Shown: in pieces, positions 1 through 64,000 of the stretch
Position numbering within the stretch: position 1 is the stretch's first letter
Layout: every line of letters starts with the position of its first letter
NCBI GenBank assembly: GCA_947497175.1
Contig: CANMFM010000006.1
Location: 248,001 to 312,000 of the forward strand
DNA from: an uncultured Aquimarina sp.
GTDB taxonomy: Bacteria; Bacteroidota; Bacteroidia; Flavobacteriales; Flavobacteriaceae
Reading direction: 5' to 3'
DNA length: 64,000 bases
Notes under the pieces: model-generated
Seen by the model: only the letters and a program-made list of their open reading frames with translations
Databases searched by the model: none
What the model was told of the DNA's origin: nothing
Program-made: the position numbers and the translations under genes

Positions 1-291
1 TTTAGATAACCTAACACATTTTCTGTTCTTAAATTCAACCTTTTGTTCTTTAATTAGTTCATCGCGAAATTTTTTGTCATATAATTTTCTTTTTACGGTT
101 TCTTTTAACTTGAAGAATTTAAATTTTCTACGATTGATGCCGAAAATCACGTAAAATAAAATTCCTAAAAATGGGAAAATCAATACGATAAGTAACCAGC
201 TTAATGACTTGGTCGGTCTGGAGCTATAAAGAATAATATGTATAATCGCCAAAAAAGTGAGAATTCCATAAGCGCTAATGATAATGATCAT
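1..291 (-). CDS. cls: Cardiolipin synthase, N-terminal part (gene runs off the left edge)
   Basis: I translated this stretch on the minus strand; it is open for 97 codons from an ATG at 291 to the window edge. The protein begins with a hydrophobic helix, then SRPTKSLSWLLIVLIFPFLG and a second helix ending FYVIFGINRRK. This R-P-T-K-S-x-x-W / P-x-x-G-x-x-x-Y-x-x-x-G pattern is that of the PLDc_N module in front of phospholipase-D-type cardiolipin synthases, which join phosphatidylglycerol into cardiolipin at the inner membrane. The catalytic HKD motifs would lie outside the window, so the assignment rests on the N-terminus. A different PLDc_N-containing membrane protein is the main alternative. 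Confidence 0.75.
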   Translation of the reverse strand, partial: MIIIISAYGILTFLAIIHIILYSSRPTKSLSWLLIVLIFPFLGILFYVIFGINRRKFKFFKLKETVKRKLYDKKFRDELIKEQKVEFKNRKCVRLSK

Positions 292-416
292 ATTCAATAT
301 ACTTTTTATTATTTATACTCTTACAACTATTTTAAATGAGTTACCATTTATTTGAATTGGATTATTTCTATTTTGTGTAGTGTTGTACCTTTAAAGAAAC
401 AAAAAATTAAGCTATT

Positions 417-839
417 ATGGGAGTCATTTCTACAGACAAAAGTAAAATTACGTTAATATATAATTCTAAGACTTCTTTGGGTAAACAAACTTTTGGTTAT
501 GTGAATGCTGCCAAAAAAGAGATCTTGGCGATCGATACGGCTAAAACCAATATTCCCGGTACACAGTGGGTAGAAATAACCGATAATTTGGGGATTCATA
601 TTTCTACATTGATAAACAAACAGCATCCAAATTTTCAAGGGTCATATAATCCAGATATAGAATTAGAAACAAACGATTGGTTAAAATTAATAGATAAACA
701 CCCTGAGATTATTGAGAATCCTGTTCTTATTCTGGGAAGCAAATTTTACAAATTAGAAAATCCTTCTGATTTTGTTAACCACATAGAATCAGATAGTGCG
801 GCGGTTTCAAGAAATCCTGCAGAAAAGAAAGAGAGGTAA
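417..839 (+). CDS. ArsC/Spx-like thioredoxin-fold protein lacking the catalytic cysteine
   Basis: A 140-residue protein starting MGVISTDKSKITLIYNS. Its length and layout follow the ArsC family of arsenate-reductase-related proteins: a short N-terminal beta strand (ITLIYNS), the active-site loop, a helix, then a helical middle (DWLKLIDKHPEIIENPVLI) with the family's 'P-V-L' strand. The loop that normally carries the redox cysteine reads SKTSLGKQTF, and the whole protein contains no cysteine. It is therefore unlikely to be an arsenate reductase and may instead bind a partner or act as a regulator; that is inference. The stop codon lies inside a strong hairpin shared with an opposing small ORF. 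Confidence 0.7.
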   Translation: MGVISTDKSKITLIYNSKTSLGKQTFGYVNAAKKEILAIDTAKTNIPGTQWVEITDNLGIHISTLINKQHPNFQGSYNPDIELETNDWLKLIDKHPEIIENPVLILGSKFYKLENPSDFVNHIESDSAAVSRNPAEKKER

Positions 840-862
840 TTTTTACCTCTCCTTCTTTTCTG
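820..862. terminator. Bidirectional hairpin terminator containing two opposing stop codons
   Basis: A 20-bp inverted repeat with one mismatch and a 3-nt TTT loop (arms 820-839 and 843-862). The TAA of the plus-strand gene (837-839) and the TAA of the minus-strand small ORF (843-845) sit at the tips of the two arms. T-rich sequence follows the plus-strand arm. It probably ends transcription from both sides. Confidence 0.75.
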
Positions 863-965
863 AGATTGTTTTCTTGTCCAAATTAGGTCTATCAGGTTTC
901 TTAGTTGGTTTTCCCAAATCGGTAAGAGGTTTTTCTCTTTCTTTTTGTTCAAATTTTCTTTCCAT
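843..965 (-). CDS. Small highly charged hypothetical protein (40 aa)
   Basis: ATG at 965, TAA at 843-845. The product begins MERKFEQKEREKPLTDLG and ends KKTISEKKER; it is lysine/glutamate/proline-rich with no hydrophobic segment. The stop lies within the shared hairpin at 820-862, placing this ORF exactly convergent to the ArsC-like gene, which is the main argument that it is real. I do not recognise a family. A longer overlapping minus-strand frame (746-952) has no such fit and I treat it as a shadow. Confidence 0.4.
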   Translation of the reverse strand: MERKFEQKEREKPLTDLGKPTKKPDRPNLDKKTISEKKER

Positions 966-1064
966 AATTTATAAGTATTTTGAGTCTAACGATATATTGA
1001 AAACATACGCTATAGACGGTGTGAACTTTAATAGTTCACAAAGATTAGATAAATATATATACAC

Positions 1065-1196
1065 ATGAATGTAAATAAAGCAGCAAACAAACATATAGCT
1101 GCTTTAAAAGCTATTTTAGTGTTTATTTTTTTTAATACATTCATTCTGAGCTGTTTTTCGAATTTGCAAAACAATTTAGTCAAGAAAACCAGATAA
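1065..1196 (+). CDS. Possible small lipoprotein (43 aa)
   Basis: ATG at 1065, TAA at 1194-1196. A basic N-terminus is followed by a hydrophobic stretch AILVFIFFNTFILSC whose end (I-L-S-C, Cys30) resembles a lipobox, leaving a short mature tail. The stop codon lies in the left arm of the hairpin at 1185-1221, which is followed by a T-run on the plus strand, as expected for a real transcript end. It has no known homolog that I recognise; a non-coding RNA or chance ORF remains possible. Confidence 0.35.
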   Translation: MNVNKAANKHIAALKAILVFIFFNTFILSCFSNLQNNLVKKTR

Positions 1197-1221
1197 CCTC
1201 ATGCCTTTGTTACCTGGTTTT
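1185..1221. terminator. Bidirectional hairpin terminator
   Basis: 13-nt arms (1185-1197 and 1209-1221), one mismatch that becomes a G-U pair on the minus strand, loop of 11. It lies about 30 bp past the stop of the minus-strand lipoprotein gene at 1253, and a T-rich run follows on the plus strand. It can serve the genes on both sides. Confidence 0.6.
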
Positions 1222-1252
1222 TCTTTTGTAAAAATTTTCCCTTCTTACTTTT

Positions 1253-1435
1253 TTAATTGTTGTCTGTTGCATCTTCTGCTGCATCTTCTATCTCTTCAGC
1301 ACCATCTTCAATAGCGTCTCCTACATCTTCAACAGCATCTTCAACTTTTTCGCCTGTACTTTTCTTTTCTCTACAACTTATGGTTGTCGATACAATTAAA
1401 CAAAAAGCGGCAAATGTTAATAGTATTTTTTTCAT
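1253..1435 (-). CDS. Small acidic lipoprotein (60 aa)
   Basis: The protein starts MKKILLTFAAFCLIVSTTISC: a signal peptide with a lipobox-like end at Cys21. The mature part is almost entirely acidic with an imperfect repeat of the form V-E-D-A / I-E-D-A-A-E-D-A, probably one amphipathic helix. It lies 21 bp downstream of the DUF1328 gene on the same strand and is probably co-transcribed with it. Acidic small lipoproteins of this sort are common in flavobacteria, but I know no established function. The opposite strand shows a low-complexity Ser/Ala frame that is only a shadow of the repeats. Confidence 0.75.
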   Translation of the reverse strand: MKKILLTFAAFCLIVSTTISCREKKSTGEKVEDAVEDVGDAIEDGAEEIEDAAEDATDNN

Positions 1436-1456
1436 GGTTTATTAATTTATGGTTAG

Positions 1457-1621
1457 TTATGCTCTGAATCTTTTTCCAAATATTAAAGATAGAATGAAAA
1501 GCACGATAAAAATGAAGAATAAGATTTTAGCGATGCTTGCAGCTCCTGCAGCAATACCACCAAACCCTAATACTCCAGCGACTAATGCCAGGATTATAAA
1601 AATAATTGTCCAACGTAACAT
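1457..1621 (-). CDS. DUF1328 (UPF0391) small membrane protein, 54 aa
   Basis: ATG at 1621, stop at 1457. The translation starts [20 protein letters not shown] and continues with a glycine/alanine hinge ([12 protein letters not shown]) and a second hydrophobic helix ending LIFGKRF. Two membrane helices joined by G-x-A-x-x-A-A are the signature of the DUF1328/YtjA family, whose length is usually 50-60 residues. Members are inner-membrane peptides often linked to stress conditions, with no settled biochemical role. It heads a likely two-gene operon with the acidic lipoprotein. Confidence 0.85.
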
Positions 1622-1665
1622 AATTTATATGATTTAGTTATAAAAAAACCTCTTGGTTTAAGAGT

Positions 1666-1682
1666 GATTTGATTATCAAATC
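1666..1682. promoter_or_regulatory. 17-bp perfect palindrome in a divergent intergenic region
   Basis: GATTTGAT-T-ATCAAATC reads identically on both strands around a single central base. It lies between the start of the DUF1328 gene (1621, minus) and the start of an AraC regulator (1832, plus), where an operator controlling either gene would be expected. The role is inferred from position and symmetry only. Confidence 0.35.
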
Positions 1683-1831
1683 TTTCTGAAGTAAATTTCA
1701 CTAATTATGTCGTTAATCCTTAGCTGTATCACTAGTTTTGTTGACTCCTTTACTTAAATTAAGAATTGTTGATAAATACTATATAAATTAACCGTATCTT
1801 TAAATACTAGCAATTATCAACGGGGGCCTTA

Positions 1832-2875
1832 ATGAGAAAAAAAATTGAAATTAAAGATCATAATGTAAGTAACATAGTAGTAGAATTGTCAAAAAGTCTT
1901 GGTGTTAATTACGATAAATCTGATCACGAATGTTGCTTGAAATTACCTGATGAATTTGGTTCTGGCTACGTACGTTCTTTTCAATTTGATTTTGGTATTG
2001 GAGTAGTTGAAACAGATTATTTATTGAAGAAAGATTTCCATTTTGAATTGAAAAAGGGAGTGGTTCATCCTTTAAAGATTATTTTTAACAGAGAGTCTGG
2101 TTTTTATCATAAATTTGAAGATGACGACGAGTTTCAAGAAGTGAGACGCTTAGAGAATGCCATGATATCGAGTACACCTAAAAACAATCATGTATTTAAG
2201 ATTCCTGCCGACACTCCCATTTGTATTTTTAGCCTGGAGATCGATCGCAAGAAGTTTGAACAAAAAATAGAATCTTTTCTTCCTGATATGAATGAAGATC
2301 TTATCGGGCTATTTCGAGATGTCAATGGGATCAATCAGTTTTTTTATAAAAAGTATTATAGTCTCGAAATCTCTAAATTTATTTCTGAGTTTACTGAATG
2401 TGAACTTACGGGTTTTATGAGATATGTCTATCTAGAGGGTAAAGCTTACGAGATTTTGACGCATCAGTTAAAACAATATTTGGATGACTTAAACGAACCA
2501 GAAAAAAGGATTATTCTACGACAGGCCACTATAGAAAGTATCGAAGAAGCGGTATCTATCATAAGAGATGAAATTGATAGTATAGGTAATATTCCAAATC
2601 TAGCGCAACGTGTTGGTTTGAATCAGAATACGCTTCAAAATGGTTTTAAGCATCTTTATAAAACTTCGGTTAACGAATACATTACTAATTATAGAATCGA
2701 AACAGCAAAGGATCTTCTAGAATCTTCAAACCTAAATATTACCGAAATCACATATAAAGTAGGGATCAACTCTAGAAGTTATTTTGCAAAATTGTTTAAA
2801 AAGCGATTTGGGGTGAATCCTAAGCAATACCTTAATCAGGTAAGAAATAAAGATCAAGGAACACAATCTGCCTAA
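1832..2875 (+). CDS. AraC-family transcriptional regulator, subgroup A
   Basis: 347 residues. The N-terminal part (about 1-230) is a probable ligand-sensing beta domain of the kind found in PchR-like regulators. The C-terminal 100 residues carry the two helix-turn-helix motifs: an IPNLAQRVGLNQNTLQNGF motif near 255 and a second helix pair with GINSRSYFAKLFKKRFG near 315. It closely resembles the protein at 46913-47929 in the sensing domain (both have an F-K-[IL]-P-A strand and a GFM-x-x-VY-x-E segment), so I call these two subgroup A. The start codon is preceded by GGGGGC four bases upstream, a feature shared with the paralog at 5491. A cytosolic DNA-binding regulator; the inducer is unknown. 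Confidence 0.85.
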   Translation: MRKKIEIKDHNVSNIVVELSKSLGVNYDKSDHECCLKLPDEFGSGYVRSFQFDFGIGVVETDYLLKKDFHFELKKGVVHPLKIIFNRESGFYHKFEDDDEFQEVRRLENAMISSTPKNNHVFKIPADTPICIFSLEIDRKKFEQKIESFLPDMNEDLIGLFRDVNGINQFFYKKYYSLEISKFISEFTECELTGFMRYVYLEGKAYEILTHQLKQYLDDLNEPEKRIILRQATIESIEEAVSIIRDEIDSIGNIPNLAQRVGLNQNTLQNGFKHLYKTSVNEYITNYRIETAKDLLESSNLNITEITYKVGINSRSYFAKLFKKRFGVNPKQYLNQVRNKDQGTQSA

Positions 2876-3054
2876 TTGCTTTTGGATCAATATTATATCC
2901 CATAGAGCGCATATATCTACCAGAAATACTATATAATTTTCTTTTTGAAACTGACCAAAAGTGTTAGTATCTGTTTCAAAATTGTCAATCTGTTTAATGT
3001 AAATCTATTTTTTTTGTACAAAACAAAAAATAGTACAAAGAATTTAGTAGCAGA

Positions 3055-4074
3055 ATGCAAAAGATTGAAATAAATAGCGTCGATGGTGCGGAGATTTTAA
3101 AACAATTAAATCGTCATTTAAACGGTGAATTAACTCAGCGATGGGGAGAACACATTCTGGAGTTTAATAATGATTTAGGTGTTGGAGTAGTGCGTACTAT
3201 CGCATTTGATTGGGGAGTTTCATTAGTGGATTATGACGTTAATTTTGTTGAAGATACTAAGATCATTTTCAATATCGAAAATGCCAATCCTATAGAGTTT
3301 ATTTTTATATCTGAAGGAAAGCTTGAATATATTAATGACTCTGAAGAACGACCACTTACATTTGAGCGATACCAAAATATTATTATATCAACAAAGAAGC
3401 TTACAAAGGAAACCTATATTTTTCCTAAAGCAGCATCGGTTAAGGTAAATTTCATTTATGTACTGCCTACAGAATACGCTAAGAAAAAAAATAATAATTT
3501 ATCGTATTTGAGTAAGAGCTTGTTTTCTGCCTTTACCGAAGAAAATGAAAATTCGCCATATAAACATTACGGTAATTTTAATTTGAAAATTGCCGATCAA
3601 ATTAAGCAATTACACGATAGTCATGAGAGTGGCATCGTGCGTACACTATCCATTGAGGGGCAACTCAATCTTATTTTGGCAATGCAAATGCTTGAACATA
3701 ATAATTATGAGAATGGTTTAGCTTTACCGGATTCTTTGTCTAAAGAAGACATAAAAAAAATCCATAGCTTATCAGAATATATTATTGATAATATTTCTGA
3801 GCCTTTGTCGGTTAGTGCATTGGCAACTAGAGCAGGTCTTAGTCCAAAAAAATTACAACTTGGTTTTAAGGTTTTATATTCTAAATCTGTAAACGAATAC
3901 GTGAGGCAACTAAAATTAGAGATTGCCAGAGATTTTATCAAAAACACCAATTATTCTATCTCAGAAATTGTTTATAACATCGGTTTTAAGAGCAGAAGTT
4001 ACTTTTCTAAAATATTTTTTGAGCGATACGGTATTCTACCTACGGAATATCGGAAAAAGATTAAAACTCAGTAA
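3055..4074 (+). CDS. AraC-family transcriptional regulator, subgroup B
   Basis: 339 residues with the same two-part architecture as the other large AraC proteins here. The sensing part has an R-W-G-E-H segment (about residue 30) and FNLKIADQIKQL (about residue 180), which it shares with the proteins at 5491, 29004 and 45195 (subgroup B). The DNA-binding part starts around residue 240 and includes AGLSPKKLQLGF and GFKSRSYFSKIFFERYG. Its stop overlaps the ATG of the next ORF by one base (TAATG), suggesting possible translational coupling. Function is regulatory; the target genes are not evident. Confidence 0.85.
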   Translation: MQKIEINSVDGAEILKQLNRHLNGELTQRWGEHILEFNNDLGVGVVRTIAFDWGVSLVDYDVNFVEDTKIIFNIENANPIEFIFISEGKLEYINDSEERPLTFERYQNIIISTKKLTKETYIFPKAASVKVNFIYVLPTEYAKKKNNNLSYLSKSLFSAFTEENENSPYKHYGNFNLKIADQIKQLHDSHESGIVRTLSIEGQLNLILAMQMLEHNNYENGLALPDSLSKEDIKKIHSLSEYIIDNISEPLSVSALATRAGLSPKKLQLGFKVLYSKSVNEYVRQLKLEIARDFIKNTNYSISEIVYNIGFKSRSYFSKIFFERYGILPTEYRKKIKTQ

Positions 4075-4259
4075 TGGAGTTAATAAATTGTGTTTTTGAA
4101 TCAATTTACCAGTTTATTTCTGAATTAAATTTACCTAACAAACCAAAAGTAAAAGTATTCTATACTTTAGAAGTTTGGTTTGAAGAAAATACGTACCCGA
4201 ATCTAAATTCTAACATTGTTAATGAATACCAAAAGAGCTATTGTCAACTTAAAATTTAA
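4074..4259 (+). CDS. Uncertain 61-aa ORF coupled to the AraC gene
   Basis: The ORF begins on the last base of the AraC stop codon (TAATG) and ends inside the next gene, which is in another frame. The product (MELINCVFESIYQFISELNL...) has mixed amphipathic character and no motif that I recognise. The only support is the TAATG junction; the overlap of 38 bp with the better-supported gene at 4222 argues against it. Confidence 0.25.
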   Translation: MELINCVFESIYQFISELNLPNKPKVKVFYTLEVWFEENTYPNLNSNIVNEYQKSYCQLKI

Positions 4260-4554
4260 ATCAAGTTTATCTGTTGAAAAAATAAACGAAGTATCCAAAG
4301 AGAGAAAAATATTATTAAGGAATACAAAAGGACTAATTTCAGTTTTTTGTTACACAAATGAAGAAACCAAAACCATTGGCGGAACGTTCATTTTTGAAAG
4401 TATTCAACTAGCCCATCAATATTTAGGGCAATTTTTAACAGAGGGTATTGGTCCAAAATATGGAGTGATCCCAATGACTTTAAAGATCGACATAGGTAAT
4501 TTGAGAGAAGAAATTAAGGGTAAAAATGTTCAGCAATCCAATATTAGGGAATAG
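4222..4554 (+). CDS. YdhR-like ferredoxin-fold (ABM-superfamily) protein
   Basis: I start at the ATG at 4222; an in-frame TTG two codons earlier is less likely. The 110-residue product has the pattern of YdhR-type putative monooxygenases: a first strand (AIVNLKFKSS), a helix (VEKINEVSKERK), the segment LLRNTKGLISVFCYTNEE, then GGTFIFESIQLAHQYLGQF, which matches the family's G-G-x-[YF]-x-F-x-x-x-x-x-A-x-x-Y-L core. These small dimers are thought to act on small organic molecules, but few are characterised. It follows the AraC regulator on the same strand, so it could be a target. Its 3' end overlaps the convergent SRAP gene by 11 bp. Confidence 0.65.
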   Translation: MNTKRAIVNLKFKSSLSVEKINEVSKERKILLRNTKGLISVFCYTNEETKTIGGTFIFESIQLAHQYLGQFLTEGIGPKYGVIPMTLKIDIGNLREEIKGKNVQQSNIRE

Positions 4555-5305
4555 GGATACCTTCATAATATACAGGGTCTAACATAGAATCATAAGAAAT
4601 ATCATTCTTAAAGAATTCTTTAGCAATAGGATGCGCTTGTAAATCCAGATCTTCAGGATTGTCAAGAATATAATCAATTTCTGTAGCAGCGGCCTTTCTA
4701 TCCAGCCATGTATTATTAAAAGACTCAGAGATAAATAGAGGCATCTTTGCATTTAAATTCTGAATTTTACCAACAATGCCAGAAGCCTTTGTCATTATCA
4801 TAGAACATGTAATAAAACCATCGTTTAATACATTGTAAATTCCAGCGATATAGAAAGGTTTTTTTGAATCTGAATACACGTAATATGGATACAAAGAACC
4901 ATTATATAAATGGTAAATATAAAACCCCGTGACGATAATAACACAACGCCGCTGGCGGTAGGATTCTTTAAACAGTCCATTAGAATTTAAATTTCCCTTA
5001 TATATATTAAGCGTATCTAATACCTTTTGAAAATCAGACCATTCTCCTTCATAATTGGCTGGTAAAAGTCCCCATATGGCATACGATATGTGATCAGGCT
5101 GATCAGTGGTAATTACAGATAAAGTAGATTCTTCTGTACCATCTATCACAGAACTTGGTGTGTAAAGTCTCGGAAACTTGTAAGAAATACCCAGTTCTCT
5201 TTCAATCATTTCTCTCTCTGCTATATTTGAAATCTTTGTATACACTTTCTCCGAATTACAAATGCAAGTAAATAAAAGTTGTTTTACATTTTTGTCTCGA
5301 ATCAT
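4544..5305 (-). CDS. SRAP-family protein (YedK/HMCES-like) with the catalytic residues lost
   Basis: 253 residues with the fold-defining segments of the SOS-response-associated peptidase family in order: a WGLLPANY strand (78-85), TLN (98-100) where the NARxE motif begins, an RQRRCVIIVTGFY segment (117-129), PYYVYSDSKKPFYIAGIY (140-157), and IQNLNAKMP (181-189). Canonical enzymes form a protein-DNA crosslink at abasic sites using Cys2 plus the Asn/Arg/Glu of NARxE, the Glu of GFYEW and the His of IHN. Here there is no Cys2 (the first cysteines are at 14 and 16), NARxE reads N-I-Y-K-G, the Glu is Ile130 and the His is Gln182. It is an intact ORF, so probably a repurposed non-catalytic member. 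Confidence 0.75.
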   Translation of the reverse strand: MIRDKNVKQLLFTCICNSEKVYTKISNIAEREMIERELGISYKFPRLYTPSSVIDGTEESTLSVITTDQPDHISYAIWGLLPANYEGEWSDFQKVLDTLNIYKGNLNSNGLFKESYRQRRCVIIVTGFYIYHLYNGSLYPYYVYSDSKKPFYIAGIYNVLNDGFITCSMIMTKASGIVGKIQNLNAKMPLFISESFNNTWLDRKAAATEIDYILDNPEDLDLQAHPIAKEFFKNDISYDSMLDPVYYEGIPIP

Positions 5306-5421
5306 TTAATTACTAACACTTTCAATAAAATTAAACGTTAAAATTCTCTAATTGTTGGCTTTTTGTCACAACAGAGGTAATCAAAACCTTAATAACGATA
5401 AGTTAAGGTGCAATAACCTGT

Positions 5422-5429
5422 TATTTTTG
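5422..5429 (+). promoter_or_regulatory. -7 promoter box for the AraC gene at 5491
   Basis: TATTTTTG matches the Bacteroidota -7 consensus TAnnTTTG, about 62 bp before the ATG. No convincing TTTG box is visible at the expected distance upstream, so only the -7 element is claimed. Confidence 0.4.
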
Positions 5430-5490
5430 TAGTATAGTTTTCTTCTTAACTGTTTGAAAATCAAATTATAAATTCTTAATAGGGGGCATC

Positions 5491-6537
5491 ATGAATAAGG
5501 TACAGAATGAAATTTTAAATAACTCTTCCAAGTTAAATGTTCTAAAAGAACATCTTGAAGGAAGTATTACAACTAATTATGATATTCACACACTAACTTT
5601 AGAGCCAAAGTTGGGTGACGGGCAAGTGCGATATACAAATTTGCAAAACGGCTTACAATCTTTTGATTTCAATCTCAAGCTGCATAGGGATATTGAGATC
5701 CCTATCGATTCAATTGCGTCAGACTCACTTCAGTTTTTATACTGTTTGGATGGCCATTGTTTTCATCAATTTGAGTCTCATGAGAAATTTACACAAATAG
5801 AACAGTTTCAAACAGCTGTTGCGCATAGTGACAAGGGGGTATCAAGCAAGATTATAATAAAAAAGGAAAACCACTTATTACTGAATATTATTTGTGTAAA
5901 TAAGAAGGAGTACTTTGAAAAGTTTAGTAAAGAGGATAATCGATATGACAAAAAACTTCAGGGTTTATTATATGATATAAAGACAAAGTCTAAACACTTT
6001 CACCGGGGTAATTATAGTCTGAAGATTGCAGAACAATTAAAACTTCTATTTGGAATTGAGCATTCTAATGAGATTTCTGAGTTGCTATCTCAAAAAGGAA
6101 GGTATTATTTAATATTAGCAAAGCATATTGAGAAGTTTCATGCAGAAATTGAAAGTAACTCAAATACCAGTGGGCTTTTAAAGAATGAGCTGAAAATGAT
6201 TTCCGAGATCAGTGATTTTATCAAAATGTACCCGGAAATCCAGCACACGATAAAAACCTTGTGTTTAGAGTCGGGATTATCACCTGCCAAACTTCAAGAA
6301 GGATTTAAATTTATGTTTGAAAGAACCGTGTCTGATTTTGTAAGAAATGTACGCCTGGAAAAAGCAGAAAAACTCATCATGAATACAGATCTTACCATAT
6401 CCGAAATCGTGTACTCGGTAGGACTAACCAGCAGAAGTTACTTTTGTAAAATATTCAAGAAAAAATATAAGTGTAGCCCTAAAGAGTATAAGCTGAAATA
6501 TACGGCTGCAAACAAAAATGGACCCATATCTTCTTAG
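5491..6537 (+). CDS. AraC-family transcriptional regulator, subgroup B
   Basis: 348 residues, paralogous to 3055-4074. The sensing domain contains GNYSLKIAEQLKLL in place of FNLKIADQIKQL; the DNA-binding domain has ESGLSPAKLQEGFKFMF and GLTSRSYFCKIFKKKY. The ATG is preceded by GGGGGC three bases upstream, as in the gene at 1832, although flavobacterial genes normally lack G-rich leaders. It is transcribed away from the convergent SRAP and YdhR-like genes from its own promoter region. Confidence 0.85.
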   Translation: MNKVQNEILNNSSKLNVLKEHLEGSITTNYDIHTLTLEPKLGDGQVRYTNLQNGLQSFDFNLKLHRDIEIPIDSIASDSLQFLYCLDGHCFHQFESHEKFTQIEQFQTAVAHSDKGVSSKIIIKKENHLLLNIICVNKKEYFEKFSKEDNRYDKKLQGLLYDIKTKSKHFHRGNYSLKIAEQLKLLFGIEHSNEISELLSQKGRYYLILAKHIEKFHAEIESNSNTSGLLKNELKMISEISDFIKMYPEIQHTIKTLCLESGLSPAKLQEGFKFMFERTVSDFVRNVRLEKAEKLIMNTDLTISEIVYSVGLTSRSYFCKIFKKKYKCSPKEYKLKYTAANKNGPISS

Positions 6538-6701
6538 TTTTAATCCATTGAACCTCTCTAATACATTAAAAAGACTTATCATCAAATGATCTTAGTGTTC
6601 TAAATAGAATTTGATCATTAATCTTTATATGTTTTTTTACCTGAATTATTAAATGCGTTATCCAATTGTGTAAATGAGTTAATCTGACTAAACTATCTCA
6701 T

Positions 6702-6709
6702 TAATTTTG
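6702..6709 (+). promoter_or_regulatory. -7 promoter box for the DUF3332 gene
   Basis: TAATTTTG fits TAnnTTTG and lies 22 bp before the ATG at 6732, a plausible distance for a short leader. No clear upstream TTTG box is visible. Confidence 0.4.
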
Positions 6710-6731
6710 TAGTAACTTAAAATTTTTAATT

Positions 6732-7313
6732 ATGAAAAAACTAACAATATGCCTTGCGCTATCTGCTTCCGTATTATTTACAAGTTGTCTGGGTTCTTTT
6801 AGCGCTTTTAATGGATTAAAAGACTGGAACAATGACATAACTGATAGTAGATTTGTCAATAATTTGGTTTTTTGGGGATTAAATATCATACCAGTTTATG
6901 GATTGTTTTTTATAGGGGATGTTTTGATATTTAACGTCATCGAGTTCTGGAGTGGCTCTAATCCTATAGCAATGAATGAAGGTGAAAGCGAAACACAAAT
7001 CGTAGAAAGGGATGGCAGTACTTTTAAAATGACGGCAACAAAAAACAGACTTCAAATCAATATCATCGACGGAAAAAGAAAGGGAGAAAAACTTGATTTG
7101 GTGTATAGCCCATCACAAAAATCCTGGAGTGCCGTAAAGTCTAACGGAGAAGTGATAAAACTTTCTTCGTTCGAGGATGGATTCTATGTAGTTCATCTAC
7201 CCGATGGAGGTAAAGTGAAGATTGATCCAGATATGCCACGCACAGAAAGTTTAGCGTTATTGAATCGTAAAGTAGCATTGTACGAAGATTGCTTGCTGGC
7301 AGAAAACAACTAA
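6732..7313 (+). CDS. DUF3332 family lipoprotein
   Basis: 193 residues. An N-terminal signal peptide ends LFTSC (Cys19), a lipobox. It is followed by the family's conserved block GSFSAFNGLKDWNNDIT and a membrane-compatible stretch NIIPVYGLFFIGDVLIFNVIE, then W-S-G-S-N-P. The C-terminal half is beta-rich and hydrophilic. DUF3332 proteins are small envelope proteins of unknown function with this N-x-x-W-N plus P-V-Y-x-x-x-x-x-x-D pattern. A hairpin terminator follows 24 bp after the stop, so the gene is probably a single unit. Confidence 0.8.
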   Translation: MKKLTICLALSASVLFTSCLGSFSAFNGLKDWNNDITDSRFVNNLVFWGLNIIPVYGLFFIGDVLIFNVIEFWSGSNPIAMNEGESETQIVERDGSTFKMTATKNRLQINIIDGKRKGEKLDLVYSPSQKSWSAVKSNGEVIKLSSFEDGFYVVHLPDGGKVKIDPDMPRTESLALLNRKVALYEDCLLAENN

Positions 7314-7336
7314 GACTTGTTTTGGACTATAAAATT

Positions 7337-7370
7337 AAAAGAGGTTGTTTAGAAAAATAACCTCTTTTTT
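7337..7370 (+). terminator. Rho-independent terminator after the DUF3332 gene
   Basis: A 10-bp stem (7337-7346 with 7359-7368) of AAAAGAGGTT type, loop of 12, followed by a T-run. It lies just downstream of the stop at 7313. Confidence 0.75.
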
Positions 7371-7401
7371 ATTTTCAAATATGTAATTTCAAAAAAATGA
7401 T

Positions 7402-8487
7402 ATGAAAGGAAGTAAGAAGATGTATAAGAGAAAGCGATTTGTTATTCCTGTTGTGATTCTTTTGCTTTTGATAATCGTCAGAGCGTTCTTACCGTATTTT
7501 GTAAAAAACTACGTTAATGACGTATTAGCAAATATTCCTGGATATTATGGTCAAGTCGACGATATAGATATTTCATTAATTCGAGGAGCCTACGTTATAG
7601 ATAACTTATATCTTAACAAGGTTGATGCAGGATCTCAGGTTCCGTTCTTGGATTTTAAAAAAACCGATATTTCAATAGAATGGAAATCTTTGTTTAAAGG
7701 AAGAATAGTAAGTGAGATTATAATGACCAGACCAAAGGTTACTTATATTTTTGAAGATCAAAAAAAAGAAAAAGCAGATGATCCTAATCTGGAGGATTGG
7801 ACCAAAGCACTTACAGACTTGGTTCCTATCGACATCAACACGCTTCAGGTTAATAATGGAAAAGCAGCTTTTGTTCAGTTATCGGCAGATCCTAATATAG
7901 ATTTACATTTTGATCAAATTGATCTCACCGCACAAAATTTGAGTAATGTCGTTAGTACCGATCAAAAATTGCCTTCTGTATTAAATGCAAGTGCCGTTTC
8001 TATAGGACAGGGTGCAGTAAAATTGGAAGGAAAAATGAATCTAATTAAAACTATCCCAGATATGGATCTGTCATTTTCTCTTGAGAATGCCAATGCAAGA
8101 TCGCTGAATGATTTTACCAATCATTACGCTGGAATTGATTTCAAAAATGGAAACTATAATCTGTACAGCGAAGTTGCTATTGCAGATGGCTTCTTGAAAG
8201 GGTATATCAAACCAATGCTCGTAGATGCAGAACTTATTGGTAAAGAAGATGGTTTTCTGGAAACATTATGGGAAGGATTTGTAGGTTTCTTCAAATTTGT
8301 ATTAAAAAATCATAAGAATAATACCTTAGCAACCAAGGTGCCTTTAGAAGGTGATTTAACCGATGTGCAAAGTGATGTATGGGCAACGATATTTAATATC
8401 TTTGAGAATGCCTGGATTAATGCATTTAAAGGAATGACCGATGACTCTATCAATTTTGAAGATGCTCAAAAAGCCGCAGAAAAATAA
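7402..8487 (+). CDS. AsmA-like DUF748 envelope protein
   Basis: 361 residues with one N-terminal membrane anchor (FVIPVVILLLLIIVRAFLPYF, about 13-33) after a basic stretch, then a long beta-rich periplasmic region. The segment ISLIRGAYVIDNLYLNK (about 56-72) and 'I-S-I-E-W-K-S-L-F-K-G' (about 94-104) are typical of the DUF748/AsmA superfamily, whose members sit between inner and outer membrane and are increasingly linked to lipid transport. The protein is far shorter than large AsmA/TamB bridges. An in-frame Met (MYKRKR) six residues downstream is an alternative start. A convergent terminator follows the stop. Confidence 0.75.
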   Translation: MKGSKKMYKRKRFVIPVVILLLLIIVRAFLPYFVKNYVNDVLANIPGYYGQVDDIDISLIRGAYVIDNLYLNKVDAGSQVPFLDFKKTDISIEWKSLFKGRIVSEIIMTRPKVTYIFEDQKKEKADDPNLEDWTKALTDLVPIDINTLQVNNGKAAFVQLSADPNIDLHFDQIDLTAQNLSNVVSTDQKLPSVLNASAVSIGQGAVKLEGKMNLIKTIPDMDLSFSLENANARSLNDFTNHYAGIDFKNGNYNLYSEVAIADGFLKGYIKPMLVDAELIGKEDGFLETLWEGFVGFFKFVLKNHKNNTLATKVPLEGDLTDVQSDVWATIFNIFENAWINAFKGMTDDSINFEDAQKAAEK

Positions 8488-8502
8488 TAAAAATAGAAAT
8501 AC

Positions 8503-8573
8503 AAAAAAGATCAATCAGAATAAGTCCTTTTTTAACCCCCGTTAAGACTTTTGTATCTGAATGATCTTTTTTT
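8503..8573. terminator. Convergent hairpin terminator between DUF748 and DUF2383 genes
   Basis: Arms of 17 nt with one mismatch (8503-8519 and 8556-8572), AAAAAAGATC at the base, giving a T-run on both strands. It lies between the stops of the plus gene at 8487 and the minus gene at 8595. Confidence 0.65.
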
Positions 8574-8594
8574 GGAAAATAGTTCGTTTTACTA

Positions 8595-9044
8595 TTAATT
8601 TAAATCTTCTAATCTTCTTATAGAAGACAATCCTTCTACTATCTTATTTTTTTGTTGCGTTAAGATAGATTGTGTACTCGTTGGTAATGTGGTTTCTGTA
8701 AGAACATCATTGTATTCTTCGACAGATGCTTCTTCTCCACGAATTGCTTCTTCAAGCATTGCTTCTTCATTATCTGAAGAAAAGAGATTTTTAACATCCA
8801 TCCATGTTCTATGTGCAGATCCCGTAATACTTCCGCCTTTGTCTACGTCCTGACCAAAAGCTTTTATTTCATTCTTTAGTTCATGACCAAAATCATATCG
8901 CTCTTGAGCTTTTCTGTTAAAATAGTTCTTAAGACCAGAGTGATTTACATTTTCTGCTGCTTTCTTAAAGCCTTTTTCGGCGTCGTAAGTTTTTTCCAAT
9001 AAATCATTTAATTTGTTTCCAACTTCTTCAGAATACGTTTTCAT
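8595..9044 (-). CDS. DUF2383 / PA2169-family four-helix-bundle protein
   Basis: 149 residues, all helical, beginning MKTYSEEVGNKLNDLLEKTYDAEKGFKKAAEN. The pattern N-x-L-x-x-x-x-x-D-A-x-x-G-[FY], then R-x-x-F-x-x-E-x-x-x-x-I and the later G-S-x-x-G-x-x-H-R-x-W (around 74-83) identifies the PA2169 family, ferritin-like bundles seen in stress-induced gene sets. No di-iron ligand set is obvious. It probably forms an operon with the small membrane protein just upstream at 9086-9244. The protein at 10111 is a more divergent relative. Confidence 0.85.
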   Translation of the reverse strand: MKTYSEEVGNKLNDLLEKTYDAEKGFKKAAENVNHSGLKNYFNRKAQERYDFGHELKNEIKAFGQDVDKGGSITGSAHRTWMDVKNLFSSDNEEAMLEEAIRGEEASVEEYNDVLTETTLPTSTQSILTQQKNKIVEGLSSIRRLEDLN

Positions 9045-9085
9045 ACTGCTTTTTTTTAGGTTAATAATTCTTATTATAAGTAGTA

Positions 9086-9244
9086 CTACTGATCAATCTT
9101 GTCATCATTGATTCGAGCAGTTTTCTTTTTTCGTATAATGCTTAATGTAGTTTTCATTTTTTCTTGTATGAATCCCTTTGCAACAATGGCAACCACAACT
9201 ATTGCAAAAGTGTTCACTATATATAATAGTAGTTCTAAAATCAT
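9086..9244 (-). CDS. Small single-pass membrane protein (52 aa)
   Basis: ATG at 9244, stop at 9086-9088. The product starts MILELLLYIVNTFAIVVVAI, one membrane helix, followed by a strongly basic tail (KMKTTLSIIRKKKTARIN). It lies 41 bp upstream of the DUF2383 gene on the same strand. No family is recognised. The plus-strand frame over the same stretch is a shadow. Confidence 0.5.
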   Translation of the reverse strand: MILELLLYIVNTFAIVVVAIVAKGFIQEKMKTTLSIIRKKKTARINDDKIDQ

Positions 9245-9444
9245 AAGCCTGGGAATTAAATTTTATCGAAGATACTTAGGTCGATTAGCTTAGTATTGTC
9301 TTAAAAAATGAAAAATTAACTCATTTAGATTTTAACTTTTTTTTATAAACTCCTTACTCTATAGTGGTTTAGAGTCAATTATTGATTTGATAATGCTCAA
9401 TTTTTTGATAATTCTTTTAGAACTTGCCAAAAAAACTAAAGTTT

Positions 9445-9657
9445 ATGATACGTGAAGGAACCAAAGTTAAATGGAAATGGGGAGATGGTTATGCTTCTGG
9501 AAAAGTCGAAGAAACATATACCAAAAAAGTAACCAAAACCATTAAAGGAACAGAAGTGACCAGAAATGGAGCAGAAGATGACAAAGCATTATATATCAAA
9601 CAAGAAGATGGTGATCATGTGTTAAAGATTGAAAGTGAAGTATCCAGAGTAGATTAA
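9445..9657 (+). CDS. DUF2945 (hypervirulence-associated, Tudor-like) protein, first copy
   Basis: I start at the ATG at 9445, which gives 70 residues, the same length as the next gene; an upstream TTG frame start is unlikely. The sequence MIREGTKVKWKWGDGYASG followed by KVEETYTKKVTKTIKG and ALYIKQEDGDHVLKIESEV matches the small beta-barrel DUF2945/HVA family: G-x-x-V-x-W-x-W-G-x-G at the start, a central 'T-K-x-I-K-G' loop and a final 'V-L-K-x-x-S-E-[VL]' strand. Function is unknown; the fold is Tudor-like. It is tandemly duplicated with 9685-9897. Confidence 0.85.
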   Translation: MIREGTKVKWKWGDGYASGKVEETYTKKVTKTIKGTEVTRNGAEDDKALYIKQEDGDHVLKIESEVSRVD

Positions 9658-9684
9658 CGTATAAATATGTAATACCATTCAACT

Positions 9685-9897
9685 ATGATAACAAAAGGAA
9701 CCTTGGTTCGATGGAAGAATAAAATGAACCAAATATCATATGGTACTGTCGAAGAAACGTACGAATATAAGTTAACCAAGAAAGCGCTCGGCCAGCAATA
9801 TGTTAGCTATGATAATGCCCACAAAGCATTATATATCAAGCTTACTAATGGAGCGCATGTTTTGAAAAACGACAATGAAGTAGAATTGGTTGATTAA
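9685..9897 (+). CDS. DUF2945 protein, second copy
   Basis: 70 residues, aligned end to end with the preceding gene (KGTLVRWKNKMNQISYGTVEETYEY against EGTKVKWKWGDGYASGKVEETYTK; both end with H-V-L-K-x-[ED]-x-E-V). This copy has lost the W-G-D-G core of the first strand (W-K-N-K here) and the IKG loop reads LGQQ, so it has diverged after duplication. The gap between the copies is 27 bp, so they are probably co-transcribed, together with the Pmp3 gene downstream. Confidence 0.8.
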   Translation: MITKGTLVRWKNKMNQISYGTVEETYEYKLTKKALGQQYVSYDNAHKALYIKLTNGAHVLKNDNEVELVD

Positions 9898-9950
9898 CCT
9901 AATTTCTTTATGCTATTTCTAATCAATAATTAATATATAAAAATTTACAA

Positions 9951-10103
9951 ATGTCATTATTAACTATCATTTTAAACATTTTATTACCACCATTAGCAGT
10001 TTTTCTTAAACATGGATTAGGGACTACCTTTCTGATTAGTCTATTACTTACCCTAATAGGTTGGCTTCCTGGTGTGATACACGCCTTTATAGTAAATAAA
10101 TAA
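9951..10103 (+). CDS. YqaE/Pmp3-family membrane peptide (50 aa)
   Basis: ATG at 9951, TAA at 10101-10103. The translation MSLLTIILNILLPPLAVFLK-HGLG...LIGWLPGVIHAFIVNK has the Pmp3 signature: a first helix with L-P-P-x-x-[VA]-F-L, a short G-x-G turn, and a second helix with G-W-x-P-G-x-I-H-A. These two-helix peptides modulate membrane potential and are induced by salt, cold or envelope stress. It sits 7 bp before the DUF2383-like gene and probably belongs to the same stress operon. Confidence 0.9.
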   Translation: MSLLTIILNILLPPLAVFLKHGLGTTFLISLLLTLIGWLPGVIHAFIVNK

Positions 10104-10110
10104 ACCTAAT

Positions 10111-10608
10111 ATGAAGAAAGATTACAAACAAGTTCTGGGGGTATTAGAAATGGTTTTCGATGCCGAAAGAAGGTATTTTGAAATTGCCGAAGAGGTTCAT
10201 ATTGCAGAGCTTAAGAGATTCTTAAACCATCAAAGAGTAGAACGTAATAAATTTGCTAATGAAATGGCTGGAGTTTGTGCTTTCAATAGTATTGAGACTG
10301 AAATCTTATGCATTAAAAAAAGTAATAGTACCAAGACAGGGCTAGCTACTAAAGAAGGAATAGAAAAGCCTGATTATTTATCAATGATGAAAATGTGTCT
10401 GGCATATGATGAGGATATCATAGAGGCTTGTGCAATTCTTATCCGGGATAAATCAATTCCTGTTGATATTTTAGAGATAGCCACTAGACTTATGACTTTT
10501 TTAATCTTTCAGGCTATAGAGGGTAATCAGCTTATCGAAGAGATAAAAGCTAAGGAATACCAAAAAGGACAAGTAAAAGTAGTTCAACTTAGAAACAGTT
10601 TTTTGTAA
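10111..10608 (+). CDS. DUF2383-like helical bundle protein
   Basis: 165 residues starting MKKDYKQVLGVLEMVFDAERRYFEIAEEV, with the same D-A-E-x-x-[YF] and R-F-L-N-x-x-R-x-E-R-x-x-F pattern as the protein at 8595, and Y-D-E-D-I-I-E-A in the position of the third helix. It is more divergent than the first copy: the central G-x-x-H-R-x-W motif is missing. It is followed by a terminator overlapping the stop codon region and is the last gene of the DUF2945-Pmp3 unit. Confidence 0.65.
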   Translation: MKKDYKQVLGVLEMVFDAERRYFEIAEEVHIAELKRFLNHQRVERNKFANEMAGVCAFNSIETEILCIKKSNSTKTGLATKEGIEKPDYLSMMKMCLAYDEDIIEACAILIRDKSIPVDILEIATRLMTFLIFQAIEGNQLIEEIKAKEYQKGQVKVVQLRNSFL

Positions 10609-10630
10609 AGAACTGTTTATTTCTTTTTTT
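10593..10630 (+). terminator. Rho-independent terminator
   Basis: An 8-bp stem AAACAGTT/AACTGTTT (10593-10600 with 10611-10618) followed by ATTTCTTTTTT. The left arm lies within the last codons of the DUF2383-like gene. Confidence 0.6.
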
Positions 10631-10732
10631 ACCACCTTATAGTAGTATTTAATAAACATTAATAAAATTTTAAGTGTTGTAACTTGCATGAAGTAAAGCG
10701 TTTTTTATCTTATTAGTAAAGAAACATTATTT

Positions 10733-11650
10733 ATGAATTTATTTAAATCTGCTATACTGTCATTACCAATTATGTTATCCTGCATAACTATGGGATTCTC
10801 GCAATCGGAAATTCCAGTAGTGACTAGCGATAGCATAAAACCCATAAAAGAATTGTATAATCAAAAACTGCAAGTAGCATTAGAAACTGAGATTTGCGGA
10901 AATCTGAAATGGAAAAAACTAGTCGATAAAGAGAAGATGTCATTAGGCATAGTAGATCTTAGTGATATAGATAACATAAGGTATGCCGGTCTTAATGACG
11001 ACTTTATGATGTATGCTGCTAGTTTACCAAAAATAGCCATACTTTTAGCAGCCATGGACGCTATCGAACGTGGCGAATTAGAGGATACTGCAGAAATTCA
11101 AAAAGATTTGCGTTTAATGATCAGCAAATCAAACAATCAGGCTTCTACCAGAATGATAGATCGTCTGGGGTATGAAAAAATTGAAAAAGTACTTCGAGGT
11201 CCTAAAAATAAATTATATGATGAAGAAGTTGGAGGAGGTCTATGGGTAGGAAAGCGTTATGCTTCTGGCGGGAAGCGATATCCCGAACCTATGAAAGGAC
11301 TAAGCCATGCGGCTACGACACGACAAGTATGTAGTTTTTATTACCAATTGGTTATGGGCAATTTAGTTAGTACCGAACGTTCTAGGCAAATGCTGGAAAT
11401 TATGAAAAATCCGGGACTGCATCATAAATTTGTCAATACACTAGATAAAATAGCTCCAAAAGCCGACTTATATAGAAAATCAGGATCTTGGAAAAACTAT
11501 CACTCTGACTCTGTTTTGGTATGGGGCCCAAAACGCAGATATATTATTGTAGCACTTCTTGAAGATTCTTACGGAGAGCAAACTATTAGAGATTTAGTGA
11601 TTCCGCTAGAAAAAGTTTTAAAAAAGTCAAATACGATAAAATCTAGGTAA
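10733..11650 (+). CDS. Exported serine hydrolase of the class A beta-lactamase / PBP fold
   Basis: 305 residues with an N-terminal signal peptide ending G-F-S-Q. The three active-site motifs of penicillin-recognising enzymes are present in order: S-x-x-K as S97-L-P-K100, S-x-N as S133-N-N135, and K-[ST]-G as K249-S-G251. Compared with true class A beta-lactamases, the E166-type omega loop is not evident, so a peptidase or unusual hydrolase is likelier than a resistance enzyme. The next gene, a nucleotide-carrier-like protein, starts only 12 bp downstream, so the two are very probably one operon. Confidence 0.75.
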   Translation: MNLFKSAILSLPIMLSCITMGFSQSEIPVVTSDSIKPIKELYNQKLQVALETEICGNLKWKKLVDKEKMSLGIVDLSDIDNIRYAGLNDDFMMYAASLPKIAILLAAMDAIERGELEDTAEIQKDLRLMISKSNNQASTRMIDRLGYEKIEKVLRGPKNKLYDEEVGGGLWVGKRYASGGKRYPEPMKGLSHAATTRQVCSFYYQLVMGNLVSTERSRQMLEIMKNPGLHHKFVNTLDKIAPKADLYRKSGSWKNYHSDSVLVWGPKRRYIIVALLEDSYGEQTIRDLVIPLEKVLKKSNTIKSR

Positions 11651-11662
11651 TATCTTAGCGAT

Positions 11663-14500
11663 ATGCTCAGAGATATATTTAAGAAGGTTTTCAACATAAG
11701 AGATGGAGAAATTTACATCTCTTTTTTAATGCAGTTATATATTTTTCTAATTATAACTGCATTATTGCTTATCAAACCTACGGTAAATGCCATTTTTCTT
11801 TCAGAACTAGGAGGGGACCAATTGCCATACGGGTTTATTCTGGTAGCTTTTGCAGCAATATTAAGTTCTTATTTTTACAATAAAACGATTCATCGTTTTT
11901 CAATAAAAACGATAACCTTACTAAGTCTATTACTATTTAGTTCTTTTTTTATAGTATTAGGTTTTATGATGAAGGTAGATTCAATAACCTCTAAATCATT
12001 GTTATACTTTTATTATGTTGTTGTTTCCCTTTTTGCAGTACTAACGACTTCGCAATTCTGGATTATAGCGAATATGGTTTACAATGCAAGAGAAGCAAAA
12101 CGCCTTTTTGGTTTTATTGGGGCCGGTGCTATAGTCGGAGGTATATTTGGGGGGTATCTCACTTCAATAATAGCAACTCACCTTGGGAACAAATATGTGG
12201 TATTCTTAGCAGGTGTGATCATCTTTAGTTGTGTCCCTTTACTTTTGCTCATATGGAAAACAAAGATTAAAAAATTAAATAACTATGTAAAGAAGCAAAG
12301 ACAACAAAACGATATTAAAAGTTATAGTTCGTCTATCAAATTAATCGTTCGATCTAAGCATCTTACCTATCTGGCATTAATTACAGGTATAGGTGTTTTT
12401 ATTGCGAAGTTAGTAGACTATCAATTTAGTGATTTTGCAAATAGAGTTATTTTGGATGCTGATCGTTTGGCTTCCTTTTTTGGATTTTGGTTTTCTACTT
12501 TTAGTGTTATAGCTCTATGTATCCAATTATTTGTTACCAATAGAGTTGTAACGTTGCTAGGTGTTTCTTCTTCATTATTGATTCTCCCTTTAGGAATAGC
12601 ATTAGGGAGTCTGCTATTTTTGGCAATCCCCGAATTATGGGTTATGGTTTTAATAAAAGGGATCGATGGTAGTTTCAAACAATCAATTAATAAAGCCTCA
12701 ATAGAGTTAGCAATTATGCCAATTCCGCATAGCATTAAAAAGCAAGCAAAATCGTATATCGATGTAGTAGTAGATAGTTTGGCGACTGGATTAGCAGGGT
12801 TATTGCTCATTTTTGTGATCGAAAAGCTAAATCTTACAACACCATACATTACGATAATAACCATATCATTTCTTTTTGTATGGATTTTATTAATATATCG
12901 ATTAAGAAATGAATATTTTAATTCTTTTAGAACGAATATTCAAAATTCATTATTAAAAAGTCAGGAAAATACTTCCGAAAAGAAAAATTCTCTTCGCTTA
13001 GTTTCTGAAACGTTAAATAAAGGATCAGAACAAGAAATTATAAACTTGCTTGACAGCTTAGCTGATACATCTATAAAGCATTTTAAAGAGAGCATAGTCA
13101 ATTTATTGGATCACCCTTCACATAGAATAAAAAGACTTGCAATTCAACATCTGTTTTTTTTCGATAAGGGAACCGCTGCAAATAAAATAGAAAAACTTAT
13201 TTATATTAAAGATGATGAAACAGTATATGCTGCGATGGATTATCTTTTAGAGCATACTGCTTTGAAAACCGAAGATGTTTTTATGTCTTTTCTGGATCAT
13301 GAAGATGATTATATAGCAAATGCCGCATTATTATGCTTAGCTAAAGAATCAGGTAATAACGGTAGTTTGGCCCAGAAATATAGATTAGAGCAGAGAATAG
13401 AAGATAAAATACAAGAGCTTATTATGCCCACTAATGAACACCGCATTGAAGAGATAGCAGAAATGTTAATTACGGTAGCCTATGCAAGAATGCCCCAGTA
13501 TTATTCTTATATTTCTGTGTATTTTGATCATACCAATCCATACATTGTTGAGCATGCCATTAAGGCTGCAGGAATAACCTCTGAAGATATTTTTATAAAG
13601 CGTTTATTTAATTTTCTGGCTGAAAAGCAGTTCAGGAAAAAAGCGATTAAAGCTTTAAAAAATTACGGACAAGAGATTAATAAAACGATACTCAAACTTG
13701 ACAAAAGTGAAACCTTAAAAGCTTCTGTACTACAACAAATCCCTAAAGTCGTAACTGCATTTAAAACGCAAAATTCGGTTTCAGTTTTATTTAGATTATT
13801 ATTAAGTAAAGACGTTTTGACAAGGTACGAAGCAGCCAGAGCATTAAACAAGCTTCAAAGAAAGAAGAAGAGTTTGATTTTCAATCAAAAGAAAATAATC
13901 ACTTTAATTTTAAGAGAAGTCAAAATTTATCGTCGCACTGTGCAGGCTATATATATTATCCAAAACAAATTAGGTAAACAAACCAAAATGGCTGAAGAGC
14001 ATTCTGATGTGTTCCTGGAAAATCAAGTTGCTCATGAAAATCTATTAGAATTGCTTCAATCACAAAAGGAAAAAAGTTTTGCTTGTATCTTCAAGTTGTT
14101 AAGTTTGAAATATACTCATACTGATATCGAAATGGCTTATTTTGGTTGGTCAAGCAATATTCCCGAAACCAAAGCAAATGCTATTGAGTTTTTAGATAAT
14201 TTATTAGAAATGAGATTAAAATCTGCGCTACTTCCTCTTATGGAAAGCCAAATAGCCCCAGATACAGTTCAAGTACCGAAGTTTTTTACTTCAGAACAAA
14301 AATGTCTTGTTTATTTATTGAAAAACAGAGGCGAACAGACAAAACTGGCCGTCTTAAATCTAATGCGATATTCTCAAGACACTAAAAATCTAAAATACAT
14401 ACAACCCTTACTGAAACACAAAAGTGAAGAAGTCCGATTGTTTTCAAAAACTGCTATAGAAACTATTACTTTAGATAGCATGGCTCAATCTTTAGATTGA
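11663..14500 (+). CDS. Npt1/Npt2 (ATP/ADP translocase-like) MFS carrier fused to a HEAT-like repeat domain
   Basis: 945 residues. The first ~430 residues form about twelve membrane helices (e.g. FLIITALLLIKPTVNAIFLS near 30), with FGFIGAGAIVGGIFGGYLTS near 160, the glycine-rich helix typical of NTT nucleotide carriers of chlamydiae, rickettsiae and plastids. The remaining ~500 residues are soluble helical hairpins (e.g. HPSHRIKRLAIQHLFFF, SKDVLTRYEAARALNKLQ) resembling HEAT repeats, a layout known in bacterial NTT relatives. Substrate is not predictable from sequence. It is cotranscribed with the serine hydrolase and overlaps the convergent hydrolase gene by 16 bp. Confidence 0.75.
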   Translation: MLRDIFKKVFNIRDGEIYISFLMQLYIFLIITALLLIKPTVNAIFLSELGGDQLPYGFILVAFAAILSSYFYNKTIHRFSIKTITLLSLLLFSSFFIVLGFMMKVDSITSKSLLYFYYVVVSLFAVLTTSQFWIIANMVYNAREAKRLFGFIGAGAIVGGIFGGYLTSIIATHLGNKYVVFLAGVIIFSCVPLLLLIWKTKIKKLNNYVKKQRQQNDIKSYSSSIKLIVRSKHLTYLALITGIGVFIAKLVDYQFSDFANRVILDADRLASFFGFWFSTFSVIALCIQLFVTNRVVTLLGVSSSLLILPLGIALGSLLFLAIPELWVMVLIKGIDGSFKQSINKASIELAIMPIPHSIKKQAKSYIDVVVDSLATGLAGLLLIFVIEKLNLTTPYITIITISFLFVWILLIYRLRNEYFNSFRTNIQNSLLKSQENTSEKKNSLRLVSETLNKGSEQEIINLLDSLADTSIKHFKESIVNLLDHPSHRIKRLAIQHLFFFDKGTAANKIEKLIYIKDDETVYAAMDYLLEHTALKTEDVFMSFLDHEDDYIANAALLCLAKESGNNGSLAQKYRLEQRIEDKIQELIMPTNEHRIEEIAEMLITVAYARMPQYYSYISVYFDHTNPYIVEHAIKAAGITSEDIFIKRLFNFLAEKQFRKKAIKALKNYGQEINKTILKLDKSETLKASVLQQIPKVVTAFKTQNSVSVLFRLLLSKDVLTRYEAARALNKLQRKKKSLIFNQKKIITLILREVKIYRRTVQAIYIIQNKLGKQTKMAEEHSDVFLENQVAHENLLELLQSQKEKSFACIFKLLSLKYTHTDIEMAYFGWSSNIPETKANAIEFLDNLLEMRLKSALLPLMESQIAPDTVQVPKFFTSEQKCLVYLLKNRGEQTKLAVLNLMRYSQDTKNLKYIQPLLKHKSEEVRLFSKTAIETITLDSMAQSLD

Positions 14501-15741
14501 ATCGCCTTATCGATTTTTGATGCTAAGTACATATGGGCACCGGCAGAATTTTTATTGAGTACGTTGGTCATCAAACATACTATGTATTTGGTGTTATTAG
14601 GTTGCTCTACGATAATTACAGAATTCATATAATTGAAGACGTTACCGGCATAACTCGAGCAATTCGGATCTTTTTCTCGATCACATTTATAAAAACTTCC
14701 AGATTTGAAATATACGGCAGCGCTATCTAACCTGCGGGATTTGGCATATCGTATCCTACGATCGGTTAGGTATAACATTCTTTTGATCTCAAGACTGGAT
14801 TTTGCATCAACTACATTACCTTGTTCTAATTTTATTAGATATTTCATCAATCCAACGGGAGTTCCAATACTTCCTCCTTTTCTGCCTACATATCTTCCTG
14901 CCGCTCCAGTGAACAATTTCCCCAGTCTCCATTCATCTTTGGTTATACCTAGTTCTCGTAAAGGTTCATTTACCAGGTTAATAGCAAAATCGGTAAGCGA
15001 GTCGCGAGGTGTTTCTTTAAAATAGTTTTCTGCTTCTTCTTCGGTAAGATTTTCATACCGTTCTTTGAACGCAGCCATAAGAATAGCCTCTCTCCATACT
15101 ACACTCGCTGCACCATTATTACTTACTGATACCATATGATCTGCCCACTCATACAATGAAAATTCATCACTTGCTCTAACTCTTCTCTTAATCAATTTAT
15201 CCGTCTCAATATCATAAATAGGTATCGTATGGTGATCACCAGTTCCCCAGTATCTTGCGCTAACTCGTTTATTGCGTAGTAGTGCCGTTCTAGCTTCCCA
15301 TGATCCAGGACAGAGTTTTTGAAGTTGTACGAAAAGAGCATTTAACACTGCTATTTTACCAACACTACCAGGTTGGTAACCTGTGTTTTCTCTAAAAGCT
15401 GCATATTTCAGACTGTCTGGATTGCTCATATCTAGTACTGTAGCAGAGTATCCTCTGCCAGGAAACAGCCTGTTCATTCTCTTTGCGAACGCTTCATCTT
15501 CGATAAGAATTTGCCCTAAACTATCATCTTGGCGTTCAAGTAAGTTGAGTTTAATATCCGCTAATTTCTTATATGCGCCGACAGGTATTCTTCTATTTTC
15601 TATACTATCTAGTTGCATCTTATGCAATCTATATAACCTTGCTATACCGGTTTGCTCATATCCATCTATAGGGTATGGGATAGAAAACCCGAAGGATAGT
15701 ATAATAAAAGTGATAATTCCTATTTTTGTTAGTCTAATCAT
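14485..15741 (-). CDS. Exported serine hydrolase of the PBP/beta-lactamase fold, second type
   Basis: 418 residues with a single N-terminal hydrophobic segment (IGIITFIILSFGFS), consistent with export. Active-site motifs: S126-V-G-K129 within YQPGSVGKI, S207-N-N209, and K346-S-G348 within YFKSGSF. It is larger than the hydrolase at 10733 and has a cysteine-bearing insertion after KSG (CDREKDPNC), possibly a disulfide loop. It starts 3 bp after the stop of the dikinase gene and so belongs to the same operon. It is not a close copy of the first hydrolase, yet each is paired with an ATP-related partner. Confidence 0.75.
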   Translation of the reverse strand: MIRLTKIGIITFIILSFGFSIPYPIDGYEQTGIARLYRLHKMQLDSIENRRIPVGAYKKLADIKLNLLERQDDSLGQILIEDEAFAKRMNRLFPGRGYSATVLDMSNPDSLKYAAFRENTGYQPGSVGKIAVLNALFVQLQKLCPGSWEARTALLRNKRVSARYWGTGDHHTIPIYDIETDKLIKRRVRASDEFSLYEWADHMVSVSNNGAASVVWREAILMAAFKERYENLTEEEAENYFKETPRDSLTDFAINLVNEPLRELGITKDEWRLGKLFTGAAGRYVGRKGGSIGTPVGLMKYLIKLEQGNVVDAKSSLEIKRMLYLTDRRIRYAKSRRLDSAAVYFKSGSFYKCDREKDPNCSSYAGNVFNYMNSVIIVEQPNNTKYIVCLMTNVLNKNSAGAHMYLASKIDKAIQSKD

Positions 15742-15744
15742 AAC

Positions 15745-18654
15745 TTATAATTTGGCCGTGAGCATAATTTTTTTATCGTAATTAATAGTGGGAGTAATAG
15801 ATGTTAAATACGTAGAGCTTTTAGCCTTTTTATTCTCTACGAAAGGTCTGATTTGAAAAAGCCATAATTTATCGTCTTCAAAGCCTAACTCGACATCGTA
15901 AGCTCCTTTGTACTTAGAATCTGTTTTTTTTGCTAAAGTTTCTCGTATAGAGCCTGCCATCTGCCGAATATCATCAATATTCTTAGAATTTAGTATAGGA
16001 CTCTCAAAAGTAGTGGTGTTTTCAGAAGTTCCTCCATTGGTTGGAAGTCGTATAAAATCAGGCTGTCTGGCTGGTGCTAATAACCTATTTGAAGAAGGGG
16101 TTATCAATCTTGTTTCGGCTGATTGCCCGTCCACAGCGCCTCCTGCACCACGACTAAATGCCACAGTAAGGTCGTTTTCGTTCCCTACATTGATACCTTT
16201 AGTGATCAGTACTCCCGAGTAGTCGACATCAACACTGGGTATTATTAGTATAGATGGAAAAACATTTTCTGGATTTAATAAATATTGCTGTCTCCATTTA
16301 AAACTTCGTTCGGTATATGGGGAAGCCCATACGTCTTTAATCCCCTGAATAATTTTGTCTTCAGATACTATATTAAACAATGTGAGATTCAGTCCGGCAC
16401 CGGTAAATTCTTCCAGATCCTCCATATTGGTGTCACTTCTAAGAAATACAGGAACGCTCCCAACAGAGGAGCCAAAAATGTTTTTGAATTTGATTCTCAA
16501 GTCAGATATGAACTCATCCTTTAAATCCATTTGTTTAATAGCATTTTTGAGAACCTTAAGGTTTTCGAGCTGAAACTTTTCTATTTCGATATGTGAGATT
16601 TTGTTAGCTCTCATTTTTTCGGCTTCAACAAAAGTATTCCTTAAAAAATCCCAATATGAAGATGAGGTATTCGGCATCTTTTGATCCATGTGATTTCTGA
16701 AAATACCAAAAGGAATTACCAAACCTTCGACGACATGATCAGGGAACATAGCTTTCAACTGTCCTAAATTTGCTGCTTTGGGGCCACAAAGTTTTCCAGA
16801 ATCATTTGCATCAATTTCTGCCATGTTAAGGATGTTAGTTTGCTCTAATTGTATTTGATCTGTAGGTACCGTAATCTTAATATCGTTACGTATATCTTCA
16901 CTAAATAGAGCACGTTCCTCTGGTGTCATATCCTTTTCAATCTTTAGAATTACGTTTCCTTTGTCTGATACAGCATAAAATACTTTTTGGCCATTAAATT
17001 TTAAGAGTGCTTTTAGATTTTTATCAGAAAGAGCCGCGTTTGGAATACCTAAATTTCGAGCTAATAATTGTACGTGTGAAACCAAATTACCTTCTGAAAC
17101 TGTCATAATTCCGGCCACAGGTTTGAGATCAGACGGCGGCTTTTGAAAAATGTATATTTTTTCGGTATCGACTTCGATATCCTCTGAAGAACCTTCAACT
17201 ACGACCAGCGTGCCATGCGCGTACCCAGGATTGAGTCCTCTGATTGTGCTTTGATTCTCCAGTTGCATAACGGTATTGGTTAATGAAGATTCTTTGGCTA
17301 AAAATGATCCTAAAACACTTACGCTTTCGCCTAAATCTAAAGCTACCGAGGATCTGATTCTATCATCAATAAATCCATAGGCCTTGGGCTCAAAAAGAGT
17401 GTAAGTGTTTACTACATCCTGGTAGTTAGCTTTTGCCATAGCCGCACTCCATTCTACAATACTGCGGGCAGCGGTGAGAAAATCATTAAGTTCATTTATA
17501 GTTAACTCATTCTTTGATAAATAAGATTGTAAAATAGGTTGTACTCTTTGCCATTCCCAAAGTTCAATCATTCCAGTTCCTGAGGCGGCATAACTCAGGG
17601 CGTATATTTTTTGTAATAGCTCTTTTAATTGTTCAGGCTTCCATTCTTGTGTTCTTTTTAATAAAATATTTTCTAATTCATTAGAAAGATCAAGTATTAT
17701 AAGACGATCGCTTCCTGTCGTGTTACGAGTAATATTTTCTCTAATTGTGCATAGGATATCTGCAATTTTTTGAACACTCGTAGCGTTAGAAACACTCTTG
17801 TCGTATTCACTTAAAAAAGAGAAAAGTTGTTTTTTGATTTCGCTGTCTGAAGAAATTTTGGAAACTTGTTTTTTTAGTTCTTCAGAATCAATTGGTGCAT
17901 AAAAGTTTTGTAATGTTTGAGTAAGTTTTGAAAAATCCCTCTTTAACTCATTAGATAATTTACTGTCATATTTCTTCCGGAAATTAGTAACAAGTTGTAT
18001 GTCTGTTTTATCAGGCTTTCCATGAATTTTGATTCTTACATCCATAAAATCAGGAAATTCTTCTGCAATGATTTTAGATTGACTACGCATTTGTTGCGCT
18101 AGGTTATTATCCCCATCGTGAGGAATATCTCTCAGAGATTGCCGGATTAAAAAATAATGTTTTTTAAGATGTATGTCATCTTTAAGTAACCATTGATAAA
18201 AATCCACACCCCATTCTTCTTCATCTTCAGATTGTACTGCTCCTCTATAGTATTGTCCTTTTCTTAAAATCCAGCCATCATCAACGCTGGCCAGATATTT
18301 GCCTAGCTGATATTGTTTTAAGCGATTTTGATTATTTTTTTCATCCCAAAAATCTTCTTTATTGGCATGTGCGAGAATCTCTCCAAAGAAGATATGATGT
18401 CTATTTGCCAATTCTTTAACGTCGTCTTTATAGCTGGCGTGTTGAATGCCACCACCTATAGAATCGGGACAAGGATCTCTGGGTTCTCTAATAGATCCAT
18501 CATCACAAAACCATTTAATTCTGTAGTAAGGCCCTCTTCTGTCAATTTTATATTTGGCAATTTGTTCCTTAATTTCATTAACAGGAATCTCTTGTCCAGA
18601 GGCCGTACCTGCAAGGATTAATAAAATGATAAGTGGAAAGTAAAATTTAGACAT
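15745..18654 (-). CDS. Exported PEP/pyruvate-binding-domain dikinase with glucan water dikinase-like domain order
   Basis: 969 residues with a signal peptide (hydrophobic 6-17, cleavage around T-A-S-G-Q). Residues ~25-460 are a mostly helical region of unknown role. Residues ~475-570 form a phosphohistidine swivel domain with the catalytic His527 in SHVQLLARNLGIP. Residues ~620-940 form the ATP-grasp PEP/pyruvate-binding domain: GPKAANLGQLK (624-634), LRSDTNMEDLEEFTGAG (738-754), SRGAGGAVDGQ and FQIRP (933-937). Pyruvate phosphate dikinase has the ATP-grasp first; His-domain before ATP-domain is the order of alpha-glucan and phosphoglucan water dikinases. Those transfer the ATP beta-phosphate to glucose units. 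Export is odd because ATP is cytosolic. Substrate is unknown. Confidence 0.75.
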   Translation of the reverse strand: MSKFYFPLIILLILAGTASGQEIPVNEIKEQIAKYKIDRRGPYYRIKWFCDDGSIREPRDPCPDSIGGGIQHASYKDDVKELANRHHIFFGEILAHANKEDFWDEKNNQNRLKQYQLGKYLASVDDGWILRKGQYYRGAVQSEDEEEWGVDFYQWLLKDDIHLKKHYFLIRQSLRDIPHDGDNNLAQQMRSQSKIIAEEFPDFMDVRIKIHGKPDKTDIQLVTNFRKKYDSKLSNELKRDFSKLTQTLQNFYAPIDSEELKKQVSKISSDSEIKKQLFSFLSEYDKSVSNATSVQKIADILCTIRENITRNTTGSDRLIILDLSNELENILLKRTQEWKPEQLKELLQKIYALSYAASGTGMIELWEWQRVQPILQSYLSKNELTINELNDFLTAARSIVEWSAAMAKANYQDVVNTYTLFEPKAYGFIDDRIRSSVALDLGESVSVLGSFLAKESSLTNTVMQLENQSTIRGLNPGYAHGTLVVVEGSSEDIEVDTEKIYIFQKPPSDLKPVAGIMTVSEGNLVSHVQLLARNLGIPNAALSDKNLKALLKFNGQKVFYAVSDKGNVILKIEKDMTPEERALFSEDIRNDIKITVPTDQIQLEQTNILNMAEIDANDSGKLCGPKAANLGQLKAMFPDHVVEGLVIPFGIFRNHMDQKMPNTSSSYWDFLRNTFVEAEKMRANKISHIEIEKFQLENLKVLKNAIKQMDLKDEFISDLRIKFKNIFGSSVGSVPVFLRSDTNMEDLEEFTGAGLNLTLFNIVSEDKIIQGIKDVWASPYTERSFKWRQQYLLNPENVFPSILIIPSVDVDYSGVLITKGINVGNENDLTVAFSRGAGGAVDGQSAETRLITPSSNRLLAPARQPDFIRLPTNGGTSENTTTFESPILNSKNIDDIRQMAGSIRETLAKKTDSKYKGAYDVELGFEDDKLWLFQIRPFVENKKAKSSTYLTSITPTINYDKKIMLTAKL

Positions 18655-18715
18655 GACGGTTAGTTTACAAATAAATAGGTAAGCGTTGTATTAGATCAAA
18701 TAAAAGAATAGTGTA

Positions 18716-18798
18716 GAAAACCTGGAACAATGTACGCTAATATCGAGTTTTCTGATCTGTAAGGGGATCATCTAGATAAAAGAACGTTCCAGATTTTC
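18716..18798. repeat. Long-range inverted repeat between two minus-strand genes
   Basis: 13-nt arms GAAAACCTGGAAC (18716-18728) and its near-complement (18786-18798, one mismatch) separated by 57 nt. It lies between the lmo0937-type gene and the dikinase gene. It may be a terminator-like structure or an operator pair; no T-run follows. Confidence 0.35.
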
Positions 18799-18808
18799 TG
18801 ATGTCCTT

Positions 18809-18961
18809 TTATAGTCTCTTTCCTGTGGCAAGCCTATAAATTATGGCTATTACAGCTATGACCAGCAATATATGTATTAGGTTACCTAATGGAAAAACAA
18901 AATATCCCAATACCCATCCAATTAATAAGATTACTACTAATACCCAGATAAGATCTCTCAT
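18809..18961 (-). CDS. lmo0937-family small membrane protein (50 aa)
   Basis: ATG at 18961, stop at 18809-18811. The product MRDLIWVLVVILLIGWVLGY, then F-P-L-G-N-L-I-H-I-L-L-V-I-A and a short basic end, has two membrane helices with the characteristic G-x-L-x-H-x-L-L-V-[IL]-A motif of the lmo0937 family. These peptides are widespread in stress gene sets and have no defined function. It stands alone between the dikinase gene and the PepSY-like gene. Confidence 0.85.
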   Translation of the reverse strand: MRDLIWVLVVILLIGWVLGYFVFPLGNLIHILLVIAVIAIIYRLATGKRL

Positions 18962-19141
18962 GATTTTCAATTTTAAATTAGTTATGCTGCTTCACGTATT
19001 TTTATTAAAACAGCCTTAATTTCTATAATTAATAGATTAAAAGTAGATAGATAATCTAGGTTACCTGTGCTTTATCACTAAATATGTAGCCTTAAAAGAA
19101 AAATGACAAAACTGTTGCTCGAGAATTCACGTCTCTGTGAT

Positions 19142-19576
19142 TTAATCATTGATAATTTGACCATTTTTGTCAAATTCGATATCTTTTTTCTTTCCATTTA
19201 CTTTGAATTCGACATCATAAAACCTTCCTTTACGATAATGATCTACTTGTTCTATCTCAGTGATTTTATACTCTTTAAAATCTGATTTGATCCTTTTTTG
19301 TATTTGTTCTGGTAATTCTTTCTTTTTTATATTGCTTTCTGTTTCTATCCATTGACCCGAAGCGTCAAAATCGGCGCGATAAGAAATACCGTCGATTTTG
19401 AAATGAGATTCATAATTTCCATTTTTATCGGTATGCCAATCAGGATCATTTTCGTTGGGATATTTACTTTTGAAAGTTTGTTTGACCGCTTCAGGGGTAG
19501 CGTCCTGGCCAAAAGATTTGCAACTATAGTTACTATAAAATAAAACTAGTATCAATAGAAATAATATAGGTTTCAT
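19142..19576 (-). CDS. PepSY-like (DUF2874) exported protein
   Basis: 144 residues with an N-terminal signal segment ending YSNYSC (Cys19), possibly a lipoprotein. Two repeats of the PepSY-like type follow: one around 30-80 with the F-x-x-K-[YF]-P pattern (TFKSKYPNENDPDWHTDKNG) and D-F-D-x-x-G-x-W, and one around 85-140 with Y-K-I-T-E-I-E and E-F-D-x-x-G-x-I at the end. This doubled arrangement is common in Bacteroidota periplasmic proteins. The molecular role is unknown. Confidence 0.85.
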   Translation of the reverse strand: MKPILFLLILVLFYSNYSCKSFGQDATPEAVKQTFKSKYPNENDPDWHTDKNGNYESHFKIDGISYRADFDASGQWIETESNIKKKELPEQIQKRIKSDFKEYKITEIEQVDHYRKGRFYDVEFKVNGKKKDIEFDKNGQIIND

Positions 19577-19623
19577 AACTGTTTAAATTAAATGATGGGT
19601 GTAAAAATTAACACAAACTACCC

Positions 19624-20655
19624 TTAGAGATGTTCTTCACCTTTTTCGATGGGTTTACCATATTCAGACTTATAAATTTGTACTATAATTAGAAATAAAC
19701 TAATCAATAAAGGACCAAAAATTAACCCTATAAAACCAAATAATGGAACTCCTACAATTACACCAATTAGCGTAATTATAGGATGTACATTATCTAATCT
19801 TTTAAGGACATATAATCTCACTAAATTGTCAGAAGATCCCACAATTACGAGTCCATATATTAGAATACCCCATGCCTGGAATGTATGACCGGTAGAGTGT
19901 GTAATAATAAAAAGAGGTAATATGGCTATTAAAGTTCCTATAAATGGGATCATAGATCCAACGGTAACGATCACAAACCAAAACAATGGATCTTCTATTC
20001 CGAAAATAAAAAATCCGATCAAAGCAACAACTCCTTGTATAAGAGCTACCAAGGGGATGCCTACTGCATTAGAACGAACCATCTTTTGACTTTCATCACC
20101 AATGATTTTTAGATTATCTTCGTTAATAGGGATATATTCAAATAGAGATTCTCGTAGTTTTTTTCGGTTGGTAAACATATAATAGAGTAAAAAGTACATG
20201 ATCCCAATAGATATAAATACATTAAAAGTGCCTCCCGCAAAATTTTGAAGATTTTCTGTAATCCATGCTGATACAGCATCAGCATCTATTTGGGCACTAA
20301 TATCATAACCAAGTTGGTTTTCCCATTTATCAAGGCGTCCTTTAATGGCAAGTACCACTTTTTCTGAGTTTTGAGTTACGTCTCCTATTTTATTACTCAA
20401 CATTACTATAAGTCCAATTACAGGCATTAAAATTCCAACAAAGGAACCTATTAGTAACGTAAATGCAGCAAGATCAGGATGCCACCCTTTACGTACTAAC
20501 GTAACCATGACTTTACGTAGAATTACATAGATTGTAATCGCTCCCAATATTCCTGATAGATATGGGAGAATCTCTCGAAATATGAGGCTTCCGATCAGGA
20601 TAATCATGAGCAGTATAAATATCTGCCTAATGATAATGGGACTAATTTTTTTCAT
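19624..20655 (-). CDS. AI-2E family (UPF0118) transporter
   Basis: 343 residues with about eight membrane helices in the arrangement of the UPF0118 family: a helix pair at the N-terminus, a long soluble middle (about 75-150, with KVVLAIKGRLDKWENQLGYD), then the conserved membrane core containing ALIQGVVALIGFFIFGIEDP and 'I-P-F-I-G-T' followed by the C-terminal G-x-P-L-F-G-F-I-G. The family includes autoinducer-2 exporters and Na+/H+ antiporters, so substrate cannot be assigned. The gene stands alone upstream of the PepSY-like gene. Confidence 0.88.
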   Translation of the reverse strand: MKKISPIIIRQIFILLMIILIGSLIFREILPYLSGILGAITIYVILRKVMVTLVRKGWHPDLAAFTLLIGSFVGILMPVIGLIVMLSNKIGDVTQNSEKVVLAIKGRLDKWENQLGYDISAQIDADAVSAWITENLQNFAGGTFNVFISIGIMYFLLYYMFTNRKKLRESLFEYIPINEDNLKIIGDESQKMVRSNAVGIPLVALIQGVVALIGFFIFGIEDPLFWFVIVTVGSMIPFIGTLIAILPLFIITHSTGHTFQAWGILIYGLVIVGSSDNLVRLYVLKRLDNVHPIITLIGVIVGVPLFGFIGLIFGPLLISLFLIIVQIYKSEYGKPIEKGEEHL

Positions 20656-20797
20656 CTGGATGTATACAATTATTAACTAATAATTTTCAATGTACAGACA
20701 ATTCTACTAATGTCATAATTAATTAGTGATTGCGTCAATTATTACTCTTTTTAAGTCTAAAAACGCAAGTCATATTTTTTAAATTACAAATAAAAAT

Positions 20798-20938
20798 ATG
20801 AACGCTTCATTATTAGGAATTGCATCCGCATTAGTAAAAGGTAGAAAGTATAAGCTCATGCTTGTAGGGGCTCAATTTGTTTATTTAGGCTATAAATATG
20901 TGAAAAGGAAAAGAAAAGCATCTCGATCAAAACCTTGA
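20798..20938 (+). CDS. Small basic hypothetical protein (46 aa)
   Basis: ATG at 20798, TGA at 20936-20938. MNASLLGIASALVKGRKYKL is followed by a hydrophobic segment LMLVGAQFVYLGYKYV and a strongly basic tail KRKRKASRSKP. It fits precisely between the divergent AI-2E gene and the convergent gene ending at 20945. A single weak membrane helix is likely. No family is assigned. Confidence 0.5.
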   Translation: MNASLLGIASALVKGRKYKLMLVGAQFVYLGYKYVKRKRKASRSKP

Positions 20939-20944
20939 GATCCT

Positions 20945-21490
20945 TTACTCTTTATCACTGGATTCTGATTTGTCTTTATAAATCAAAGGATGGTCAGATA
21001 TTCCTAATCCAATAATTTTTATAATACTTGTTACTGCATTGTATAGCATAAGTACAACGCTTATAAGTGCACCGCTAAGTACTGCAGAAAGTGAAAGGCT
21101 AACATAATAAATAGTCGAATACCAAGAGTTAGGTACGTTCTCTGCTTCTGTAATTGGAATATTGAAGATTTGAAATACAACCATCGCAACAACAAACACG
21201 ATAGTGTCTATCTTGGCAATGATAAGAACGTGTCTATAATGTTCATCTTTTAATCTAGATTTTGTTCCTGAACTAACGCTCAATAACGTTAGCAACAAGG
21301 CAAGAATCGTTGCTGAAGCTAGAACTATGGTGTTACATAAAGTATTTATTCCTGGTAAGGACGATTTTATCAAAGATTTAGCTTCATAGCCACTTAAACT
21401 GCCTAGTAGAAAAGCTCCGCCGCCAGTGATTAATGCCGCTACAATACCACCAAAAAGCGCTCGTTTATTGTATGCTGTAAGTTTAATCAT
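20945..21490 (-). CDS. Conserved-type four-helix membrane protein of unknown function
   Basis: 181 residues with four hydrophobic segments (about 12-30, 52-70, 91-108 and 127-150) and a short charged C-terminus. It overlaps the end of the MscS gene by four bases (ATGA), which indicates translational coupling, so a role beside the mechanosensitive channel or in membrane homeostasis is plausible. I do not recognise a domain. Confidence 0.7.
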   Translation of the reverse strand: MIKLTAYNKRALFGGIVAALITGGGAFLLGSLSGYEAKSLIKSSLPGINTLCNTIVLASATILALLLTLLSVSSGTKSRLKDEHYRHVLIIAKIDTIVFVVAMVVFQIFNIPITEAENVPNSWYSTIYYVSLSLSAVLSGALISVVLMLYNAVTSIIKIIGLGISDHPLIYKDKSESSDKE

Positions 21491-22398
21491 TCATTTCTTT
21501 TGTTATCTTCTTTTTTTTCACTGTCATTGTTCATGATACTAAAGTTATCTGGAAAGTCTAACGTGCGTATCGGGAAAGGAATATTGATATCGTTCTCATC
21601 ATACACTTCTTTGATAAGCATCATGGTTTCACTTTGCGCTTTTGCAACTTCAAGAGCTGATGTAGAATTGATCCAAAATCTTAGTTCATAATTAATAGAA
21701 CTATCTCCAAATTCTCTCCATAGAAACAATACGTCCTCTTTATTTTCTACCGCTTTAAAATTATTTACAATAGTTTCAATAGTTAGCTTTTTAACAAACC
21801 TTAAATCAGATTCATATCCAACACCACATTCGAGAATAACACGAGACTGTGCCGTTGTCGAATAGTTTTTTATAGGGTTTTCTACTACTAATTTGTTGGG
21901 GATATACACCAGGTTATTATCTACTTGTTTTATAGTCACTGCTCTTAAATCAATATCTATTACCTCTCCTTCATAATCGTTGGTTTGTATCCAATCTCCA
22001 AATTTTATATGTTTAATGTATGATAAAATAATACCTGAATAGGTATTGGCTAAAGCTCCTTGTAGTGCTAGACCAACAGCTAAACCAGCAACTCCGGCAC
22101 CAGCAAGAATTGTATTTAAAGCTTTATCAAGATTTAAAATTCCCAGAATGAGAAATAACCCTATTATAACTACGGCTATCGAGATAAATTTAGAGATAAG
22201 ATTTTTCATCGATGGTTGCAAACGACTTTTATCCAATATCTTTCTGGCGAATTTGCTAATATATTTTGCAGCGAAGAGTGCGGCTACAAATACAAAAATG
22301 GCAATGAGTATGTTGGGTAAGTTTACCACAATAGAGTCCAGCCAGGATTCTAGTTTAGCATACATTTTATTCCAAGCATCGATTAGTTTTTCATTCAT
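21487..22398 (-). CDS. MscS-family mechanosensitive channel
   Basis: 303 residues: three N-terminal membrane helices, the pore helix AGVAGLAVGLALQGALANTY (about 98-117) with the G/A packing pattern of MscS TM3, then the beta domain beginning GIILSYIKHIKFGDWIQTND with D-x-I and 'V-x-I-P-N-x-x-[VL]' (YIPNKLV). The C-terminal alpha-beta vestibule ends with PFPIRTLDF. It releases solutes on hypo-osmotic shock. It follows the topoisomerase gene by 15 bp and is coupled to the gene at 20945. Confidence 0.92.
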   Translation of the reverse strand: MNEKLIDAWNKMYAKLESWLDSIVVNLPNILIAIFVFVAALFAAKYISKFARKILDKSRLQPSMKNLISKFISIAVVIIGLFLILGILNLDKALNTILAGAGVAGLAVGLALQGALANTYSGIILSYIKHIKFGDWIQTNDYEGEVIDIDLRAVTIKQVDNNLVYIPNKLVVENPIKNYSTTAQSRVILECGVGYESDLRFVKKLTIETIVNNFKAVENKEDVLFLWREFGDSSINYELRFWINSTSALEVAKAQSETMMLIKEVYDENDINIPFPIRTLDFPDNFSIMNNDSEKKEDNKRNE

Positions 22399-22413
22399 TG
22401 TTTTCTATTTTTA

Positions 22414-23511
22414 TTATCCAACTTTTTTCAGAAATGTCGGAGTATAGTTTTCCAGTAATTTTATGATCACATGTTCTGATGGCGAAAAATATTCTTCGAT
22501 TTTAGACTTTTGCTCCACTTGGTCAAAAGCTTTTTTAATAGAAGAGTCTTCATAGGCTGCAACAATAGCAGGATGCACATAATATTTTCTGCATACATTT
22601 CGAGTGTTTCCCAGACTATTGGCAGCTGCATCATAGGCCTTAATTATGTTTTTCTGAACTTCTTTTTCGGTATTAGCTATGCCTAAATCGAAAAGTGTTT
22701 CAAAGAAAATAGTTGTAGCCGCCCAGGTTCTAAAATCTTTTGCAGTAAAGAGGTCCCCACATATTTCGTGAACGTAGTTATTAATCATACTACTTTCAAC
22801 ACTATGTTTAACTCCGTCACTATCATAATATTGAAATAATTCCCAGCCCGGTATTTCTTCACATCGATTTACAAGGCGTATAAGTTTTTTATTTCGCAAG
22901 GTTACAGAATGCTTTTTTCCTCGTTTACCCACAAATTCGAACTTTAACTTATCTTTTTCTATATTAACATGCCGGGTTCTCATGGTAGAAAGACCATATG
23001 TTTTATTACGTTTAGCATATTGTTCATTACCAATACGGATGTGCGTTTCTTCCATCAATCGTATGATAAGCGCTAGGACTTTTGTTTGAGGCCAACCGGA
23101 TTGTTCAAGATCTTGATCTACCCGTTTTCGTATTTTGGGAAGTTGTCTTCCAAAAGCTGTCATTTTATAGAACTTGGTCTGGTTACGAATGGTGTTCCAT
23201 AAGGGATGATATCTGTATTGTTTGCGATTTTTTAGGTCCCTGCCGATGGCTTGCAAATGCCCGTTTTCTAGGCATGCAATTCTAACATTACTCCAAGCAG
23301 GTGGAATAACTAGCTTCTTAATTCTTTCAATATCTTTTTTAGTAGATAACGGAATTCCATTTAATAGATACCGAAACCCTTTTTTATGCTTGTGTCTGGT
23401 TATTTTTAGCTTGTCGTCATTTACATAAATCAAATTTAGTTGATCAATAACCATTTCAGGTTCTTTAATGATCTGTGTCAGAAATTTCGGATTTTTTAAA
23501 TCTGAATTCAT
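22414..23511 (-). CDS. DNA topoisomerase IB
   Basis: 365 residues. The N-terminal cap has the family's I-P-P-A-W-x-x-V and A-x-G-R-D-x-K-x-R-x-Q-Y-R-Y-H-x-x-W (GRDLKNRKQYRYHPLW, 90-105). The catalytic domain has R-x-G-N (159-162), a K-R-G-K-K-H segment (196-201), the KDFRTW-AAT motif (258-266) and the C-terminal RKYYVHP block in which Tyr311 aligns with the nucleophile. It relaxes supercoils through a 3'-phosphotyrosine intermediate. In bacteria it is an accessory enzyme; here it sits among stress genes with no Ku/LigD genes nearby. Confidence 0.92.
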   Translation of the reverse strand: MNSDLKNPKFLTQIIKEPEMVIDQLNLIYVNDDKLKITRHKHKKGFRYLLNGIPLSTKKDIERIKKLVIPPAWSNVRIACLENGHLQAIGRDLKNRKQYRYHPLWNTIRNQTKFYKMTAFGRQLPKIRKRVDQDLEQSGWPQTKVLALIIRLMEETHIRIGNEQYAKRNKTYGLSTMRTRHVNIEKDKLKFEFVGKRGKKHSVTLRNKKLIRLVNRCEEIPGWELFQYYDSDGVKHSVESSMINNYVHEICGDLFTAKDFRTWAATTIFFETLFDLGIANTEKEVQKNIIKAYDAAANSLGNTRNVCRKYYVHPAIVAAYEDSSIKKAFDQVEQKSKIEEYFSPSEHVIIKLLENYTPTFLKKVG

Positions 23512-23527
23512 GTGTTATAACTATCAG

Positions 23528-23962
23528 TTATCTATTATTTTCAATATACGAAGAATAGTCTTCGGCTAAATCACTTTTTTGTTTTTCAGATAAAACTTTG
23601 CCAGCCATTTGAAATACCTCGTGCTCTTCTTCATCCAGATGATGTTCTACTTTCTCTTTAAGCTGTTTGGCTATTTTTAACCAAGAAGACGAGGAGTATT
23701 CGGTTTCTTCTAATTCTTCGATTAGTTCATCAATTTCATGATGTTCGGCTATACTATGCCTTGCTTTTTCTTGAGTTTTATCACTATCGATAAGTGGTAT
23801 GTAAAAATGCCTTTCTTCAGCATCTGCATGAATAGCCAATTCTTTTTTAAGTTGCTCAAAAGTTTGGTCTCTTTTTTCGGTATCTCCAGAAGTTTTTACA
23901 AGGTCGTCTAATAAGGATCTTTGAAGATCATGATCGTTGCGTAAGGCTTCAAATATATTCAT
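23528..23962 (-). CDS. Hemerythrin HHE-domain protein
   Basis: 144 residues, helical, starting MNIFEALRNDHDLQRSLLDDL. The metal-ligand pattern is visible: H11 in the first helix, H51 and E54-H56 in AIHADAEERHFYIP, a further histidine pair in HSIAEHHEIDELIEE, and H-x-x-x-E-E-H-E (VEHHLDEEEHEVF) in the last helix. This arrangement fits a non-haem di-iron four-helix bundle binding O2 or NO, or sensing iron. The partner is unknown. It is immediately upstream of the topoisomerase gene (17 bp). Confidence 0.88.
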   Translation of the reverse strand: MNIFEALRNDHDLQRSLLDDLVKTSGDTEKRDQTFEQLKKELAIHADAEERHFYIPLIDSDKTQEKARHSIAEHHEIDELIEELEETEYSSSSWLKIAKQLKEKVEHHLDEEEHEVFQMAGKVLSEKQKSDLAEDYSSYIENNR

Positions 23963-23982
23963 GAGTTTCTGTTTTTTTAATT

Positions 23983-24022
23983 GAAAATGGCCTCATCACT
24001 ACTTCGCAAGGAGACCATTTTC
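23983..24022 (-). terminator. Hairpin terminator after the lipoprotein gene at 24063
   Basis: 14-nt arms (23983-23996 and 24009-24022) with two mismatches, GAAAATGG at the base, loop of 12. It lies 41 bp past the stop of the minus-strand lipoprotein gene and before the hemerythrin gene. Confidence 0.55.
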
Positions 24023-24062
24023 GATAACTAACCATATCTATCTAGTAAAGTAATTAGATATA

Positions 24063-24644
24063 CTATTTAGTGAAAATCACTTTAGAATTTTTCAATCCTG
24101 ATTTGAAAGAGTTAATATCAGTCACATACTTATATTGGTCATTAAAAACACGATTCGGTTTTTCGCCCATAATAATATGTTTTACATTAAGATCGGGTGC
24201 ATTTAGTATTACACGATCCGATACTCTTAATTTCTTGTCTCCCAGATCTTGATCTAGTTCTTTTAATTCTGAAATAACATATAACTTGTTACTGGTAGCA
24301 ATAATTTCTTTAATATCGATTGAATGTTCTTTATTTTCTACTTCTGCCTCTACCGTAAGGGTCAATTCCTCTTTTTCTCCTGAGTTCGGCATATCAACAT
24401 CAATGTAAGGAACTTCGATTTCTTCTTCTTCCATAACTACCACTATCTTTGGTATTTTCACCATTTTCGTTTTTGTACCAACATTCACATCTGCCCAATC
24501 CACATCAAATGTTGGAAGCTGACCCGCCTCTGCGTCTACATCTACGTCTACATCTACATCGGGTAATTTGGCTTCTTTTTTCTGTTGAATATCACAACTG
24601 CTTACTAAAAGGATAATCATCATTAATCCTATAAAATTTTTCAT
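24063..24644 (-). CDS. Lipoprotein with an Asp-Val repeat tract
   Basis: 193 residues. The signal peptide ends LLVSSC (Cys17, lipobox). A DVDVDVDVDAEA tract around residues 30-41 is encoded by near-identical GAT-GTA/GAC-GTA codons and could vary in copy number by slippage. The rest is beta-rich and polar, with paired segments such as PKIVVVMEEEEIEVPYIDVD. No known domain is recognised. The gene is monocistronic between a terminator and a 300-bp upstream spacer. Confidence 0.7.
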   Translation of the reverse strand: MKNFIGLMMIILLVSSCDIQQKKEAKLPDVDVDVDVDAEAGQLPTFDVDWADVNVGTKTKMVKIPKIVVVMEEEEIEVPYIDVDMPNSGEKEELTLTVEAEVENKEHSIDIKEIIATSNKLYVISELKELDQDLGDKKLRVSDRVILNAPDLNVKHIIMGEKPNRVFNDQYKYVTDINSFKSGLKNSKVIFTK

Positions 24645-24941
24645 AATAAAAGGTTTTTTAGTTTAGAATGTAAAGGGCTACCTAGTTACTAATACATTAC
24701 ATTTGCTCTAATGAAATATTTTTTAATTTAAGATATTTATAGAGTAGCCCTAATTGATTTTACTGAGTCAAAAGTAAGATCGTTATTTTGATAAGTTGTG
24801 CGCATATACAATTTTCATTGACTGTTATGAAAGGAGCAGAAAATTAGGTTTAGAGTTAATAATGACAGTGATTGCGCAACAGTTGTCCAAATTGTTTTTA
24901 CAATTTTACTATCTTCATGAATAAATACTAAACTTCGCAAC

Positions 24942-25661
24942 ATGACCACTCAAAAAAAAATAGATTTTTCTGATTTAAGAGCTTGTTATATCAATTGCAC
25001 TTTAAAAGAATCTCCACAACAAAGTCATACTGAAGGATTGATGAATGTGTCTATCGATATCATGAGGTCAGAAAATGTATCGGTAGAATATTTACGTTTG
25101 GTAGATCATGATGTAGCCTATGGTTTAATGCCAGACATGAAAAAAGAAGGAAAGGATAAAGATGAATGGCCAGAAATTTACGAAAAAGTAAGAAAAGCAG
25201 ACATACTTGTTGTAGGTACACCAATATGGCTTGGTGAGAAATCATCTGTAGCTACCAAATTAATTGAGAGACTATACGGGATGAGTAGTAAAACCAATAA
25301 CAAAGGTCAGTATATATATTATGGCAAAGTCGGCGGATGTGTGATTACAGGCAATGAGGATGGTATAAAACATTGTGCGATGGGTATTTTATACGCCTTA
25401 CAGCATTTGGGGTATAGCATACCTCCGCAAGCTGATTGTGGATGGATTGGTGAAGCAGGGCCAGGTCCTAGTTATTTGGACAAAGAATCCGGAGCTAAAA
25501 ACAACGAATTTACGAATAGAAATACGACTTTTATGACGTATAATCTAATGCACTTAGCAAGTATGCTTAAAAAAGCAGATGGCTTTCCCTCTTTCGGAAA
25601 TTCAAGATCAGCATGGGATGATGGAACACGTTGGAATTTCGAAAATCCTGAATATCGATAA
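24942..25661 (+). CDS. NAD(P)H-dependent flavodoxin-fold oxidoreductase
   Basis: 239 residues in a flavodoxin-like fold: an N-terminal strand and loop (LRACYINCTLKESPQQSHTE) that would bind FMN phosphate, a strand ending 'K-A-D-I-L-V-V-G-T-P-I-W-L-G' (about 88-101) and 'G-G-C-V-I-T-G-N-E-D-G' (about 131-141) around the flavin. This is the NADPH-dependent FMN reductase superfamily used for quinone, azo or iron reduction. The substrate is not predictable. The gene is 5 bp before the DUF2254 gene and probably co-transcribed with it. Confidence 0.85.
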   Translation: MTTQKKIDFSDLRACYINCTLKESPQQSHTEGLMNVSIDIMRSENVSVEYLRLVDHDVAYGLMPDMKKEGKDKDEWPEIYEKVRKADILVVGTPIWLGEKSSVATKLIERLYGMSSKTNNKGQYIYYGKVGGCVITGNEDGIKHCAMGILYALQHLGYSIPPQADCGWIGEAGPGPSYLDKESGAKNNEFTNRNTTFMTYNLMHLASMLKKADGFPSFGNSRSAWDDGTRWNFENPEYR

Positions 25662-25666
25662 TCGTT

Positions 25667-26962
25667 TTGAAAAAAATTAGAAAAATACTTAAATCAGTAC
25701 AACGGAAGATAGCAGAATTATCTCATGATATATTTCGCAGCATTGCTTTTTATCCGGTTTTGATCAGTTTTTTGTTTTTTATAATCGCTATCGTTACCTT
25801 AAATGTTGAAAACCTGGAAATAGTATCAAAACTTAAAGAGAAAGCATCATTCTTAGTGGTCAGGGATATAGAAACCGCTAAGACTATTTTATCAACCTTG
25901 GTTGGTGGTGTTTTATCGTTAACTGTTTTTAGCTTTTCTATGGTGATGGTTGTTCTTAATCAGGCATCTTCAAATTTTTCACCAAGACTACTACCAGGCT
26001 TAATTTCGGATAAAAAACATCAAATTATACTTGGTTTTTATACAGGAACTATTCTATACACTGTGATCATCTTAATGTCTCTGGGTAGTTACGGTCCTTC
26101 TGAAGGTTATTCGGGATTTGCAACCATACTAGCAGCCATTTTTGGTATCATTTGTATTAGTTTATTTGTGTATTTTATACATAATATTTCTAGTGCCATC
26201 CAAATAGATAATATTATCGATAAAATTTTTGCACAAAGTAATACGATTTTAGAAAAAAAGATTGAAGATCAGAACGAATGTAATGTTAACACTTCTGGTT
26301 GGAAGACTGTTTATAGTGAAAATTCTGGCTATTATCAGGGGATTTATATATCGTTTGTAAGCGACTATTTTAAAAAACAAAAGAACTATGTTGAAATAAT
26401 TCCATATGAGAGTCAATATGTTTGGCAAGGTAGCCCATTATTGAAAATCAAAGAAGATATTCCTGCAAATGAACTACGTTCATTAATAGATAGTATAAGT
26501 CTTTCACAGGATAAACATAAAAATAGTAGTTATATTAGTGGCATGCTTAAACTAACCGAGGTAGCTGTACGAGCAATGTCTCCAGGTATTAACGACCCGG
26601 GAACTACAACCGATGTCATTACTAAACTTGGACAGCTAATATGCAAAGCGTCTCAAATTTATCCGCGAGTATTTGAAGAAAATCCTGAAAATAAAATAAT
26701 ACTTATCAAAAATACAATCACTGCACAAGAGTTAATGCGTATCCTTATTCAACCCATACGGCACTACGCAAGAAATGACTCAAATGTAATGTATGAGTTA
26801 GCCGCAGCACTAAAATATTCCTTGAAGAATAGCAAAATAGTGGCTGCTAACAAAAACAACATTTTAGAAGAAATAGAAACCTTGAGCAGAAGTATTGAAC
26901 AAAATATAGACAATAAGTACGATAGAAAGCCTATCTTAGATATTATAAACAAGAACTCCTAA
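25667..26962 (+). CDS. DUF2254 membrane protein (TTG start)
   Basis: 431 residues. The start is a TTG: the frame's first ATG lies near residue 92, inside the second membrane region, so the non-ATG start is forced. Four membrane segments are visible (about 30-48, 70-100, 120-140, 152-172), followed by a soluble domain. The conserved RAMSPGINDPGTT segment (about 303-315) is the DUF2254 hallmark. Function is unknown; the S-P-G-I-N-D-P core suggests a specific binding or catalytic site. It lies between the flavodoxin-fold reductase and the DUF2652 gene, probably one operon. Confidence 0.85.
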   Translation: MKKIRKILKSVQRKIAELSHDIFRSIAFYPVLISFLFFIIAIVTLNVENLEIVSKLKEKASFLVVRDIETAKTILSTLVGGVLSLTVFSFSMVMVVLNQASSNFSPRLLPGLISDKKHQIILGFYTGTILYTVIILMSLGSYGPSEGYSGFATILAAIFGIICISLFVYFIHNISSAIQIDNIIDKIFAQSNTILEKKIEDQNECNVNTSGWKTVYSENSGYYQGIYISFVSDYFKKQKNYVEIIPYESQYVWQGSPLLKIKEDIPANELRSLIDSISLSQDKHKNSSYISGMLKLTEVAVRAMSPGINDPGTTTDVITKLGQLICKASQIYPRVFEENPENKIILIKNTITAQELMRILIQPIRHYARNDSNVMYELAAALKYSLKNSKIVAANKNNILEEIETLSRSIEQNIDNKYDRKPILDIINKNS

Positions 26963-26972
26963 CTATTAAAAA

Positions 26973-27575
26973 ATGGAATCTAAGCCTGCCTTAATTTGTA
27001 TACCAGATATTAGTGGATTTACAGAATTTATGAGTTCGACAGATATAAATTTAAGTTCTGAAGTAATTTCTGCCTTACTCAATAAAGTCATTTATGCTAA
27101 TGAAATAGGGTTAAAGGTCTCAGAGATTGAAGGAGATGCCGTTTTGTTTTACAAGCCCGGAAAACTTCCTCCATTCAAGCGACTGGTAGATCAATGCAGG
27201 CGCTTTTATTTGGATTTTTATGATCAACTTCACTTATTACATAAAAAGCACGTAAAAAATGGAGAAGTCGATAATATTCCCAGAATGCTCGGATTAAAGA
27301 TCATTCTACATTATGGTAAGCAAATTAGTGCAGTGCCTATCGGTAAAAATATTAAACTCATGGGTGAAGATGTTATTCTAGCACATCGATTACTTAAAAA
27401 TAAGATTCCTGGTGATGAGTATATATTGCTTTCCGAAGATTTGCTTTCTGAATACAAAGATGAAACTATAGAACGTAATTTTGGTTGGGGTAAACTTCAT
27501 GATCACGATACCAAATATAAACATATTGGCGAAGTCAATTATAGTTATATAAATCTTAAACCACTTCTCAAATAG
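26973..27575 (+). CDS. DUF2652 (nucleotidyl-cyclase-like fold) protein
   Basis: 200 residues. The N-terminal I-P-D-I-S-G-F-T-E-F-M (about 10-20) resembles the first metal-binding strand of class III cyclases (D-I-x-G-F-T), and SEIEGDAVLFYKPG (about 50-63) resembles the second, E-G-D-[AG]. The later cyclase lysine/aspartate and transition-state residues are not evident, which fits DUF2652, a family related to but distinct from cyclases. It could bind a nucleotide without cyclising it. It closes the three-gene operon from 24942. Confidence 0.8.
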   Translation: MESKPALICIPDISGFTEFMSSTDINLSSEVISALLNKVIYANEIGLKVSEIEGDAVLFYKPGKLPPFKRLVDQCRRFYLDFYDQLHLLHKKHVKNGEVDNIPRMLGLKIILHYGKQISAVPIGKNIKLMGEDVILAHRLLKNKIPGDEYILLSEDLLSEYKDETIERNFGWGKLHDHDTKYKHIGEVNYSYINLKPLLK

Positions 27576-27717
27576 ATTTTTTATTTTGATAAATTAATAC
27601 ATCAGAATACCTCTGGTTTTTTAAACATTTATTCTTCAAACCAAGTATAGGTTCAACTTACTAACAAAAGAGTTAAGATAAATAGTAAATGAGCAAAAGA
27701 TGCCATTTTACTAAAAG

Positions 27718-27725
27718 TATCTTTG
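27718..27725 (+). promoter_or_regulatory. -7 promoter box for dps
   Basis: TATCTTTG is a full match to TAnnTTTG, 65 bp before the dps ATG. An A/T-rich leader follows. No clear -33 TTTG is seen. Confidence 0.45.
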
Positions 27726-27790
27726 TATTGAATAAAGAAATTAAGTTTTTCTCATTATGAAGAGAAATTAGAAAACTAAAAAAAATTGCT

Positions 27791-28297
27791 ATGAATTATT
27801 TGAATATAGAAGAAAAAAAACTTTTACCCGTAGTACTAGAGTTGAATGTTCTTTTAGCAGATTATAACCTTTATTATCAAAAGCTTCGAGGATTTCACTG
27901 GAATATTCTGGGCAAGAATTTTTTTGACCTTCATGTGAAATTTGAAGAATTATATAATGATGCTAAAGTAAAAATCGATGAAATCGCAGAACGTATTTTG
28001 ACACTAGGACATCATCCTGTAAGTCAATGTAAGGAGTATATAAAGCTCGCAACTGTTGAAGAAGTCAGTCCGTTGATGAAAGATTTTGAAATGGTAGAAG
28101 AATTGTTAGGAGATCATAAAAAAATACTCATACAAATGCGTGTCATACTAAAACATGCAGACGAAGCTGGAGACGAGGGAACAATTGATATGATTGGTGC
28201 ATATATCAGAGAGCTAGAAAAATCAAGCTGGATGTTAAATGCTTGGTCTAAAAATACTTCAGATAACTTGGATACAAGTATGATCAGAGAAGCATAA
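27791..28297 (+). CDS. dps: Dps family DNA-protecting ferritin
   Basis: 168 residues. The family core is LNVLLADYNLYYQKLRGFHWNILG, with the ferroxidase histidine in R-G-F-H-W-N and the D-x-x-x-[DE]-E-[IL]-A-E-R block (YNDAKVKIDEIAERILTLG) supplying the acidic ligands. The C-terminus has the usual E-K-S-x-W-M-L-N-A-W. Dps forms a 12-mer that oxidises and stores iron and shields DNA in starvation or peroxide stress. Its own promoter box lies upstream, so it is probably a single gene with the exported protein downstream. Confidence 0.93.
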   Translation: MNYLNIEEKKLLPVVLELNVLLADYNLYYQKLRGFHWNILGKNFFDLHVKFEELYNDAKVKIDEIAERILTLGHHPVSQCKEYIKLATVEEVSPLMKDFEMVEELLGDHKKILIQMRVILKHADEAGDEGTIDMIGAYIRELEKSSWMLNAWSKNTSDNLDTSMIREA

Positions 28298-28334
28298 TAA
28301 ATAATAAAATTAATAACCATTTAAAATTTACAAT

Positions 28335-28802
28335 ATGAAAGCAATAAAATTAATAGCTACTTTATTAATAACTTTTACATTAACCAGTGCCGTTGCGCAG
28401 AGCGACTCACAAATGATGAAGACCAGAGTTACAAAATCTTTTGAATTTAAGAAAGATGGTAAAATGGTACCGTATAGAGTAACTGTATATAAAACAAGTA
28501 AAACTCCACTTAAACTAAAATCAGAAGAGAAGGGCGAGTTAAATCAAGATAGAAAAATAGTTCCTGCACAAGTTACAAAACTAATATATGTTGATAATGA
28601 TATGTGGAGCGATTATGATAAATATATAGTATTAAGATATACCAAAGATGCTAATGACAGCTTTGAGTTGAAACCAACCGAAAGAGGTTTTAAGGTGGTT
28701 GTAGACAAGAAAAATGTAGAATACATTTTCGGAGAAGGACTATACTTTGTAAATAATGAAGATAGAGACTTCTTTTTCGTAGATGAGTTTGATTCGATCT
28801 AA
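28335..28802 (+). CDS. Exported protein of unknown function (155 aa)
   Basis: An N-terminal signal peptide (IKLIATLLITFTLTSAVAQ) is cut probably after A-V-A. The mature part is beta-strand-rich with many lysines and the segment KKDGKMVPYRVTVYKTSKTPLK. It contains no cysteine, so it is not a lipoprotein. It lies 37 bp downstream of dps and is followed by a strong terminator, so it may be co-expressed with dps. No family is recognised. Confidence 0.7.
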   Translation: MKAIKLIATLLITFTLTSAVAQSDSQMMKTRVTKSFEFKKDGKMVPYRVTVYKTSKTPLKLKSEEKGELNQDRKIVPAQVTKLIYVDNDMWSDYDKYIVLRYTKDANDSFELKPTERGFKVVVDKKNVEYIFGEGLYFVNNEDRDFFFVDEFDSI

Positions 28803-28830
28803 AAGATCATTTCTAATATTGATTTGTTCA

Positions 28831-28866
28831 AAAAGGCTCCCCTCACCGGGGAGCTTTTTGCTTTTT
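28831..28866 (+). terminator. Rho-independent terminator
   Basis: A 12-bp GC-rich stem with one G-U pair (28831-28842 with 28848-28859), 5-nt loop, then TTTTT GC TTTTTT. It follows the stop at 28802 by 28 bp. The most canonical terminator in the window. Confidence 0.88.
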
Positions 28867-28944
28867 TAAGATTTCGATTTTCGGATAAAATCCTTTTTTT
28901 CAACGTATTTGGATAAGATCTTAGCGAAACTAAGAAAACATTAT

Positions 28945-28952
28945 TACTTTTG
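28945..28952 (+). promoter_or_regulatory. -7 promoter box for the AraC gene at 29004
   Basis: TACTTTTG fits TAnnTTTG and lies 51 bp before the ATG. A TTTG at 28908-28911 is too far to be its -33 partner. Confidence 0.4.
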
Positions 28953-29003
28953 TTTAGTAAGTTTAGAAAAAAAATTAAACAAAAAAACTAAGGTGATATT
29001 TCG

Positions 29004-30074
29004 ATGACATATGCTAAACCAACAAACCCAATAGAAATTGGTATCACTGCAAAAGATACAGAAGGAACTGTTCGGCAGATTCAGGAGGTAATCGGTGGGA
29101 AGATAGAAGAGCGATGGGGAGAATATGTTTTAACCGTAAACAACCTTAATGCTCACGGTTCTATTAGATTTATTACATTCGACTGGGGGGTAAATCTTCT
29201 AGAATATGATATTATCTTTCACAAAGAATTTGTATTAGTTATGGATGCTTCAGAATTTAATCCTATCCATTTTACCTACTGTCTTACAGGATATTGCGGG
29301 CATCGTTTCGGGTATCAAAAAGAGATACATACATTAGAACAATTTCAATCTGTAATTATCACTAGTCGTGATGGTGGTTTTAATTATGGTTATTTTCCAA
29401 AGGAAGAGAAGTTAGAAATTAATGTAATACAAATTGCCAGAAAGAAATATTTGAAAAAACGCTTGAACAACGTATCACAGCTCAACGAAAAGTTATATAG
29501 AGTTTTCATGGATGAAGATCATGAAAAGGCCTTTGCCTATTTTGGTGCTTTTAACTTAAAATTAGCAGATCAAATAGGAGCTCTGCGAACAATAAAGCAA
29601 AAGGGAATGATTCGTATTTTGCAAATTCAGGGTATGGTGTATCAAATTTTATCGATGCATATACAACAACATGACAAAGCCATGAAAGAAGAAGTATTAC
29701 CTACTACACTTCTTAAAAGAGAATTGAAATTAATAAGAGGATTGGCCAAAAAAATAATTAAAGATGTCGCTAAAGATTATTCTCTGGATCAACTGTCGGA
29801 TGAGGTAGGTCTACCTCAGACAAAACTTCAGGAAGGATTTAAATTATTATACGCTAGAACCGTGACAGAATATATCCGTCATGTACGATTAGAAGCGGCA
29901 AGGGATTTAATAAGAACAACCGATATGAATATATCTGAGATCGTATATTCTATCGGATTCAGCAGTAGAAGTTATTTTTCTAAGATTTTTAAAGAAAAAT
30001 ATGGTATTAGTCCGAGCGAATTTAAAAATAGAACCGAATGGCCCGTAGAAGAAATAGTAGGTATTTCTTCATAA
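29004..30074 (+). CDS. AraC-family transcriptional regulator, subgroup B
   Basis: 356 residues, paralog of 3055, 5491 and 45195. The sensing part has ERWGEYVLTVNN (about 35-46) and 'A-F-N-L-K-L-A-D-Q-I' (about 190), as in the other subgroup-B members. The DNA-binding part includes VGLPQTKLQEGFKLLY and GFSSRSYFSKIFKEKYG. It is 25 kb from the first cluster and stands alone, bounded by the terminator at 28831 and by the minus-strand YtxH operon. The target is unknown. Confidence 0.87.
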   Translation: MTYAKPTNPIEIGITAKDTEGTVRQIQEVIGGKIEERWGEYVLTVNNLNAHGSIRFITFDWGVNLLEYDIIFHKEFVLVMDASEFNPIHFTYCLTGYCGHRFGYQKEIHTLEQFQSVIITSRDGGFNYGYFPKEEKLEINVIQIARKKYLKKRLNNVSQLNEKLYRVFMDEDHEKAFAYFGAFNLKLADQIGALRTIKQKGMIRILQIQGMVYQILSMHIQQHDKAMKEEVLPTTLLKRELKLIRGLAKKIIKDVAKDYSLDQLSDEVGLPQTKLQEGFKLLYARTVTEYIRHVRLEAARDLIRTTDMNISEIVYSIGFSSRSYFSKIFKEKYGISPSEFKNRTEWPVEEIVGISS

Positions 30075-30082
30075 AATTACAA

Positions 30083-30286
30083 TTATCTAAACAGCCTTCT
30101 GATTAAATAAAGTATTCCATATTTTTTTACGGCACTTAACAAAGTAGAAACCCATTGATAGGGTTGCAGATCTTCTTTGAACTCAGACTTTAATAATTTC
30201 ATTTCTTCAAGATAAATTTGTCTTTGTAAATGAAGTTTACGCAAGTCTTGCTCTATCTCTTTAAAGGAGGTATATTCTTTTTCCAT
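30083..30286 (-). CDS. Small coiled-coil protein, DUF6327-like (67 aa)
   Basis: The product starts MEKEYTSFKEIEQDLRKLHLQRQIYLEEMK, one charged amphipathic helix, and ends with a short hydrophobic/basic helix (YGILYLIRRLFR). The Y-x-S-F-x-E-I-[ED]-x-D-L-x-x-L-x-L-Q-x-[EQ] opening resembles DUF6327 proteins of flavobacteria, which also lie next to YtxH and holin-like genes. It is the last gene of the minus-strand operon 30083-30972. Confidence 0.6.
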   Translation of the reverse strand: MEKEYTSFKEIEQDLRKLHLQRQIYLEEMKLLKSEFKEDLQPYQWVSTLLSAVKKYGILYLIRRLFR

Positions 30287-30295
30287 AATGGGTTT

Positions 30296-30643
30296 TTAAT
30301 CAAAAAAATCTTTAGACATTTTTTTAATAATTGACGTGTCAATTTTTTTACGCAGTAGATATCCTAATCCGGTAAGAATAAATAAAATTCCGGCCATTAC
30401 AAGACAAGCTAATACCATGCTGCCAATAAGTTGCCCTAACCAAATGGACATAGATACTGTTAAGAAAATTAATCCTAAGAAAAGCAAGCTGCCGATAATG
30501 GCTAGCTTGCTTAAAAAAGAAAATGCTCTTGCCAATTGCTGAAAAGCCTTCAATTTGTAATACTCTTGCGAGGTTTTTACATAGGCTTCTCCAGAATCAT
30601 ACGCTTTATTAGAGGTTTCGTTTATAGCATCAAAAACACCCAT
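30296..30643 (-). CDS. Phage-holin-family (actinobacterial holin-X type) membrane protein
   Basis: 115 residues. After a charged N-terminus, two adjacent membrane helices (about 44-67 and 72-96) with IIGSLLFLGLIFLTVSMSIWLGQLIGS are joined by a short turn and end with an L-L-R-K-K-I-D basic segment. This matches the Phage_holin_3_6 type, which in chromosomal settings is a stress membrane protein and not a lysis factor; no other phage gene is nearby. It overlaps the YtxH gene by one base. Confidence 0.7.
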   Translation of the reverse strand: MGVFDAINETSNKAYDSGEAYVKTSQEYYKLKAFQQLARAFSFLSKLAIIGSLLFLGLIFLTVSMSIWLGQLIGSMVLACLVMAGILFILTGLGYLLRKKIDTSIIKKMSKDFFD

Positions 30644-30972
30644 TATGATTTCTGTAATTTTTTGTTTCTAGCTTTTAATTCTCTTAGCTTCTTTTCTAGA
30701 GAAGTGATCACATCATCTGCTTTGTAACTCGCATCTGATACTAATGATTCGATTCTGGTATCTAAGGTTTCTTTCTGAGAAGAAACGGTATCAACTATCT
30801 TGTGTTGTAAGTGAGAGGCTTCTCTGGCTAAATGATCCGTTGTGGCTTGAGCCTCTTCTGCTATCCTCCTTCTTGTATTTACCCCTTTATCCGGAGCAAA
30901 TAATATCCCTAGAGTGGCTCCAATTGCGGTACCTGCTAAGATTCCTAAAAATGTATTACTACTATCGCTCAT
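30643..30972 (-). CDS. YtxH-domain general stress protein
   Basis: 109 residues. The N-terminal glycine-rich helix FLGILAGTAIGATLGILFAPDKG (about 8-30) ending in F-A-P-x-K-G, followed by T-R-R-R-I, is the YtxH signature. The rest is a long charged helix (KETLDTRIESLVSDASYKADDVITSLEKKL region). YtxH proteins are membrane-associated and induced by general stress in Bacillus. It is the first gene of a three-gene operon in which all products are membrane-associated. Confidence 0.85.
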   Translation of the reverse strand: MSDSSNTFLGILAGTAIGATLGILFAPDKGVNTRRRIAEEAQATTDHLAREASHLQHKIVDTVSSQKETLDTRIESLVSDASYKADDVITSLEKKLRELKARNKKLQKS

Positions 30973-31110
30973 TGTATTTATTTTTTAAGTTTAAAAATAA
31001 TTTCAATCAAATTTCCGGAAAAATAAAGGCATAGCTTGACTCAAATCAAAAGGATGTTGACGGATATGATTTTTAGTAAACGAATTAACATATCACTTAA
31101 AAGCGTTCAC

Positions 31111-31137
31111 TTTGTTGATAAACAAAATTTACCTTTG
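31111..31137 (+). promoter_or_regulatory. Promoter for the aldehyde dehydrogenase gene (TTTG / TACCTTTG)
   Basis: TTTG at 31111-31114 and TACCTTTG at 31130-31137, with 15 bp between them, resemble the Bacteroidota -33/-7 pair (usual spacing 17-21), slightly short. The ATG follows 23 bp after the -7 box. Confidence 0.45.
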
Positions 31138-31160
31138 AGAATCACATAAAAGTTTATATC

Positions 31161-32522
31161 ATGTCTGATCCAATTACAACCAGTTACCCTTTTACAGGAG
31201 AGGTATTACAAAAATATGCCTTATCTACAGATGAAATTATAGATACTTCTTTACAAAAAGCCCAAGATGTATTTATGAGCTGGAAGAAAACATCGTTGAG
31301 TGATCGGACAGACCTTTTGCAAAAACTTGCTGAGATCTTAGATCATAATAAGGAGGAATATGCGAATCTTATTACACAAGAAATGGGTAAGCCTTATAAA
31401 GAAAGTCTTTCTGAAATCGAAAAATGTATATGGCTGATCGATTTTTATGAAAAAAATGCCGAAGATTTTTTGGCAGATGAGCTTATTGAGACCGAAGCTA
31501 GCGAAAGCTTTATTAGTTATGATCCATTAGGTTGTATTTTGGCAATAATGCCTTGGAATTATCCTTTTTGGCAAGTAATACGTTTTGCTATTCCTACATT
31601 AACAGCAGGAAACACGGCAATATTAAAGCATGCTAATAATGTTACTGGTTGCGGTTTAGCGATACAAAACCTTTTTGAAGCAGCCGGATATCCAATCGGC
31701 TGCTTTCAAACGCTGTTGCTAAGCCATGATCAAATCGAAACCATAATAGCAAATGATATTGTAAAGGCAGTTAGTCTTACAGGAAGCGAGAAAGCAGGTC
31801 GTGCTATAGCAGAAATAGCAGGAAAGAATCTTAAAAAAACCGTACTGGAGCTCGGGGGTAATAATGCTTGTATCGTGTTGCAAGATGCTAATCTTGATGT
31901 TTACATCGAAACCATGGTAAAAGCTAGAATGCAGAACGCGGGACAAAGTTGTATCGCTGCTAAAAGATTTATAATTGTTGAAGAAATTTATGATGAATTC
32001 TTAGAAAAATTTAAAGAACAAGTATCTCATATAAAGTTTGGAGCCCCCTTAGATCCAAAAACTGAAATTGGGACAATGGCAAGAGTAGATCTTGCGGAAG
32101 AAGTACAACGCCAGGTTAATGATTCTGTGCAGAAAGGGGCAAAAGTTTTGGTTGGCAACAAAAGAGATAAAGCATTTTTCGAGCCTACTATTCTAGTGGA
32201 TGTTACACCAGGAATGCCTGCCTTTGATGAAGAAGTTTTTGGTCCTGTTGCCGCTGTAATTAAAGCCAAAGACAGAGATGATGCCTTCAGGCTGGCTTCT
32301 GATTCTTCTTTCGGATTAGGGACCATGTTGTTTACAGAAGATGTAGATACTGCCCGAGCGCAAATTGATCGAATAGAAGATGGTGCTTTTTTTATTAATG
32401 AAATGGTTAAGTCAGATCCTAGACTGCCTTTTGGCGGTACAAAAGCATCAGGATATGGTAGAGAACTTTCCAGAGAAGGAATTTTAGAATTCGTAAACAA
32501 AAAAACAGTTTACATAAAATAG
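31161..32522 (+). CDS. NAD(P)-dependent succinate-semialdehyde dehydrogenase type ALDH
   Basis: 453 residues, normal length for the family. Catalytic Cys264 lies in NAGQSCIAAKR and the general base Glu230 in VLELGGNNA. The oxyanion asparagine is in A-I-M-P-W-N-Y-P-F-W and the cofactor fold has S-L-T-G-S-E-K-A-G-R. The Q-S-C-I-A-A-K-R context and overall shortness match the flavobacterial SSADH/GabD subgroup, which oxidises succinate semialdehyde to succinate. Related aldehydes cannot be excluded. A small membrane peptide gene follows and is probably co-transcribed. Confidence 0.87.
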   Translation: MSDPITTSYPFTGEVLQKYALSTDEIIDTSLQKAQDVFMSWKKTSLSDRTDLLQKLAEILDHNKEEYANLITQEMGKPYKESLSEIEKCIWLIDFYEKNAEDFLADELIETEASESFISYDPLGCILAIMPWNYPFWQVIRFAIPTLTAGNTAILKHANNVTGCGLAIQNLFEAAGYPIGCFQTLLLSHDQIETIIANDIVKAVSLTGSEKAGRAIAEIAGKNLKKTVLELGGNNACIVLQDANLDVYIETMVKARMQNAGQSCIAAKRFIIVEEIYDEFLEKFKEQVSHIKFGAPLDPKTEIGTMARVDLAEEVQRQVNDSVQKGAKVLVGNKRDKAFFEPTILVDVTPGMPAFDEEVFGPVAAVIKAKDRDDAFRLASDSSFGLGTMLFTEDVDTARAQIDRIEDGAFFINEMVKSDPRLPFGGTKASGYGRELSREGILEFVNKKTVYIK

Positions 32523-32546
32523 AACATTTAATTTAAAAACATAGAA

Positions 32547-32699
32547 ATGAAATTTGTAAAAGAGGAAGACGAACAAAGAAGAGATTATATATTTCAGAAA
32601 AATACTAAAACCAAATTTGGAACAAAATTTATTGTTTTGATATTAATTCTACTTGTAATAGGAGTAGTAGCATCGGGAGTATTTTTCGAACTTTTTTAA
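32547..32699 (+). CDS. Small single-pass membrane protein (50 aa)
   Basis: ATG at 32547, TAA at 32697-32699. A charged N-terminus (MKFVKEEDEQRRDYIFQKN) precedes one membrane helix (FIVLILILLVIGVVASGVFF). It lies 25 bp after the dehydrogenase stop and just before a hairpin terminator, so it is likely translated from the same transcript. No family is recognised. Confidence 0.6.
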   Translation: MKFVKEEDEQRRDYIFQKNTKTKFGTKFIVLILILLVIGVVASGVFFELF

Positions 32700-32705
32700 A
32701 CAATC

Positions 32706-32747
32706 ATCTTGCCGAGTATAGATCATTTTCGTAGCGGCAGGATTTTA
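32706..32747 (+). terminator. Hairpin terminator
   Basis: 9-bp stem with one U-G pair (32706-32714 with 32735-32743), CTTGCCG/CGGCAGG core, loop of 20, followed by TTTT. It lies 7 bp after the small membrane protein's stop. Confidence 0.5.
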
Positions 32748-33005
32748 AAACAGCATCCCAACCAAAATTATGATACCGCTATAAATCAAGTATTTTGATA
32801 GATATATTTTTTATCATTTGCATCAATAATTATATGGATCGTGATACAGTTTTATGCGAAACTAAAATATCTTTACGTAATGAGTGTGATAAATAAGACT
32901 TCTGGCGAGTCGATAATTGTAGTATAAGTGATTGTTTGATTGATTGATGTTAAATGGGGTTGAATGTTTTTTCAATCCCATTTTAATATAAAACTAAAAA
33001 ATAGT

Positions 33006-33470
33006 ATGGCAAAAATAAAGCAAGTAGCCCTTGAAAAAATACCTGAATTCGTCGAAGTAAGTGATCACAAAAAAAATATGATCATCATAAATACCACTGT
33101 AGAGTTTCATCCCTTGGATGTATCGAGTGATTTGGAATACATGTTGCATGTATTTGTATATGATGTGCATGGGGTCAATGATATACCTGTATTATTACCT
33201 AATTGGGATGACACAAAAATACAGCGAGTGGTTAGAAATGAAAGAAAAGATGACTTTTTGTGTAAAGAGAGTGTGTTAATTAGAGCTGATGAGGTAAAGA
33301 AAGAGAACGTTACTTTTAAAACACCCATGAACTTAAAACTTGGGAATTTACAAGATAATACCTCAGTATATTCCAGAAAATTTGAAGTGTTTGCCACTTT
33401 AATCCCTGCTATAGATCGAGCTTCAAAATGGTCAGAACCTTTTGAATCGCAACTGATTTTTACAGACTAA
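33006..33470 (+). CDS. Beta-rich hypothetical protein (154 aa) upstream of the ThDP enzyme
   Basis: I start at the ATG at 33006 (MAKIKQVALEKIPEF); an in-frame ATG at 32964 would add a phenylalanine-rich tail that looks untranslated. The protein alternates polar and hydrophobic residues as in a beta-sandwich, e.g. DLEYMLHVFVYDVHGVND, and has no signal peptide. It stands 24 bp before the pyruvate-oxidase-like gene and is probably co-transcribed with it. No family is recognised. Confidence 0.65.
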   Translation: MAKIKQVALEKIPEFVEVSDHKKNMIIINTTVEFHPLDVSSDLEYMLHVFVYDVHGVNDIPVLLPNWDDTKIQRVVRNERKDDFLCKESVLIRADEVKKENVTFKTPMNLKLGNLQDNTSVYSRKFEVFATLIPAIDRASKWSEPFESQLIFTD

Positions 33471-33494
33471 GGATAGATTTTAAAAAAAATCCAA

Positions 33495-35234
33495 ATGAAT
33501 GTTTCAGAACAATTGTTAGAGATACTACAAAAAGAAGGTGTTAAGCATATTTTTGGAGTAGCCGGAGATGCACTAAATCCTCTTGTAGATGCTATCGCAA
33601 AACAGGATCAAATTCAGTGGGTAGGTGTAAACCACGAAGGTAATGCATCTTATGCCGCATTTGCGCAAGGAGAGCTTAATAAAAATTTTGGTGTGTGTGC
33701 CAGTACAGTAGGACCTGGAGCGTTGCACCTGATCAATGGGTTGTATAATGCCAAGAAAGAGCGATCTCCCGTAATTGCAATTACCGGACAGATACCAATA
33801 GAGCATTTGGGCACCAACTATCATCAAGAGGCTGACCTTAAAAAAATATACGATGATGTCTGTAAGTATCAAGCGATCATCAGATCACCTGAAGAAGCCC
33901 CCAGAGTGATTCTTAGAGCTATAAGAATAGCTGTTAATCACAAATGCGTGTGCAGGATCGAACTGCCTGCGGATATTGCAAAAATGAAAGCAGAGAACCG
34001 GGATTATGTTCATAAAGTTTTTCGTTCAAAAAGTACATTGATACCATCAAAAGATGAATTGCAAATGGCCATTAAATGTATCAATGATTCTCAAAAAATT
34101 GGAATCTTGGCAGGTGCAGGATGTCGAGATGCTAAATCAGAAGTCATAGATCTTTCTACAAAACTTAAGGCGCCAATTACTCATACGCTTAGAGCCGCCG
34201 ATATATTTGACCACACCATAGAGAATGTTGTAGGACTTACAGGATTAATTGGTAATCCTTCAGGCTATCAGGCGGTAATGGATTGCGATTTGTTGTTAAT
34301 GCTAGGAACAGATTTTCCGTATACAGATTTCTTGCCATCTAACACTAAAACGATCCAGATTGATATTCGTTCAGAAAATATTGGAAACCGTACTCCCGTT
34401 ACACTAGGTCTTCATGGTGATATAAAAAATACAGTTAGTTCATTACATTCATTATGCAAAGAAAAAGATGATAGTACGTTTTTAAAAAAACTAACAGAAA
34501 AGTTTACTAGCTGGAAGCGATCAAATGATGACAAGGCAAATCCTGCTCGGGATATGGAGCCCCTACATCCTCATATATTTGCAAAGATAGTAAGTGATAC
34601 CGCTTCAAAAAATGCCATTTTTGCTATCGATACCGGAACCGCAGCAATTTGGGCTTCCAATTTCATGAATTTTCACTCGGATAGAAGAGTGATAGGATCC
34701 TTCAACCATGGTTCAATGGCTGTTGGTTTACCAGCCGCTATAGGCGCTCAACTTCAATGTCCGAATCGTGAAGTCTGGGCATTGGTTGGTGACGGTGCTT
34801 TCAATATGTCGTTACAAGACTTTTCTACGGCAGTAAAAAACAATCTTCCTATCAAAATAATTGTATTTAATAATTCGCAATTGGGTTTTGTGAAAATTGA
34901 AATGGAAGAAGCGGGGCTAGCACCCAACCTTGATGCCCTTCGGGTTGATAATTTCAATTTTGCCGAGTATGCAAAACTTTGTGGGGGAGACGGTATTAAG
35001 GTCGAACATGCAAAAGATATTGTTACAGCCATACATACTGCAAAAAACTCGACTAAACCTTTTATAATTGATGCCGTAGTTACCAATGCCGAATTGTCTT
35101 TACCACCAAAAATTGGTTTTGAGGAAGCCAAAGGTTTTGGAATCTCAAAGATCAAAGAAGTAATGAGGGCTTTCAATGGAGAAAAAGAACAATGGGAAAA
35201 TATAAAGCAGGAAATTGAAGCATATTTCGATTGA
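33495..35234 (+). CDS. Thiamine-diphosphate enzyme of the pyruvate oxidase / pyruvate:quinone dehydrogenase type
   Basis: 579 residues in three domains. The pyrimidine domain has VNHEGNASYAAFAQGE (catalytic Glu) near 50; the central domain (about 190-320) is the FAD/structural region; the pyrophosphate domain has GDGAFNMSLQDFSTAVKNNLPI near 433, where G-D-G...N-N(L) is the ThDP-Mg motif. It resembles PoxB in opening with Q-L-L-E-I-L-x-x-x-G-V-K-x-I-F-G-V-x-G-D-A-L-N. The C-terminal membrane-binding peptide of E. coli PoxB is not obvious, so the electron acceptor is uncertain. Confidence 0.82.
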   Translation: MNVSEQLLEILQKEGVKHIFGVAGDALNPLVDAIAKQDQIQWVGVNHEGNASYAAFAQGELNKNFGVCASTVGPGALHLINGLYNAKKERSPVIAITGQIPIEHLGTNYHQEADLKKIYDDVCKYQAIIRSPEEAPRVILRAIRIAVNHKCVCRIELPADIAKMKAENRDYVHKVFRSKSTLIPSKDELQMAIKCINDSQKIGILAGAGCRDAKSEVIDLSTKLKAPITHTLRAADIFDHTIENVVGLTGLIGNPSGYQAVMDCDLLLMLGTDFPYTDFLPSNTKTIQIDIRSENIGNRTPVTLGLHGDIKNTVSSLHSLCKEKDDSTFLKKLTEKFTSWKRSNDDKANPARDMEPLHPHIFAKIVSDTASKNAIFAIDTGTAAIWASNFMNFHSDRRVIGSFNHGSMAVGLPAAIGAQLQCPNREVWALVGDGAFNMSLQDFSTAVKNNLPIKIIVFNNSQLGFVKIEMEEAGLAPNLDALRVDNFNFAEYAKLCGGDGIKVEHAKDIVTAIHTAKNSTKPFIIDAVVTNAELSLPPKIGFEEAKGFGISKIKEVMRAFNGEKEQWENIKQEIEAYFD

Positions 35235-35299
35235 AATATTATGAACTCGTGATACGTAATTGCAATCTCTCAATACGCTAAAAATAAAATGATGAAGTT

Positions 35300-36250
35300 A
35301 TGGAGAACTTAAAAGTTACTACAGATCCCAATGATTTATATTATAAAGATAGGATGATGACGGCCGCAAAATTTGACAAAGTTGAGTTTGCAAAAACATT
35401 TGAACATAGAAGAACAAAAGTTGGAGATGTTGATATTCATTATGTAATCGGTGGAACAGGGCCAGTAATACTCTTTGGTCATGGATGGCCGGCTTCCTGG
35501 TTTGAATGGAGAAAAGTATTACCGCAATTAGCAAACGATTTTACATGTATTGCTTTTGATATGCCGGGATTGGGAGATAGTGATCCACCGCCAGCGTTTG
35601 ATAATAAGACTATTGCGGACCTATTAAAGAAATTTATTTCAGAAAACTTAGGATTAGAAGAACTATATGTTGTTGGTCATGATGTGAGTGGCCCTGGTCT
35701 TATTACAATGAGTGCTTATTATCCCGATTTAGTGAAAAAATTATTTTTAACAGAAACATCGATTGCAGGACCTGAAATGGGAAAAGTGCTCGCACAAAAT
35801 ATAAATGACATTTGGCATTTTCCGGTAAATGCTTCTCGTCTTGCCACAACGGTGGCTATAGGCCGTGAAGAACAATTTATTGGTCAGTTTTTTAGCAAAT
35901 GGGTCTATAACGTTGGGGCTATACATTTGAATGATATCAATGAATATGTGCGAACGGCAAAGATACCCGGAGTTATAGAATGTGGGGCTTCATATTATCA
36001 TAAGCAACAACACACAACAGAAAACGGAGATATTCTGCCAAAGAAATCGTTAACAATGCCAATTCATTTTGTTGGTGCAGAATTAGGATTTGGAGGTAGA
36101 CTAGGAGGGGATGAAAAAGCAGCTTTTAAAACTGTAGAAAGATATGCTACGAATATATCATATGAGGTGGTAGAAAAATGTAGTCATTGGGTTTCAGAAG
36201 ATAGACCAGTATTTCTGGCAGATAAAATCAGAAGTTTCTTTACAAATTAA
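35300..36250 (+). CDS. Alpha/beta hydrolase of the epoxide hydrolase / dehalogenase type
   Basis: 316 residues. The oxyanion loop is LFGHGWPASWFEWRKVLPQL (H-G-W-P), the nucleophile elbow is GHDVSGPGL, in which the acid D-V-S-G replaces the serine of lipases, and the final catalytic histidine lies in E-K-C-S-H-W-V-S-E-D-R-P. Use of an aspartate nucleophile with H-G-x-P indicates an epoxide-hydrolase- or haloacid-type enzyme. The substrate is not predictable. It follows the ThDP gene by 65 bp, possibly in the same transcript. Confidence 0.82.
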   Translation: MENLKVTTDPNDLYYKDRMMTAAKFDKVEFAKTFEHRRTKVGDVDIHYVIGGTGPVILFGHGWPASWFEWRKVLPQLANDFTCIAFDMPGLGDSDPPPAFDNKTIADLLKKFISENLGLEELYVVGHDVSGPGLITMSAYYPDLVKKLFLTETSIAGPEMGKVLAQNINDIWHFPVNASRLATTVAIGREEQFIGQFFSKWVYNVGAIHLNDINEYVRTAKIPGVIECGASYYHKQQHTTENGDILPKKSLTMPIHFVGAELGFGGRLGGDEKAAFKTVERYATNISYEVVEKCSHWVSEDRPVFLADKIRSFFTN

Positions 36251-36320
36251 ATTACTTTTAGAAAATATAAACCTATCGAGGTCAATAGCAAAAATATATT
36301 TTTAATAATTGAGAAATAAA

Positions 36321-37232
36321 ATGGAAAAATTAGGACTAACAAAAGAAAACTGGGAACAATTTTTAGAATGGATTTGGGATTTTATACCAGGTGTACTCTC
36401 AGCGATTGTTGTTTTTTTCGTGGGGATATGGCTGATCAATTTGTTTAGTAGAGGGTTACGTAAATTCTTTCAAAAGAAGGATTATGATGAAACTTTAGAA
36501 AGCTTTTTGTATGATTTAATAAATATCGGTCTTAAAATACTATTGATCATTTTGGTTATAACACAATTAGGAGTTCAAACTTCCTCTTTGGTAGCCGTTC
36601 TGGGGGCTGCTGGTTTAGCGGTTGGATTAGCGCTGCAGGGCTCTTTGTCCAATTTTGCAGGTGGCGTGTTAATTTTGTTTTTTAAACCCTTTAAGATTGG
36701 TGATTTTATTGAAGCCCAAGGAGTCTCCGGTACAGTAAAAGAAATTTCAATATTTAAAACTAAACTAAACACTTTTGGAAATCAACTGGCGATTATTCCA
36801 AATGGAAAGCTATCCAACGAAAATATAATCAACTATTCTGCAGAACCCATACGCCGTGATAACTTAGAGATCGGGATTTCATATGGTAGTAATATAAAAG
36901 AGGCAAAAGATACTCTTCTGGATCTTATTAATAGTCAAGAAGGAGTAATCCAAGACCCTGCACCAGAAGTTGTAGTTTCAAATTTAGGAGATAGCGCAGT
37001 AACCTTATCGCTCAGATACTGGGCCTCGATCGATGATTTTTGGCGTATTCATTTTTTTGCTGTTGAAGAAGCTAAAAAGCGGTTAGAAGATAAAGGTGTT
37101 TCTTTACCTTTTCCTCAAAGAGAGGTTCATGTGTACAACAAAGATAATCAAAACGCCAAAAAAACAAGTTTTGGAGCAGATAAAACCACTGTTGATATAA
37201 ATACGAAAGAAGAAAATGATGGAGAACAATAG
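36321..37232 (+). CDS. MscS-family mechanosensitive channel
   Basis: I use the ATG at 36321; an in-frame TTG lies 12 bp upstream. The protein has three membrane helices, the pore helix VLGAAGLAVGLALQGSLSNF near 93-112, and the beta domain G-G-V-L-I-L-F-F-K-P-F-K-I-G-D-F-I. It differs from the MscS at 21487 (short N-terminus, charged C-terminal tail of about 30 residues), so the two are separate paralogs. The last 17 bp overlap the next gene. Confidence 0.92.
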   Translation: MEKLGLTKENWEQFLEWIWDFIPGVLSAIVVFFVGIWLINLFSRGLRKFFQKKDYDETLESFLYDLINIGLKILLIILVITQLGVQTSSLVAVLGAAGLAVGLALQGSLSNFAGGVLILFFKPFKIGDFIEAQGVSGTVKEISIFKTKLNTFGNQLAIIPNGKLSNENIINYSAEPIRRDNLEIGISYGSNIKEAKDTLLDLINSQEGVIQDPAPEVVVSNLGDSAVTLSLRYWASIDDFWRIHFFAVEEAKKRLEDKGVSLPFPQREVHVYNKDNQNAKKTSFGADKTTVDINTKEENDGEQ

Positions 37233-37464
37233 ACCAAGTATAAAAAATGAAGATCAATACGAAGCTTTAAGAGACAAGGGATACAGCAAAGAAAAGGCTG
37301 CAAGAATTGCAAATACTGACAATAGTGGTAAAAAAGGTGGTAAGGCCTCGGCTTACGAAGACCGCACCAAAGATGAGCTTTATGACCAAGCTAAAAAAGT
37401 GGGTATTGAAGGACGATCAAAAATGAGTAAGGAAGAACTAATCGACGCTTTAAGAAGCAATTAA
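37216..37464 (+). CDS. DUF7218-like protein with a Rho-N-type C-terminal domain
   Basis: 82 residues: an N-terminal segment with Y-E-A-L-R-D-K-G-Y-S-K-E-K-A-A-R-I-A-N-T followed by a Gly/Lys-rich linker (SGKKGGKAS), then D-R-T-K-D-E-L-Y-D-Q-A-K-K-V-G-I-E-G-R-S-K-M-S-K-E-E-L-I at the C-terminus, the small helix-loop-helix fold of the Rho N-terminal/SAP-like kind that binds nucleic acid. It is small, basic and cytosolic, and overlaps the MscS gene. ATG-ATG at the start leaves a one-residue ambiguity. Confidence 0.75.
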   Translation: MMENNRPSIKNEDQYEALRDKGYSKEKAARIANTDNSGKKGGKASAYEDRTKDELYDQAKKVGIEGRSKMSKEELIDALRSN

Positions 37465-37474
37465 AACTAAAATT

Positions 37475-37858
37475 ATGAATTACGTGATTATAGCGATGCA
37501 AATCATTGTTGGATTGAGCATATTGAATGTGTGGCTTATTCAGCATAAAAAAGCTACCAAGTGGAGGGGAGGAAACGCAACAACAATTATTGAAGAATTT
37601 GATACCTATGGATTGCCCGTTTGGATGTGTTATGCAGTCGGTACTATGAAAGTAATCCTGGCTATTTTGCTTATCGTCTCTATTTGGTATCCTATTTTGA
37701 AAGAGCCGTCGGCTCTTGGATTGGCTTTTTTGTTACTAGGTTCAATAGCAATGCATTTCAAAATAAAAGATCCTTTGTACAAGTCTTTTCCGGCTTTTTT
37801 ATTTTTAATTATGTGTACTCTTATTGCGGCCAGTAGCCATATCAAGCTATATTTCTAA
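37475..37858 (+). CDS. DoxX-family membrane protein
   Basis: 127 residues with four membrane helices. The hallmark is the segment I-V-G-L-S-I-L-N-V-W-L near the N-terminus, the Y-A-V-G-T-M-K-V-I-L-A core of the second helix, and 'M-H-F-K-I-K-D-P' between helices 3 and 4. DoxX proteins are small quinone- or redox-related membrane proteins. Its 3' end overlaps that of a second DoxX gene on the other strand by 12 bp. Confidence 0.75.
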   Translation: MNYVIIAMQIIVGLSILNVWLIQHKKATKWRGGNATTIIEEFDTYGLPVWMCYAVGTMKVILAILLIVSIWYPILKEPSALGLAFLLLGSIAMHFKIKDPLYKSFPAFLFLIMCTLIAASSHIKLYF

Positions 37859-38191
37859 ATAACTTAAGAACAAAAACGTATTCAGAATTGCATATAACAG
37901 AGCAGGTAACGATGCCAATAGTGGATCTTTTATTTTTAATCGTACTCCAAAACCGAGTATCATAAGTAAAGCGAGCCCTCCTGAGCACAGTACAATAAGC
38001 ATTGGACTCCATATATATCCAATAATAAGTCCTAAACCTCCCAAAAGTTGTAGAATTCCGGTAAAAGTTCTTCTTTTTTCCAAACCAAAACGAATAAATT
38101 CATTTTTCATTCGATTCGAAAACAGGCAGCTAGTCCCGTAGAAGAGAAATGAGAAGGCCGAAAAAAAAAGAGCACTAGTTAAGACATTCAT
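37847..38191 (-). CDS. DoxX-like membrane protein, convergent to the first
   Basis: 114 residues, four membrane helices. It shares with the preceding gene the arrangement of helices and the R-L-K-I-K-D-P loop (F-K-I-K-D-P in the other), as well as G-x-L-Q-L-L-G-G-L-G-L-I in the second helix. Two members of the same family meeting head-on is unusual. It is on the same strand as the heme oxygenase gene 56 bp upstream, so it could be read with it. Confidence 0.7.
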   Translation of the reverse strand: MNVLTSALFFSAFSFLFYGTSCLFSNRMKNEFIRFGLEKRRTFTGILQLLGGLGLIIGYIWSPMLIVLCSGGLALLMILGFGVRLKIKDPLLASLPALLYAILNTFLFLSYLEI

Positions 38192-38246
38192 AAGCGATAG
38201 TTTAAAATGCTTTTATGGCCAACAAAAGTTGTCGATACTATATTTG

Positions 38247-38846
38247 CTAATAGAAACTCTCGAATACTTTTATGGCAGCATGTGTAGCCGTATTGATTTC
38301 TTCTTGAGTATACGATCTGTTCTCTAGAATTTTACAAAGGCTTTTCCATCTTCTTGTGTGATATTCAGGATTTCCTTCAAAAAAGTGATGTGTCAAATTT
38401 GAACTTAGATTTCTACACTTTTTAAGATGTTTTGCAATAAGCAGCCCGCCAAGCATAGAACCTTCCATAACATATAAAGCCCCTGTTAATGATCCAACAT
38501 TTGCGGGCAATCCTATCCCTGCGTCTGAAATAGGAGTAAGATCGATCGAAAAAGTGTCAAGATCCTTTTTCAAGGCTTTACTTTTTTCCAAAGAAATAAA
38601 CGACTGAAGATTGGAGCATAATAGGTTTTTGTTAGTATCTAAGTACGTTTCTACAGCTGAGTATACCCTATAATTTTTCTTTAATAGTTCTTTATACTGA
38701 TCGGTTGTAATGGTATGATCTATGATATGTTTTGCCAGGTTTTTTTTTTCGGCAATTTGGTGATGTGTAGCGGTTTTGTTCTTTAAATGTCCCAGAATGG
38801 AAAAATTTTGGGTAACCTGATTGTCAAAATTAGAATTCTGAGTCAT
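38247..38846 (-). CDS. bphO: Biliverdin-producing heme oxygenase
   Basis: 199 residues. The proximal heme histidine lies in T-A-T-H-H-Q-I-A-E (H28 or H29), the distal helix has A-L-Y-V-M-E-G-S-M-L-G-G (about 126-137), where G-x-x-x-G permits O2 binding close to heme, and the R-W-K motif lies at the base. Such short bacterial heme oxygenases cleave heme to biliverdin, the chromophore of bacteriophytochromes, and the phytochrome gene lies just upstream on the same strand. The electron donor is not in the window. Confidence 0.9.
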   Translation of the reverse strand: MTQNSNFDNQVTQNFSILGHLKNKTATHHQIAEKKNLAKHIIDHTITTDQYKELLKKNYRVYSAVETYLDTNKNLLCSNLQSFISLEKSKALKKDLDTFSIDLTPISDAGIGLPANVGSLTGALYVMEGSMLGGLLIAKHLKKCRNLSSNLTHHFFEGNPEYHTRRWKSLCKILENRSYTQEEINTATHAAIKVFESFY

Positions 38847-38884
38847 AAAATGATACGATGTTTTATTCTTTAAAATCTTAGTCT

Positions 38885-39313
38885 TTAAATAATTTTTTGT
38901 GGAGCTTTATTGAATGTAGTCCAATACTGAATAATTTTTGGCAATTGCTCTTTTAGATCAGTATATGTCTTCGGCTTTTCAACATAGCTGTTTCCTCCCA
39001 AGGCATAAGTTTCAACAATTTCTTCAGGGCGATCAGAAGAGCTTAAGATAATGACAGGAATATTTTTCACCTTTTTCTTGTTTCGTAAATAGTCTAAAAC
39101 TTCGAGACCATTCATTTTTGGCAATTTTATATCCATTAAAATACACTTTGGTGGATTATCGGAAAATTGCATAGTTTCAAAATATTGAATTGCGGATTCA
39201 CCGTCTTCTATATACTGCACATCGCAGTTGGGTATTTCTTTTTCAAAAACTCTTTCCATTAGAGCAATATCAGAACGATTATCTTCTACTGATAGGACAT
39301 ATGGTTTTTTCAT
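38885..39313 (-). CDS. Single-domain response regulator (phytochrome cluster)
   Basis: 142 residues, receiver only. E10-D11 form the metal-binding pair, Asp61 is the phosphoacceptor (C-I-L-M-D-I-K-L-P-K-M-N-G), S91-S92 are in the T/S position and K113 lies in V-E-K-P-K. There is no output domain. It sits between the phytochrome kinase (82 bp upstream) and heme oxygenase (39 bp downstream) on the same strand, so it is very probably the phytochrome's receiver. Confidence 0.92.
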   Translation of the reverse strand: MKKPYVLSVEDNRSDIALMERVFEKEIPNCDVQYIEDGESAIQYFETMQFSDNPPKCILMDIKLPKMNGLEVLDYLRNKKKVKNIPVIILSSSDRPEEIVETYALGGNSYVEKPKTYTDLKEQLPKIIQYWTTFNKAPQKII

Positions 39314-39394
39314 TCTTCAAATGTATTAAAAAAACAATTTTTTTCTTTGGTAATTTGGTAATCTTCTGTCGTTACCTTATTCATATTAAATCAA

Positions 39395-41593
39395 TCACCG
39401 GCCTTCTTTGTTTAAGGTGAAATAAAAGGTAGCACCTTTGTTTAGTTCACTTTTTGCCCAAATGGTTCCATTGTGTTTCTCGATCACACGTTTGGCTATT
39501 GCGAGTCCGATGCCCGATCCTTGATAATCATCATTTACTAAACGACTAAAAACACCAAAGATTTTGTCGGTGTGTTTTGCGTTAAAGCCAATACCGTTGT
39601 CTTTTACAAAATAGGCTCCGTCTTCATAACCTATAGTGATTTCTGGTTGTTCTTTTTTGGATGAATATTTTAAAGCGTTACCAATAAGATTGTTCAATAA
39701 TTGAAAAATCATACCGCGATCTCCAAAGTTTTTTGGTAAATCAAGAATATGTATTCGAACATTTTTATAAACAACAGCGACTTGTAAGAACTCTAATACT
39801 TCGTTTACAATTTTTTGTATGGATACCTCTTGTTTTTTTAAAGAGGTTTTACCCAAACTCGAGAAGGCTAAAATATCATCAATTAAAAGATTCATCTTAT
39901 CGATTGAAGATATAATCGTACCCACGGCTTGTTTGCCAAAGTCATCCAAAGTGTCATAATAGTCTTCTTTGATAATTTGTGCAAAGCCGTCAATGCCTCG
40001 TAATGGAGCTCTTAAATCGTGTGATACACTATAGCTAAAAGACTCTAGTTCGCTATACGCATTTTTTAATTTTTCGTTTAGGGCGTTGATTTCCTCATAC
40101 TTTTGAATGATGATTTCGGCAATGTGCTCTTTAAGTGCTTTTGCAGCGGCAATTTCGTAATCTAACCATGGAGTGCTGTGTCCTGTATGTTCTTCAGACC
40201 ATTTGGCAAAAGATTTTCTAGGTGTCAATTTTTCATTTTCGAGGGTAACGGCTTTATTTGGGTTGCCTCCCCAATCTACTGTTTGTATTACTTCGGGCTT
40301 AAACCACAGCATTATATTTCTTTTGGACCTGCTTATAAATACAGCAAGTACACCAGAAGCACTTTTTATGATTTCTTTTCCGTCCTCATATTCGCTACTA
40401 AGGTTATTAGTCGTAAAAATATCAGAATCAGATTTTTTGCTTAGCCAGTCTATAAGTTTTTCAATTTGTTTATCTGTTGGAGTTAGGCCGATGGTTTTAA
40501 TTTGCCCATCCATACAAAGTGCTGCTCCTTTTGCCTGGGTAACATCTAGAATAGAATATTCTCCATCAGAAACAACAGCATCAATATCCCAATTTCGACT
40601 CATTTTTTCGATAAGCTTAGATCTGATTTTATTCGATTGATTTGTTTTTTGAAGTAACGAATTTGCAGATCGTAGTCCCAGTTGGGTTGAAAATACCTGA
40701 GTGATAAACTTACAAGAAACTCTGCGATGATAATTAACAAATTTTGGACTGTAATGATGGCAGGCTACCAATCCCCATAGTTGGTCTTGAAATACGATTG
40801 CCGCTGTGAGCGTTGCTCCTACATTCATATTAGAAAGATATTCAATATGAATCGGAGATACGGCTCTAAGCTCAGACTTAGATAAATCTAAGGGATTACT
40901 ATTAGATGCGTCTTTAAGAATATGTTTTGGTGCCGAATTAACATCTGCGATAATCCGCACTCCTTGTTTGAGAAATAACTTTCTTGCCTGTTGGGGTATA
41001 TCTGAAGCTGGATAATGTAATCCCAACCAACTTTCTAACTCTGGTTCTCGTACTTCTGAGACTACTTTACCATTCCAATTGGCATCAAACTGATAAATCA
41101 TAACACGATCATACCCAAAAAAATCTTTTATAAGTTTTGCCGTGGTATCGCACATCATTATTTCGTCTGTGGCAAGATTAAGTTCTGATATGGTTTTGGT
41201 TAGTTGTTCCTGATATATAATTGGATCTATTTCTTGCCCAGTAGGTTCTAATTCTACTATAACATTTTGGCCATTATGATGTGAAATCAAAATATAACTA
41301 TTGCCGTTTAAAGCTATATGAAAAGGCGTAGATTTTTCTTTATTAACTTTAGATAACACCTGATCTACAATATGATCAGGTACCAAATCATTAACTGATG
41401 AAGAAAGCATCTGAGTCGAATCAAGCTCAAATAATTCCAGGCAATTCTCGCTGTAATATAGTATCTCTTGTGAGGTTGGATGAAAAGCGAACAAAAAACC
41501 ATGATGTTGTATTTTATCAATGATATGAATAGGTTCTTTGTCACAATTGGTGAGATCGACTTTTTTAGGATATAAGGTTGACGGGCTTTCCAT
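39395..41593 (-). CDS. bphP: Bacteriophytochrome histidine kinase
   Basis: 732 residues. The chromophore-binding Cys17 is in L-T-N-C-D-K-E-P-I-H-I, followed by an I-Q-x-H-G PAS motif, a GAF domain with the conserved H-Y-P-A-S-D-I-P-Q-Q-A-R (about 197-208), C-H-H-Y-S-P-K (about 278) and a PHY domain with R-S-K-R-N-I-M-L-W-F (about 425). The C-terminus is a HisKA domain with His525 in S-H-D-L-R-A-P-L and an ATPase domain (N-x-x-x-N-A, D-N-G-I-G-F, G-S-G-I-G-L-A). It senses red/far-red light using biliverdin and signals to the receiver just downstream. Confidence 0.95.
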   Translation of the reverse strand: MESPSTLYPKKVDLTNCDKEPIHIIDKIQHHGFLFAFHPTSQEILYYSENCLELFELDSTQMLSSSVNDLVPDHIVDQVLSKVNKEKSTPFHIALNGNSYILISHHNGQNVIVELEPTGQEIDPIIYQEQLTKTISELNLATDEIMMCDTTAKLIKDFFGYDRVMIYQFDANWNGKVVSEVREPELESWLGLHYPASDIPQQARKLFLKQGVRIIADVNSAPKHILKDASNSNPLDLSKSELRAVSPIHIEYLSNMNVGATLTAAIVFQDQLWGLVACHHYSPKFVNYHRRVSCKFITQVFSTQLGLRSANSLLQKTNQSNKIRSKLIEKMSRNWDIDAVVSDGEYSILDVTQAKGAALCMDGQIKTIGLTPTDKQIEKLIDWLSKKSDSDIFTTNNLSSEYEDGKEIIKSASGVLAVFISRSKRNIMLWFKPEVIQTVDWGGNPNKAVTLENEKLTPRKSFAKWSEEHTGHSTPWLDYEIAAAKALKEHIAEIIIQKYEEINALNEKLKNAYSELESFSYSVSHDLRAPLRGIDGFAQIIKEDYYDTLDDFGKQAVGTIISSIDKMNLLIDDILAFSSLGKTSLKKQEVSIQKIVNEVLEFLQVAVVYKNVRIHILDLPKNFGDRGMIFQLLNNLIGNALKYSSKKEQPEITIGYEDGAYFVKDNGIGFNAKHTDKIFGVFSRLVNDDYQGSGIGLAIAKRVIEKHNGTIWAKSELNKGATFYFTLNKEGR

Positions 41594-41709
41594 TCTATTT
41601 TTTCAGTTTTATTAATGCGATGCAATTCACCGCTTTAAAAATATGATTTGCGATTTGTAAATAATATAACAATACCTAGAAATGTGTCTCCATTTCATAA
41701 TTTTTGTAA

Positions 41710-43239
41710 TTAAATAGCTGGTTTTTGATGCATTGGTAACTGAATAACAAAAGTTGCTCCCAAATCCAGTAAACCTATCGCTGAAATAGATCCATGATGC
41801 GTTTCTACAATTTTTCTACATATAGCCAAACCAATACCTGTTCCCGAGTATTCAGTTTTTTGATGTAATCTCTGAAAAAGTTCAAAAATTTTATCGACAT
41901 ATTCTTGCTTGAAACCGATACCATTATCTTTAAATTGTAGTTCGACCATTTCGTAAGTTCCATTATTGTCGTTATTATTTTCAGTAATTGTGGTAGAAGA
42001 GATCTCAAGATACAAAGGTCTATCAGGATGTTGATATTTAATAGCATTTGTAATGATATTATAAAACAATTGATAAATTAAAAAAGGGACAGCTTCTATA
42101 ACAGGTAGTTCGTTTGTTTGGTGTATAGCATAGTTACTCGTATTTGTTTCTTCCAGATCTTGAGTTATAGCTTTAAAAGTGTGCTGGAGGTCAACTTTTT
42201 CGAAGCTTATCCCAACCTTTCCAATTCTGGAATAAGTTAAAAGCTGTTTAATCAACTCCTGCATACGATCTGCCGAAGTTTCAATTTTGGTTAAATAGGT
42301 TTTTGCCTTTTCAGATAGCTCCTCATGACCTAAATCATTTACTCTCGAAATAAACATTCTGATTTTGCGCAAAGGCTCTTGAAGATCATGACTTGCAATA
42401 TGATTAAAAGAATCTAATTCTGCGTTGATATGGAGCAATTCTTCGTTTTTTTGCCTAAGTTTTTTTTCATTTTCTACAGCTTCAGTAATATCTTTTATTA
42501 CACCCAACATCATCTGACCGGCGGTGACTGGAACAAAGTTACCTGATACCGAGAAGTATTTACGTTTGTTATTTTCTGTTGTTTTAAAGAATTGTGTTGT
42601 CAAATGATCATCATATTGATAAAGATCAATGGCGGCCTTGATCTTATCCCTATCTTTAGGGGTCATAAGATCGAAGATGCCATTTTTATACTCAGTAATG
42701 GCCTTGTAATCCAAATCAAACAACTTTTGCATGTTTTTAGACAACACCCACTTGTTTTTTTTGATATTCCACCTGAAACTGGCAGATTTAGAGATAATTT
42801 CAGCTTCTCTCAGTGTTGCATTCTGAAATTCTAATTGCCGGTTTGATTTTCTAAGCTCCTGTTCTGTATGTTTAAGCTTTGAAATTTCACTACAAGTTAC
42901 CGTTAAACCATCTTCATACCGTGCTGTATGACATTGAAACCAAATCGTATTTCCACAAAAATTAAGCTCCCGCTGAAATGATATTTCAAAATCATCTTTG
43001 GTAAGACAGGCTACCAAAATTTCAAAAATTCCATTATCATAGATATCAGGAAAAAAAGTGCTCACGTTTTTGTTGATAATATCACTTCGTTTACCCTTAA
43101 TATAAGTTTCTATGTTTTCTGTTACATAGTCTAAGTTAAAATCTATAATACCGGTTTCTTCGTATTTAGGAATAAAGTAGAAGATCAAATTATCGGTTCG
43201 AGTTAACAGATCTTTTAGAAAACTTATTGATTTAGTCAA
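41710..43239 (-). CDS. PAS-domain sensor histidine kinase
   Basis: 509 residues. Two PAS-like domains are visible (about 25-110, 140-240), with the second followed by a K-D-I-T-E-A-V-E-N-E-K-K-L linker coiled coil. HisKA has His284 in I-A-S-H-D-L-Q-E-P-L-R and the ATPase has N-I-I-T-N-A-I-K-Y, D-N-G-I-G-F and G-T-G-I-G-L-A-I-C. There is no membrane segment and no covalent chromophore motif, so it is a soluble sensor of unknown input. It is on the same strand as, and 117 bp upstream of, the phytochrome gene. Confidence 0.9.
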   Translation of the reverse strand: MTKSISFLKDLLTRTDNLIFYFIPKYEETGIIDFNLDYVTENIETYIKGKRSDIINKNVSTFFPDIYDNGIFEILVACLTKDDFEISFQRELNFCGNTIWFQCHTARYEDGLTVTCSEISKLKHTEQELRKSNRQLEFQNATLREAEIISKSASFRWNIKKNKWVLSKNMQKLFDLDYKAITEYKNGIFDLMTPKDRDKIKAAIDLYQYDDHLTTQFFKTTENNKRKYFSVSGNFVPVTAGQMMLGVIKDITEAVENEKKLRQKNEELLHINAELDSFNHIASHDLQEPLRKIRMFISRVNDLGHEELSEKAKTYLTKIETSADRMQELIKQLLTYSRIGKVGISFEKVDLQHTFKAITQDLEETNTSNYAIHQTNELPVIEAVPFLIYQLFYNIITNAIKYQHPDRPLYLEISSTTITENNNDNNGTYEMVELQFKDNGIGFKQEYVDKIFELFQRLHQKTEYSGTGIGLAICRKIVETHHGSISAIGLLDLGATFVIQLPMHQKPAI

Positions 43240-43418
43240 ATTCTTTTTTTTAGAAGGATTAAAACTAATAAATAGATATGTTTTTTGATAATATAAATAG
43301 GGAAAAGCGACGAATTTTTATGGATTGAGTGAAAAATAAATTGGTATTTAAGAAAGTATCCTTAAATTGTTAAAGAAAAACCCATATGCGATAAAAATAC
43401 TCTTAATTCAAACCTTTC

Positions 43419-43443
43419 AAAACAGTGTACCGTACACTGTTTT
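43419..43443. promoter_or_regulatory. 25-bp perfect palindrome, probable operator
   Basis: AAAACAGTGTAC-C-GTACACTGTTTT: 12-bp arms, one central base, no mismatch. It ends three bases before the -7 box at 43447, i.e. it overlaps the -33 region of the promoter for the 43510-44530 operon, where a bound repressor would block RNA polymerase. The A-C-x-G-T-G-T-A-C core is of the kind recognised by dimeric helix-turn-helix repressors; the binding protein is unknown. Confidence 0.7.
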
Positions 43444-43446
43444 ATT

Positions 43447-43454
43447 TATCTTTG
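43447..43454 (+). promoter_or_regulatory. -7 promoter box of the AraC-like/receiver operon
   Basis: TATCTTTG, full match to TAnnTTTG, 55 bp before the ATG at 43510 and directly downstream of the palindromic operator. Confidence 0.55.
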
Positions 43455-43509
43455 TTTAGAAACTAACACGTAACCTTATTACCATAGTACTTTATTGCAT
43501 TAACATTAT

Positions 43510-44070
43510 ATGAAGCTTTACCTAAAATACGACATTAATATAATATTCAGAAAAATAGTAGAGGAGCAATTAGATAAACTTGAGGTGGATTATAAAATCA
43601 ATGGGTTGGGTGAAGTAGAGTTCAATGAATCGTTAAGTGGTAATACGATTAAGCAATTAACCTCTTTATTGTCTATTTATGGTATTGATATCATTAATGA
43701 TCATAAAAGTGAAATTGTACAGAGAATAAAGGATGCTATCACAGAAATGATTGCTGATTCATCGATAGAAAAGCAGTTTAAGACATCTGCTTATTTGTCT
43801 GACAGATTAGGGTACTCGTATACATATTTGTCTAATATATTTTCTGAAAGTACCTATACATCTATAGAAAGTTTTGTAATTCTAAAACGTATCGATAGAG
43901 CGAAGTCTTTAATTTTGAGTGGGCAATTAACACTTACTGAAGTTGCCTATACATTAGGATACAGTAGTGTAGCACATCTATCAGCCCAATTCAAGAAAAC
44001 TACAGGACTAACACCTACAGTTTTTCAGCGTATTATAAAAGAACGAAATAAAGAACTAAATAAGTTGTAA
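43510..44070 (+). CDS. Short AraC-type DNA-binding protein (186 aa)
   Basis: A ~70-residue N-terminal segment of unknown role precedes an AraC-type double helix-turn-helix: first motif around SAYLSDRLGYSYTYLSNIF, second T-L-T-E-V-A-Y-T-L-G-Y-S-S-V-A-H-L-S-A-Q-F-K-K-T-T-G. It lacks the large sensing domain of the other six AraC proteins and its Y-x-x-x-A-H-L-S motif differs from their SRSYF box. It is followed 13 bp later by a receiver gene, so activity may be controlled by that partner. An operator palindrome lies in its promoter. Confidence 0.85.
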   Translation: MKLYLKYDINIIFRKIVEEQLDKLEVDYKINGLGEVEFNESLSGNTIKQLTSLLSIYGIDIINDHKSEIVQRIKDAITEMIADSSIEKQFKTSAYLSDRLGYSYTYLSNIFSESTYTSIESFVILKRIDRAKSLILSGQLTLTEVAYTLGYSSVAHLSAQFKKTTGLTPTVFQRIIKERNKELNKL

Positions 44071-44083
44071 CGACACAAAGCAT

Positions 44084-44530
44084 ATGAACTTAGATGCATT
44101 AAAAGTAGTTTTAGTAGATGACGATGAAGATGATCGTTTGCTTTTTAAAGATGCTATAGAAGAAGTAGACATAAATACGAACCTGCTTTTATTTGGTAAT
44201 GGCCAGGAATTTATGGACTACATTTCTCTTTCAGGGCAGCCTTTACCACATTTAGTTTTTTTAGATTTAAACATGCCTATCAAGGACGGAATTCAATGCC
44301 TTACTGAAATTAGAAGCACGAGTACCTTAAAGGATCTCTCGGTAGCCATTTATTCTACATCATCATCAGAAAAAGACATAGAGCAAACCTTTATCAAAGG
44401 TGCTAACATCTATATTAACAAGCCCAGTGACTTTTCAAAGTTGAAAAAAGCGATACGAGAAGTTCTTAAATTAAACTGGCAATATCATACCTCTAATTTA
44501 AACAGGGATACTTTTTTACTAAGCATATAG
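44084..44530 (+). CDS. Single-domain response regulator
   Basis: 148 residues, receiver only. The acidic pocket is V-D-D-D-E-D-D (11-17), the phosphoacceptor is Asp61 in V-F-L-D-L-N-M-P-I-K-D-G, the S/T position is S-T-S-S-S and the conserved Lys is in Y-I-N-K-P-S-D. It is in one operon with the AraC-like protein at 43510. As there is no fused output, it may serve the nearby kinases or hand phosphate on. Confidence 0.9.
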   Translation: MNLDALKVVLVDDDEDDRLLFKDAIEEVDINTNLLLFGNGQEFMDYISLSGQPLPHLVFLDLNMPIKDGIQCLTEIRSTSTLKDLSVAIYSTSSSEKDIEQTFIKGANIYINKPSDFSKLKKAIREVLKLNWQYHTSNLNRDTFLLSI

Positions 44531-45019
44531 TAATTATTGTAGTAAAATGTGAGTTCAATATAATTGAACTAAAGACCAAAAACCGTCGATTCGAGTGATT
44601 TTTTAGAACGAATTAAAAAAATAGTATCGAGAATAGGTTTTTGATAAAAAAATACTGTTCACGATACACTTCACTTTGAGTCGAAACACTCTAATCACGA
44701 TCACTTTATTACATAGAAACTCACGTTAGTATACGTTTTAAATACCTCTTATGGTAAAGCTTACTTTTAAGAAAAGCCATGATCCATGCTTCCAAAAAAG
44801 AGATGATGATTCTATAAGACTTATCTCCTTTCTGTTACTGATATCTTAAATTTTTACAAAATCTGTTAAGAATATTCTTAATTTTTTAACAGAAAATGTC
44901 GTGTTTATAAGAAATCGAAAGATTTTATAATACAATCCAAAAATTATATAACACCTTTCCTTGTTTTGTTGATGATATTTGATAAAAAATTAAACACGTT
45001 AATTTAATCGTCAAAAATT
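44531..45019. other. 489-bp intergenic region with several inverted repeats
   Basis: No ORF of note. It contains an imperfect inverted repeat at 44624-44636 / 44655-44667 (GTATCG core, 11 of 13 pairs) and a nested symmetric site at 44866-44881. It is A/T-rich and separates the receiver gene from the next AraC gene. It could hold the promoter of either the small ORF at 45020 or the AraC gene. Confidence 0.4.
44866..44881. promoter_or_regulatory. 16-bp perfect palindrome
   Basis: TTAAGAATATTCTTAA is fully self-complementary and is flanked by a further CTG...CAG pairing (44863-44892). It lies about 330 bp before the AraC gene at 45195. Operator role is inferred from symmetry alone; A/T-rich palindromes can arise by chance. 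Confidence 0.3.
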
Positions 45020-45172
45020 ATGTTACTGAATCAATATGCAAGAATCGGAAGAGTATTCAAAAAGCAAATGCCTATTACCGTGGCAATTTCATCTAATTCA
45101 TTTAGTGTTACTAATGAAATAGATAACACCAAATTTGAATCCGAATTTGATATACACACAAAAAGTCTGTAA
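45020..45172 (+). CDS. Possible 50-aa leader-like ORF upstream of an AraC gene
   Basis: ATG at 45020, TAA at 45170-45172. The product (MLLNQYARIGRVFKKQMPIT...) is soluble and unremarkable. It ends 22 bp before the preferred AraC start. Its main interest is that it occupies the space where an alternative, longer AraC start (45135) would overlap it. It may be a real small protein or chance. Confidence 0.3.
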   Translation: MLLNQYARIGRVFKKQMPITVAISSNSFSVTNEIDNTKFESEFDIHTKSL

Positions 45173-45194
45173 TAATAATCTTAAAACTACCGTC

Positions 45195-46214
45195 ATGCTG
45201 TTAACAGAAGTAAAAGAAAAAAATATCACTGATGTATTTTCAGAAATTGAAGCCAATTTACATGGTAAACTTTCTCAAAGCTTCGGCGAACATGTAATCC
45301 AAGTCAACAATTCTTTGGCTACTGGAAACGTTAGAGGAATGAAAGTGCAAGAAAATAAATTGTTCCTTGAAATAGATTTACGGTGTCATGAAGATATTAC
45401 TATAAGTTTATGCCCTATTGATTTTAACCCTGTTCATTTTTTGTACAGCCAAAAAGATCAAAGTACGATAAGTTTTGAAAATCATGATGATAGGTTCACT
45501 TTAGATGAATTTCAAACCGCAATAATTTATCATCAGAAGAAAAGCGCTAAGCTGCATTTTGCCAAAGATTCTCATGTTAAAATTTGTGTTATTTCAGTTT
45601 GCGCACCACCGCCATCAGGTTTCGTTTCACCTTTGGTTGTAAATATCCATTCTTTATTCTTAGATAAATTAGAAAACCAAATGTTTACTTATTTTGGTTC
45701 TTATAACCTTAGAATAGCTACGCAAATTGCTAAAATGGATGATGTTAAAGAGGATGGAATTATAAAAAAATTATTTGTTGAAGGAATGGTTCAACTAATC
45801 TTAGCAATGGAGATACAACATCATCAGGATGATATCAATACAAATATCAATATTTTTGATGCTCTAACCAAAAATGAATTAAAAACGATACAGGATCTTG
45901 GCCAGCACATAAAAGAAAATGCAGATACTCAGTATTCTATTGAGATGATAACGGATCAAACCGGTATATCTGCGGCAAAATTACAAACGGGATTCAAGCA
46001 TTTATTCGGGAGAACCGTTACTGACTATATAAAAAATGTAAGGCTTGAGATCGCAGAAGAGCTTATTAAAACAACTGATCTTAATATATCAGAGATAGTA
46101 TATAGCGTTGGATTTAGTAGCAGAAGCTATTTTTCCAAGATCTTTAGAGAAAAGTATAATTGTAGCCCTAAAAGTTTTCAGGATAATTTAAAATATAGAG
46201 CTGTGAGTGCTTAG
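45195..46214 (+). CDS. AraC-family transcriptional regulator, subgroup B
   Basis: I start at the ATG at 45195, giving 339 residues, the same length as the paralog at 3055 and aligning its N-terminus; an upstream start at 45135 would add 20 residues not found in the paralogs. The sensing part has GEHVIQVNN and 'S-Y-N-L-R-I-A-T-Q-I'; the DNA-binding part has TGISAAKLQTGFKHLF and GFSSRSYFSKIFREKY. It is closest in layout to 29004 and 3055. A strong convergent terminator follows. Confidence 0.85.
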   Translation: MLLTEVKEKNITDVFSEIEANLHGKLSQSFGEHVIQVNNSLATGNVRGMKVQENKLFLEIDLRCHEDITISLCPIDFNPVHFLYSQKDQSTISFENHDDRFTLDEFQTAIIYHQKKSAKLHFAKDSHVKICVISVCAPPPSGFVSPLVVNIHSLFLDKLENQMFTYFGSYNLRIATQIAKMDDVKEDGIIKKLFVEGMVQLILAMEIQHHQDDINTNINIFDALTKNELKTIQDLGQHIKENADTQYSIEMITDQTGISAAKLQTGFKHLFGRTVTDYIKNVRLEIAEELIKTTDLNISEIVYSVGFSSRSYFSKIFREKYNCSPKSFQDNLKYRAVSA

Positions 46215-46234
46215 ATTGATTGATTTGTGTGATT

Positions 46235-46274
46235 AAAAAGCAGAATACTATTCCCAATGTATTCTGCTTTTTTA
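46235..46274. terminator. Bidirectional terminator between an AraC gene and a receiver gene
   Basis: 14-bp perfect stem AAAAAGCAGAATAC (46235-46248) with its complement (46259-46272), loop of 10, A-run on one side and T-run on the other. It lies between the stops of the plus-strand AraC gene (46214) and the minus-strand receiver gene (46276). Confidence 0.85.
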
Positions 46275-46275
46275 A

Positions 46276-46857
46276 TTATTTATCTTTAAGTAAAGGTAGT
46301 TTTTTATAAAGGCTTTCGATTTCTATAATAACATCCTCCATGTTTTTACTAAAGTCAGTATTAAACTCTGATAATTCGGGTAAATTTTGAGCAATTTGAT
46401 TAAAATCAAATTGTATTTTTCGAATACGATGTAACAATTGTAATTTATTTTCAAAAATCTCAAAGTTTGTAGAAAAAGAATTATCCAATTCTACCAAAAC
46501 CTGATGCAGCTTTTCTTTAATGTGAGACATGTTTTTTTTCTGAATAAAACCTGCTGCTCCCTTAAGAACTAATCTGGCAACAGTCTCCTCATCGTTAATA
46601 ACCCCTGTAACGATAACACAAGGAATATTTTGATTAGAATTTTCGATGATATTAAGTACATCAAATGCATTAAAACTTCTCAAATCGAAATCACTTAAAA
46701 TAATATTAGGACTAAACTCTGATATCGAAATAATTAAATCATCTAACGAATTGATAATTCTTGTATTGACACCTGAGTTAAACTTAATTGTTTCGTGCTC
46801 AATAAGTTTTGCATCTGTATGATTATCTTCTATAATTAAAATTCGTGCCGATTCCAT
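46276..46857 (-). CDS. Response regulator with a helical extension
   Basis: 193 residues. The receiver occupies the first ~125: I-I-E-D-N (acidic pair), phosphoacceptor Asp56 in I-I-L-S-D-F-D-L, T/S in V-I-V-T-G, Lys in F-I-Q-K-K. It is followed by ~65 residues of predicted helix (HRIRKIQFDFNQIAQNLPEL) without a recognised output domain. It lies 55 bp downstream of the subgroup-A AraC gene on the minus strand, so it is probably in the same transcript. Confidence 0.85.
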   Translation of the reverse strand: MESARILIIEDNHTDAKLIEHETIKFNSGVNTRIINSLDDLIISISEFSPNIILSDFDLRSFNAFDVLNIIENSNQNIPCVIVTGVINDEETVARLVLKGAAGFIQKKNMSHIKEKLHQVLVELDNSFSTNFEIFENKLQLLHRIRKIQFDFNQIAQNLPELSEFNTDFSKNMEDVIIEIESLYKKLPLLKDK

Positions 46858-46912
46858 TCACTGATTATTTTTAAGAAAATCCTTAATTTATTTTGTACAA
46901 TCCCTTTAGTAT

Positions 46913-47929
46913 TCAATTTTGCGATAGTTTAAATTGTTTCTTATATTCTCTGGGAGATAATCCATATTTTGCCTTAAAAATCTTGGAAAAATAACTTTTG
47001 CTATTGATCCCTACTTCAAATGTGATTTCAGAGATAGTTAAATCTGACTCTTCTAGCAAATGTAACGCTCTCTTTAACTTTAAATTTAGAGCATAATCAT
47101 GTACCGAGCAATCGAATTGGTATCGAAAACCATTCTGTAATACCTTTTGCGACAATCCAACACGGTTGGCAATGTCTTTAATGTTAGGAAGATTATCTAG
47201 TTCTTCATTAATTATTTTTGCAGCATCATTGATTTGATTTAGAGTGTATTTTCGTAATATATTTGTGTCAGGTTGCTTGTCATCGATATACTGCTTAAAA
47301 AAATTGACAATAATTTCATTTATTTTTGCTTCCTGGTAGACGTGCTTCATAAAACCCGTAAAAGAATTACTCTTGTAATCCTCAATTAACTCCGATGTAG
47401 AAATGCTAAATTTACTTTGATTATAGATGAATTTTTGTTCTTTCAATTCCTGAAAAAGCTTAATCAAAAAAGGATCTAAAGCTATGTTTACTTCATTTAT
47501 TTTACTTTCAAATATTTTTTTATCGATTAAGATTACAAAAATGGATAGGGGAGATTTAGCGGGTAGTTTAAAATAACAATCTTTTGAGGAGTTCAAAGAG
47601 TGAAAAACACTGTCATACTTTTCAATAGCGTATTCAAGGTTTGTTTTTGGAGAGTACTCAAAACTGTTTTGCAGATTGAAAATTAACTTTAAAGTTGCAT
47701 TATTGTTAGTGGTATAGATACTAAAATTATGATTAAAAATCGCATTAAATTCTATGGTACTTAGTCCAAAAGAAAACTCAGTAGCTCTAAAAAATCCAGA
47801 ACCCAAATAGTTCGGAATTTGTACTAGACTCTCTTTATTTTTACGTATTACTTCAACCTTAAGTTTATGGGCTATTTGCTTAATTTGATTAGTTACATTC
47901 TCTCCGTGAATATGTACAGAATCAGTCAT
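46913..47929 (-). CDS. AraC-family transcriptional regulator, subgroup A
   Basis: 338 residues, best matched in the window by 1832-2875 in the sensing domain (F-K-L-P-A, G-F-M-K-H-V-Y-Q-E). The DNA-binding part has NRVGLSQKVLQNGF and GINSKSYFSKIFKAKYG, one residue away from the SRSYF box of the others. It is upstream of a receiver gene on the same strand and of the BLUF photoreceptor gene 180 bp away, so it is a candidate effector of that signalling group. Confidence 0.87.
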   Translation of the reverse strand: MTDSVHIHGENVTNQIKQIAHKLKVEVIRKNKESLVQIPNYLGSGFFRATEFSFGLSTIEFNAIFNHNFSIYTTNNNATLKLIFNLQNSFEYSPKTNLEYAIEKYDSVFHSLNSSKDCYFKLPAKSPLSIFVILIDKKIFESKINEVNIALDPFLIKLFQELKEQKFIYNQSKFSISTSELIEDYKSNSFTGFMKHVYQEAKINEIIVNFFKQYIDDKQPDTNILRKYTLNQINDAAKIINEELDNLPNIKDIANRVGLSQKVLQNGFRYQFDCSVHDYALNLKLKRALHLLEESDLTISEITFEVGINSKSYFSKIFKAKYGLSPREYKKQFKLSQN

Positions 47930-48111
47930 TGAATTCTATTAATAATTAGTGCTTATGATATATCCTTTTCGTAAAATTTTGATATAAATAAAGGCACTTT
48001 GTTGTTGTGTGATGTATAAGATAAAGCTATGGGGTACACAAAATAAAGCTCTTATGTAAATTTAAGTAATAAATTCTTTACATTCGGATATTACTTGATT
48101 TATTTCATGTG

Positions 48112-48546
48112 TCACTCCTGGATCTCAAAAATCTGCATAATTTTGTTGTAAAAGACAGTAGTAATCCTGTTTTTAAGAATATCCTTGTTCAAAAAGGTCA
48201 ATAGATTTTTCTTTAGTTCTTCTTCAGTGGTTAAGGTTTTATTTTTAATTGAGGGATTGTAATACGCCATAGACCAATCCTGAAAACTTCTATTTTCTAT
48301 AAAGCCTTCGGCTAATAATTGTACTGCGTAATGCCTGTTGTCGACTTTAATTTTAGAAAAAAGTAATTTTATTTTTGAAGACTCTCCTTCAATAATTTGA
48401 ATAAATTTATTCTTGTACAAAATAAGCACGCCGGTAATATCATTAATATGATTATTTATGTAGGAACTATGCATCAGTTCTTGAAACTTAATCTCGCTCA
48501 AGTTTTCTTTCATTGTAGATACATAAACCAGACTATAGATTTTCAT
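48112..48546 (-). CDS. BLUF-domain blue-light photoreceptor
   Basis: 144 residues. The BLUF signature residues are all in place: Tyr8 in S-L-V-Y-V-S, Asn32 in Y-I-N-N, then I-N-D-I-T-G-V-L-I-L-Y, Gln50 in F-I-Q-I-I-E-G-E, and Trp91/Met93 in F-Q-D-W-S-M-A-Y. These form the flavin pocket that senses blue light by rearrangement of the Tyr-Gln hydrogen bond. A ~45-residue C-terminal helical extension follows. There is no fused output, so it must act on a partner, plausibly the AraC/receiver pair located directly downstream on the same strand. Confidence 0.92.
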   Translation of the reverse strand: MKIYSLVYVSTMKENLSEIKFQELMHSSYINNHINDITGVLILYKNKFIQIIEGESSKIKLLFSKIKVDNRHYAVQLLAEGFIENRSFQDWSMAYYNPSIKNKTLTTEEELKKNLLTFLNKDILKNRITTVFYNKIMQIFEIQE

Positions 48547-48874
48547 TTTTCGGTTTAGAATAAAATAAATTTTAAAAACAGTTGGGAGTTAAAATTCATT
48601 CTATTGTTTATTTTGTTTAATAAAAATATTATTTAGCGTCATTCTGAACGAGTTTTAGAATCTCATTATGCCTATAAATAGGTCGTTATGATTTGTTATG
48701 CCTTGCGAATATTCAAAAAATCATTTTTAAACGATGGTTTTTTTATATCATCAAGGTCTAAGTTCTTAATTAAACAACAGATATACCAATAAACGATAAT
48801 TTCAACTGTCTCAGATTATCGTTTATTGGTATGTCTTATTGTATCCCATCAATTTTTAAAATGAATGGGTATGG
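48547..48874. other. 328-bp intergenic region with a long hairpin
   Basis: No supported gene. It carries the perfect 18-bp inverted repeat at 48783-48832 and otherwise A/T-rich sequence upstream of the BLUF gene. The BLUF promoter should be in its left half. Confidence 0.5.
48783..48832. repeat. Perfect 18-bp inverted repeat with 14-nt loop
   Basis: ATACCAATAAACGATAAT (48783-48800) and its exact complement (48815-48832), separated by 14 nt. It lies 42 bp past the stop of the minus-strand DJ-1/PfpI gene, so a transcription terminator for it is likely, yet there is no T-run. An alternative is a recombination site or small mobile-element remnant. Confidence 0.6.
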
Positions 48875-49555
48875 CTAATTCTTCAACATATTGAATAGTT
48901 TTTCTGCTACTTCTTCAGAAGATGCCGGATTTTGTCCGGTGATCAAATTACCATCCTGCACAGAATAGGCTTTCCAGTCATCGGCTTTGCTATATGTTCC
49001 TCCATTTTCTTTTAGCATATCCTCGACCAAAAATGGAACTACATTAGTCAATTCTACAGCTTCTTCTTCACTATTTGTAAAACCTGTAACGTTTTTACCT
49101 TTTACGAGATATTCTCCATTAGTGGTTTTTACATTTTTAAGTGCGGCAGGTGCGTGACATACTAACCCGGTAGGTTTGTTATTTTCAAAGAACGATTGAA
49201 GTAGTTGTATGGAATCTTTATCCTCTGCCAAGTCCCATAGCGGGCCATGACCTCCAGGATAAAACACAGCATCATAATCTTTTTCATTTACTTCAGCTAA
49301 TTTTGAAGTTTTACTAAGTTTTTCCTGAAGATCTTCGTCTTTATGAAAGCGCTGCGTAGCTTCAGTTTGATTTTCTGGCGTATCACTACTTGGATCGATC
49401 GGGGGTTGACCTCCTTTTGGTGATGCCAATGTTATTTGAGCGCCTTTATCGGCAAGATAATAATAGGGTGCTGCAAACTCTTCTATCCAAAATCCTGTTT
49501 TTTCACCGGTGTCACCCAGTTTATCGTGAGATGTTAGTACAAATAATACGTTCAT
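48875..49555 (-). CDS. DJ-1/PfpI-superfamily protein, Hsp31-like
   Basis: 226 residues. The nucleophile elbow has the conserved cysteine in L-V-C-H-A-P-A-A-L with the adjacent histidine, and the N-terminal G-F-W-I-E-E-F-A-A-P supplies a glutamate. The insert and length match the Hsp31-like class I glutamine-amidotransferase-fold proteins that act on methylglyoxal or as chaperones. It is the last gene of the minus-strand run ending in the hairpin at 48783. A related but distinct PfpI-type protein lies at 53712. Confidence 0.87.
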   Translation of the reverse strand: MNVLFVLTSHDKLGDTGEKTGFWIEEFAAPYYYLADKGAQITLASPKGGQPPIDPSSDTPENQTEATQRFHKDEDLQEKLSKTSKLAEVNEKDYDAVFYPGGHGPLWDLAEDKDSIQLLQSFFENNKPTGLVCHAPAALKNVKTTNGEYLVKGKNVTGFTNSEEEAVELTNVVPFLVEDMLKENGGTYSKADDWKAYSVQDGNLITGQNPASSEEVAEKLFNMLKN

Positions 49556-49571
49556 GATTTCTTTTTTTTTC

Positions 49572-49871
49572 TTAATACGATTTCATTTTATCTTTTCGCT
49601 TCTCTAATTGATCATTTAGATCTCTTATAGTTTCGGCAATTGCCTCTTCAAAATTCTTTTCATCTGATGAAGCATATAATCTAGGACCAGGAGCGCTTAA
49701 GCGTATTCCGCAAATATGCCCGGTATCATCACTTCTATTTTCTTTTTTGAAAAATACATCTCCGCGTATCAAAAAAGGATATTTGTCAGATAGGTAATTT
49801 AATTTGTCGGTAGCAAGATTTTCTAATCTTTCACTTCCGCTAACATTTGTATATTCGAATACTGTCTTCAT
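49572..49871 (-). CDS. HPF/RaiA-family ribosome-associated protein
   Basis: 99 residues: beta-alpha-beta-beta-beta-alpha order with 'E-R-L-E-N-L-A-T-D-K-L-N-Y-L' helix, V-F-F-K-K-E strand and A-S-S-D-E-K-N-F-E-E-A-I-A-E-T-I-R-D-L-x-x-Q-L-x-K-R-K at the end, as in hibernation-promoting factors of the short type. It binds the ribosome decoding region in stationary phase. Its gene is 16 bp upstream of the Hsp31-like gene, linking both to stress. Confidence 0.88.
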   Translation of the reverse strand: MKTVFEYTNVSGSERLENLATDKLNYLSDKYPFLIRGDVFFKKENRSDDTGHICGIRLSAPGPRLYASSDEKNFEEAIAETIRDLNDQLEKRKDKMKSY

Positions 49872-50115
49872 TATTATGTTTTTTTATTGTATTAAAAGTT
49901 TATATAGTATCACTATCCTGAGAAAAGGCTTTAGGCTATTGCTATACATTCAGAAATCGGGTGCAGATTAAGGATGCTCAAATTTCTTTTTTTGATTATC
50001 TGAAACTTCTAAAACCTATGCCTTCAAAATCTTTAAATATGTGATAGGATTGTCCTTTTGAACTTCATTCTTTGAACTATCTTTTGATGTTGTTTTTGTA
50101 TGTTTATATCTATCG

Positions 50116-50556
50116 CTACCAAACGGCTAGAGCTTCTTCACGAAGCAACTGATTCATATTAAATTCTTGATATCTTTTTTTAGTATCAGAAGCATAAAAA
50201 ACATTGGAATAGATGAACCCATGTTTTCTGGCATCCTCTGCAGAAGCTCCAAAATAAATTGCTTTGAACCCAGCCCAATGGCTAGCTCCCAGACACATCA
50301 TGCAAGGTTCGCAACTTGTATACAGAATGCATTCTGAAAGATCTTTACTCTCTAAAACTTTACATGCTTCCTGGATCACGGCAAGTTCTGCGTGTTGAGT
50401 AAGATCATTGGTGTTGCGTACTTTATTATATCCTTTGGCGATGATATGATTATCTTTAACAATAACAGCTCCAAATGGACCGGCGCCTTCGGTAATCTTT
50501 CCTTTCTTCGCTAAGGCGATAGCTTGTTGCATAAAGTGCACGTGAATGTTCTCCAT
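50116..50556 (-). CDS. Nucleoside/guanine deaminase (zinc CDA fold)
   Basis: 146 residues. The zinc site is H-A-E (in T-Q-H-A-E-L-A-V-I) and P-C-M-M-C (S-C-E-P-C-M-M-C-L-G-A). The H-A-E / S-C-E-P-C-x-M-C-L-G-A-x-x-W-A pattern, K-V-L... and a C-terminal aromatic end resemble guanine deaminase GuaD more than the tRNA deaminase TadA. It converts guanine to xanthine in nucleotide salvage, if the assignment is right. It overlaps the upstream exported-protein gene by one base. Confidence 0.85.
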   Translation of the reverse strand: MENIHVHFMQQAIALAKKGKITEGAGPFGAVIVKDNHIIAKGYNKVRNTNDLTQHAELAVIQEACKVLESKDLSECILYTSCEPCMMCLGASHWAGFKAIYFGASAEDARKHGFIYSNVFYASDTKKRYQEFNMNQLLREEALAVW

Positions 50557-50954
50557 TATCTCTGATCCGTCGCTTCTTTTACCACCACAGGTTCTATCGG
50601 TTGATATTCTGTTTTTAATTTTTTGTAAAGTTTTAACTGCGGACGGGTAAGAATATCACCCATATCTGCACTTTCCATATCATAATTTTTCTGGAGTTCT
50701 ACAAGTTTTTGAGCAGTAGATAGGTTACTGTTTCTTATTTTTTGCTCATTGATCAAAAATTCTTCAACCTTGATTTCAAATAAGTTCATTTGCTTAGCTC
50801 TTAAAGCTAATTGACTATTATACTTTTTTGTTAATGCTCTAGCTTCTTGTTCTAATTCGAGATTATTTGAATTTTGCGTTATTGGGTTCTGTGCAAATGA
50901 TAAAGTACTTATCAGTACTGCAAAAATTATTAATGTGTTTCTCATAGCTGTCAT
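50556..50954 (-). CDS. Exported helical protein of unknown function (132 aa)
   Basis: A signal peptide (LIIFAVLISTLSFAQ) is followed by ~100 residues with a heptad-like helical pattern, QNSNNLELEQEARALTKKYNSQ. An in-frame ATG three codons in (50945) is an equally good start. It has no cysteine and no recognised domain. The one-base overlap with the deaminase gene suggests shared translation, although a periplasmic and a cytosolic protein have no obvious joint role. Confidence 0.65.
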   Translation of the reverse strand: MTAMRNTLIIFAVLISTLSFAQNPITQNSNNLELEQEARALTKKYNSQLALRAKQMNLFEIKVEEFLINEQKIRNSNLSTAQKLVELQKNYDMESADMGDILTRPQLKLYKKLKTEYQPIEPVVVKEATDQR

Positions 50955-50977
50955 TTTAGATTAGTATTCTTAGTGTA

Positions 50978-51607
50978 TTAACTATTGATTAGATTTTCCA
51001 GTTCATTTCTTTCCATGGATTTTGCATAAATTTTTTGATCTGGATCCATTATTTTAGTACTGGTTAAATCCCCGACATATACTGCATCAAAACCAATATC
51101 CTGGATCAATTGTTGTGTCACCTGTCTGCTTTCTTCATCTTGAGCGGCATACGGGATAGCTAATTTTTCAGAATCGCGAAAAGCTCTGTTTTTTAAATGA
51201 TCAGCATAGATAGTATTAAATGCTTTAGCGGTTTTTGCGGTATTAAATTTCATCGCAGTATATTCTGAAGCATTTCTGTTAGAATCCCTTACCTCTTGGG
51301 CCATGGCTCCATCTCTTTCGGGATATGGATTAGTGGCATCAATTATAATTTTATTGCCATACTCTCCTGCGTATAACTCTGATAATTTATCGATTGCTTT
51401 AAACGGAGTAGCTAATAGGTATACGTCTGCATTTGCCTCAAAAGCTTCTTCGATACTTACGGCTGATGCTTTGCCTTCTGATGCTCTAACCAAATCGTCT
51501 AATTGTTCGGGATGTCGTGAGCTAAAAAGCACTTCATGACCGGCTTTTGCCCAGTGTTTTCCTAAATTTCCTCCTATATTGCCACTTCCTATAATTCCTA
51601 TTTTCAT
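50978..51607 (-). CDS. NADP-binding protein of the F420-dependent reductase type
   Basis: 209 residues. The Rossmann motif is I-G-I-I-G-S-G-N-I-G-G-N-L-G, with F-S-S-R-H-P-E after the second strand for NADP specificity, and V-x-L-L-A-T-P-F at the third. This matches the F420-dependent NADP oxidoreductase family; flavobacteria are not known to make F420, so the true partner is uncertain and it probably uses another substrate. It is 5 bp from the nitroreductase gene. Confidence 0.82.
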   Translation of the reverse strand: MKIGIIGSGNIGGNLGKHWAKAGHEVLFSSRHPEQLDDLVRASEGKASAVSIEEAFEANADVYLLATPFKAIDKLSELYAGEYGNKIIIDATNPYPERDGAMAQEVRDSNRNASEYTAMKFNTAKTAKAFNTIYADHLKNRAFRDSEKLAIPYAAQDEESRQVTQQLIQDIGFDAVYVGDLTSTKIMDPDQKIYAKSMERNELENLINS

Positions 51608-51612
51608 GATTC

Positions 51613-52257
51613 TTAATTTTTAAGTGTTTCTTGATTTGAAGAATTTAATCCAAGATCATCCATAAAATCTCCATTAAAAGTAAACTCTCTTTGCATCTTT
51701 CGGGTTCTGTTCTCAGGATCTTCGTCAGCTCTTAAATCTTCTGGTAAATCTTCTATTGAGCCACCATAATATCCAACGGCAACAGCAGTGGCTACATGAT
51801 ATTCTTCAGGAAATTTAAACTCCCTTTTTGCTTTTTCATGATCGACTCCTGCCATTTGGTGTAATGCGATCCCAAGATGTTGGGCTTGAGCAGAAACATT
51901 TCCCATAAATAGGCCTAAATCGTGTAATGCATGAAAATTTTCGCTGCCATCTTCGGTGGTCTTTTTAAATGCATTTAAAAGCAAAACAGGAGCGTTACTT
52001 GCCCATGACTGATTGAATTCGCTTAGACAATCAAAAATTCTGTCGTATGTTTTACTACCTTTAATCCCCCAGATGATCCTCCATGGTTGCCTGTTATACG
52101 AGCTTGGAGCCCATCTTCCGGCTTCAAATAAAGTCCTTAGTTCGACTTCAGATACAGCAGTGTCTGCAAAAACTCGAGGGCTGTATCTTTCTTTTAAAAC
52201 AGGCAGTATGTTAAACTTGGTTGTGTTTTCTTTTCCGTTGGCAATTGTATGCTTCAT
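51613..52257 (-). CDS. Nitroreductase family protein
   Basis: 214 residues. The FMN-binding pattern is visible: R-Y-S-P-R-V-F (about 22-28), S-S-Y-N-R-Q-P-W-R (about 56-64), and G-Y-Y-G near 167 followed by E-D-L-P-E-D-L-R-A-D-E-D-P. These NAD(P)H-linked flavoenzymes reduce nitro groups or quinones. The gene lies between the F420-type reductase and the MBL-fold gene with gaps of 5 and 3 bp, so all three form one tight operon. Confidence 0.88.
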   Translation of the reverse strand: MKHTIANGKENTTKFNILPVLKERYSPRVFADTAVSEVELRTLFEAGRWAPSSYNRQPWRIIWGIKGSKTYDRIFDCLSEFNQSWASNAPVLLLNAFKKTTEDGSENFHALHDLGLFMGNVSAQAQHLGIALHQMAGVDHEKAKREFKFPEEYHVATAVAVGYYGGSIEDLPEDLRADEDPENRTRKMQREFTFNGDFMDDLGLNSSNQETLKN

Positions 52258-52260
52258 ATC

Positions 52261-52986
52261 TTATAATGTTTTTGTAGGTTCGTCTTTACTTAACTTGATA
52301 ATAATGTCTTTTTGTTGACCTTCAGAAAGGTCGAATTGTGGCTTGCCGTGAAGCGGTAACATATGTGCAAAAGGCTTGGTATAATTCTTCCAATGATGGG
52401 CCAATCCTATATCTTTACTTCGATTTGATACCGGAGGTCGTTCAAAATAATATTCGTTGCTATCATAAGAAGCTCCAACAGCACTATCACCGGTGAATAG
52501 CATGCCGTTATTTATTTCAGAATGAATAATAACACTACCTCCGGTATGTCCCGGAAAGTGGTTAATGGATAGAGAGAACTTATCAAAAACATCATTGGGT
52601 TCAAGAAAATTCTTAACAAAATCTCCATCAGACCCTGCATCAAGTGGATGAATATAGATCGCAGCATTTCCAAGATTTTCAGAGAGCTTTTTCATTGTAG
52701 TATAGCTTTGATGAATAAGATCACTATGCGTTAAAATCAATCCAGCTATACTAAAACCATCTTGAATTAAGCGTTGAATGGCCTCTTGAGAATCTTGATG
52801 TACTACATCTATAAGCAATAGTTCTTTGCGGTCTAGATGTTGTATGATGTATGAATTTCCCGTTCTATATCTGAATTTTGCAACTTTGACCAAGAAAGTA
52901 TCTGGAAGTATCAAAGTTCTTTCACCGACTTTTTTGTTTTTTAATTCCTCGATAATTGAAGAATAACTAATATTTGAAGAGATCAT
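52261..52986 (-). CDS. MBL-fold protein with an altered first metal motif
   Basis: 241 residues with the metallo-beta-lactamase fold: L-I-D-V-V-H (about 58-63), L-T-H-S-D-L-I-H (85-92), F-P-G-H147-T-G-G, T-G-D167-S-A-V-G and L-P-L-H213-G-K-P. The H-x-H-x-D-H motif reads H87-S-D89-L-I91-H92: the second His is Asp and the Asp is Ile. Other ligands (H147, D167, H213) remain. It may bind a single or different metal, or none. It heads the redox operon with the nitroreductase. Confidence 0.8.
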   Translation of the reverse strand: MISSNISYSSIIEELKNKKVGERTLILPDTFLVKVAKFRYRTGNSYIIQHLDRKELLLIDVVHQDSQEAIQRLIQDGFSIAGLILTHSDLIHQSYTTMKKLSENLGNAAIYIHPLDAGSDGDFVKNFLEPNDVFDKFSLSINHFPGHTGGSVIIHSEINNGMLFTGDSAVGASYDSNEYYFERPPVSNRSKDIGLAHHWKNYTKPFAHMLPLHGKPQFDLSEGQQKDIIIKLSKDEPTKTL

Positions 52987-53102
52987 AACTTTTTTTTATT
53001 CAAGATAAGTTGATTGTTCTTGATATATTACTACAATCGAGAGGTATGTTGACTCAATCGGAAAATGAGTAGGATGCCATTATAATTTTAGATGATTACA
53101 TA

Positions 53103-53130
53103 AAAACCATAGCATCATTGCTATGGTTTT
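53103..53130 (-). terminator. Terminator after the lipoprotein gene at 53163
   Basis: Perfect 12-bp stem AAAACCATAGCA (53103-53114) with its complement (53119-53130), 4-nt loop TCAT. It lies about 35 bp past the stop of the minus-strand gene. Confidence 0.8.
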
Positions 53131-53162
53131 CAGTACTTTATTAAGAATGTTTCTTTTTGTAA

Positions 53163-53657
53163 TCAAGAAGCCTTTTTGTCAAAATCTTTATAGAACTCAT
53201 ATCGCAAAGAATCCATACGTTCTATAGCAGATTGCATTTCAAAAAAGCCATCTTCCCATCTGGATCTAAAATTCTCATCTTGCGTAAATCTTCTATAGAA
53301 AAGAGAATCCCACTCCAACATTCCAGGTATTCTTTTATGAATAGAAAGTGGAAAATTATTATCTACCTGATCATAGAAAGAACGAAGCATATGGTCCATA
53401 TCAACTTCGATTGAGTCACCTTTTGCGTTGGAATACGACCAACTATAAATGGAATCATATCGTATAATATTACCTTCAGAATCATGCTCTTTTTGTACCT
53501 TCCAACGTGCTCTTGGCTTCATTTTGGCGATTTCAGTTGCATCTCGCTCTTCAACTGTTTTAGAAACCAGGCTAGATTCGTTTTCTACTTCGTTATTTTT
53601 TTCTGAACAGCTCATAAGAGGTGTTATTCCTAACAGTAGTATCAATATCCTTTTCAT
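53163..53657 (-). CDS. Lipoprotein of unknown function
   Basis: I start at the ATG at 53657 (MKRILILLLGITPLMSC), which gives a signal peptide ending in a lipobox at Cys17; an upstream ATG at 53675 would put MDEFYV before it. The mature part is charged, with W-K-V-Q-K-E-H-D-S-E-G-N and two tyrosine-rich segments. No domain is recognised. It lies between two terminators or spacers as a single gene. Confidence 0.75.
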   Translation of the reverse strand: MKRILILLLGITPLMSCSEKNNEVENESSLVSKTVEERDATEIAKMKPRARWKVQKEHDSEGNIIRYDSIYSWSYSNAKGDSIEVDMDHMLRSFYDQVDNNFPLSIHKRIPGMLEWDSLFYRRFTQDENFRSRWEDGFFEMQSAIERMDSLRYEFYKDFDKKAS

Positions 53658-53711
53658 AACATAAAATTCATCCATTATTAACAGTACTATTTAAGGGTTA
53701 CACGCAACTAA

Positions 53712-54275
53712 CTATGCATTTACCACTTGACCGTCATGTTTTCCTTCTTTAACTTCTTCAATAATTTTATCGATAAAAGCAGGAAGGTCATCTGGATTTC
53801 TGCTGGTTATTAAACCACTATCGACCACAACCTCTTGATCAACCCAGTTGGCTCCGGCATTAATAATGTCATCTTTGATGCTATGGTACGAAGTTACTTT
53901 TCTATTTTCGATAACTTTGGCGCTGGCAAGCAACCAGGGTGCGTGACAAATTGCCGCAACCGGTTTGCCACTTTTGAAGAAATCTCGGATGAATTCTAAT
54001 ACATCATCATGAGTCCTCAATAAATCAGGGTTAGCAACTCCTCCTGGTAATACCAATGCATTATAATCTGATTCATTTGCATCTTGTACTAATTTATCGA
54101 CTTGTATAGGTTCGTCCCAACTATCGCCTTCCCAGCTTTTTATTTCTCCTTCTTTGACAGAAATAATATGTACTGTTGCATGTTCGTTCTTTAATACTTT
54201 AAGCGGCTCAAAAAGCTCTGATTTTTCAAACCCGTCAGTAGCTAAAATGGCAATTTTTTTATTTTGTAATGTCAT
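53712..54275 (-). CDS. PfpI/GSP18-like DJ-1-superfamily protein
   Basis: 187 residues. The cysteine nucleophile is in A-A-I-C-H-A-P-W-L-L with its adjacent histidine, L-F-E-P-L-K gives the conserved glutamate, and the loop V-L-P-G-G-V-A-N-P-D is the PfpI motif. This compact form lacks the insertions of Hsp31 and resembles general stress protein 18/YfkM. Together with 48875 the region has two DJ-1-like proteins within 6 kb. Likely cytosolic, with a role in carbonyl or oxidative stress. Confidence 0.88.
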   Translation of the reverse strand: MTLQNKKIAILATDGFEKSELFEPLKVLKNEHATVHIISVKEGEIKSWEGDSWDEPIQVDKLVQDANESDYNALVLPGGVANPDLLRTHDDVLEFIRDFFKSGKPVAAICHAPWLLASAKVIENRKVTSYHSIKDDIINAGANWVDQEVVVDSGLITSRNPDDLPAFIDKIIEEVKEGKHDGQVVNA

Positions 54276-54380
54276 AAAAATAGTTTTTAAAATTATACAA
54301 TAATTTTTGTGTACTTCCTCAAAAGTAAAGTGATAAAGAGAATTATAGGTGTTGTAAAACGGTGAAGATTAACTCTTTTA

Positions 54381-54441
54381 AAAATGAAATCACTCTAAAG
54401 CATCAAACGGATAATTTTATGCTTTAAAGTGATTTCATTTT
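54381..54441 (-). terminator. Long hairpin terminator (23-bp stem)
   Basis: 23-nt arms AAAATGAAATCACT... (54381-54403) and 54419-54441, one mismatch (G-U on the minus strand), loop of 15. On the minus strand it begins 6 bp after the stop of the small ORF at 54448 and ends in a T-run, making it a good terminator. It is separate from the PfpI gene, which starts at 54275. Confidence 0.8.
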
Positions 54442-54447
54442 GCTAGT

Positions 54448-54549
54448 TTATCTGCTCATTGCATACCAGCTGGCAGAGGGTAGATTACTAAGTAATCGTT
54501 TAAACTTTTTCATATCTACAATCAAAATACCGTAAAATAATTTTTTCAT
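54448..54549 (-). CDS. 33-aa small ORF directly in front of a strong terminator
   Basis: ATG at 54549, TAA at 54448-54450. The product is MKKLFYGILIVDMKKFKRL-LSNLPSASWYAMSR. A hydrophobic patch (LFYGILIV), a basic middle and an aromatic C-terminus are visible, with no known family. The 23-bp terminator six bases after the stop is unusual for chance ORFs. It could be a peptide or a non-coding RNA whose end is that terminator. Confidence 0.4.
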   Translation of the reverse strand: MKKLFYGILIVDMKKFKRLLSNLPSASWYAMSR

Positions 54550-55261
54550 GACCCTAAATTTTTTAATTAAACATCAAAAACGATTGTTTTTCAATCGATA
54601 TACCTCAGTTTTTATCTATTGGTTCAAAAACATTATTTCGGATACATTCATTTTAATGAGTATTTATATATACTTTTTGTATGATTTGGTTACTTTAATA
54701 TAATATCAATACCTGAAAAGTCAAGGGATTTAACGAGTTTTAACTTACTATAAAAAATTCTTTAACTTTAAAAAATGTTAAAAAATTACACTGAAATTTT
54801 TTAATGGATTCAACAAGTAAATTCTCAAATTAATTTTCCTTTAAACAGTAAGACTTGACGTTTTTCATAGATGAAGCGCTCGAATTATAGATGAATTGAG
54901 TTAAAGTTTACTAAAATTTGTGTTCAAAATTATGGGATACCTCAAAAAAATTACGGAATGCCGTAAATAAAATGACTCATTAGGTCTTTATTTTGACTCA
55001 TATGATCATTTTAAGAAATATAATTTATAATTGATTTCAGAAAACGCTGTGAGTACATTATTTTATTTTAGTCATTGGTAAGTCTTTTATTTACAGGATT
55101 TTTTTAGTTTGGCACATGGTTTTTTTAGTTCAAATTTTTTTCAATTTCATAAATATTTACGGTTTTACCATACATATTTAATGTTATATGTGTAAGCAGT
55201 AACGCTCAATAATCTTTAAATTTATGTTAACCAAATTACCCCTCCTTATGATATTTAAGAT
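54550..55261. other. 712-bp AT-rich intergenic region upstream of a five-PAS kinase
   Basis: No ORF is convincing. An inverted repeat TTACGG-AATG-CCGTAA lies at 54951-54966. A TATGGGATACCTCAAAAAAATTACGG stretch precedes it. The region probably holds the kinase promoter at its right end and that of the small ORF at its left end. Confidence 0.4.
54951..54966. promoter_or_regulatory. Inverted repeat TTACGG-AATG-CCGTAA
   Basis: 6-bp perfect arms around 4 bases, the only G/C-rich symmetric site in this AT-rich spacer, about 300 bp upstream of the kinase start. Operator function is inferred. Confidence 0.3.
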
Positions 55262-57988
55262 ATGTACGAAAAATCCGCTGTGTCTCCACTAAGAGTGGTT
55301 CATGAAGAAAATTATCTGAAAAGAGAATTATATACTCTTATCAAAGAAGAAGATGACGTTTTTGAGTTTATTCAAAAATCGGCTTTAGACGGTTTATGGT
55401 TTTGGGATTTAGAAAAACCTGAGAATGAATGGATGAATTCAAAATTTTGGACTACACTTGGCTATGATCCAGATGAAATGCCGCACGAATCATCGGCATG
55501 GCAAAATATTATCAATCAAGAGGATTTAGATGTCGCTCTGGAAAATTTTAATAAACATTGTGAAGACCCCGACTATCCTTATGATCAAGTGGTGAGATAT
55601 CAACATAGACTTGGGCATACCGTTTGGATACATTGTAAGGGTATTGTTATAAGAAATCATAAAGGCAAACCCTACAGAATGCTTGGTGCTCATACGGATG
55701 TCACCAAGCTGAAAAAGGCAGAAACAAAATTAAGGAGGCAAGTTTCTAAGTATGAGCATATTATTGAGGGTACCAATATCGGTACCTGGGAATGGAATGT
55801 GCAAACAGGTCATACTATCTTTAATGAACGTTGGGCTCAAATATTGGGATATACCTTATTAGAACTGGATCCTGTATCAATCGATACGTGGACAAATAGT
55901 GTACATCCAGATGATAAAGAAAAATCTGAAAAAGCCCTGCAAGATTACTTCGAAGGTAAAACAGAGTTTTATGAATGTGAGGCAAGAATGCGGCATAAAA
56001 ATGGTGATTGGGTTTGGGTTCTGGATAGAGGTAAGATCGTAAGTCGCACTTCCGATGGCGCTCCTGAGTGGTTGATCGGATCTCACCAGGAAATTACACA
56101 GCGGAAAAAGGATCTGCAGCGGCATAAGGTATTTATTGAGCAGGCACCTAGTGCCATTGCCATGCTCGATACTAATATGTGTTATATCTCTCATTCTAAA
56201 AAATGGATTGTTGATTATAAAATTAAAGATGAAGATATTGTTGGGAAATCCCATTATGATATTTTTCCTGAGATAGGAGATGATTGGAAGAGAAATCATC
56301 AAAAATGCCTCGAAGGAAATATTTTAAGGAAAGCAGAGGACAGGTTTGAAAGAACCGACGGATCTGTTCAATGGATATCTTGGGAATTGCATCCCTGGTA
56401 TAAAGATAATAATAAGGTAGGCGGACTTATTATGCTTTCTTCAGACATTACAAGGGCCAAAGAGGCAGAAATAGAATTGAAAATAAGCGAAAAAAGATTC
56501 AGAGGTAATTTTGAAAATGCTGCTACAGGTATGGCAATTCTGGATTTAAATGGTCAATGGCTGGAAGTTAACGGTGCCTTATGTAAAATGATGGGGTATT
56601 GCGCCGAAGAGCTTAAGAAACTTACGTTTCAAGACATTACACATCCAGATGATCTGGAGGTTGATTTAGAGCATGTTAATAATATGGTAAGTGGTGAAAT
56701 ATCATTCAGTCATATAGAAAAAAGATATCTGCATAAAGAAGGAAGAATTGTGCATGCGCAACTTTCAGTCTCGATAGTAAGAGATGAAAATGACAATCCT
56801 CTATATTTTGTTTCTCAAATTACTGATATTACTCCTCGGGTTAAAGTGCAAAATACCCTTGTAAAAACACTTTCAAAATTAGAAAGTGTATTAGAGGCCA
56901 GTACGCAAGTGAGTATTATTGGAACAAATACAGACGGACTTATTACTAGTTTCAATAGAGGGGCAGAGAACCTGTTGGGGTATAAACGAGACGAATTCAT
57001 CGGTAAGCAAAATTTATTATTCTTACATTCTTTAGAAGAAATTCAACAAAGAGGTAAAGAATTATCATCGCAATATAATATAGAAATTGATGGTTTTGAT
57101 GTGTTTACTAAGTTTGCAAAAAGACAGAAACACGATACCAGAGAATGGACGTACATTCGAAAAGATGGGTCTAAGTTTCCTGTTCAGCTTACCATTACCG
57201 CCATAGAAGAAAATAAAAGAATAGTTGGGTATTTGGCAGTTGCAGCAAATATAAGTGAAATTAAAAAAGTAGAAACCGAAATAAAATCGCTGTTAGCAGT
57301 TGCTAATGGTCAAAATAGAAGATTGAAAAACTTTGCTCATATAGTTTCTCATAATCTGAAGTCTCACTCGGGCAATTTTAGCATGTTACTGGATCTTTAT
57401 CTTCGGGAAAATCCTGATCAGTCTGAAAATGAGATTATAAATTTGTTTAGAGAAGCGTCAAATAATCTGTCTGAAACCATTGATCATCTCAATCAAGTAG
57501 TTTTAATGAGTAGTAAAGTTGAGGATAATCTAAAAACCATTAACCTTGAGCATAGTATTAACAAAGTTATTTCTAGTGTAAAAGTAATTGCTGAAGAGGC
57601 TGAGGTAAGAATTGAAAATGTGGTAAGTCCAGACACGAATATTCTTGGTATCCCTGCTTATATGGATAGCATCATTTTAAATTTTATAACAAACAGTATT
57701 AAATATCGATCCCAGGATAGAGATAGTTATGTGTTGTTAAGCTCTTTTAAGCAAGAGGACTATGTAGTTTTGGTAGTCGAAGATAATGGCCTGGGTATTG
57801 ATCTTAATAAACATCATTCAAAATTGTTTGGAATGTATAAAACATTTCATCGAAATAAGGATGCAAGAGGAATAGGTTTGTTTATTACTAAAAATCAAAT
57901 CGAAGCCTTAGGAGGTAAAATAGAAGTAGAGAGTGAAGTGAATAGAGGGACAACCTTTAAAATATATATGAAATATGAAAAAGATTGA
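55262..57988 (+). CDS. Multi-PAS sensor histidine kinase
   Basis: 908 residues without a membrane segment. Five PAS domains are visible in order: around 40-150 (LDGLWFWDLEKPENEW), 165-275 (GTWEWNVQTGHTIFNERWAQ), 290-385 (SAIAMLDTNMCY), 405-520 (FENAATGMAILDLNGQW), and 530-650 (SIIGTNTDGLITSFNRGAEN). Some have the W-V-L / W-I-H PAC strands typical of redox or ligand-binding PAS. The kinase part has His697 in V-S-H-N-L-K-S-H and an ATPase with N-F-I-T-N-S-I-K-Y, D-N-G-L-G-I-D and R-G-I-G-L-F. It overlaps the receiver gene by 14 bp, so that receiver is its partner. Confidence 0.92.
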   Translation: MYEKSAVSPLRVVHEENYLKRELYTLIKEEDDVFEFIQKSALDGLWFWDLEKPENEWMNSKFWTTLGYDPDEMPHESSAWQNIINQEDLDVALENFNKHCEDPDYPYDQVVRYQHRLGHTVWIHCKGIVIRNHKGKPYRMLGAHTDVTKLKKAETKLRRQVSKYEHIIEGTNIGTWEWNVQTGHTIFNERWAQILGYTLLELDPVSIDTWTNSVHPDDKEKSEKALQDYFEGKTEFYECEARMRHKNGDWVWVLDRGKIVSRTSDGAPEWLIGSHQEITQRKKDLQRHKVFIEQAPSAIAMLDTNMCYISHSKKWIVDYKIKDEDIVGKSHYDIFPEIGDDWKRNHQKCLEGNILRKAEDRFERTDGSVQWISWELHPWYKDNNKVGGLIMLSSDITRAKEAEIELKISEKRFRGNFENAATGMAILDLNGQWLEVNGALCKMMGYCAEELKKLTFQDITHPDDLEVDLEHVNNMVSGEISFSHIEKRYLHKEGRIVHAQLSVSIVRDENDNPLYFVSQITDITPRVKVQNTLVKTLSKLESVLEASTQVSIIGTNTDGLITSFNRGAENLLGYKRDEFIGKQNLLFLHSLEEIQQRGKELSSQYNIEIDGFDVFTKFAKRQKHDTREWTYIRKDGSKFPVQLTITAIEENKRIVGYLAVAANISEIKKVETEIKSLLAVANGQNRRLKNFAHIVSHNLKSHSGNFSMLLDLYLRENPDQSENEIINLFREASNNLSETIDHLNQVVLMSSKVEDNLKTINLEHSINKVISSVKVIAEEAEVRIENVVSPDTNILGIPAYMDSIILNFITNSIKYRSQDRDSYVLLSSFKQEDYVVLVVEDNGLGIDLNKHHSKLFGMYKTFHRNKDARGIGLFITKNQIEALGGKIEVESEVNRGTTFKIYMKYEKD

Positions 57989-58379
57989 TTTAGCTTGTAT
58001 TATCGATGATGATAATATATTTATTTATGGAGTGCGGAAAGTAATGGAGCTTGCTGAAATATGTAATAATTTTTCAATTTACAGGAATGGGCAAGAAGCT
58101 TTGAATGGGCTTAAATCGATAATTTCTTCCAACGAAAAATTGCCGGACATTATACTACTAGATCTTAATATGCCAGTATTAGATGGTTGGCAATTTTTAG
58201 ATGAATTTATAAAAATTCCTGCAGCAAAAAAGATCACGATATATATCGTTTCATCTTCGGTCGATCCAGAGGATGTTTTACGAGCCAAATCTTATGAGAT
58301 TGTAAGCAATTATGTAGTGAAACCTATTACTATGAAAAAACTAGAAGAGCTGATGAGAGATTTTGCAGAATCTCATTAG
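57975..58379 (+). CDS. Single-domain response regulator paired with the multi-PAS kinase
   Basis: 134 residues, receiver only. D11-D12-D13 form the acidic pocket, the phosphoacceptor is Asp63 in I-I-L-L-D-L-N-M-P-V-L-D-G, S in V-S-S-S-V and Lys in V-V-K-P-I. It starts inside the kinase gene. Being output-less, it resembles the receivers at 38885 and 44084, i.e. the window has a repeated design of soluble PAS kinase plus stand-alone receiver. Confidence 0.92.
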   Translation: MKKIDLACIIDDDNIFIYGVRKVMELAEICNNFSIYRNGQEALNGLKSIISSNEKLPDIILLDLNMPVLDGWQFLDEFIKIPAAKKITIYIVSSSVDPEDVLRAKSYEIVSNYVVKPITMKKLEELMRDFAESH

Positions 58380-58699
58380 ACAAAAAAATGTGTTTTCTCC
58401 TGAAGTAAGAAAGTCAATTTTTTCTTTCAACTTTGCGGCTCTGAAATATGGTATTTCTCATTTTTAAAACCATTCTTTTAATTGTCCTTTGTATATATCT
58501 GTAAAGTGTGCTTAAGTATTTACATGGGGTAGGTAGAAAATCTGGTTATATTTTTTTGTTTCAGAATTTGATAGTGCAGACTAGTACACGGCATGTACCC
58601 ATTCTAACTTTAATAGAGACAATTCCTTTATTGGGCCATGTTGTAATTTATCTTTCTATTTATTTTATGTGCAAAGTGATTCTATAAATGAATCTTCAT
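58380..58699. other. 320-bp intergenic region, no gene seen
   Basis: AT-rich sequence between the receiver gene and small minus-strand ORFs. No strong inverted repeat, terminator or promoter match is seen. Confidence 0.4.
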
Positions 58700-58828
58700 T
58701 TATATAGAAAATGACTTTTTGGGTTTTGCACCGTTTCTAATTCTTTTTTTAACATTTCTTAAATGAGCTTTACTTCCAAAAAACTTTTTTCTTAGTCCTG
58801 GCCTTTGAATATTGTCTTTGTTTTTCAT
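58700..58828 (-). CDS. Small very basic protein (42 aa)
   Basis: ATG at 58828, TAA at 58700-58702. MKNKDNIQRPGLRKKFFGSK-AHLRN... continues with alternating Lys/Arg; more than a third of residues are basic and few are acidic. Basic peptides of this sort occur as nucleic-acid- or membrane-binding factors, but no family is recognised. Possibly in the same transcript as the 30-aa ORF just upstream on the minus strand. Confidence 0.4.
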   Translation of the reverse strand: MKNKDNIQRPGLRKKFFGSKAHLRNVKKRIRNGAKPKKSFSI

Positions 58829-58845
58829 AAATAATAAATTATAAT

Positions 58846-58938
58846 TTAGAGTATCAATAGTAACGCGGCTAAGTATAGCAGTATCGCGCCGATGAATAAT
58901 ATGGCTAATGATTTAAACAATTTTTTTTTGAATTTCAT
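58846..58938 (-). CDS. 30-aa single-pass membrane peptide
   Basis: ATG at 58938, TAA at 58846-58848. MKFKKKLFKSLAILFIGAIL-LYLAALLLIL: a basic start and one membrane helix reaching the C-terminus. The composition is that of many real bacterial membrane micropeptides but also of chance ORFs in AT-rich DNA. It lies 17 bp before the start of the basic 42-aa ORF. Confidence 0.3.
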   Translation of the reverse strand: MKFKKKLFKSLAILFIGAILLYLAALLLIL

Positions 58939-59152
58939 CAGAATGTTTAATACGCTTTGATAAAATTTTGAAGTTACCTATGGATAGCATATCGACTTGC
59001 TGCGGGTAGGGTTTTGATAAAACGTAGCAATGGGTTAAAGTTAATTTTTAAATATCTGTAATAAATTTCCATAATTTGTGTGTTTTATTATTATTAATAG
59101 TGAATGGCATGCATTAAAATGAAATACACTTGAAGAAAACTAGTTATTGTTT

Positions 59153-59479
59153 TTAAGGGTTAATACTGTTTTCTTCTTTGTTGTTAGATACAATAGTATT
59201 TGTTTCGGGGTCTGATAATTTTTCCTTTTCCTCAACAAGTGATTCAACTTTTTTTTGAGATTGATTTCTCAATTTCTTTAAGTGATAGATCGTTGGAATA
59301 ACAGCAACTACAGCTATTAAAATAGCGATTGAAAAAGTGGTAAATAAAATTAAAGATAGAGAAGCTTTAGCTTCCCAGAAGAATAATTTAATAGCTACTA
59401 CTTGCGAATTTTGTAGTGTAAAAATAGTAATTGCTATTAGCGATATTGCTGCAATAGTTAATGTCCCCAGTTTTTTCAT
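59153..59479 (-). CDS. LapA-domain (DUF1049) membrane protein
   Basis: 108 residues. Two N-terminal membrane helices (about 8-25 and 42-63) with the motif F-T-L-Q-N-S-Q-V-V-A-I-K-L-F-F-W between them match the LapA (DUF1049) family, usually F-x-x-x-N-x-x-x-V-x-[LI]-x-[FL]-x-x-x. A coiled-coil tail (QSQKKVESLVEEKEKLSD) follows. In Gram-negatives LapA assists LPS assembly regulation; the role in flavobacteria is not known. Confidence 0.82.
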   Translation of the reverse strand: MKKLGTLTIAAISLIAITIFTLQNSQVVAIKLFFWEAKASLSLILFTTFSIAILIAVVAVIPTIYHLKKLRNQSQKKVESLVEEKEKLSDPETNTIVSNNKEENSINP

Positions 59480-59968
59480 CTTTGTTTTTTGTGCTAAATG
59501 TTGATTTTTGCTTTAAAAATTAGCAAATAATGTCATTTTTGAAGTAACTGAAATTCTAACAATGAGATTAACGCATTTGATTCTAATTGTGTCTCAAATG
59601 AGATTTTAAACAAAAGATCAAAATATTCATTAATTCATCTCATAGATGGCTAATATCTTAGTGTTGTTTTGAATTTTAATTTTAGTTTGTGAAAGCAATG
59701 GTTTCAGGCTACCTCTACTAATGGATTTTAAGGTGTAGTTATTTATAAAGTTAAAATAAGCCTTATAGAGATAAATTAAGAATATATAATAAGGGAGAAA
59801 ATTGTGTACGGTTGTTTTCTAAATAACTATACGGGTAACCACTGCACTGTATTTTGCAAATATTACTTTGGTTTGTTAGAATATTGGCTTAGACATAGGT
59901 AATAATTCTGGCCTAAATTCGGGATATAGAAAAAGATTTAATGCATTTATATACGTAATGTATTCAAA
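59480..59968. other. 489-bp intergenic region, no gene seen
   Basis: AT-rich, short frames only on both strands. The left end presumably holds the LapA-like gene's promoter. No notable repeats. Confidence 0.4.
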
Positions 59969-60008
59969 TAAAAAAAAGAGTTACAGTACTAAAATACCGT
60001 AACTCTTT
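59969..60008 (-). terminator. Terminator after the tRNA gene
   Basis: 10-bp stem AAAGAGTTAC (59975-59984) with GTAACTCTTT (59999-60008), loop of 14, and a run of T's after the stem on the minus strand. It begins 11 bp after the tRNA 3' end. Confidence 0.8.
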
Positions 60009-60018
60009 GATTGTTTTG

Positions 60019-60092
60019 TGACCTCGGCAGGATTCAAACCTGCAACCTCTTGAGCCGTAATCAAGTGCACTATTCAGTTATGCTACGAGGCC
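60019..60092 (-). tRNA. tRNA-Arg (anticodon ACG)
   Basis: The minus-strand sequence folds as a cloverleaf: acceptor GGCCTCG with CGAGGTC (one G-U pair), anticodon stem CTTGA/TCAAG with the loop TTACGGC, so anticodon ACG, and T arm GCAGG-TTTGAAT-CCTGC. The 3' end has discriminator A with no encoded CCA, typical of this phylum. A34 must be deaminated to inosine to read CGN codons. The gene is a single unit with its own terminator. Confidence 0.93.
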
Positions 60093-60218
60093 GTTTTGCG
60101 GGTGCAAATATAATTGTTTTTGTTAAATCACCCAAGCTTTATTATTATAAATTATTTTTTATTTCATATTTACTTCTATAAACTAAACTAAAGTATATTT
60201 GAAGTTTTATTTTTAAGT

Positions 60219-60731
60219 ATGAAGCTAGAAAAATATATCAGAAATATTCCCGATTTTCCTAAACCAGGAATAGTATTTAAGGATATTACTCCTCTATTAG
60301 CTAATTATGAAGCCTTAACAAGCTGTGCAAGTAAATTAGCTGATCTTTCACCGATAGATATTAAAATAGATAAGGTAATAGGTGTAGAATCAAGAGGGTT
60401 TATAATTGGTGGTATGATTGCAGAGCGATTGCAAGCTGGATTTGTACCTGTACGTAAACAAGGAAAACTTCCTTACCAGGTTAAATCTAGAGCATATGGC
60501 TTAGAGTATGGAGATGATGCTATTGAGATTCATATCGATGCAATCAAACCGGGTGAACACGTGCTTGTACATGATGATGTACTGGCTACAGGAGGTACGG
60601 CAAGGGCAGTTTGTGACTTAGTAGAAGAATTAGGAGGAATTGTTGTACAGTGTAATTTTATTATGAAACTCGATTTTCTTAAAGGAAGCGATAGACTAAA
60701 ATATCCTGTGGCTTCTTTGTTGAGTTATTAA
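60219..60731 (+). CDS. apt: Adenine phosphoribosyltransferase
   Basis: 170 residues, normal APRT length. It starts I-R-N-I-P-D-F-P-K-P-G-I-V-F-K-D-I-T-P-L-L and has V-I-G-V-E-S-R-G-F (base binding) and the PRPP loop V-L-V-H-D-D-V-L-A-T-G-G-T-A-R-A. It forms AMP from adenine and PRPP in the cytosol. It lies beyond the tRNA with a 126-bp spacer and is followed by a convergent gene's terminator. Confidence 0.96.
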   Translation: MKLEKYIRNIPDFPKPGIVFKDITPLLANYEALTSCASKLADLSPIDIKIDKVIGVESRGFIIGGMIAERLQAGFVPVRKQGKLPYQVKSRAYGLEYGDDAIEIHIDAIKPGEHVLVHDDVLATGGTARAVCDLVEELGGIVVQCNFIMKLDFLKGSDRLKYPVASLLSY

Positions 60732-60755
60732 AAAAGCTCTCGTTTAAGAGAGCTG
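60731..60755 (-). terminator. Terminator of the minus-strand gene at 60780
   Basis: 7-bp GC-containing stem AGCTCTC (60736-60742) with GAGAGCT (60749-60755), 6-nt loop, followed on the minus strand by TTTTTT. Confidence 0.75.
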
Positions 60756-60779
60756 ATAATAGAGAATAAAAAAATCCAG

Positions 60780-61598
60780 TTACTTTTTTGTAATTGCGAT
60801 TATAGCCCCATCTTTTGCTTTGTCGCCATAAATACTAATTGCAGTTTCTGGCTTTAGAAAATCGACATCAGAAAGTTGATCTGACTTCGCCAGAGTATCG
60901 AGTGTTTTAAAGTCAGATTCTTTTCCATCTATAATGATTAATTTCTCAATGTTTGGATTGTCTATAAACCGAAATTTTTGGTTATTCACACTGCCAAAAG
61001 AGCGCATGGGTTGACCATTAAAAAAGAAATTTCCGTTTTCATCCTCATCAAAAGAAAAAGATTTCATGATGTGATCTTTAAATTTATGAATGTTAAATTG
61101 TCCATTAAAAGATAGTGAATCTGTATCCTCATCAAAATCAAAATCAAATGCAAAATTGTGCTTCTTCATAATGCTATCCATGTCAATTTTTGGATAGTTA
61201 AAACCAGATTGACCTTTCCAAGCGGCAATATCAAACATCCCCGAATTAGTAATATAGAGACTTTCATTTCTGTAACCCAATTTGATTTCAGAAATGGGTT
61301 GATTAGAAGATGATGAATATTGACTTTTAGAGCTGCCTTTTTTGAGGATCAGACTTAGGCTGGTTATTTCATTATCTGTATTGTATTCTACTTTTTTAAT
61401 AATTAATTCGATACCATTTTCAATAAAAAATATTTTCAGGTCTTCTAATTCTTTTTCAGACGTATTTTTATTTATTACGGCCGTTATTTCGTCAGATTGA
61501 TCTGACTTGGTAATTACTTGTTTGTTTGGTTTCTGGGTAAATGCTGTCAGAGTAAGCATACCTAGTATACTTAATCCTATGATACACCACGTTTTCAT
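60780..61598 (-). CDS. Exported protein with a TonB-plug-like C-terminal motif
   Basis: 272 residues with a signal peptide (M-K-T-W-C-I-I-G-L-S-I-L-G-M-L-T-L-T-A-F). The middle is beta-rich with a Phe/Asp stretch (FAFDFDFDEDTDSLSF). The last ~45 residues, with I-I-D-G-K-E, then L-K-P-E-T-A-I-S-I-Y-G-D-K-A-K-D-G-A-I-I-A-I-T-K-K, match the start of the plug domain of SusC/TonB-dependent receptors (L-K-x-x-x-A-x-x-x-Y-G-x-x-[AG]-x-x-G-x-I-x-I-x-T-K). In flavobacteria this motif also ends BlaR1/M56-like antirepressor proteins. No membrane barrel follows. Confidence 0.7.
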   Translation of the reverse strand: MKTWCIIGLSILGMLTLTAFTQKPNKQVITKSDQSDEITAVINKNTSEKELEDLKIFFIENGIELIIKKVEYNTDNEITSLSLILKKGSSKSQYSSSSNQPISEIKLGYRNESLYITNSGMFDIAAWKGQSGFNYPKIDMDSIMKKHNFAFDFDFDEDTDSLSFNGQFNIHKFKDHIMKSFSFDEDENGNFFFNGQPMRSFGSVNNQKFRFIDNPNIEKLIIIDGKESDFKTLDTLAKSDQLSDVDFLKPETAISIYGDKAKDGAIIAITKK

Positions 61599-61953
61599 GC
61601 TTAATATTTTAGATTGTTTATATAAAAGATATTAAATATTCATCTTTAAATACGAAAAGTAAGCACATGTGTTGCAGAAAAATCGTGAAGCATGATTTGA
61701 TAATGAATTTTTAGCCTAAGGCCCTCTTAGTTACATATAGCCTCCATCCAAATATCATTAACTGAAACTTAGAGGCTTTAGCGAGATCCAAACGCCTTTT
61801 TGTAAAACTGGGTAAGATTAATTTGTTTATTTTGGCAAGAATAGAAAATAGTTGTTTCTTCATTTTTCGAAGATAATAAAAAGATAAAAAACATGAGTTT
61901 TAATTCATAAACAATGCTATACTTATTTTATATTCGCATGCAAATAGCAAGCT
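61599..61953. other. 355-bp divergent promoter region
   Basis: Separates the plug-like gene (minus) and the CaCA gene (plus). AT-rich; no ORF or strong palindrome is seen. Confidence 0.45.
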
Positions 61954-62904
61954 ATGATATTAAGTATATTTTATGTTTTAATTGGATTAGTACTTTTGGT
62001 TATTGGGGGCGAATTTTTGGTTAGGTCATCAGTGGCATTGTCCTTTAGATTAAAGCTTTCAAAGATGGTTATTGGATTAACGGTAGTTTCTTTTGCTACT
62101 TCGGCACCAGAGTTATTGGTTAGCATTCAGGCGGCATTAGACGGATTGTCAGATATATCTCTAGGGAATGTAGTAGGATCTAATATTGCAAATATAGGGT
62201 TGGTTTTGGGTATTACGGCAATAATTGGTCCATTAGCCATCGATAAGGATTTTTACAAGTTTAATTGGCCTGTCATGGTTTTATTATCTTTTGCACTCTA
62301 TGCGCTTCTTTATGATGGTGTTTTAACGCAATTAGAAGGAGGGGTGTTGTTTATATCTTTACTGTTATATCTTTTTCTTCTGATTAGGAGAGCTCGAAAA
62401 TTCTCGGATACTATGCTCGAAGAGGTAGATGATTCTTTGCAAAAAACTTCTAATTTTAAGATCTTCATTTGGTTGCTGATAGGTGGATGTGCTTTATATT
62501 TTGGTTCTGAACTATTGGTTAATGGAGCAGAAGAAATAGCCATAAAAATGGGGGTTAGTGAGGGAGTTATTGCAGTAACCCTTATTGCTGTGGGTACTAG
62601 TGTTCCCGAACTGGCGGCATCGGTTATCGCAGCACTGAAACAAGAAAAAGCAATTTCTTTAGGAAACCTAATAGGATCAAATATTTTTAATATTGCCTCG
62701 GTATTGGGGATAACGGCAATCATTCAGCCTATTGCTGTAAAGGACGAGACATTAATGAACGTTAATATATTTTGGATGCTTGGTTTTGCTCTGGTTTTAT
62801 TGCCGTTAGCTTTTGTTCCTAAAAAAATGGTTCTGGGTCGTCCAAAGGGGGTGTTGATTTTTGTGAGTTATGTAATTTTTATTGCGTTAGTATTTTTAAA
62901 GTAG
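61954..62904 (+). CDS. Calcium/sodium antiporter (CaCA family)
   Basis: 316 residues in two inverted halves of about five helices. The alpha repeats are visible: V-S-F-A-T-S-A-P-E-L-L-V-S (about 46-58) with G-N-V-V-G-S-N-I-A-N-I (about 72-82), and V-G-T-S-V-P-E-L-A-A-S (about 212-222) with G-N-L-I-G-S-N-I-F-N-I (about 237-247). The G-[ST]-N-I and S-x-P-E motifs carry the ion-binding acidic and polar residues, so a cation/Ca2+ exchanger of the YrbG type is clear. Direction of transport is not deducible. Confidence 0.95.
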   Translation: MILSIFYVLIGLVLLVIGGEFLVRSSVALSFRLKLSKMVIGLTVVSFATSAPELLVSIQAALDGLSDISLGNVVGSNIANIGLVLGITAIIGPLAIDKDFYKFNWPVMVLLSFALYALLYDGVLTQLEGGVLFISLLLYLFLLIRRARKFSDTMLEEVDDSLQKTSNFKIFIWLLIGGCALYFGSELLVNGAEEIAIKMGVSEGVIAVTLIAVGTSVPELAASVIAALKQEKAISLGNLIGSNIFNIASVLGITAIIQPIAVKDETLMNVNIFWMLGFALVLLPLAFVPKKMVLGRPKGVLIFVSYVIFIALVFLK

Positions 62905-62922
62905 GACATAGATTAAGAAATA

Positions 62923-62955
62923 AAAAAACCTCTGAGAGTCTCTCAGAGGTTTTTT
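62923..62955. terminator. Strong bidirectional terminator
   Basis: AAAAAACCTCTGA stem with its complement around GAGTCTC, ending in TTTTTT. It lies between the antiporter stop (62904) and the glutamine synthetase stop (62996), which are convergent. Confidence 0.88.
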
Positions 62956-62995
62956 GCGTTTAACCAACATGGTAGTTAGTTCAAGTATGTTTTTG

Positions 62996-64000
62996 TTAAG
63001 CTGTCATAGCGGCAACATCTGCAGTTTTAACAGTTTTAACAATTCTAGCAGCAATTTTATAAGGATCCCCGTTAGAAGCTGGGCGACGATCTTCTAACCA
63101 GCCTTTCCATCCATTTTCTACCGTAATGATTGGTATTCTTATCGAAGCTCCTCTATCAGATACGCCGTAAGAAAATTCATTAATAGATTGTGTCTCGTGC
63201 TCTCCGGTTAATCTTTGATCATTGAACTCACCGTATACAGCAATATGCTCTTTTGTAACAGGCCTGAAGGCTTCACAGATAGTTTCATAAACTTCTTTTG
63301 ATCCACATGTTCTTAGAACCGTGTTAGAGAAATTAGCGTGCATACCTGATCCATTCCAGTCTCCTTTAATAGGCTTAGGATGGTATTCGATATAATAACC
63401 GTATTTTTCTGTAAGACGATCCAGTAGGTAGCGAGCAACCCATATTTCGTCTCCCGCTTTTTTAGCTCCTTTTGCAAATAATTGAAATTCCCATTGTCCA
63501 CTGGCAACCTCTTGATTAATACCTTCAAAATTAAGTCCGGCATCGATACAAAGATCGGCGTGTTCTTCAACAAAACTTCTACCGTGTGTGTTTCTTCCTC
63601 CTACAGAACAATAGTACATTCCTTGTGGCCCAGGATATCCTCCTACCGGGAAGCCCAAAGGTAATTGAGTGTTCTTATCCATAATAAAGTACTCCTGCTC
63701 AAAACCAAACCAAAAATCATTATCATTATCATCAATTGTAGCTCTGGCATTAGACTCGTGAGGTGTTCCATCTGCATTTAAAACTTCAGTCATAACCAAA
63801 TATCCATTTCTTCTGGTTGGGTCTGGGTAAATAGCCACAGGTTTTAATAAACAATCTGAAGAACCTCCTTCAGCTTGTCTTGTAGAACTCCCATCAAAAG
63901 ACCACATTGGGCAATCTTCTAGCTTTCCACTAAAATTTTCTTCGACTTTGGTTTTACTTCTTAAGTTAGCAGTTGGTTTATAACCATCTAGCCAAATGTA
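62996..64000 (-). CDS. glnA: Glutamine synthetase, GSII type (runs off the right edge)
   Basis: 335 codons are present and the frame is open to the window edge, so the N-terminus is missing. Y-I-W-L-D-G-Y at the edge, P-M-W-S-F-D-G-S-S-T, then W-F-G-F-E-Q-E-Y, G-I-N-Q-E-V-A-S-G-Q-W-E-F-Q and N-G-S-G-M-H are the active-site segments of eukaryotic-type GSII. The bacterial GSI adenylylation loop is absent, so control is by other means. It condenses glutamate and ammonia using ATP. The ATG at 63907 is internal. A strong terminator follows. Confidence 0.95.
   Translation of the reverse strand, partial: YIWLDGYKPTANLRSKTKVEENFSGKLEDCPMWSFDGSSTRQAEGGSSDCLLKPVAIYPDPTRRNGYLVMTEVLNADGTPHESNARATIDDNDNDFWFGFEQEYFIMDKNTQLPLGFPVGGYPGPQGMYYCSVGGRNTHGRSFVEEHADLCIDAGLNFEGINQEVASGQWEFQLFAKGAKKAGDEIWVARYLLDRLTEKYGYYIEYHPKPIKGDWNGSGMHANFSNTVLRTCGSKEVYETICEAFRPVTKEHIAVYGEFNDQRLTGEHETQSINEFSYGVSDRGASIRIPIITVENGWKGWLEDRRPASNGDPYKIAARIVKTVKTADVAAMTA

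Follow-up and report, generated by a model that had tools for sequence, protein, structure and literature searches.

A four-gene set co-inherited in scattered members of one bacterial phylum and its possible use of ATP beyond the inner membrane

Four genes, encoding a nucleotide-carrier-like membrane protein, an exported dikinase (DIK) and two exported serine hydrolases (H1 and H2), turned out to be co-inherited in scattered members of a single phylum. This points to a so far undescribed system, possibly one that draws on ATP beyond the inner membrane. DIK, H1 and H2 occurred in the same sampled genomes, mostly in company of one clade of carriers of the NTT-HEAT type and mostly as a convergent pair of two-gene units. 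A literature search of open-licence papers gave no description of this four-gene set.

Architecture of the convergent block

In the window, i.e., the whole 64,000-nt stretch of DNA that was analysed, H1 (10733–11650, plus strand, 305 aa) is followed after a 12-bp gap by the carrier (11663–14500, plus strand, 945 aa). These two genes converge with DIK (15745–18654, minus strand, 969 aa) and, after a 3-bp gap, H2 (14485–15741, minus strand, 418 aa), so that carrier and H2 overlap tail to tail by 16 bp (14485–14500). The initial annotation had described exactly these four genes, their order, gaps and overlap, and all of it was confirmed; across the 10 intact blocks measured, the distance between the convergent gene ends ranges from −16 to +107 bp. 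Its signal peptides and active-site motifs were likewise recovered among 15 homologues, as export signals and invariant motifs. N-terminal hydrophobic export signals, called by a hydropathy script and by eye rather than by SignalP, are present in 15/15 DIK, 15/15 H2 and 14/15 H1 proteins, the sole exception being the H1 of genome G423, where the called start is doubtful. A PepSY-like gene is located nearby at 19142–19576. As a fifth part of the set it was rejected: of the window and loci L020–L025, only the window, L022 and, with the gene in pieces, L020 have it next to the block, and of L118–L124 only L119 does.

DIK matches the Pfam family PPDK_N (PF01326) in all 15 members, with an E-value of 1.5e-23 for the window protein. 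This ATP-grasp domain (aa 622–947; 15814–16791, minus strand) carries K626, R739, D920, E922, Q934 and R936, invariant in 15/15 homologues, which correspond to the Lys, Arg, Asp/Glu, Gln and Arg residues of ATP-grasp domains. Upstream of it lies a phosphohistidine (swivel) domain (approximately aa 472–575; 16930–17241, minus strand) with H527; this domain aligns to its counterpart in PEP synthase 8a8e and matches PEP-utilizers (11/15 members at E ≤ 0.1, best 0.0014). Judged by these features, DIK is a member of the PPDK/PEPS dikinase superfamily with an intact active site. The N-terminal region (approximately aa 25–470; 17245–18582, minus strand), featuring C50 and C62 as invariant residues among the 15 homologues, is presumed to be the substrate domain; it gave no credible match to a solved structure, and besides PPDK_N, PEP-utilizers and GWD1_pHisD no Pfam family was found in more than one of the 15 members (E ≤ 0.1). 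Structure models of DIK and H2 computed from three-row alignments were unusable (mean pLDDT 36.6 and 41.4, respectively).

Both hydrolases are SxxK serine acyl-enzymes of the Beta-lactamase2/PBP-like type, H1 being PBP-A-like, as judged by their SxxK, SxN and K[ST]G motifs. These motifs, S97-L-P-K100, S133-x-N135 and K249-S-G in H1 and S126-x-G-K129, S207-x-N209 and K346-S-G in H2, are invariant in 15/15 homologues each, and Beta-lactamase2 Pfam matches were obtained for H1 (7e-19) and H2 (2e-8), with PF13354 above its own cut-off for both. H2 furthermore features a YPIDG motif (Y23–G27) directly after the signal region, again invariant in 15/15. The top sequence match of H1 to a solved structure is TLL2115 (2j9o), a PBP-A, at a weak E-value of 0.0043; H2 gave no credible match of this kind. 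Class A beta-lactamases require Glu166, and H1 was rejected as a member of this class, since the NCBIfam model bla_class_A, whose cut-off is 200 bits, scored 17.4 and no Glu is invariant across the 15 H1 homologues.

The initial annotation had further read the carrier as an Npt1/Npt2-like protein with a HEAT-like tail, which agrees with its Pfam matches to the TLC ATP/ADP transporter (PF03219, 1.2e-10) and HEAT_2 (PF13646, 6.7e-12), found alongside MFS_1. A hydrophobic part of approximately aa 1–425, comprising 11 segments by hydropathy, precedes the HEAT-type tail of approximately aa 430–945, and the protein is thereby an NTT-HEAT fusion, i.e., a TLC/NTT domain and HEAT repeats in one chain. 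By sequence it belongs to the ATP/ADP-carrier family: K339, E348, K359, K363 and D367 are identical to the chloroplast ADP,ATP carrier 9j3j, and D252 is replaced conservatively (Glu). In the sections consulted of a 2017 survey (Major, Embley and Williams, PMC5381601), NTT-HEAT fusions are described as broadly conserved in bacteria with functions given as unknown, Table 1 includes the Bacteroidetes among the taxa with NTTs, and no NTT-HEAT with measured transport is named.

Co-occurrence and linkage across genomes

Profile searches, confined to one phylum, detected DIK, H1 and H2 in the identical 13 of 395 genomes, a count that ignores kinship (thresholds 1e-20 for DIK, 1e-15 for H2 and 1e-40 for H1). 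Carriers showed the same tendency, as an NTT at E ≤ 1e-20 was present in 13/13 DIK-positive vs. 19/382 DIK-negative genomes and one above 600 bits in 11/13 vs. 0/382. Within the genus, in a draw covering DIK, NTT and H2, DIK and NTT occurred in the identical 8 of 52 genomes; H2 was looked for in 28 of the 44 DIK-negative congeners and found in none of them, while the positive controls were recovered in 2/2 cases. These genome draws are samples, and that the 395 genomes were the same for each family is deduced from identical totals and agreement of the genomes listed. As the searches start with a loose first look, divergent copies may be missed.

The intact convergent block was present in 16 of the 21 DIK-bearing genomes read; G301 is consistent with a block across a contig end and in G303 the block is rearranged, which brings linkage of DIK and carrier to 18/21. 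The block is seen in more than one genus and family, and within one genus it is found in different chromosomal settings. Such recurrence is more than chance. Of the two refutations foreseen in the initial annotation, neither came about: the four families are neighbours far outside this strain, and dikinase and carrier are linked in the 18/21 genomes and co-occur in 8/8 within the genus. The linkage did not extend to G408 and G423, which are without this carrier type, or to G404, where all four genes are kept though dispersed. In G408 and G423, DIK-H2 and H1 lie side by side with no NTT at the locus; the only NTT of G408 comprises 419 aa, with no HEAT found in it. A linked dedicated carrier is consequently usual, but not obligatory.

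In a local tree of 29 carriers, the NTTs from 13 of 15 DIK-bearing genomes form one group, and the NTT-HEAT of G423 clusters with those of DIK-less congeners. The carrier is also the fastest-changing of the four proteins: leaving L020 apart, identity to the respective window protein is 26–51% for the carrier, 41–61% for DIK, 42–76% for H2 and 43–69% for H1. G018, G124, G148 and G158 encode other exported dikinases that possess all seven key residues, yet these genomes gave no NTT match at 1e-20, so exported dikinases in general need no such carrier. For this residue check 14 loci were tried, of which L028 gave no match, L015 and L016 were cut by an end and 11 were complete.

Two further candidate explanations were rejected. 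A known anti-phage defence system is not indicated, as PADLOC models matched none of the four proteins at E ≤ 0.01. Regarding mobile-element cargo, one of 72,556 plasmid records gave a match, which covered 35% of the query and fell at a PEP synthase gene, and among viral contigs 56 stretches fit a short pattern, of which none encodes a relative. A scan of genome contigs with one protein as query returned two relatives.

A possible ATP supply to the periplasm and its alternatives

Starting from the observed linkage, we infer a direction of transport and a substrate as follows. The NTT-HEAT carrier, located in the inner membrane, would deliver cytoplasmic ATP to the periplasm and take the spent nucleotide back. 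H527 of DIK would receive a phosphate from ATP held in the C-terminal ATP-grasp domain, with release of AMP and Pi, and the His domain would then swing to the N-terminal domain, where an envelope substrate could be phosphorylated or activated by phosphorylation. H1 and H2, which as acyl-enzymes belong to the fold family of penicillin-binding proteins, might cleave or rearrange peptide or ester linkages in the same material, with H2 as the most likely direct partner of DIK, because its gene directly follows that of DIK. The initial annotation had suggested such a supply of ATP, with peptidoglycan or another periplasmic polymer as the possible target of the hydrolases, and this reading is partly supported. 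This full proposal, a co-inherited four-protein envelope module with carrier-supplied periplasmic ATP, is tentative, and we rate its probability somewhat below one half. More doubtful, though still conceivable, is a transferable cassette energising the periplasm, in which the NTT-HEAT protein exports ATP and retrieves AMP, the exported DIK phosphorylates or activates an envelope polymer and the two PBP-like enzymes process it.

According to the relevant passages of a 2020 review (PMC7432876), ATP is present in the E. coli periplasm by an unknown route across the inner membrane, and Gram-negative bacteria, as far as known, encode no ATP/ADP translocase homologue. A carrier clade co-inherited with an exported ATP-user allows both the function of NTT-HEAT proteins and a periplasmic ATP route to be tested in a single culturable group, and the possible location of the substrate is hinted at by the two dedicated acyl-enzymes. 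If the cassette reading is true, NTT-HEAT proteins would have their first assigned function, and ATP would have a genetically encoded way into the periplasm.

It is unlikely, but deserves consideration, that the set serves scavenging instead, with DIK and the hydrolases processing a compound from outside by means of environmental or leaked ATP and the carrier importing a nucleotide or the phosphorylated product rather than exporting ATP. Those NTTs of intracellular bacteria that have been characterised are nucleotide importers (PMC5381601), and other ways for ATP to enter the periplasm are conceivable, since it is reported there in E. coli without an ATP/ADP translocase (PMC7432876, in the passages cited above). 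Two DIK genomes without a dedicated carrier and the exported dikinases without an NTT match point in the same direction. Nevertheless, the tie of one carrier clade to DIK agrees with supply no less than with uptake, and the blocks read showed neither an outside substrate nor an uptake porin as a regular component.

PigC and RedH carry out a condensation or activation step, and DIK might drive a comparable step of envelope chemistry next to an NTT-HEAT protein that has drifted to a lipid or sugar-phosphate and is no nucleotide carrier, a reading that we consider rather improbable. The PigC and RedH models do match the ATP domain of DIK, though at 60.3 of 1300 and 40.4 of 1350 bits they stay well short of their cut-offs, and both the fast evolution of the carrier and the unknown functions stated for NTT-HEAT proteins (PMC5381601, in the sections consulted) would be in line with such a drift. 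Against it stand the TLC-family match of the carrier and the residues it has in common with 9j3j, five identical and D252 conservative.

An exported drug-inactivation set, in which two beta-lactamase-like enzymes would accompany one that resembles rifamycin phosphotransferase, is very improbable: the Beta-lactamase2 matches and a match of the rifamycin-phosphotransferase model to the ATP domain speak for it, but the latter reaches 48.7 of 999 bits, H1 differs from class A beta-lactamases in score and in the Glu they need, and joint inheritance of all parts is better explained by one pathway. Least credible is a chance neighbourhood retained through vertical descent with no common function, for although the distance patterns of the four proteins are similar (correlations 0.84–0.92), as expected from common descent alone, patchy presence in one genus with matching co-occurrence, differing chromosomal settings and persisting co-occurrence in the dispersed G404 argue against it.

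Comparison with known systems

In plant alpha-glucan, water dikinase (GWD), the phosphohistidine domain precedes a C-terminal ATP-grasp domain, and the same order is found in DIK. GWD1_pHisD (PF22973) matches 2 of the 15 DIK members weakly (best 0.011), but none of the eight Pfam families listed for the 15 members at E ≤ 0.1 is a starch-binding module, and DIK differs by its export signal, N-terminal region and bacterial partners. PEP synthase and PPDK likewise combine a PPDK_N ATP-grasp domain and a phosphohistidine domain with conserved catalytic residues. DIK was nonetheless rejected as a PEP synthase or PPDK proper, as its domains are permuted into the reverse order and no match to a PEP/pyruvate-binding domain was obtained, either at E ≤ 1 for the window protein or at E ≤ 0.1 for the 15 members.

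With PBP-A (TLL2115) and class A beta-lactamases, H1 and H2 have the S-x-x-K, S-x-N and K-S-G motifs in common. H1 matches weakly and has no invariant Glu166-like residue, whereas H2 is larger and gave no credible match to a solved structure. The carrier, finally, resembles the NTT-HEAT fusions of the 2017 survey in its layout, a TLC/NTT transporter domain with HEAT repeats behind it; the sections consulted mention no association of these fusions with exported dikinases or serine hydrolases (PMC5381601), whereas the clade described here is tied to both.

A convergent block of four co-inherited genes

Coordinates bear out the order, gaps and overlap that the initial annotation had claimed. On the plus strand, H1, an exported SxxK serine acyl-enzyme (10733-11650; Pfam Beta-lactamase2), is followed after 12 bp by the carrier, a nucleotide carrier (NTT) with a HEAT tail (11663-14500; Pfam TLC ATP/ADP transporter and HEAT), whose end overlaps by 16 bp with H2, a second exported SxxK enzyme (14485-15741, minus strand; Pfam Beta-lactamase2), itself 3 bp from the exported dikinase DIK (15745-18654, minus strand; Pfam PPDK_N).

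The proposed co-occurrence of all four families was recovered in a draw of 395 genomes from the phylum, using seven-row alignments per protein as queries. DIK (E<=1e-20), H2 (E<=1e-15) and H1 (E<=1e-40) were each found in 13/395 genomes, and these were the same 13, spread over 12 of 171 genera and six families (f1, f19, f31, f38, f44, f50). NTT matches at 1e-20 occurred in 32/395 genomes, comprising all 13 DIK-positive genomes and 19 of the 382 others, while matches above 600 bits were confined to DIK-positive ones (11/13 versus 0/382). Within the window's genus (g1), DIK was present in 8/52 genomes and NTT in the same eight; H2 was found in none of 28 DIK-negative congeners (picked from 44), with both positive controls detected. 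The four genes are thus co-inherited; these counts ignore kinship between genomes, but presence is nonetheless patchy inside g1, g152 (set present in G445, absent from G319, G380, G466 and G497) and g172 (present in G423, absent from G420, G532 and G544).

We read the locus in 21 DIK-bearing genomes, i.e., the 13 of the phylum draw, seven further members of g1 and Arenibacter sp. 6A1 (L021), with locus L020 counted as G640. The convergent block was intact in 16 of them (G000, G640, L021, G079, G102, G167, G095, G445, G570, G545, G614, G628, G619, G638, G595, G643), and the four proteins of G640, from the same genus, are 81-96% identical to those of the window. A contig end cuts through the locus of G301, which fits the same block; G303 has all four genes adjacent in a rearranged order, H1 faces DIK-H2 without a carrier at the locus in G408 and G423, and the four genes lie far apart in G404. 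The adjacency is one of two two-gene units: DIK and H2 are separated by -4 to 23 bp in 13 of 14 genomes measured that have both side by side (the exception, -154 bp in G408, probably reflects a start called too far upstream), and the spacing of the convergent gene ends, taken from ten intact blocks, ranges from -16 to +107 bp.

The window's setting, an AI-2E-type gene on one side and a DUF2383 gene on the other, is that of G000, G614, G628 and G640, while G619 and G595 share another and G643 and G638 have different ones. The block occupies several settings within g1 and so acts like a unit of selection, perhaps also of transfer; no integrase was seen on reading its surroundings. In the window, a DUF2383-type protein (8595-9044) and a diverged one (10111-10608; match below cut-off) adjoin the block. 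Farther out come genes of topoisomerase IB, MscS, AI-2E and hemerythrin-like type (named by eye), and the setting of 8595-10608 looks stress-related.

Conserved features of the encoded proteins

The signal peptide and active-site motifs noticed initially recur among homologues, with an N-terminal export signal in 15/15 DIK (hydropathy) and all three SxxK acyl-enzyme motifs in 15/15 for both H1 and H2. Apart from G408, which reaches 1.72, no DIK (14/15) has a later 19-residue stretch above 1.5, so a soluble periplasmic protein is the most likely state of DIK. Its dikinase chemistry is predicted from homology, and H527, K626, R739, D920, E922, Q934 and R936 are invariant in 15/15 homologues. Over the N-terminal ~450 residues no Pfam family recurs among the members and no solved structure matches credibly; invariant residues are nonetheless numerous there, including C50 and C62, as would fit a periplasmic disulphide.

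The best solved match of H1 by sequence, TLL2115, is weak (E 0.0043). The lack of an invariant Glu among the 15 H1 homologues makes it improbable that H1 works by a class A beta-lactamase mechanism. For H2, sequence search gave no credible solved relative. Directly after its signal region lies a YPIDG motif (aa 23-27; 15661-15675, minus strand), invariant in 15/15, which may form a mature N-terminus that docks or donates a strand; the Cys pair C353/C361 is also invariant. An exported PepSY-like ("putative beta-lactamase-inhibitor-like") protein (19142-19576) adjoins the block, and one lies near it in L020, L022 and L119.

The carrier has eleven hydrophobic segments (hydropathy) and can be aligned to 9j3j, the ADP,ATP carrier of chloroplasts, over ~320 residues (profile, E 4.2e-13). 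At aligned charged positions the two share K339, E348, K359, K363 and D367, and 9j3j has Glu in place of D252. In a tree of 29 carriers, one group holds those of 13/15 DIK-bearing genomes, and support is 1.00 for its split from the NTT-HEAT paralogues and from the single-domain NTTs; the carriers of G408 and G423 fall outside it. According to PMC5381601, NTT-HEAT fusions form one widespread class whose functions are unknown. A genome without DIK (L112:5939-12829) offers a further setting related to envelope and phosphate: there an NTT-HEAT paralogue precedes an exported Omp85-domain protein, a lipoprotein-like protein and a calcineurin-like phosphoesterase; L109 and L111 appear similar by eye.

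A possible periplasmic phosphotransfer module

Judged from their families, DIK would need ATP outside the inner membrane and the carrier could supply it. Our best single reading, a serious possibility rather than a probability, is a periplasmic module whose ATP-driven phosphotransfer would act on envelope material; transport direction, substrate and the roles of H1 and H2 we only infer. Against it stand G408 and G423, which lack the DIK-linked carrier type, and four genomes (G018, G124, G148, G158) that encode other exported dikinases, with all seven key residues retained and Ala at the position of R783, and that gave no NTT match at 1e-20. Moreover, the E. coli periplasm has been reported to contain ATP, although this organism has no ATP/ADP translocase (PMC7432876).

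Relation to known systems

Eleven complete other dikinases occurring without the module are likewise exported, place the His domain before the ATP domain and retain all seven key residues. They include a 625-aa type (L026, L027, L032, L009, L010), with Ala at the position of R783, and proteins of 835-1324 aa (L029-L031); that of L029 carries a type IX secretion tail (Por_Secre_tail) and may therefore be secreted. In DIK, aa 472-545 align with the His domain of PEP synthase 8a8e, which comes later in that enzyme, and aa 689-943 with the ATP domain, which comes earlier there, so the domain order is reversed relative to 8a8e, and Pfam found no PEP-binding domain in the window protein or 15 members. 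Plant glucan water dikinase has its His domain before the ATP domain, and DIK resembles it in this order. Literature searches covering open-licence papers brought up no description of the four-gene set as a system. While DIK, H1, H2 and the carrier individually are variants or further members of known families, we rate the set as a new system of putative function.
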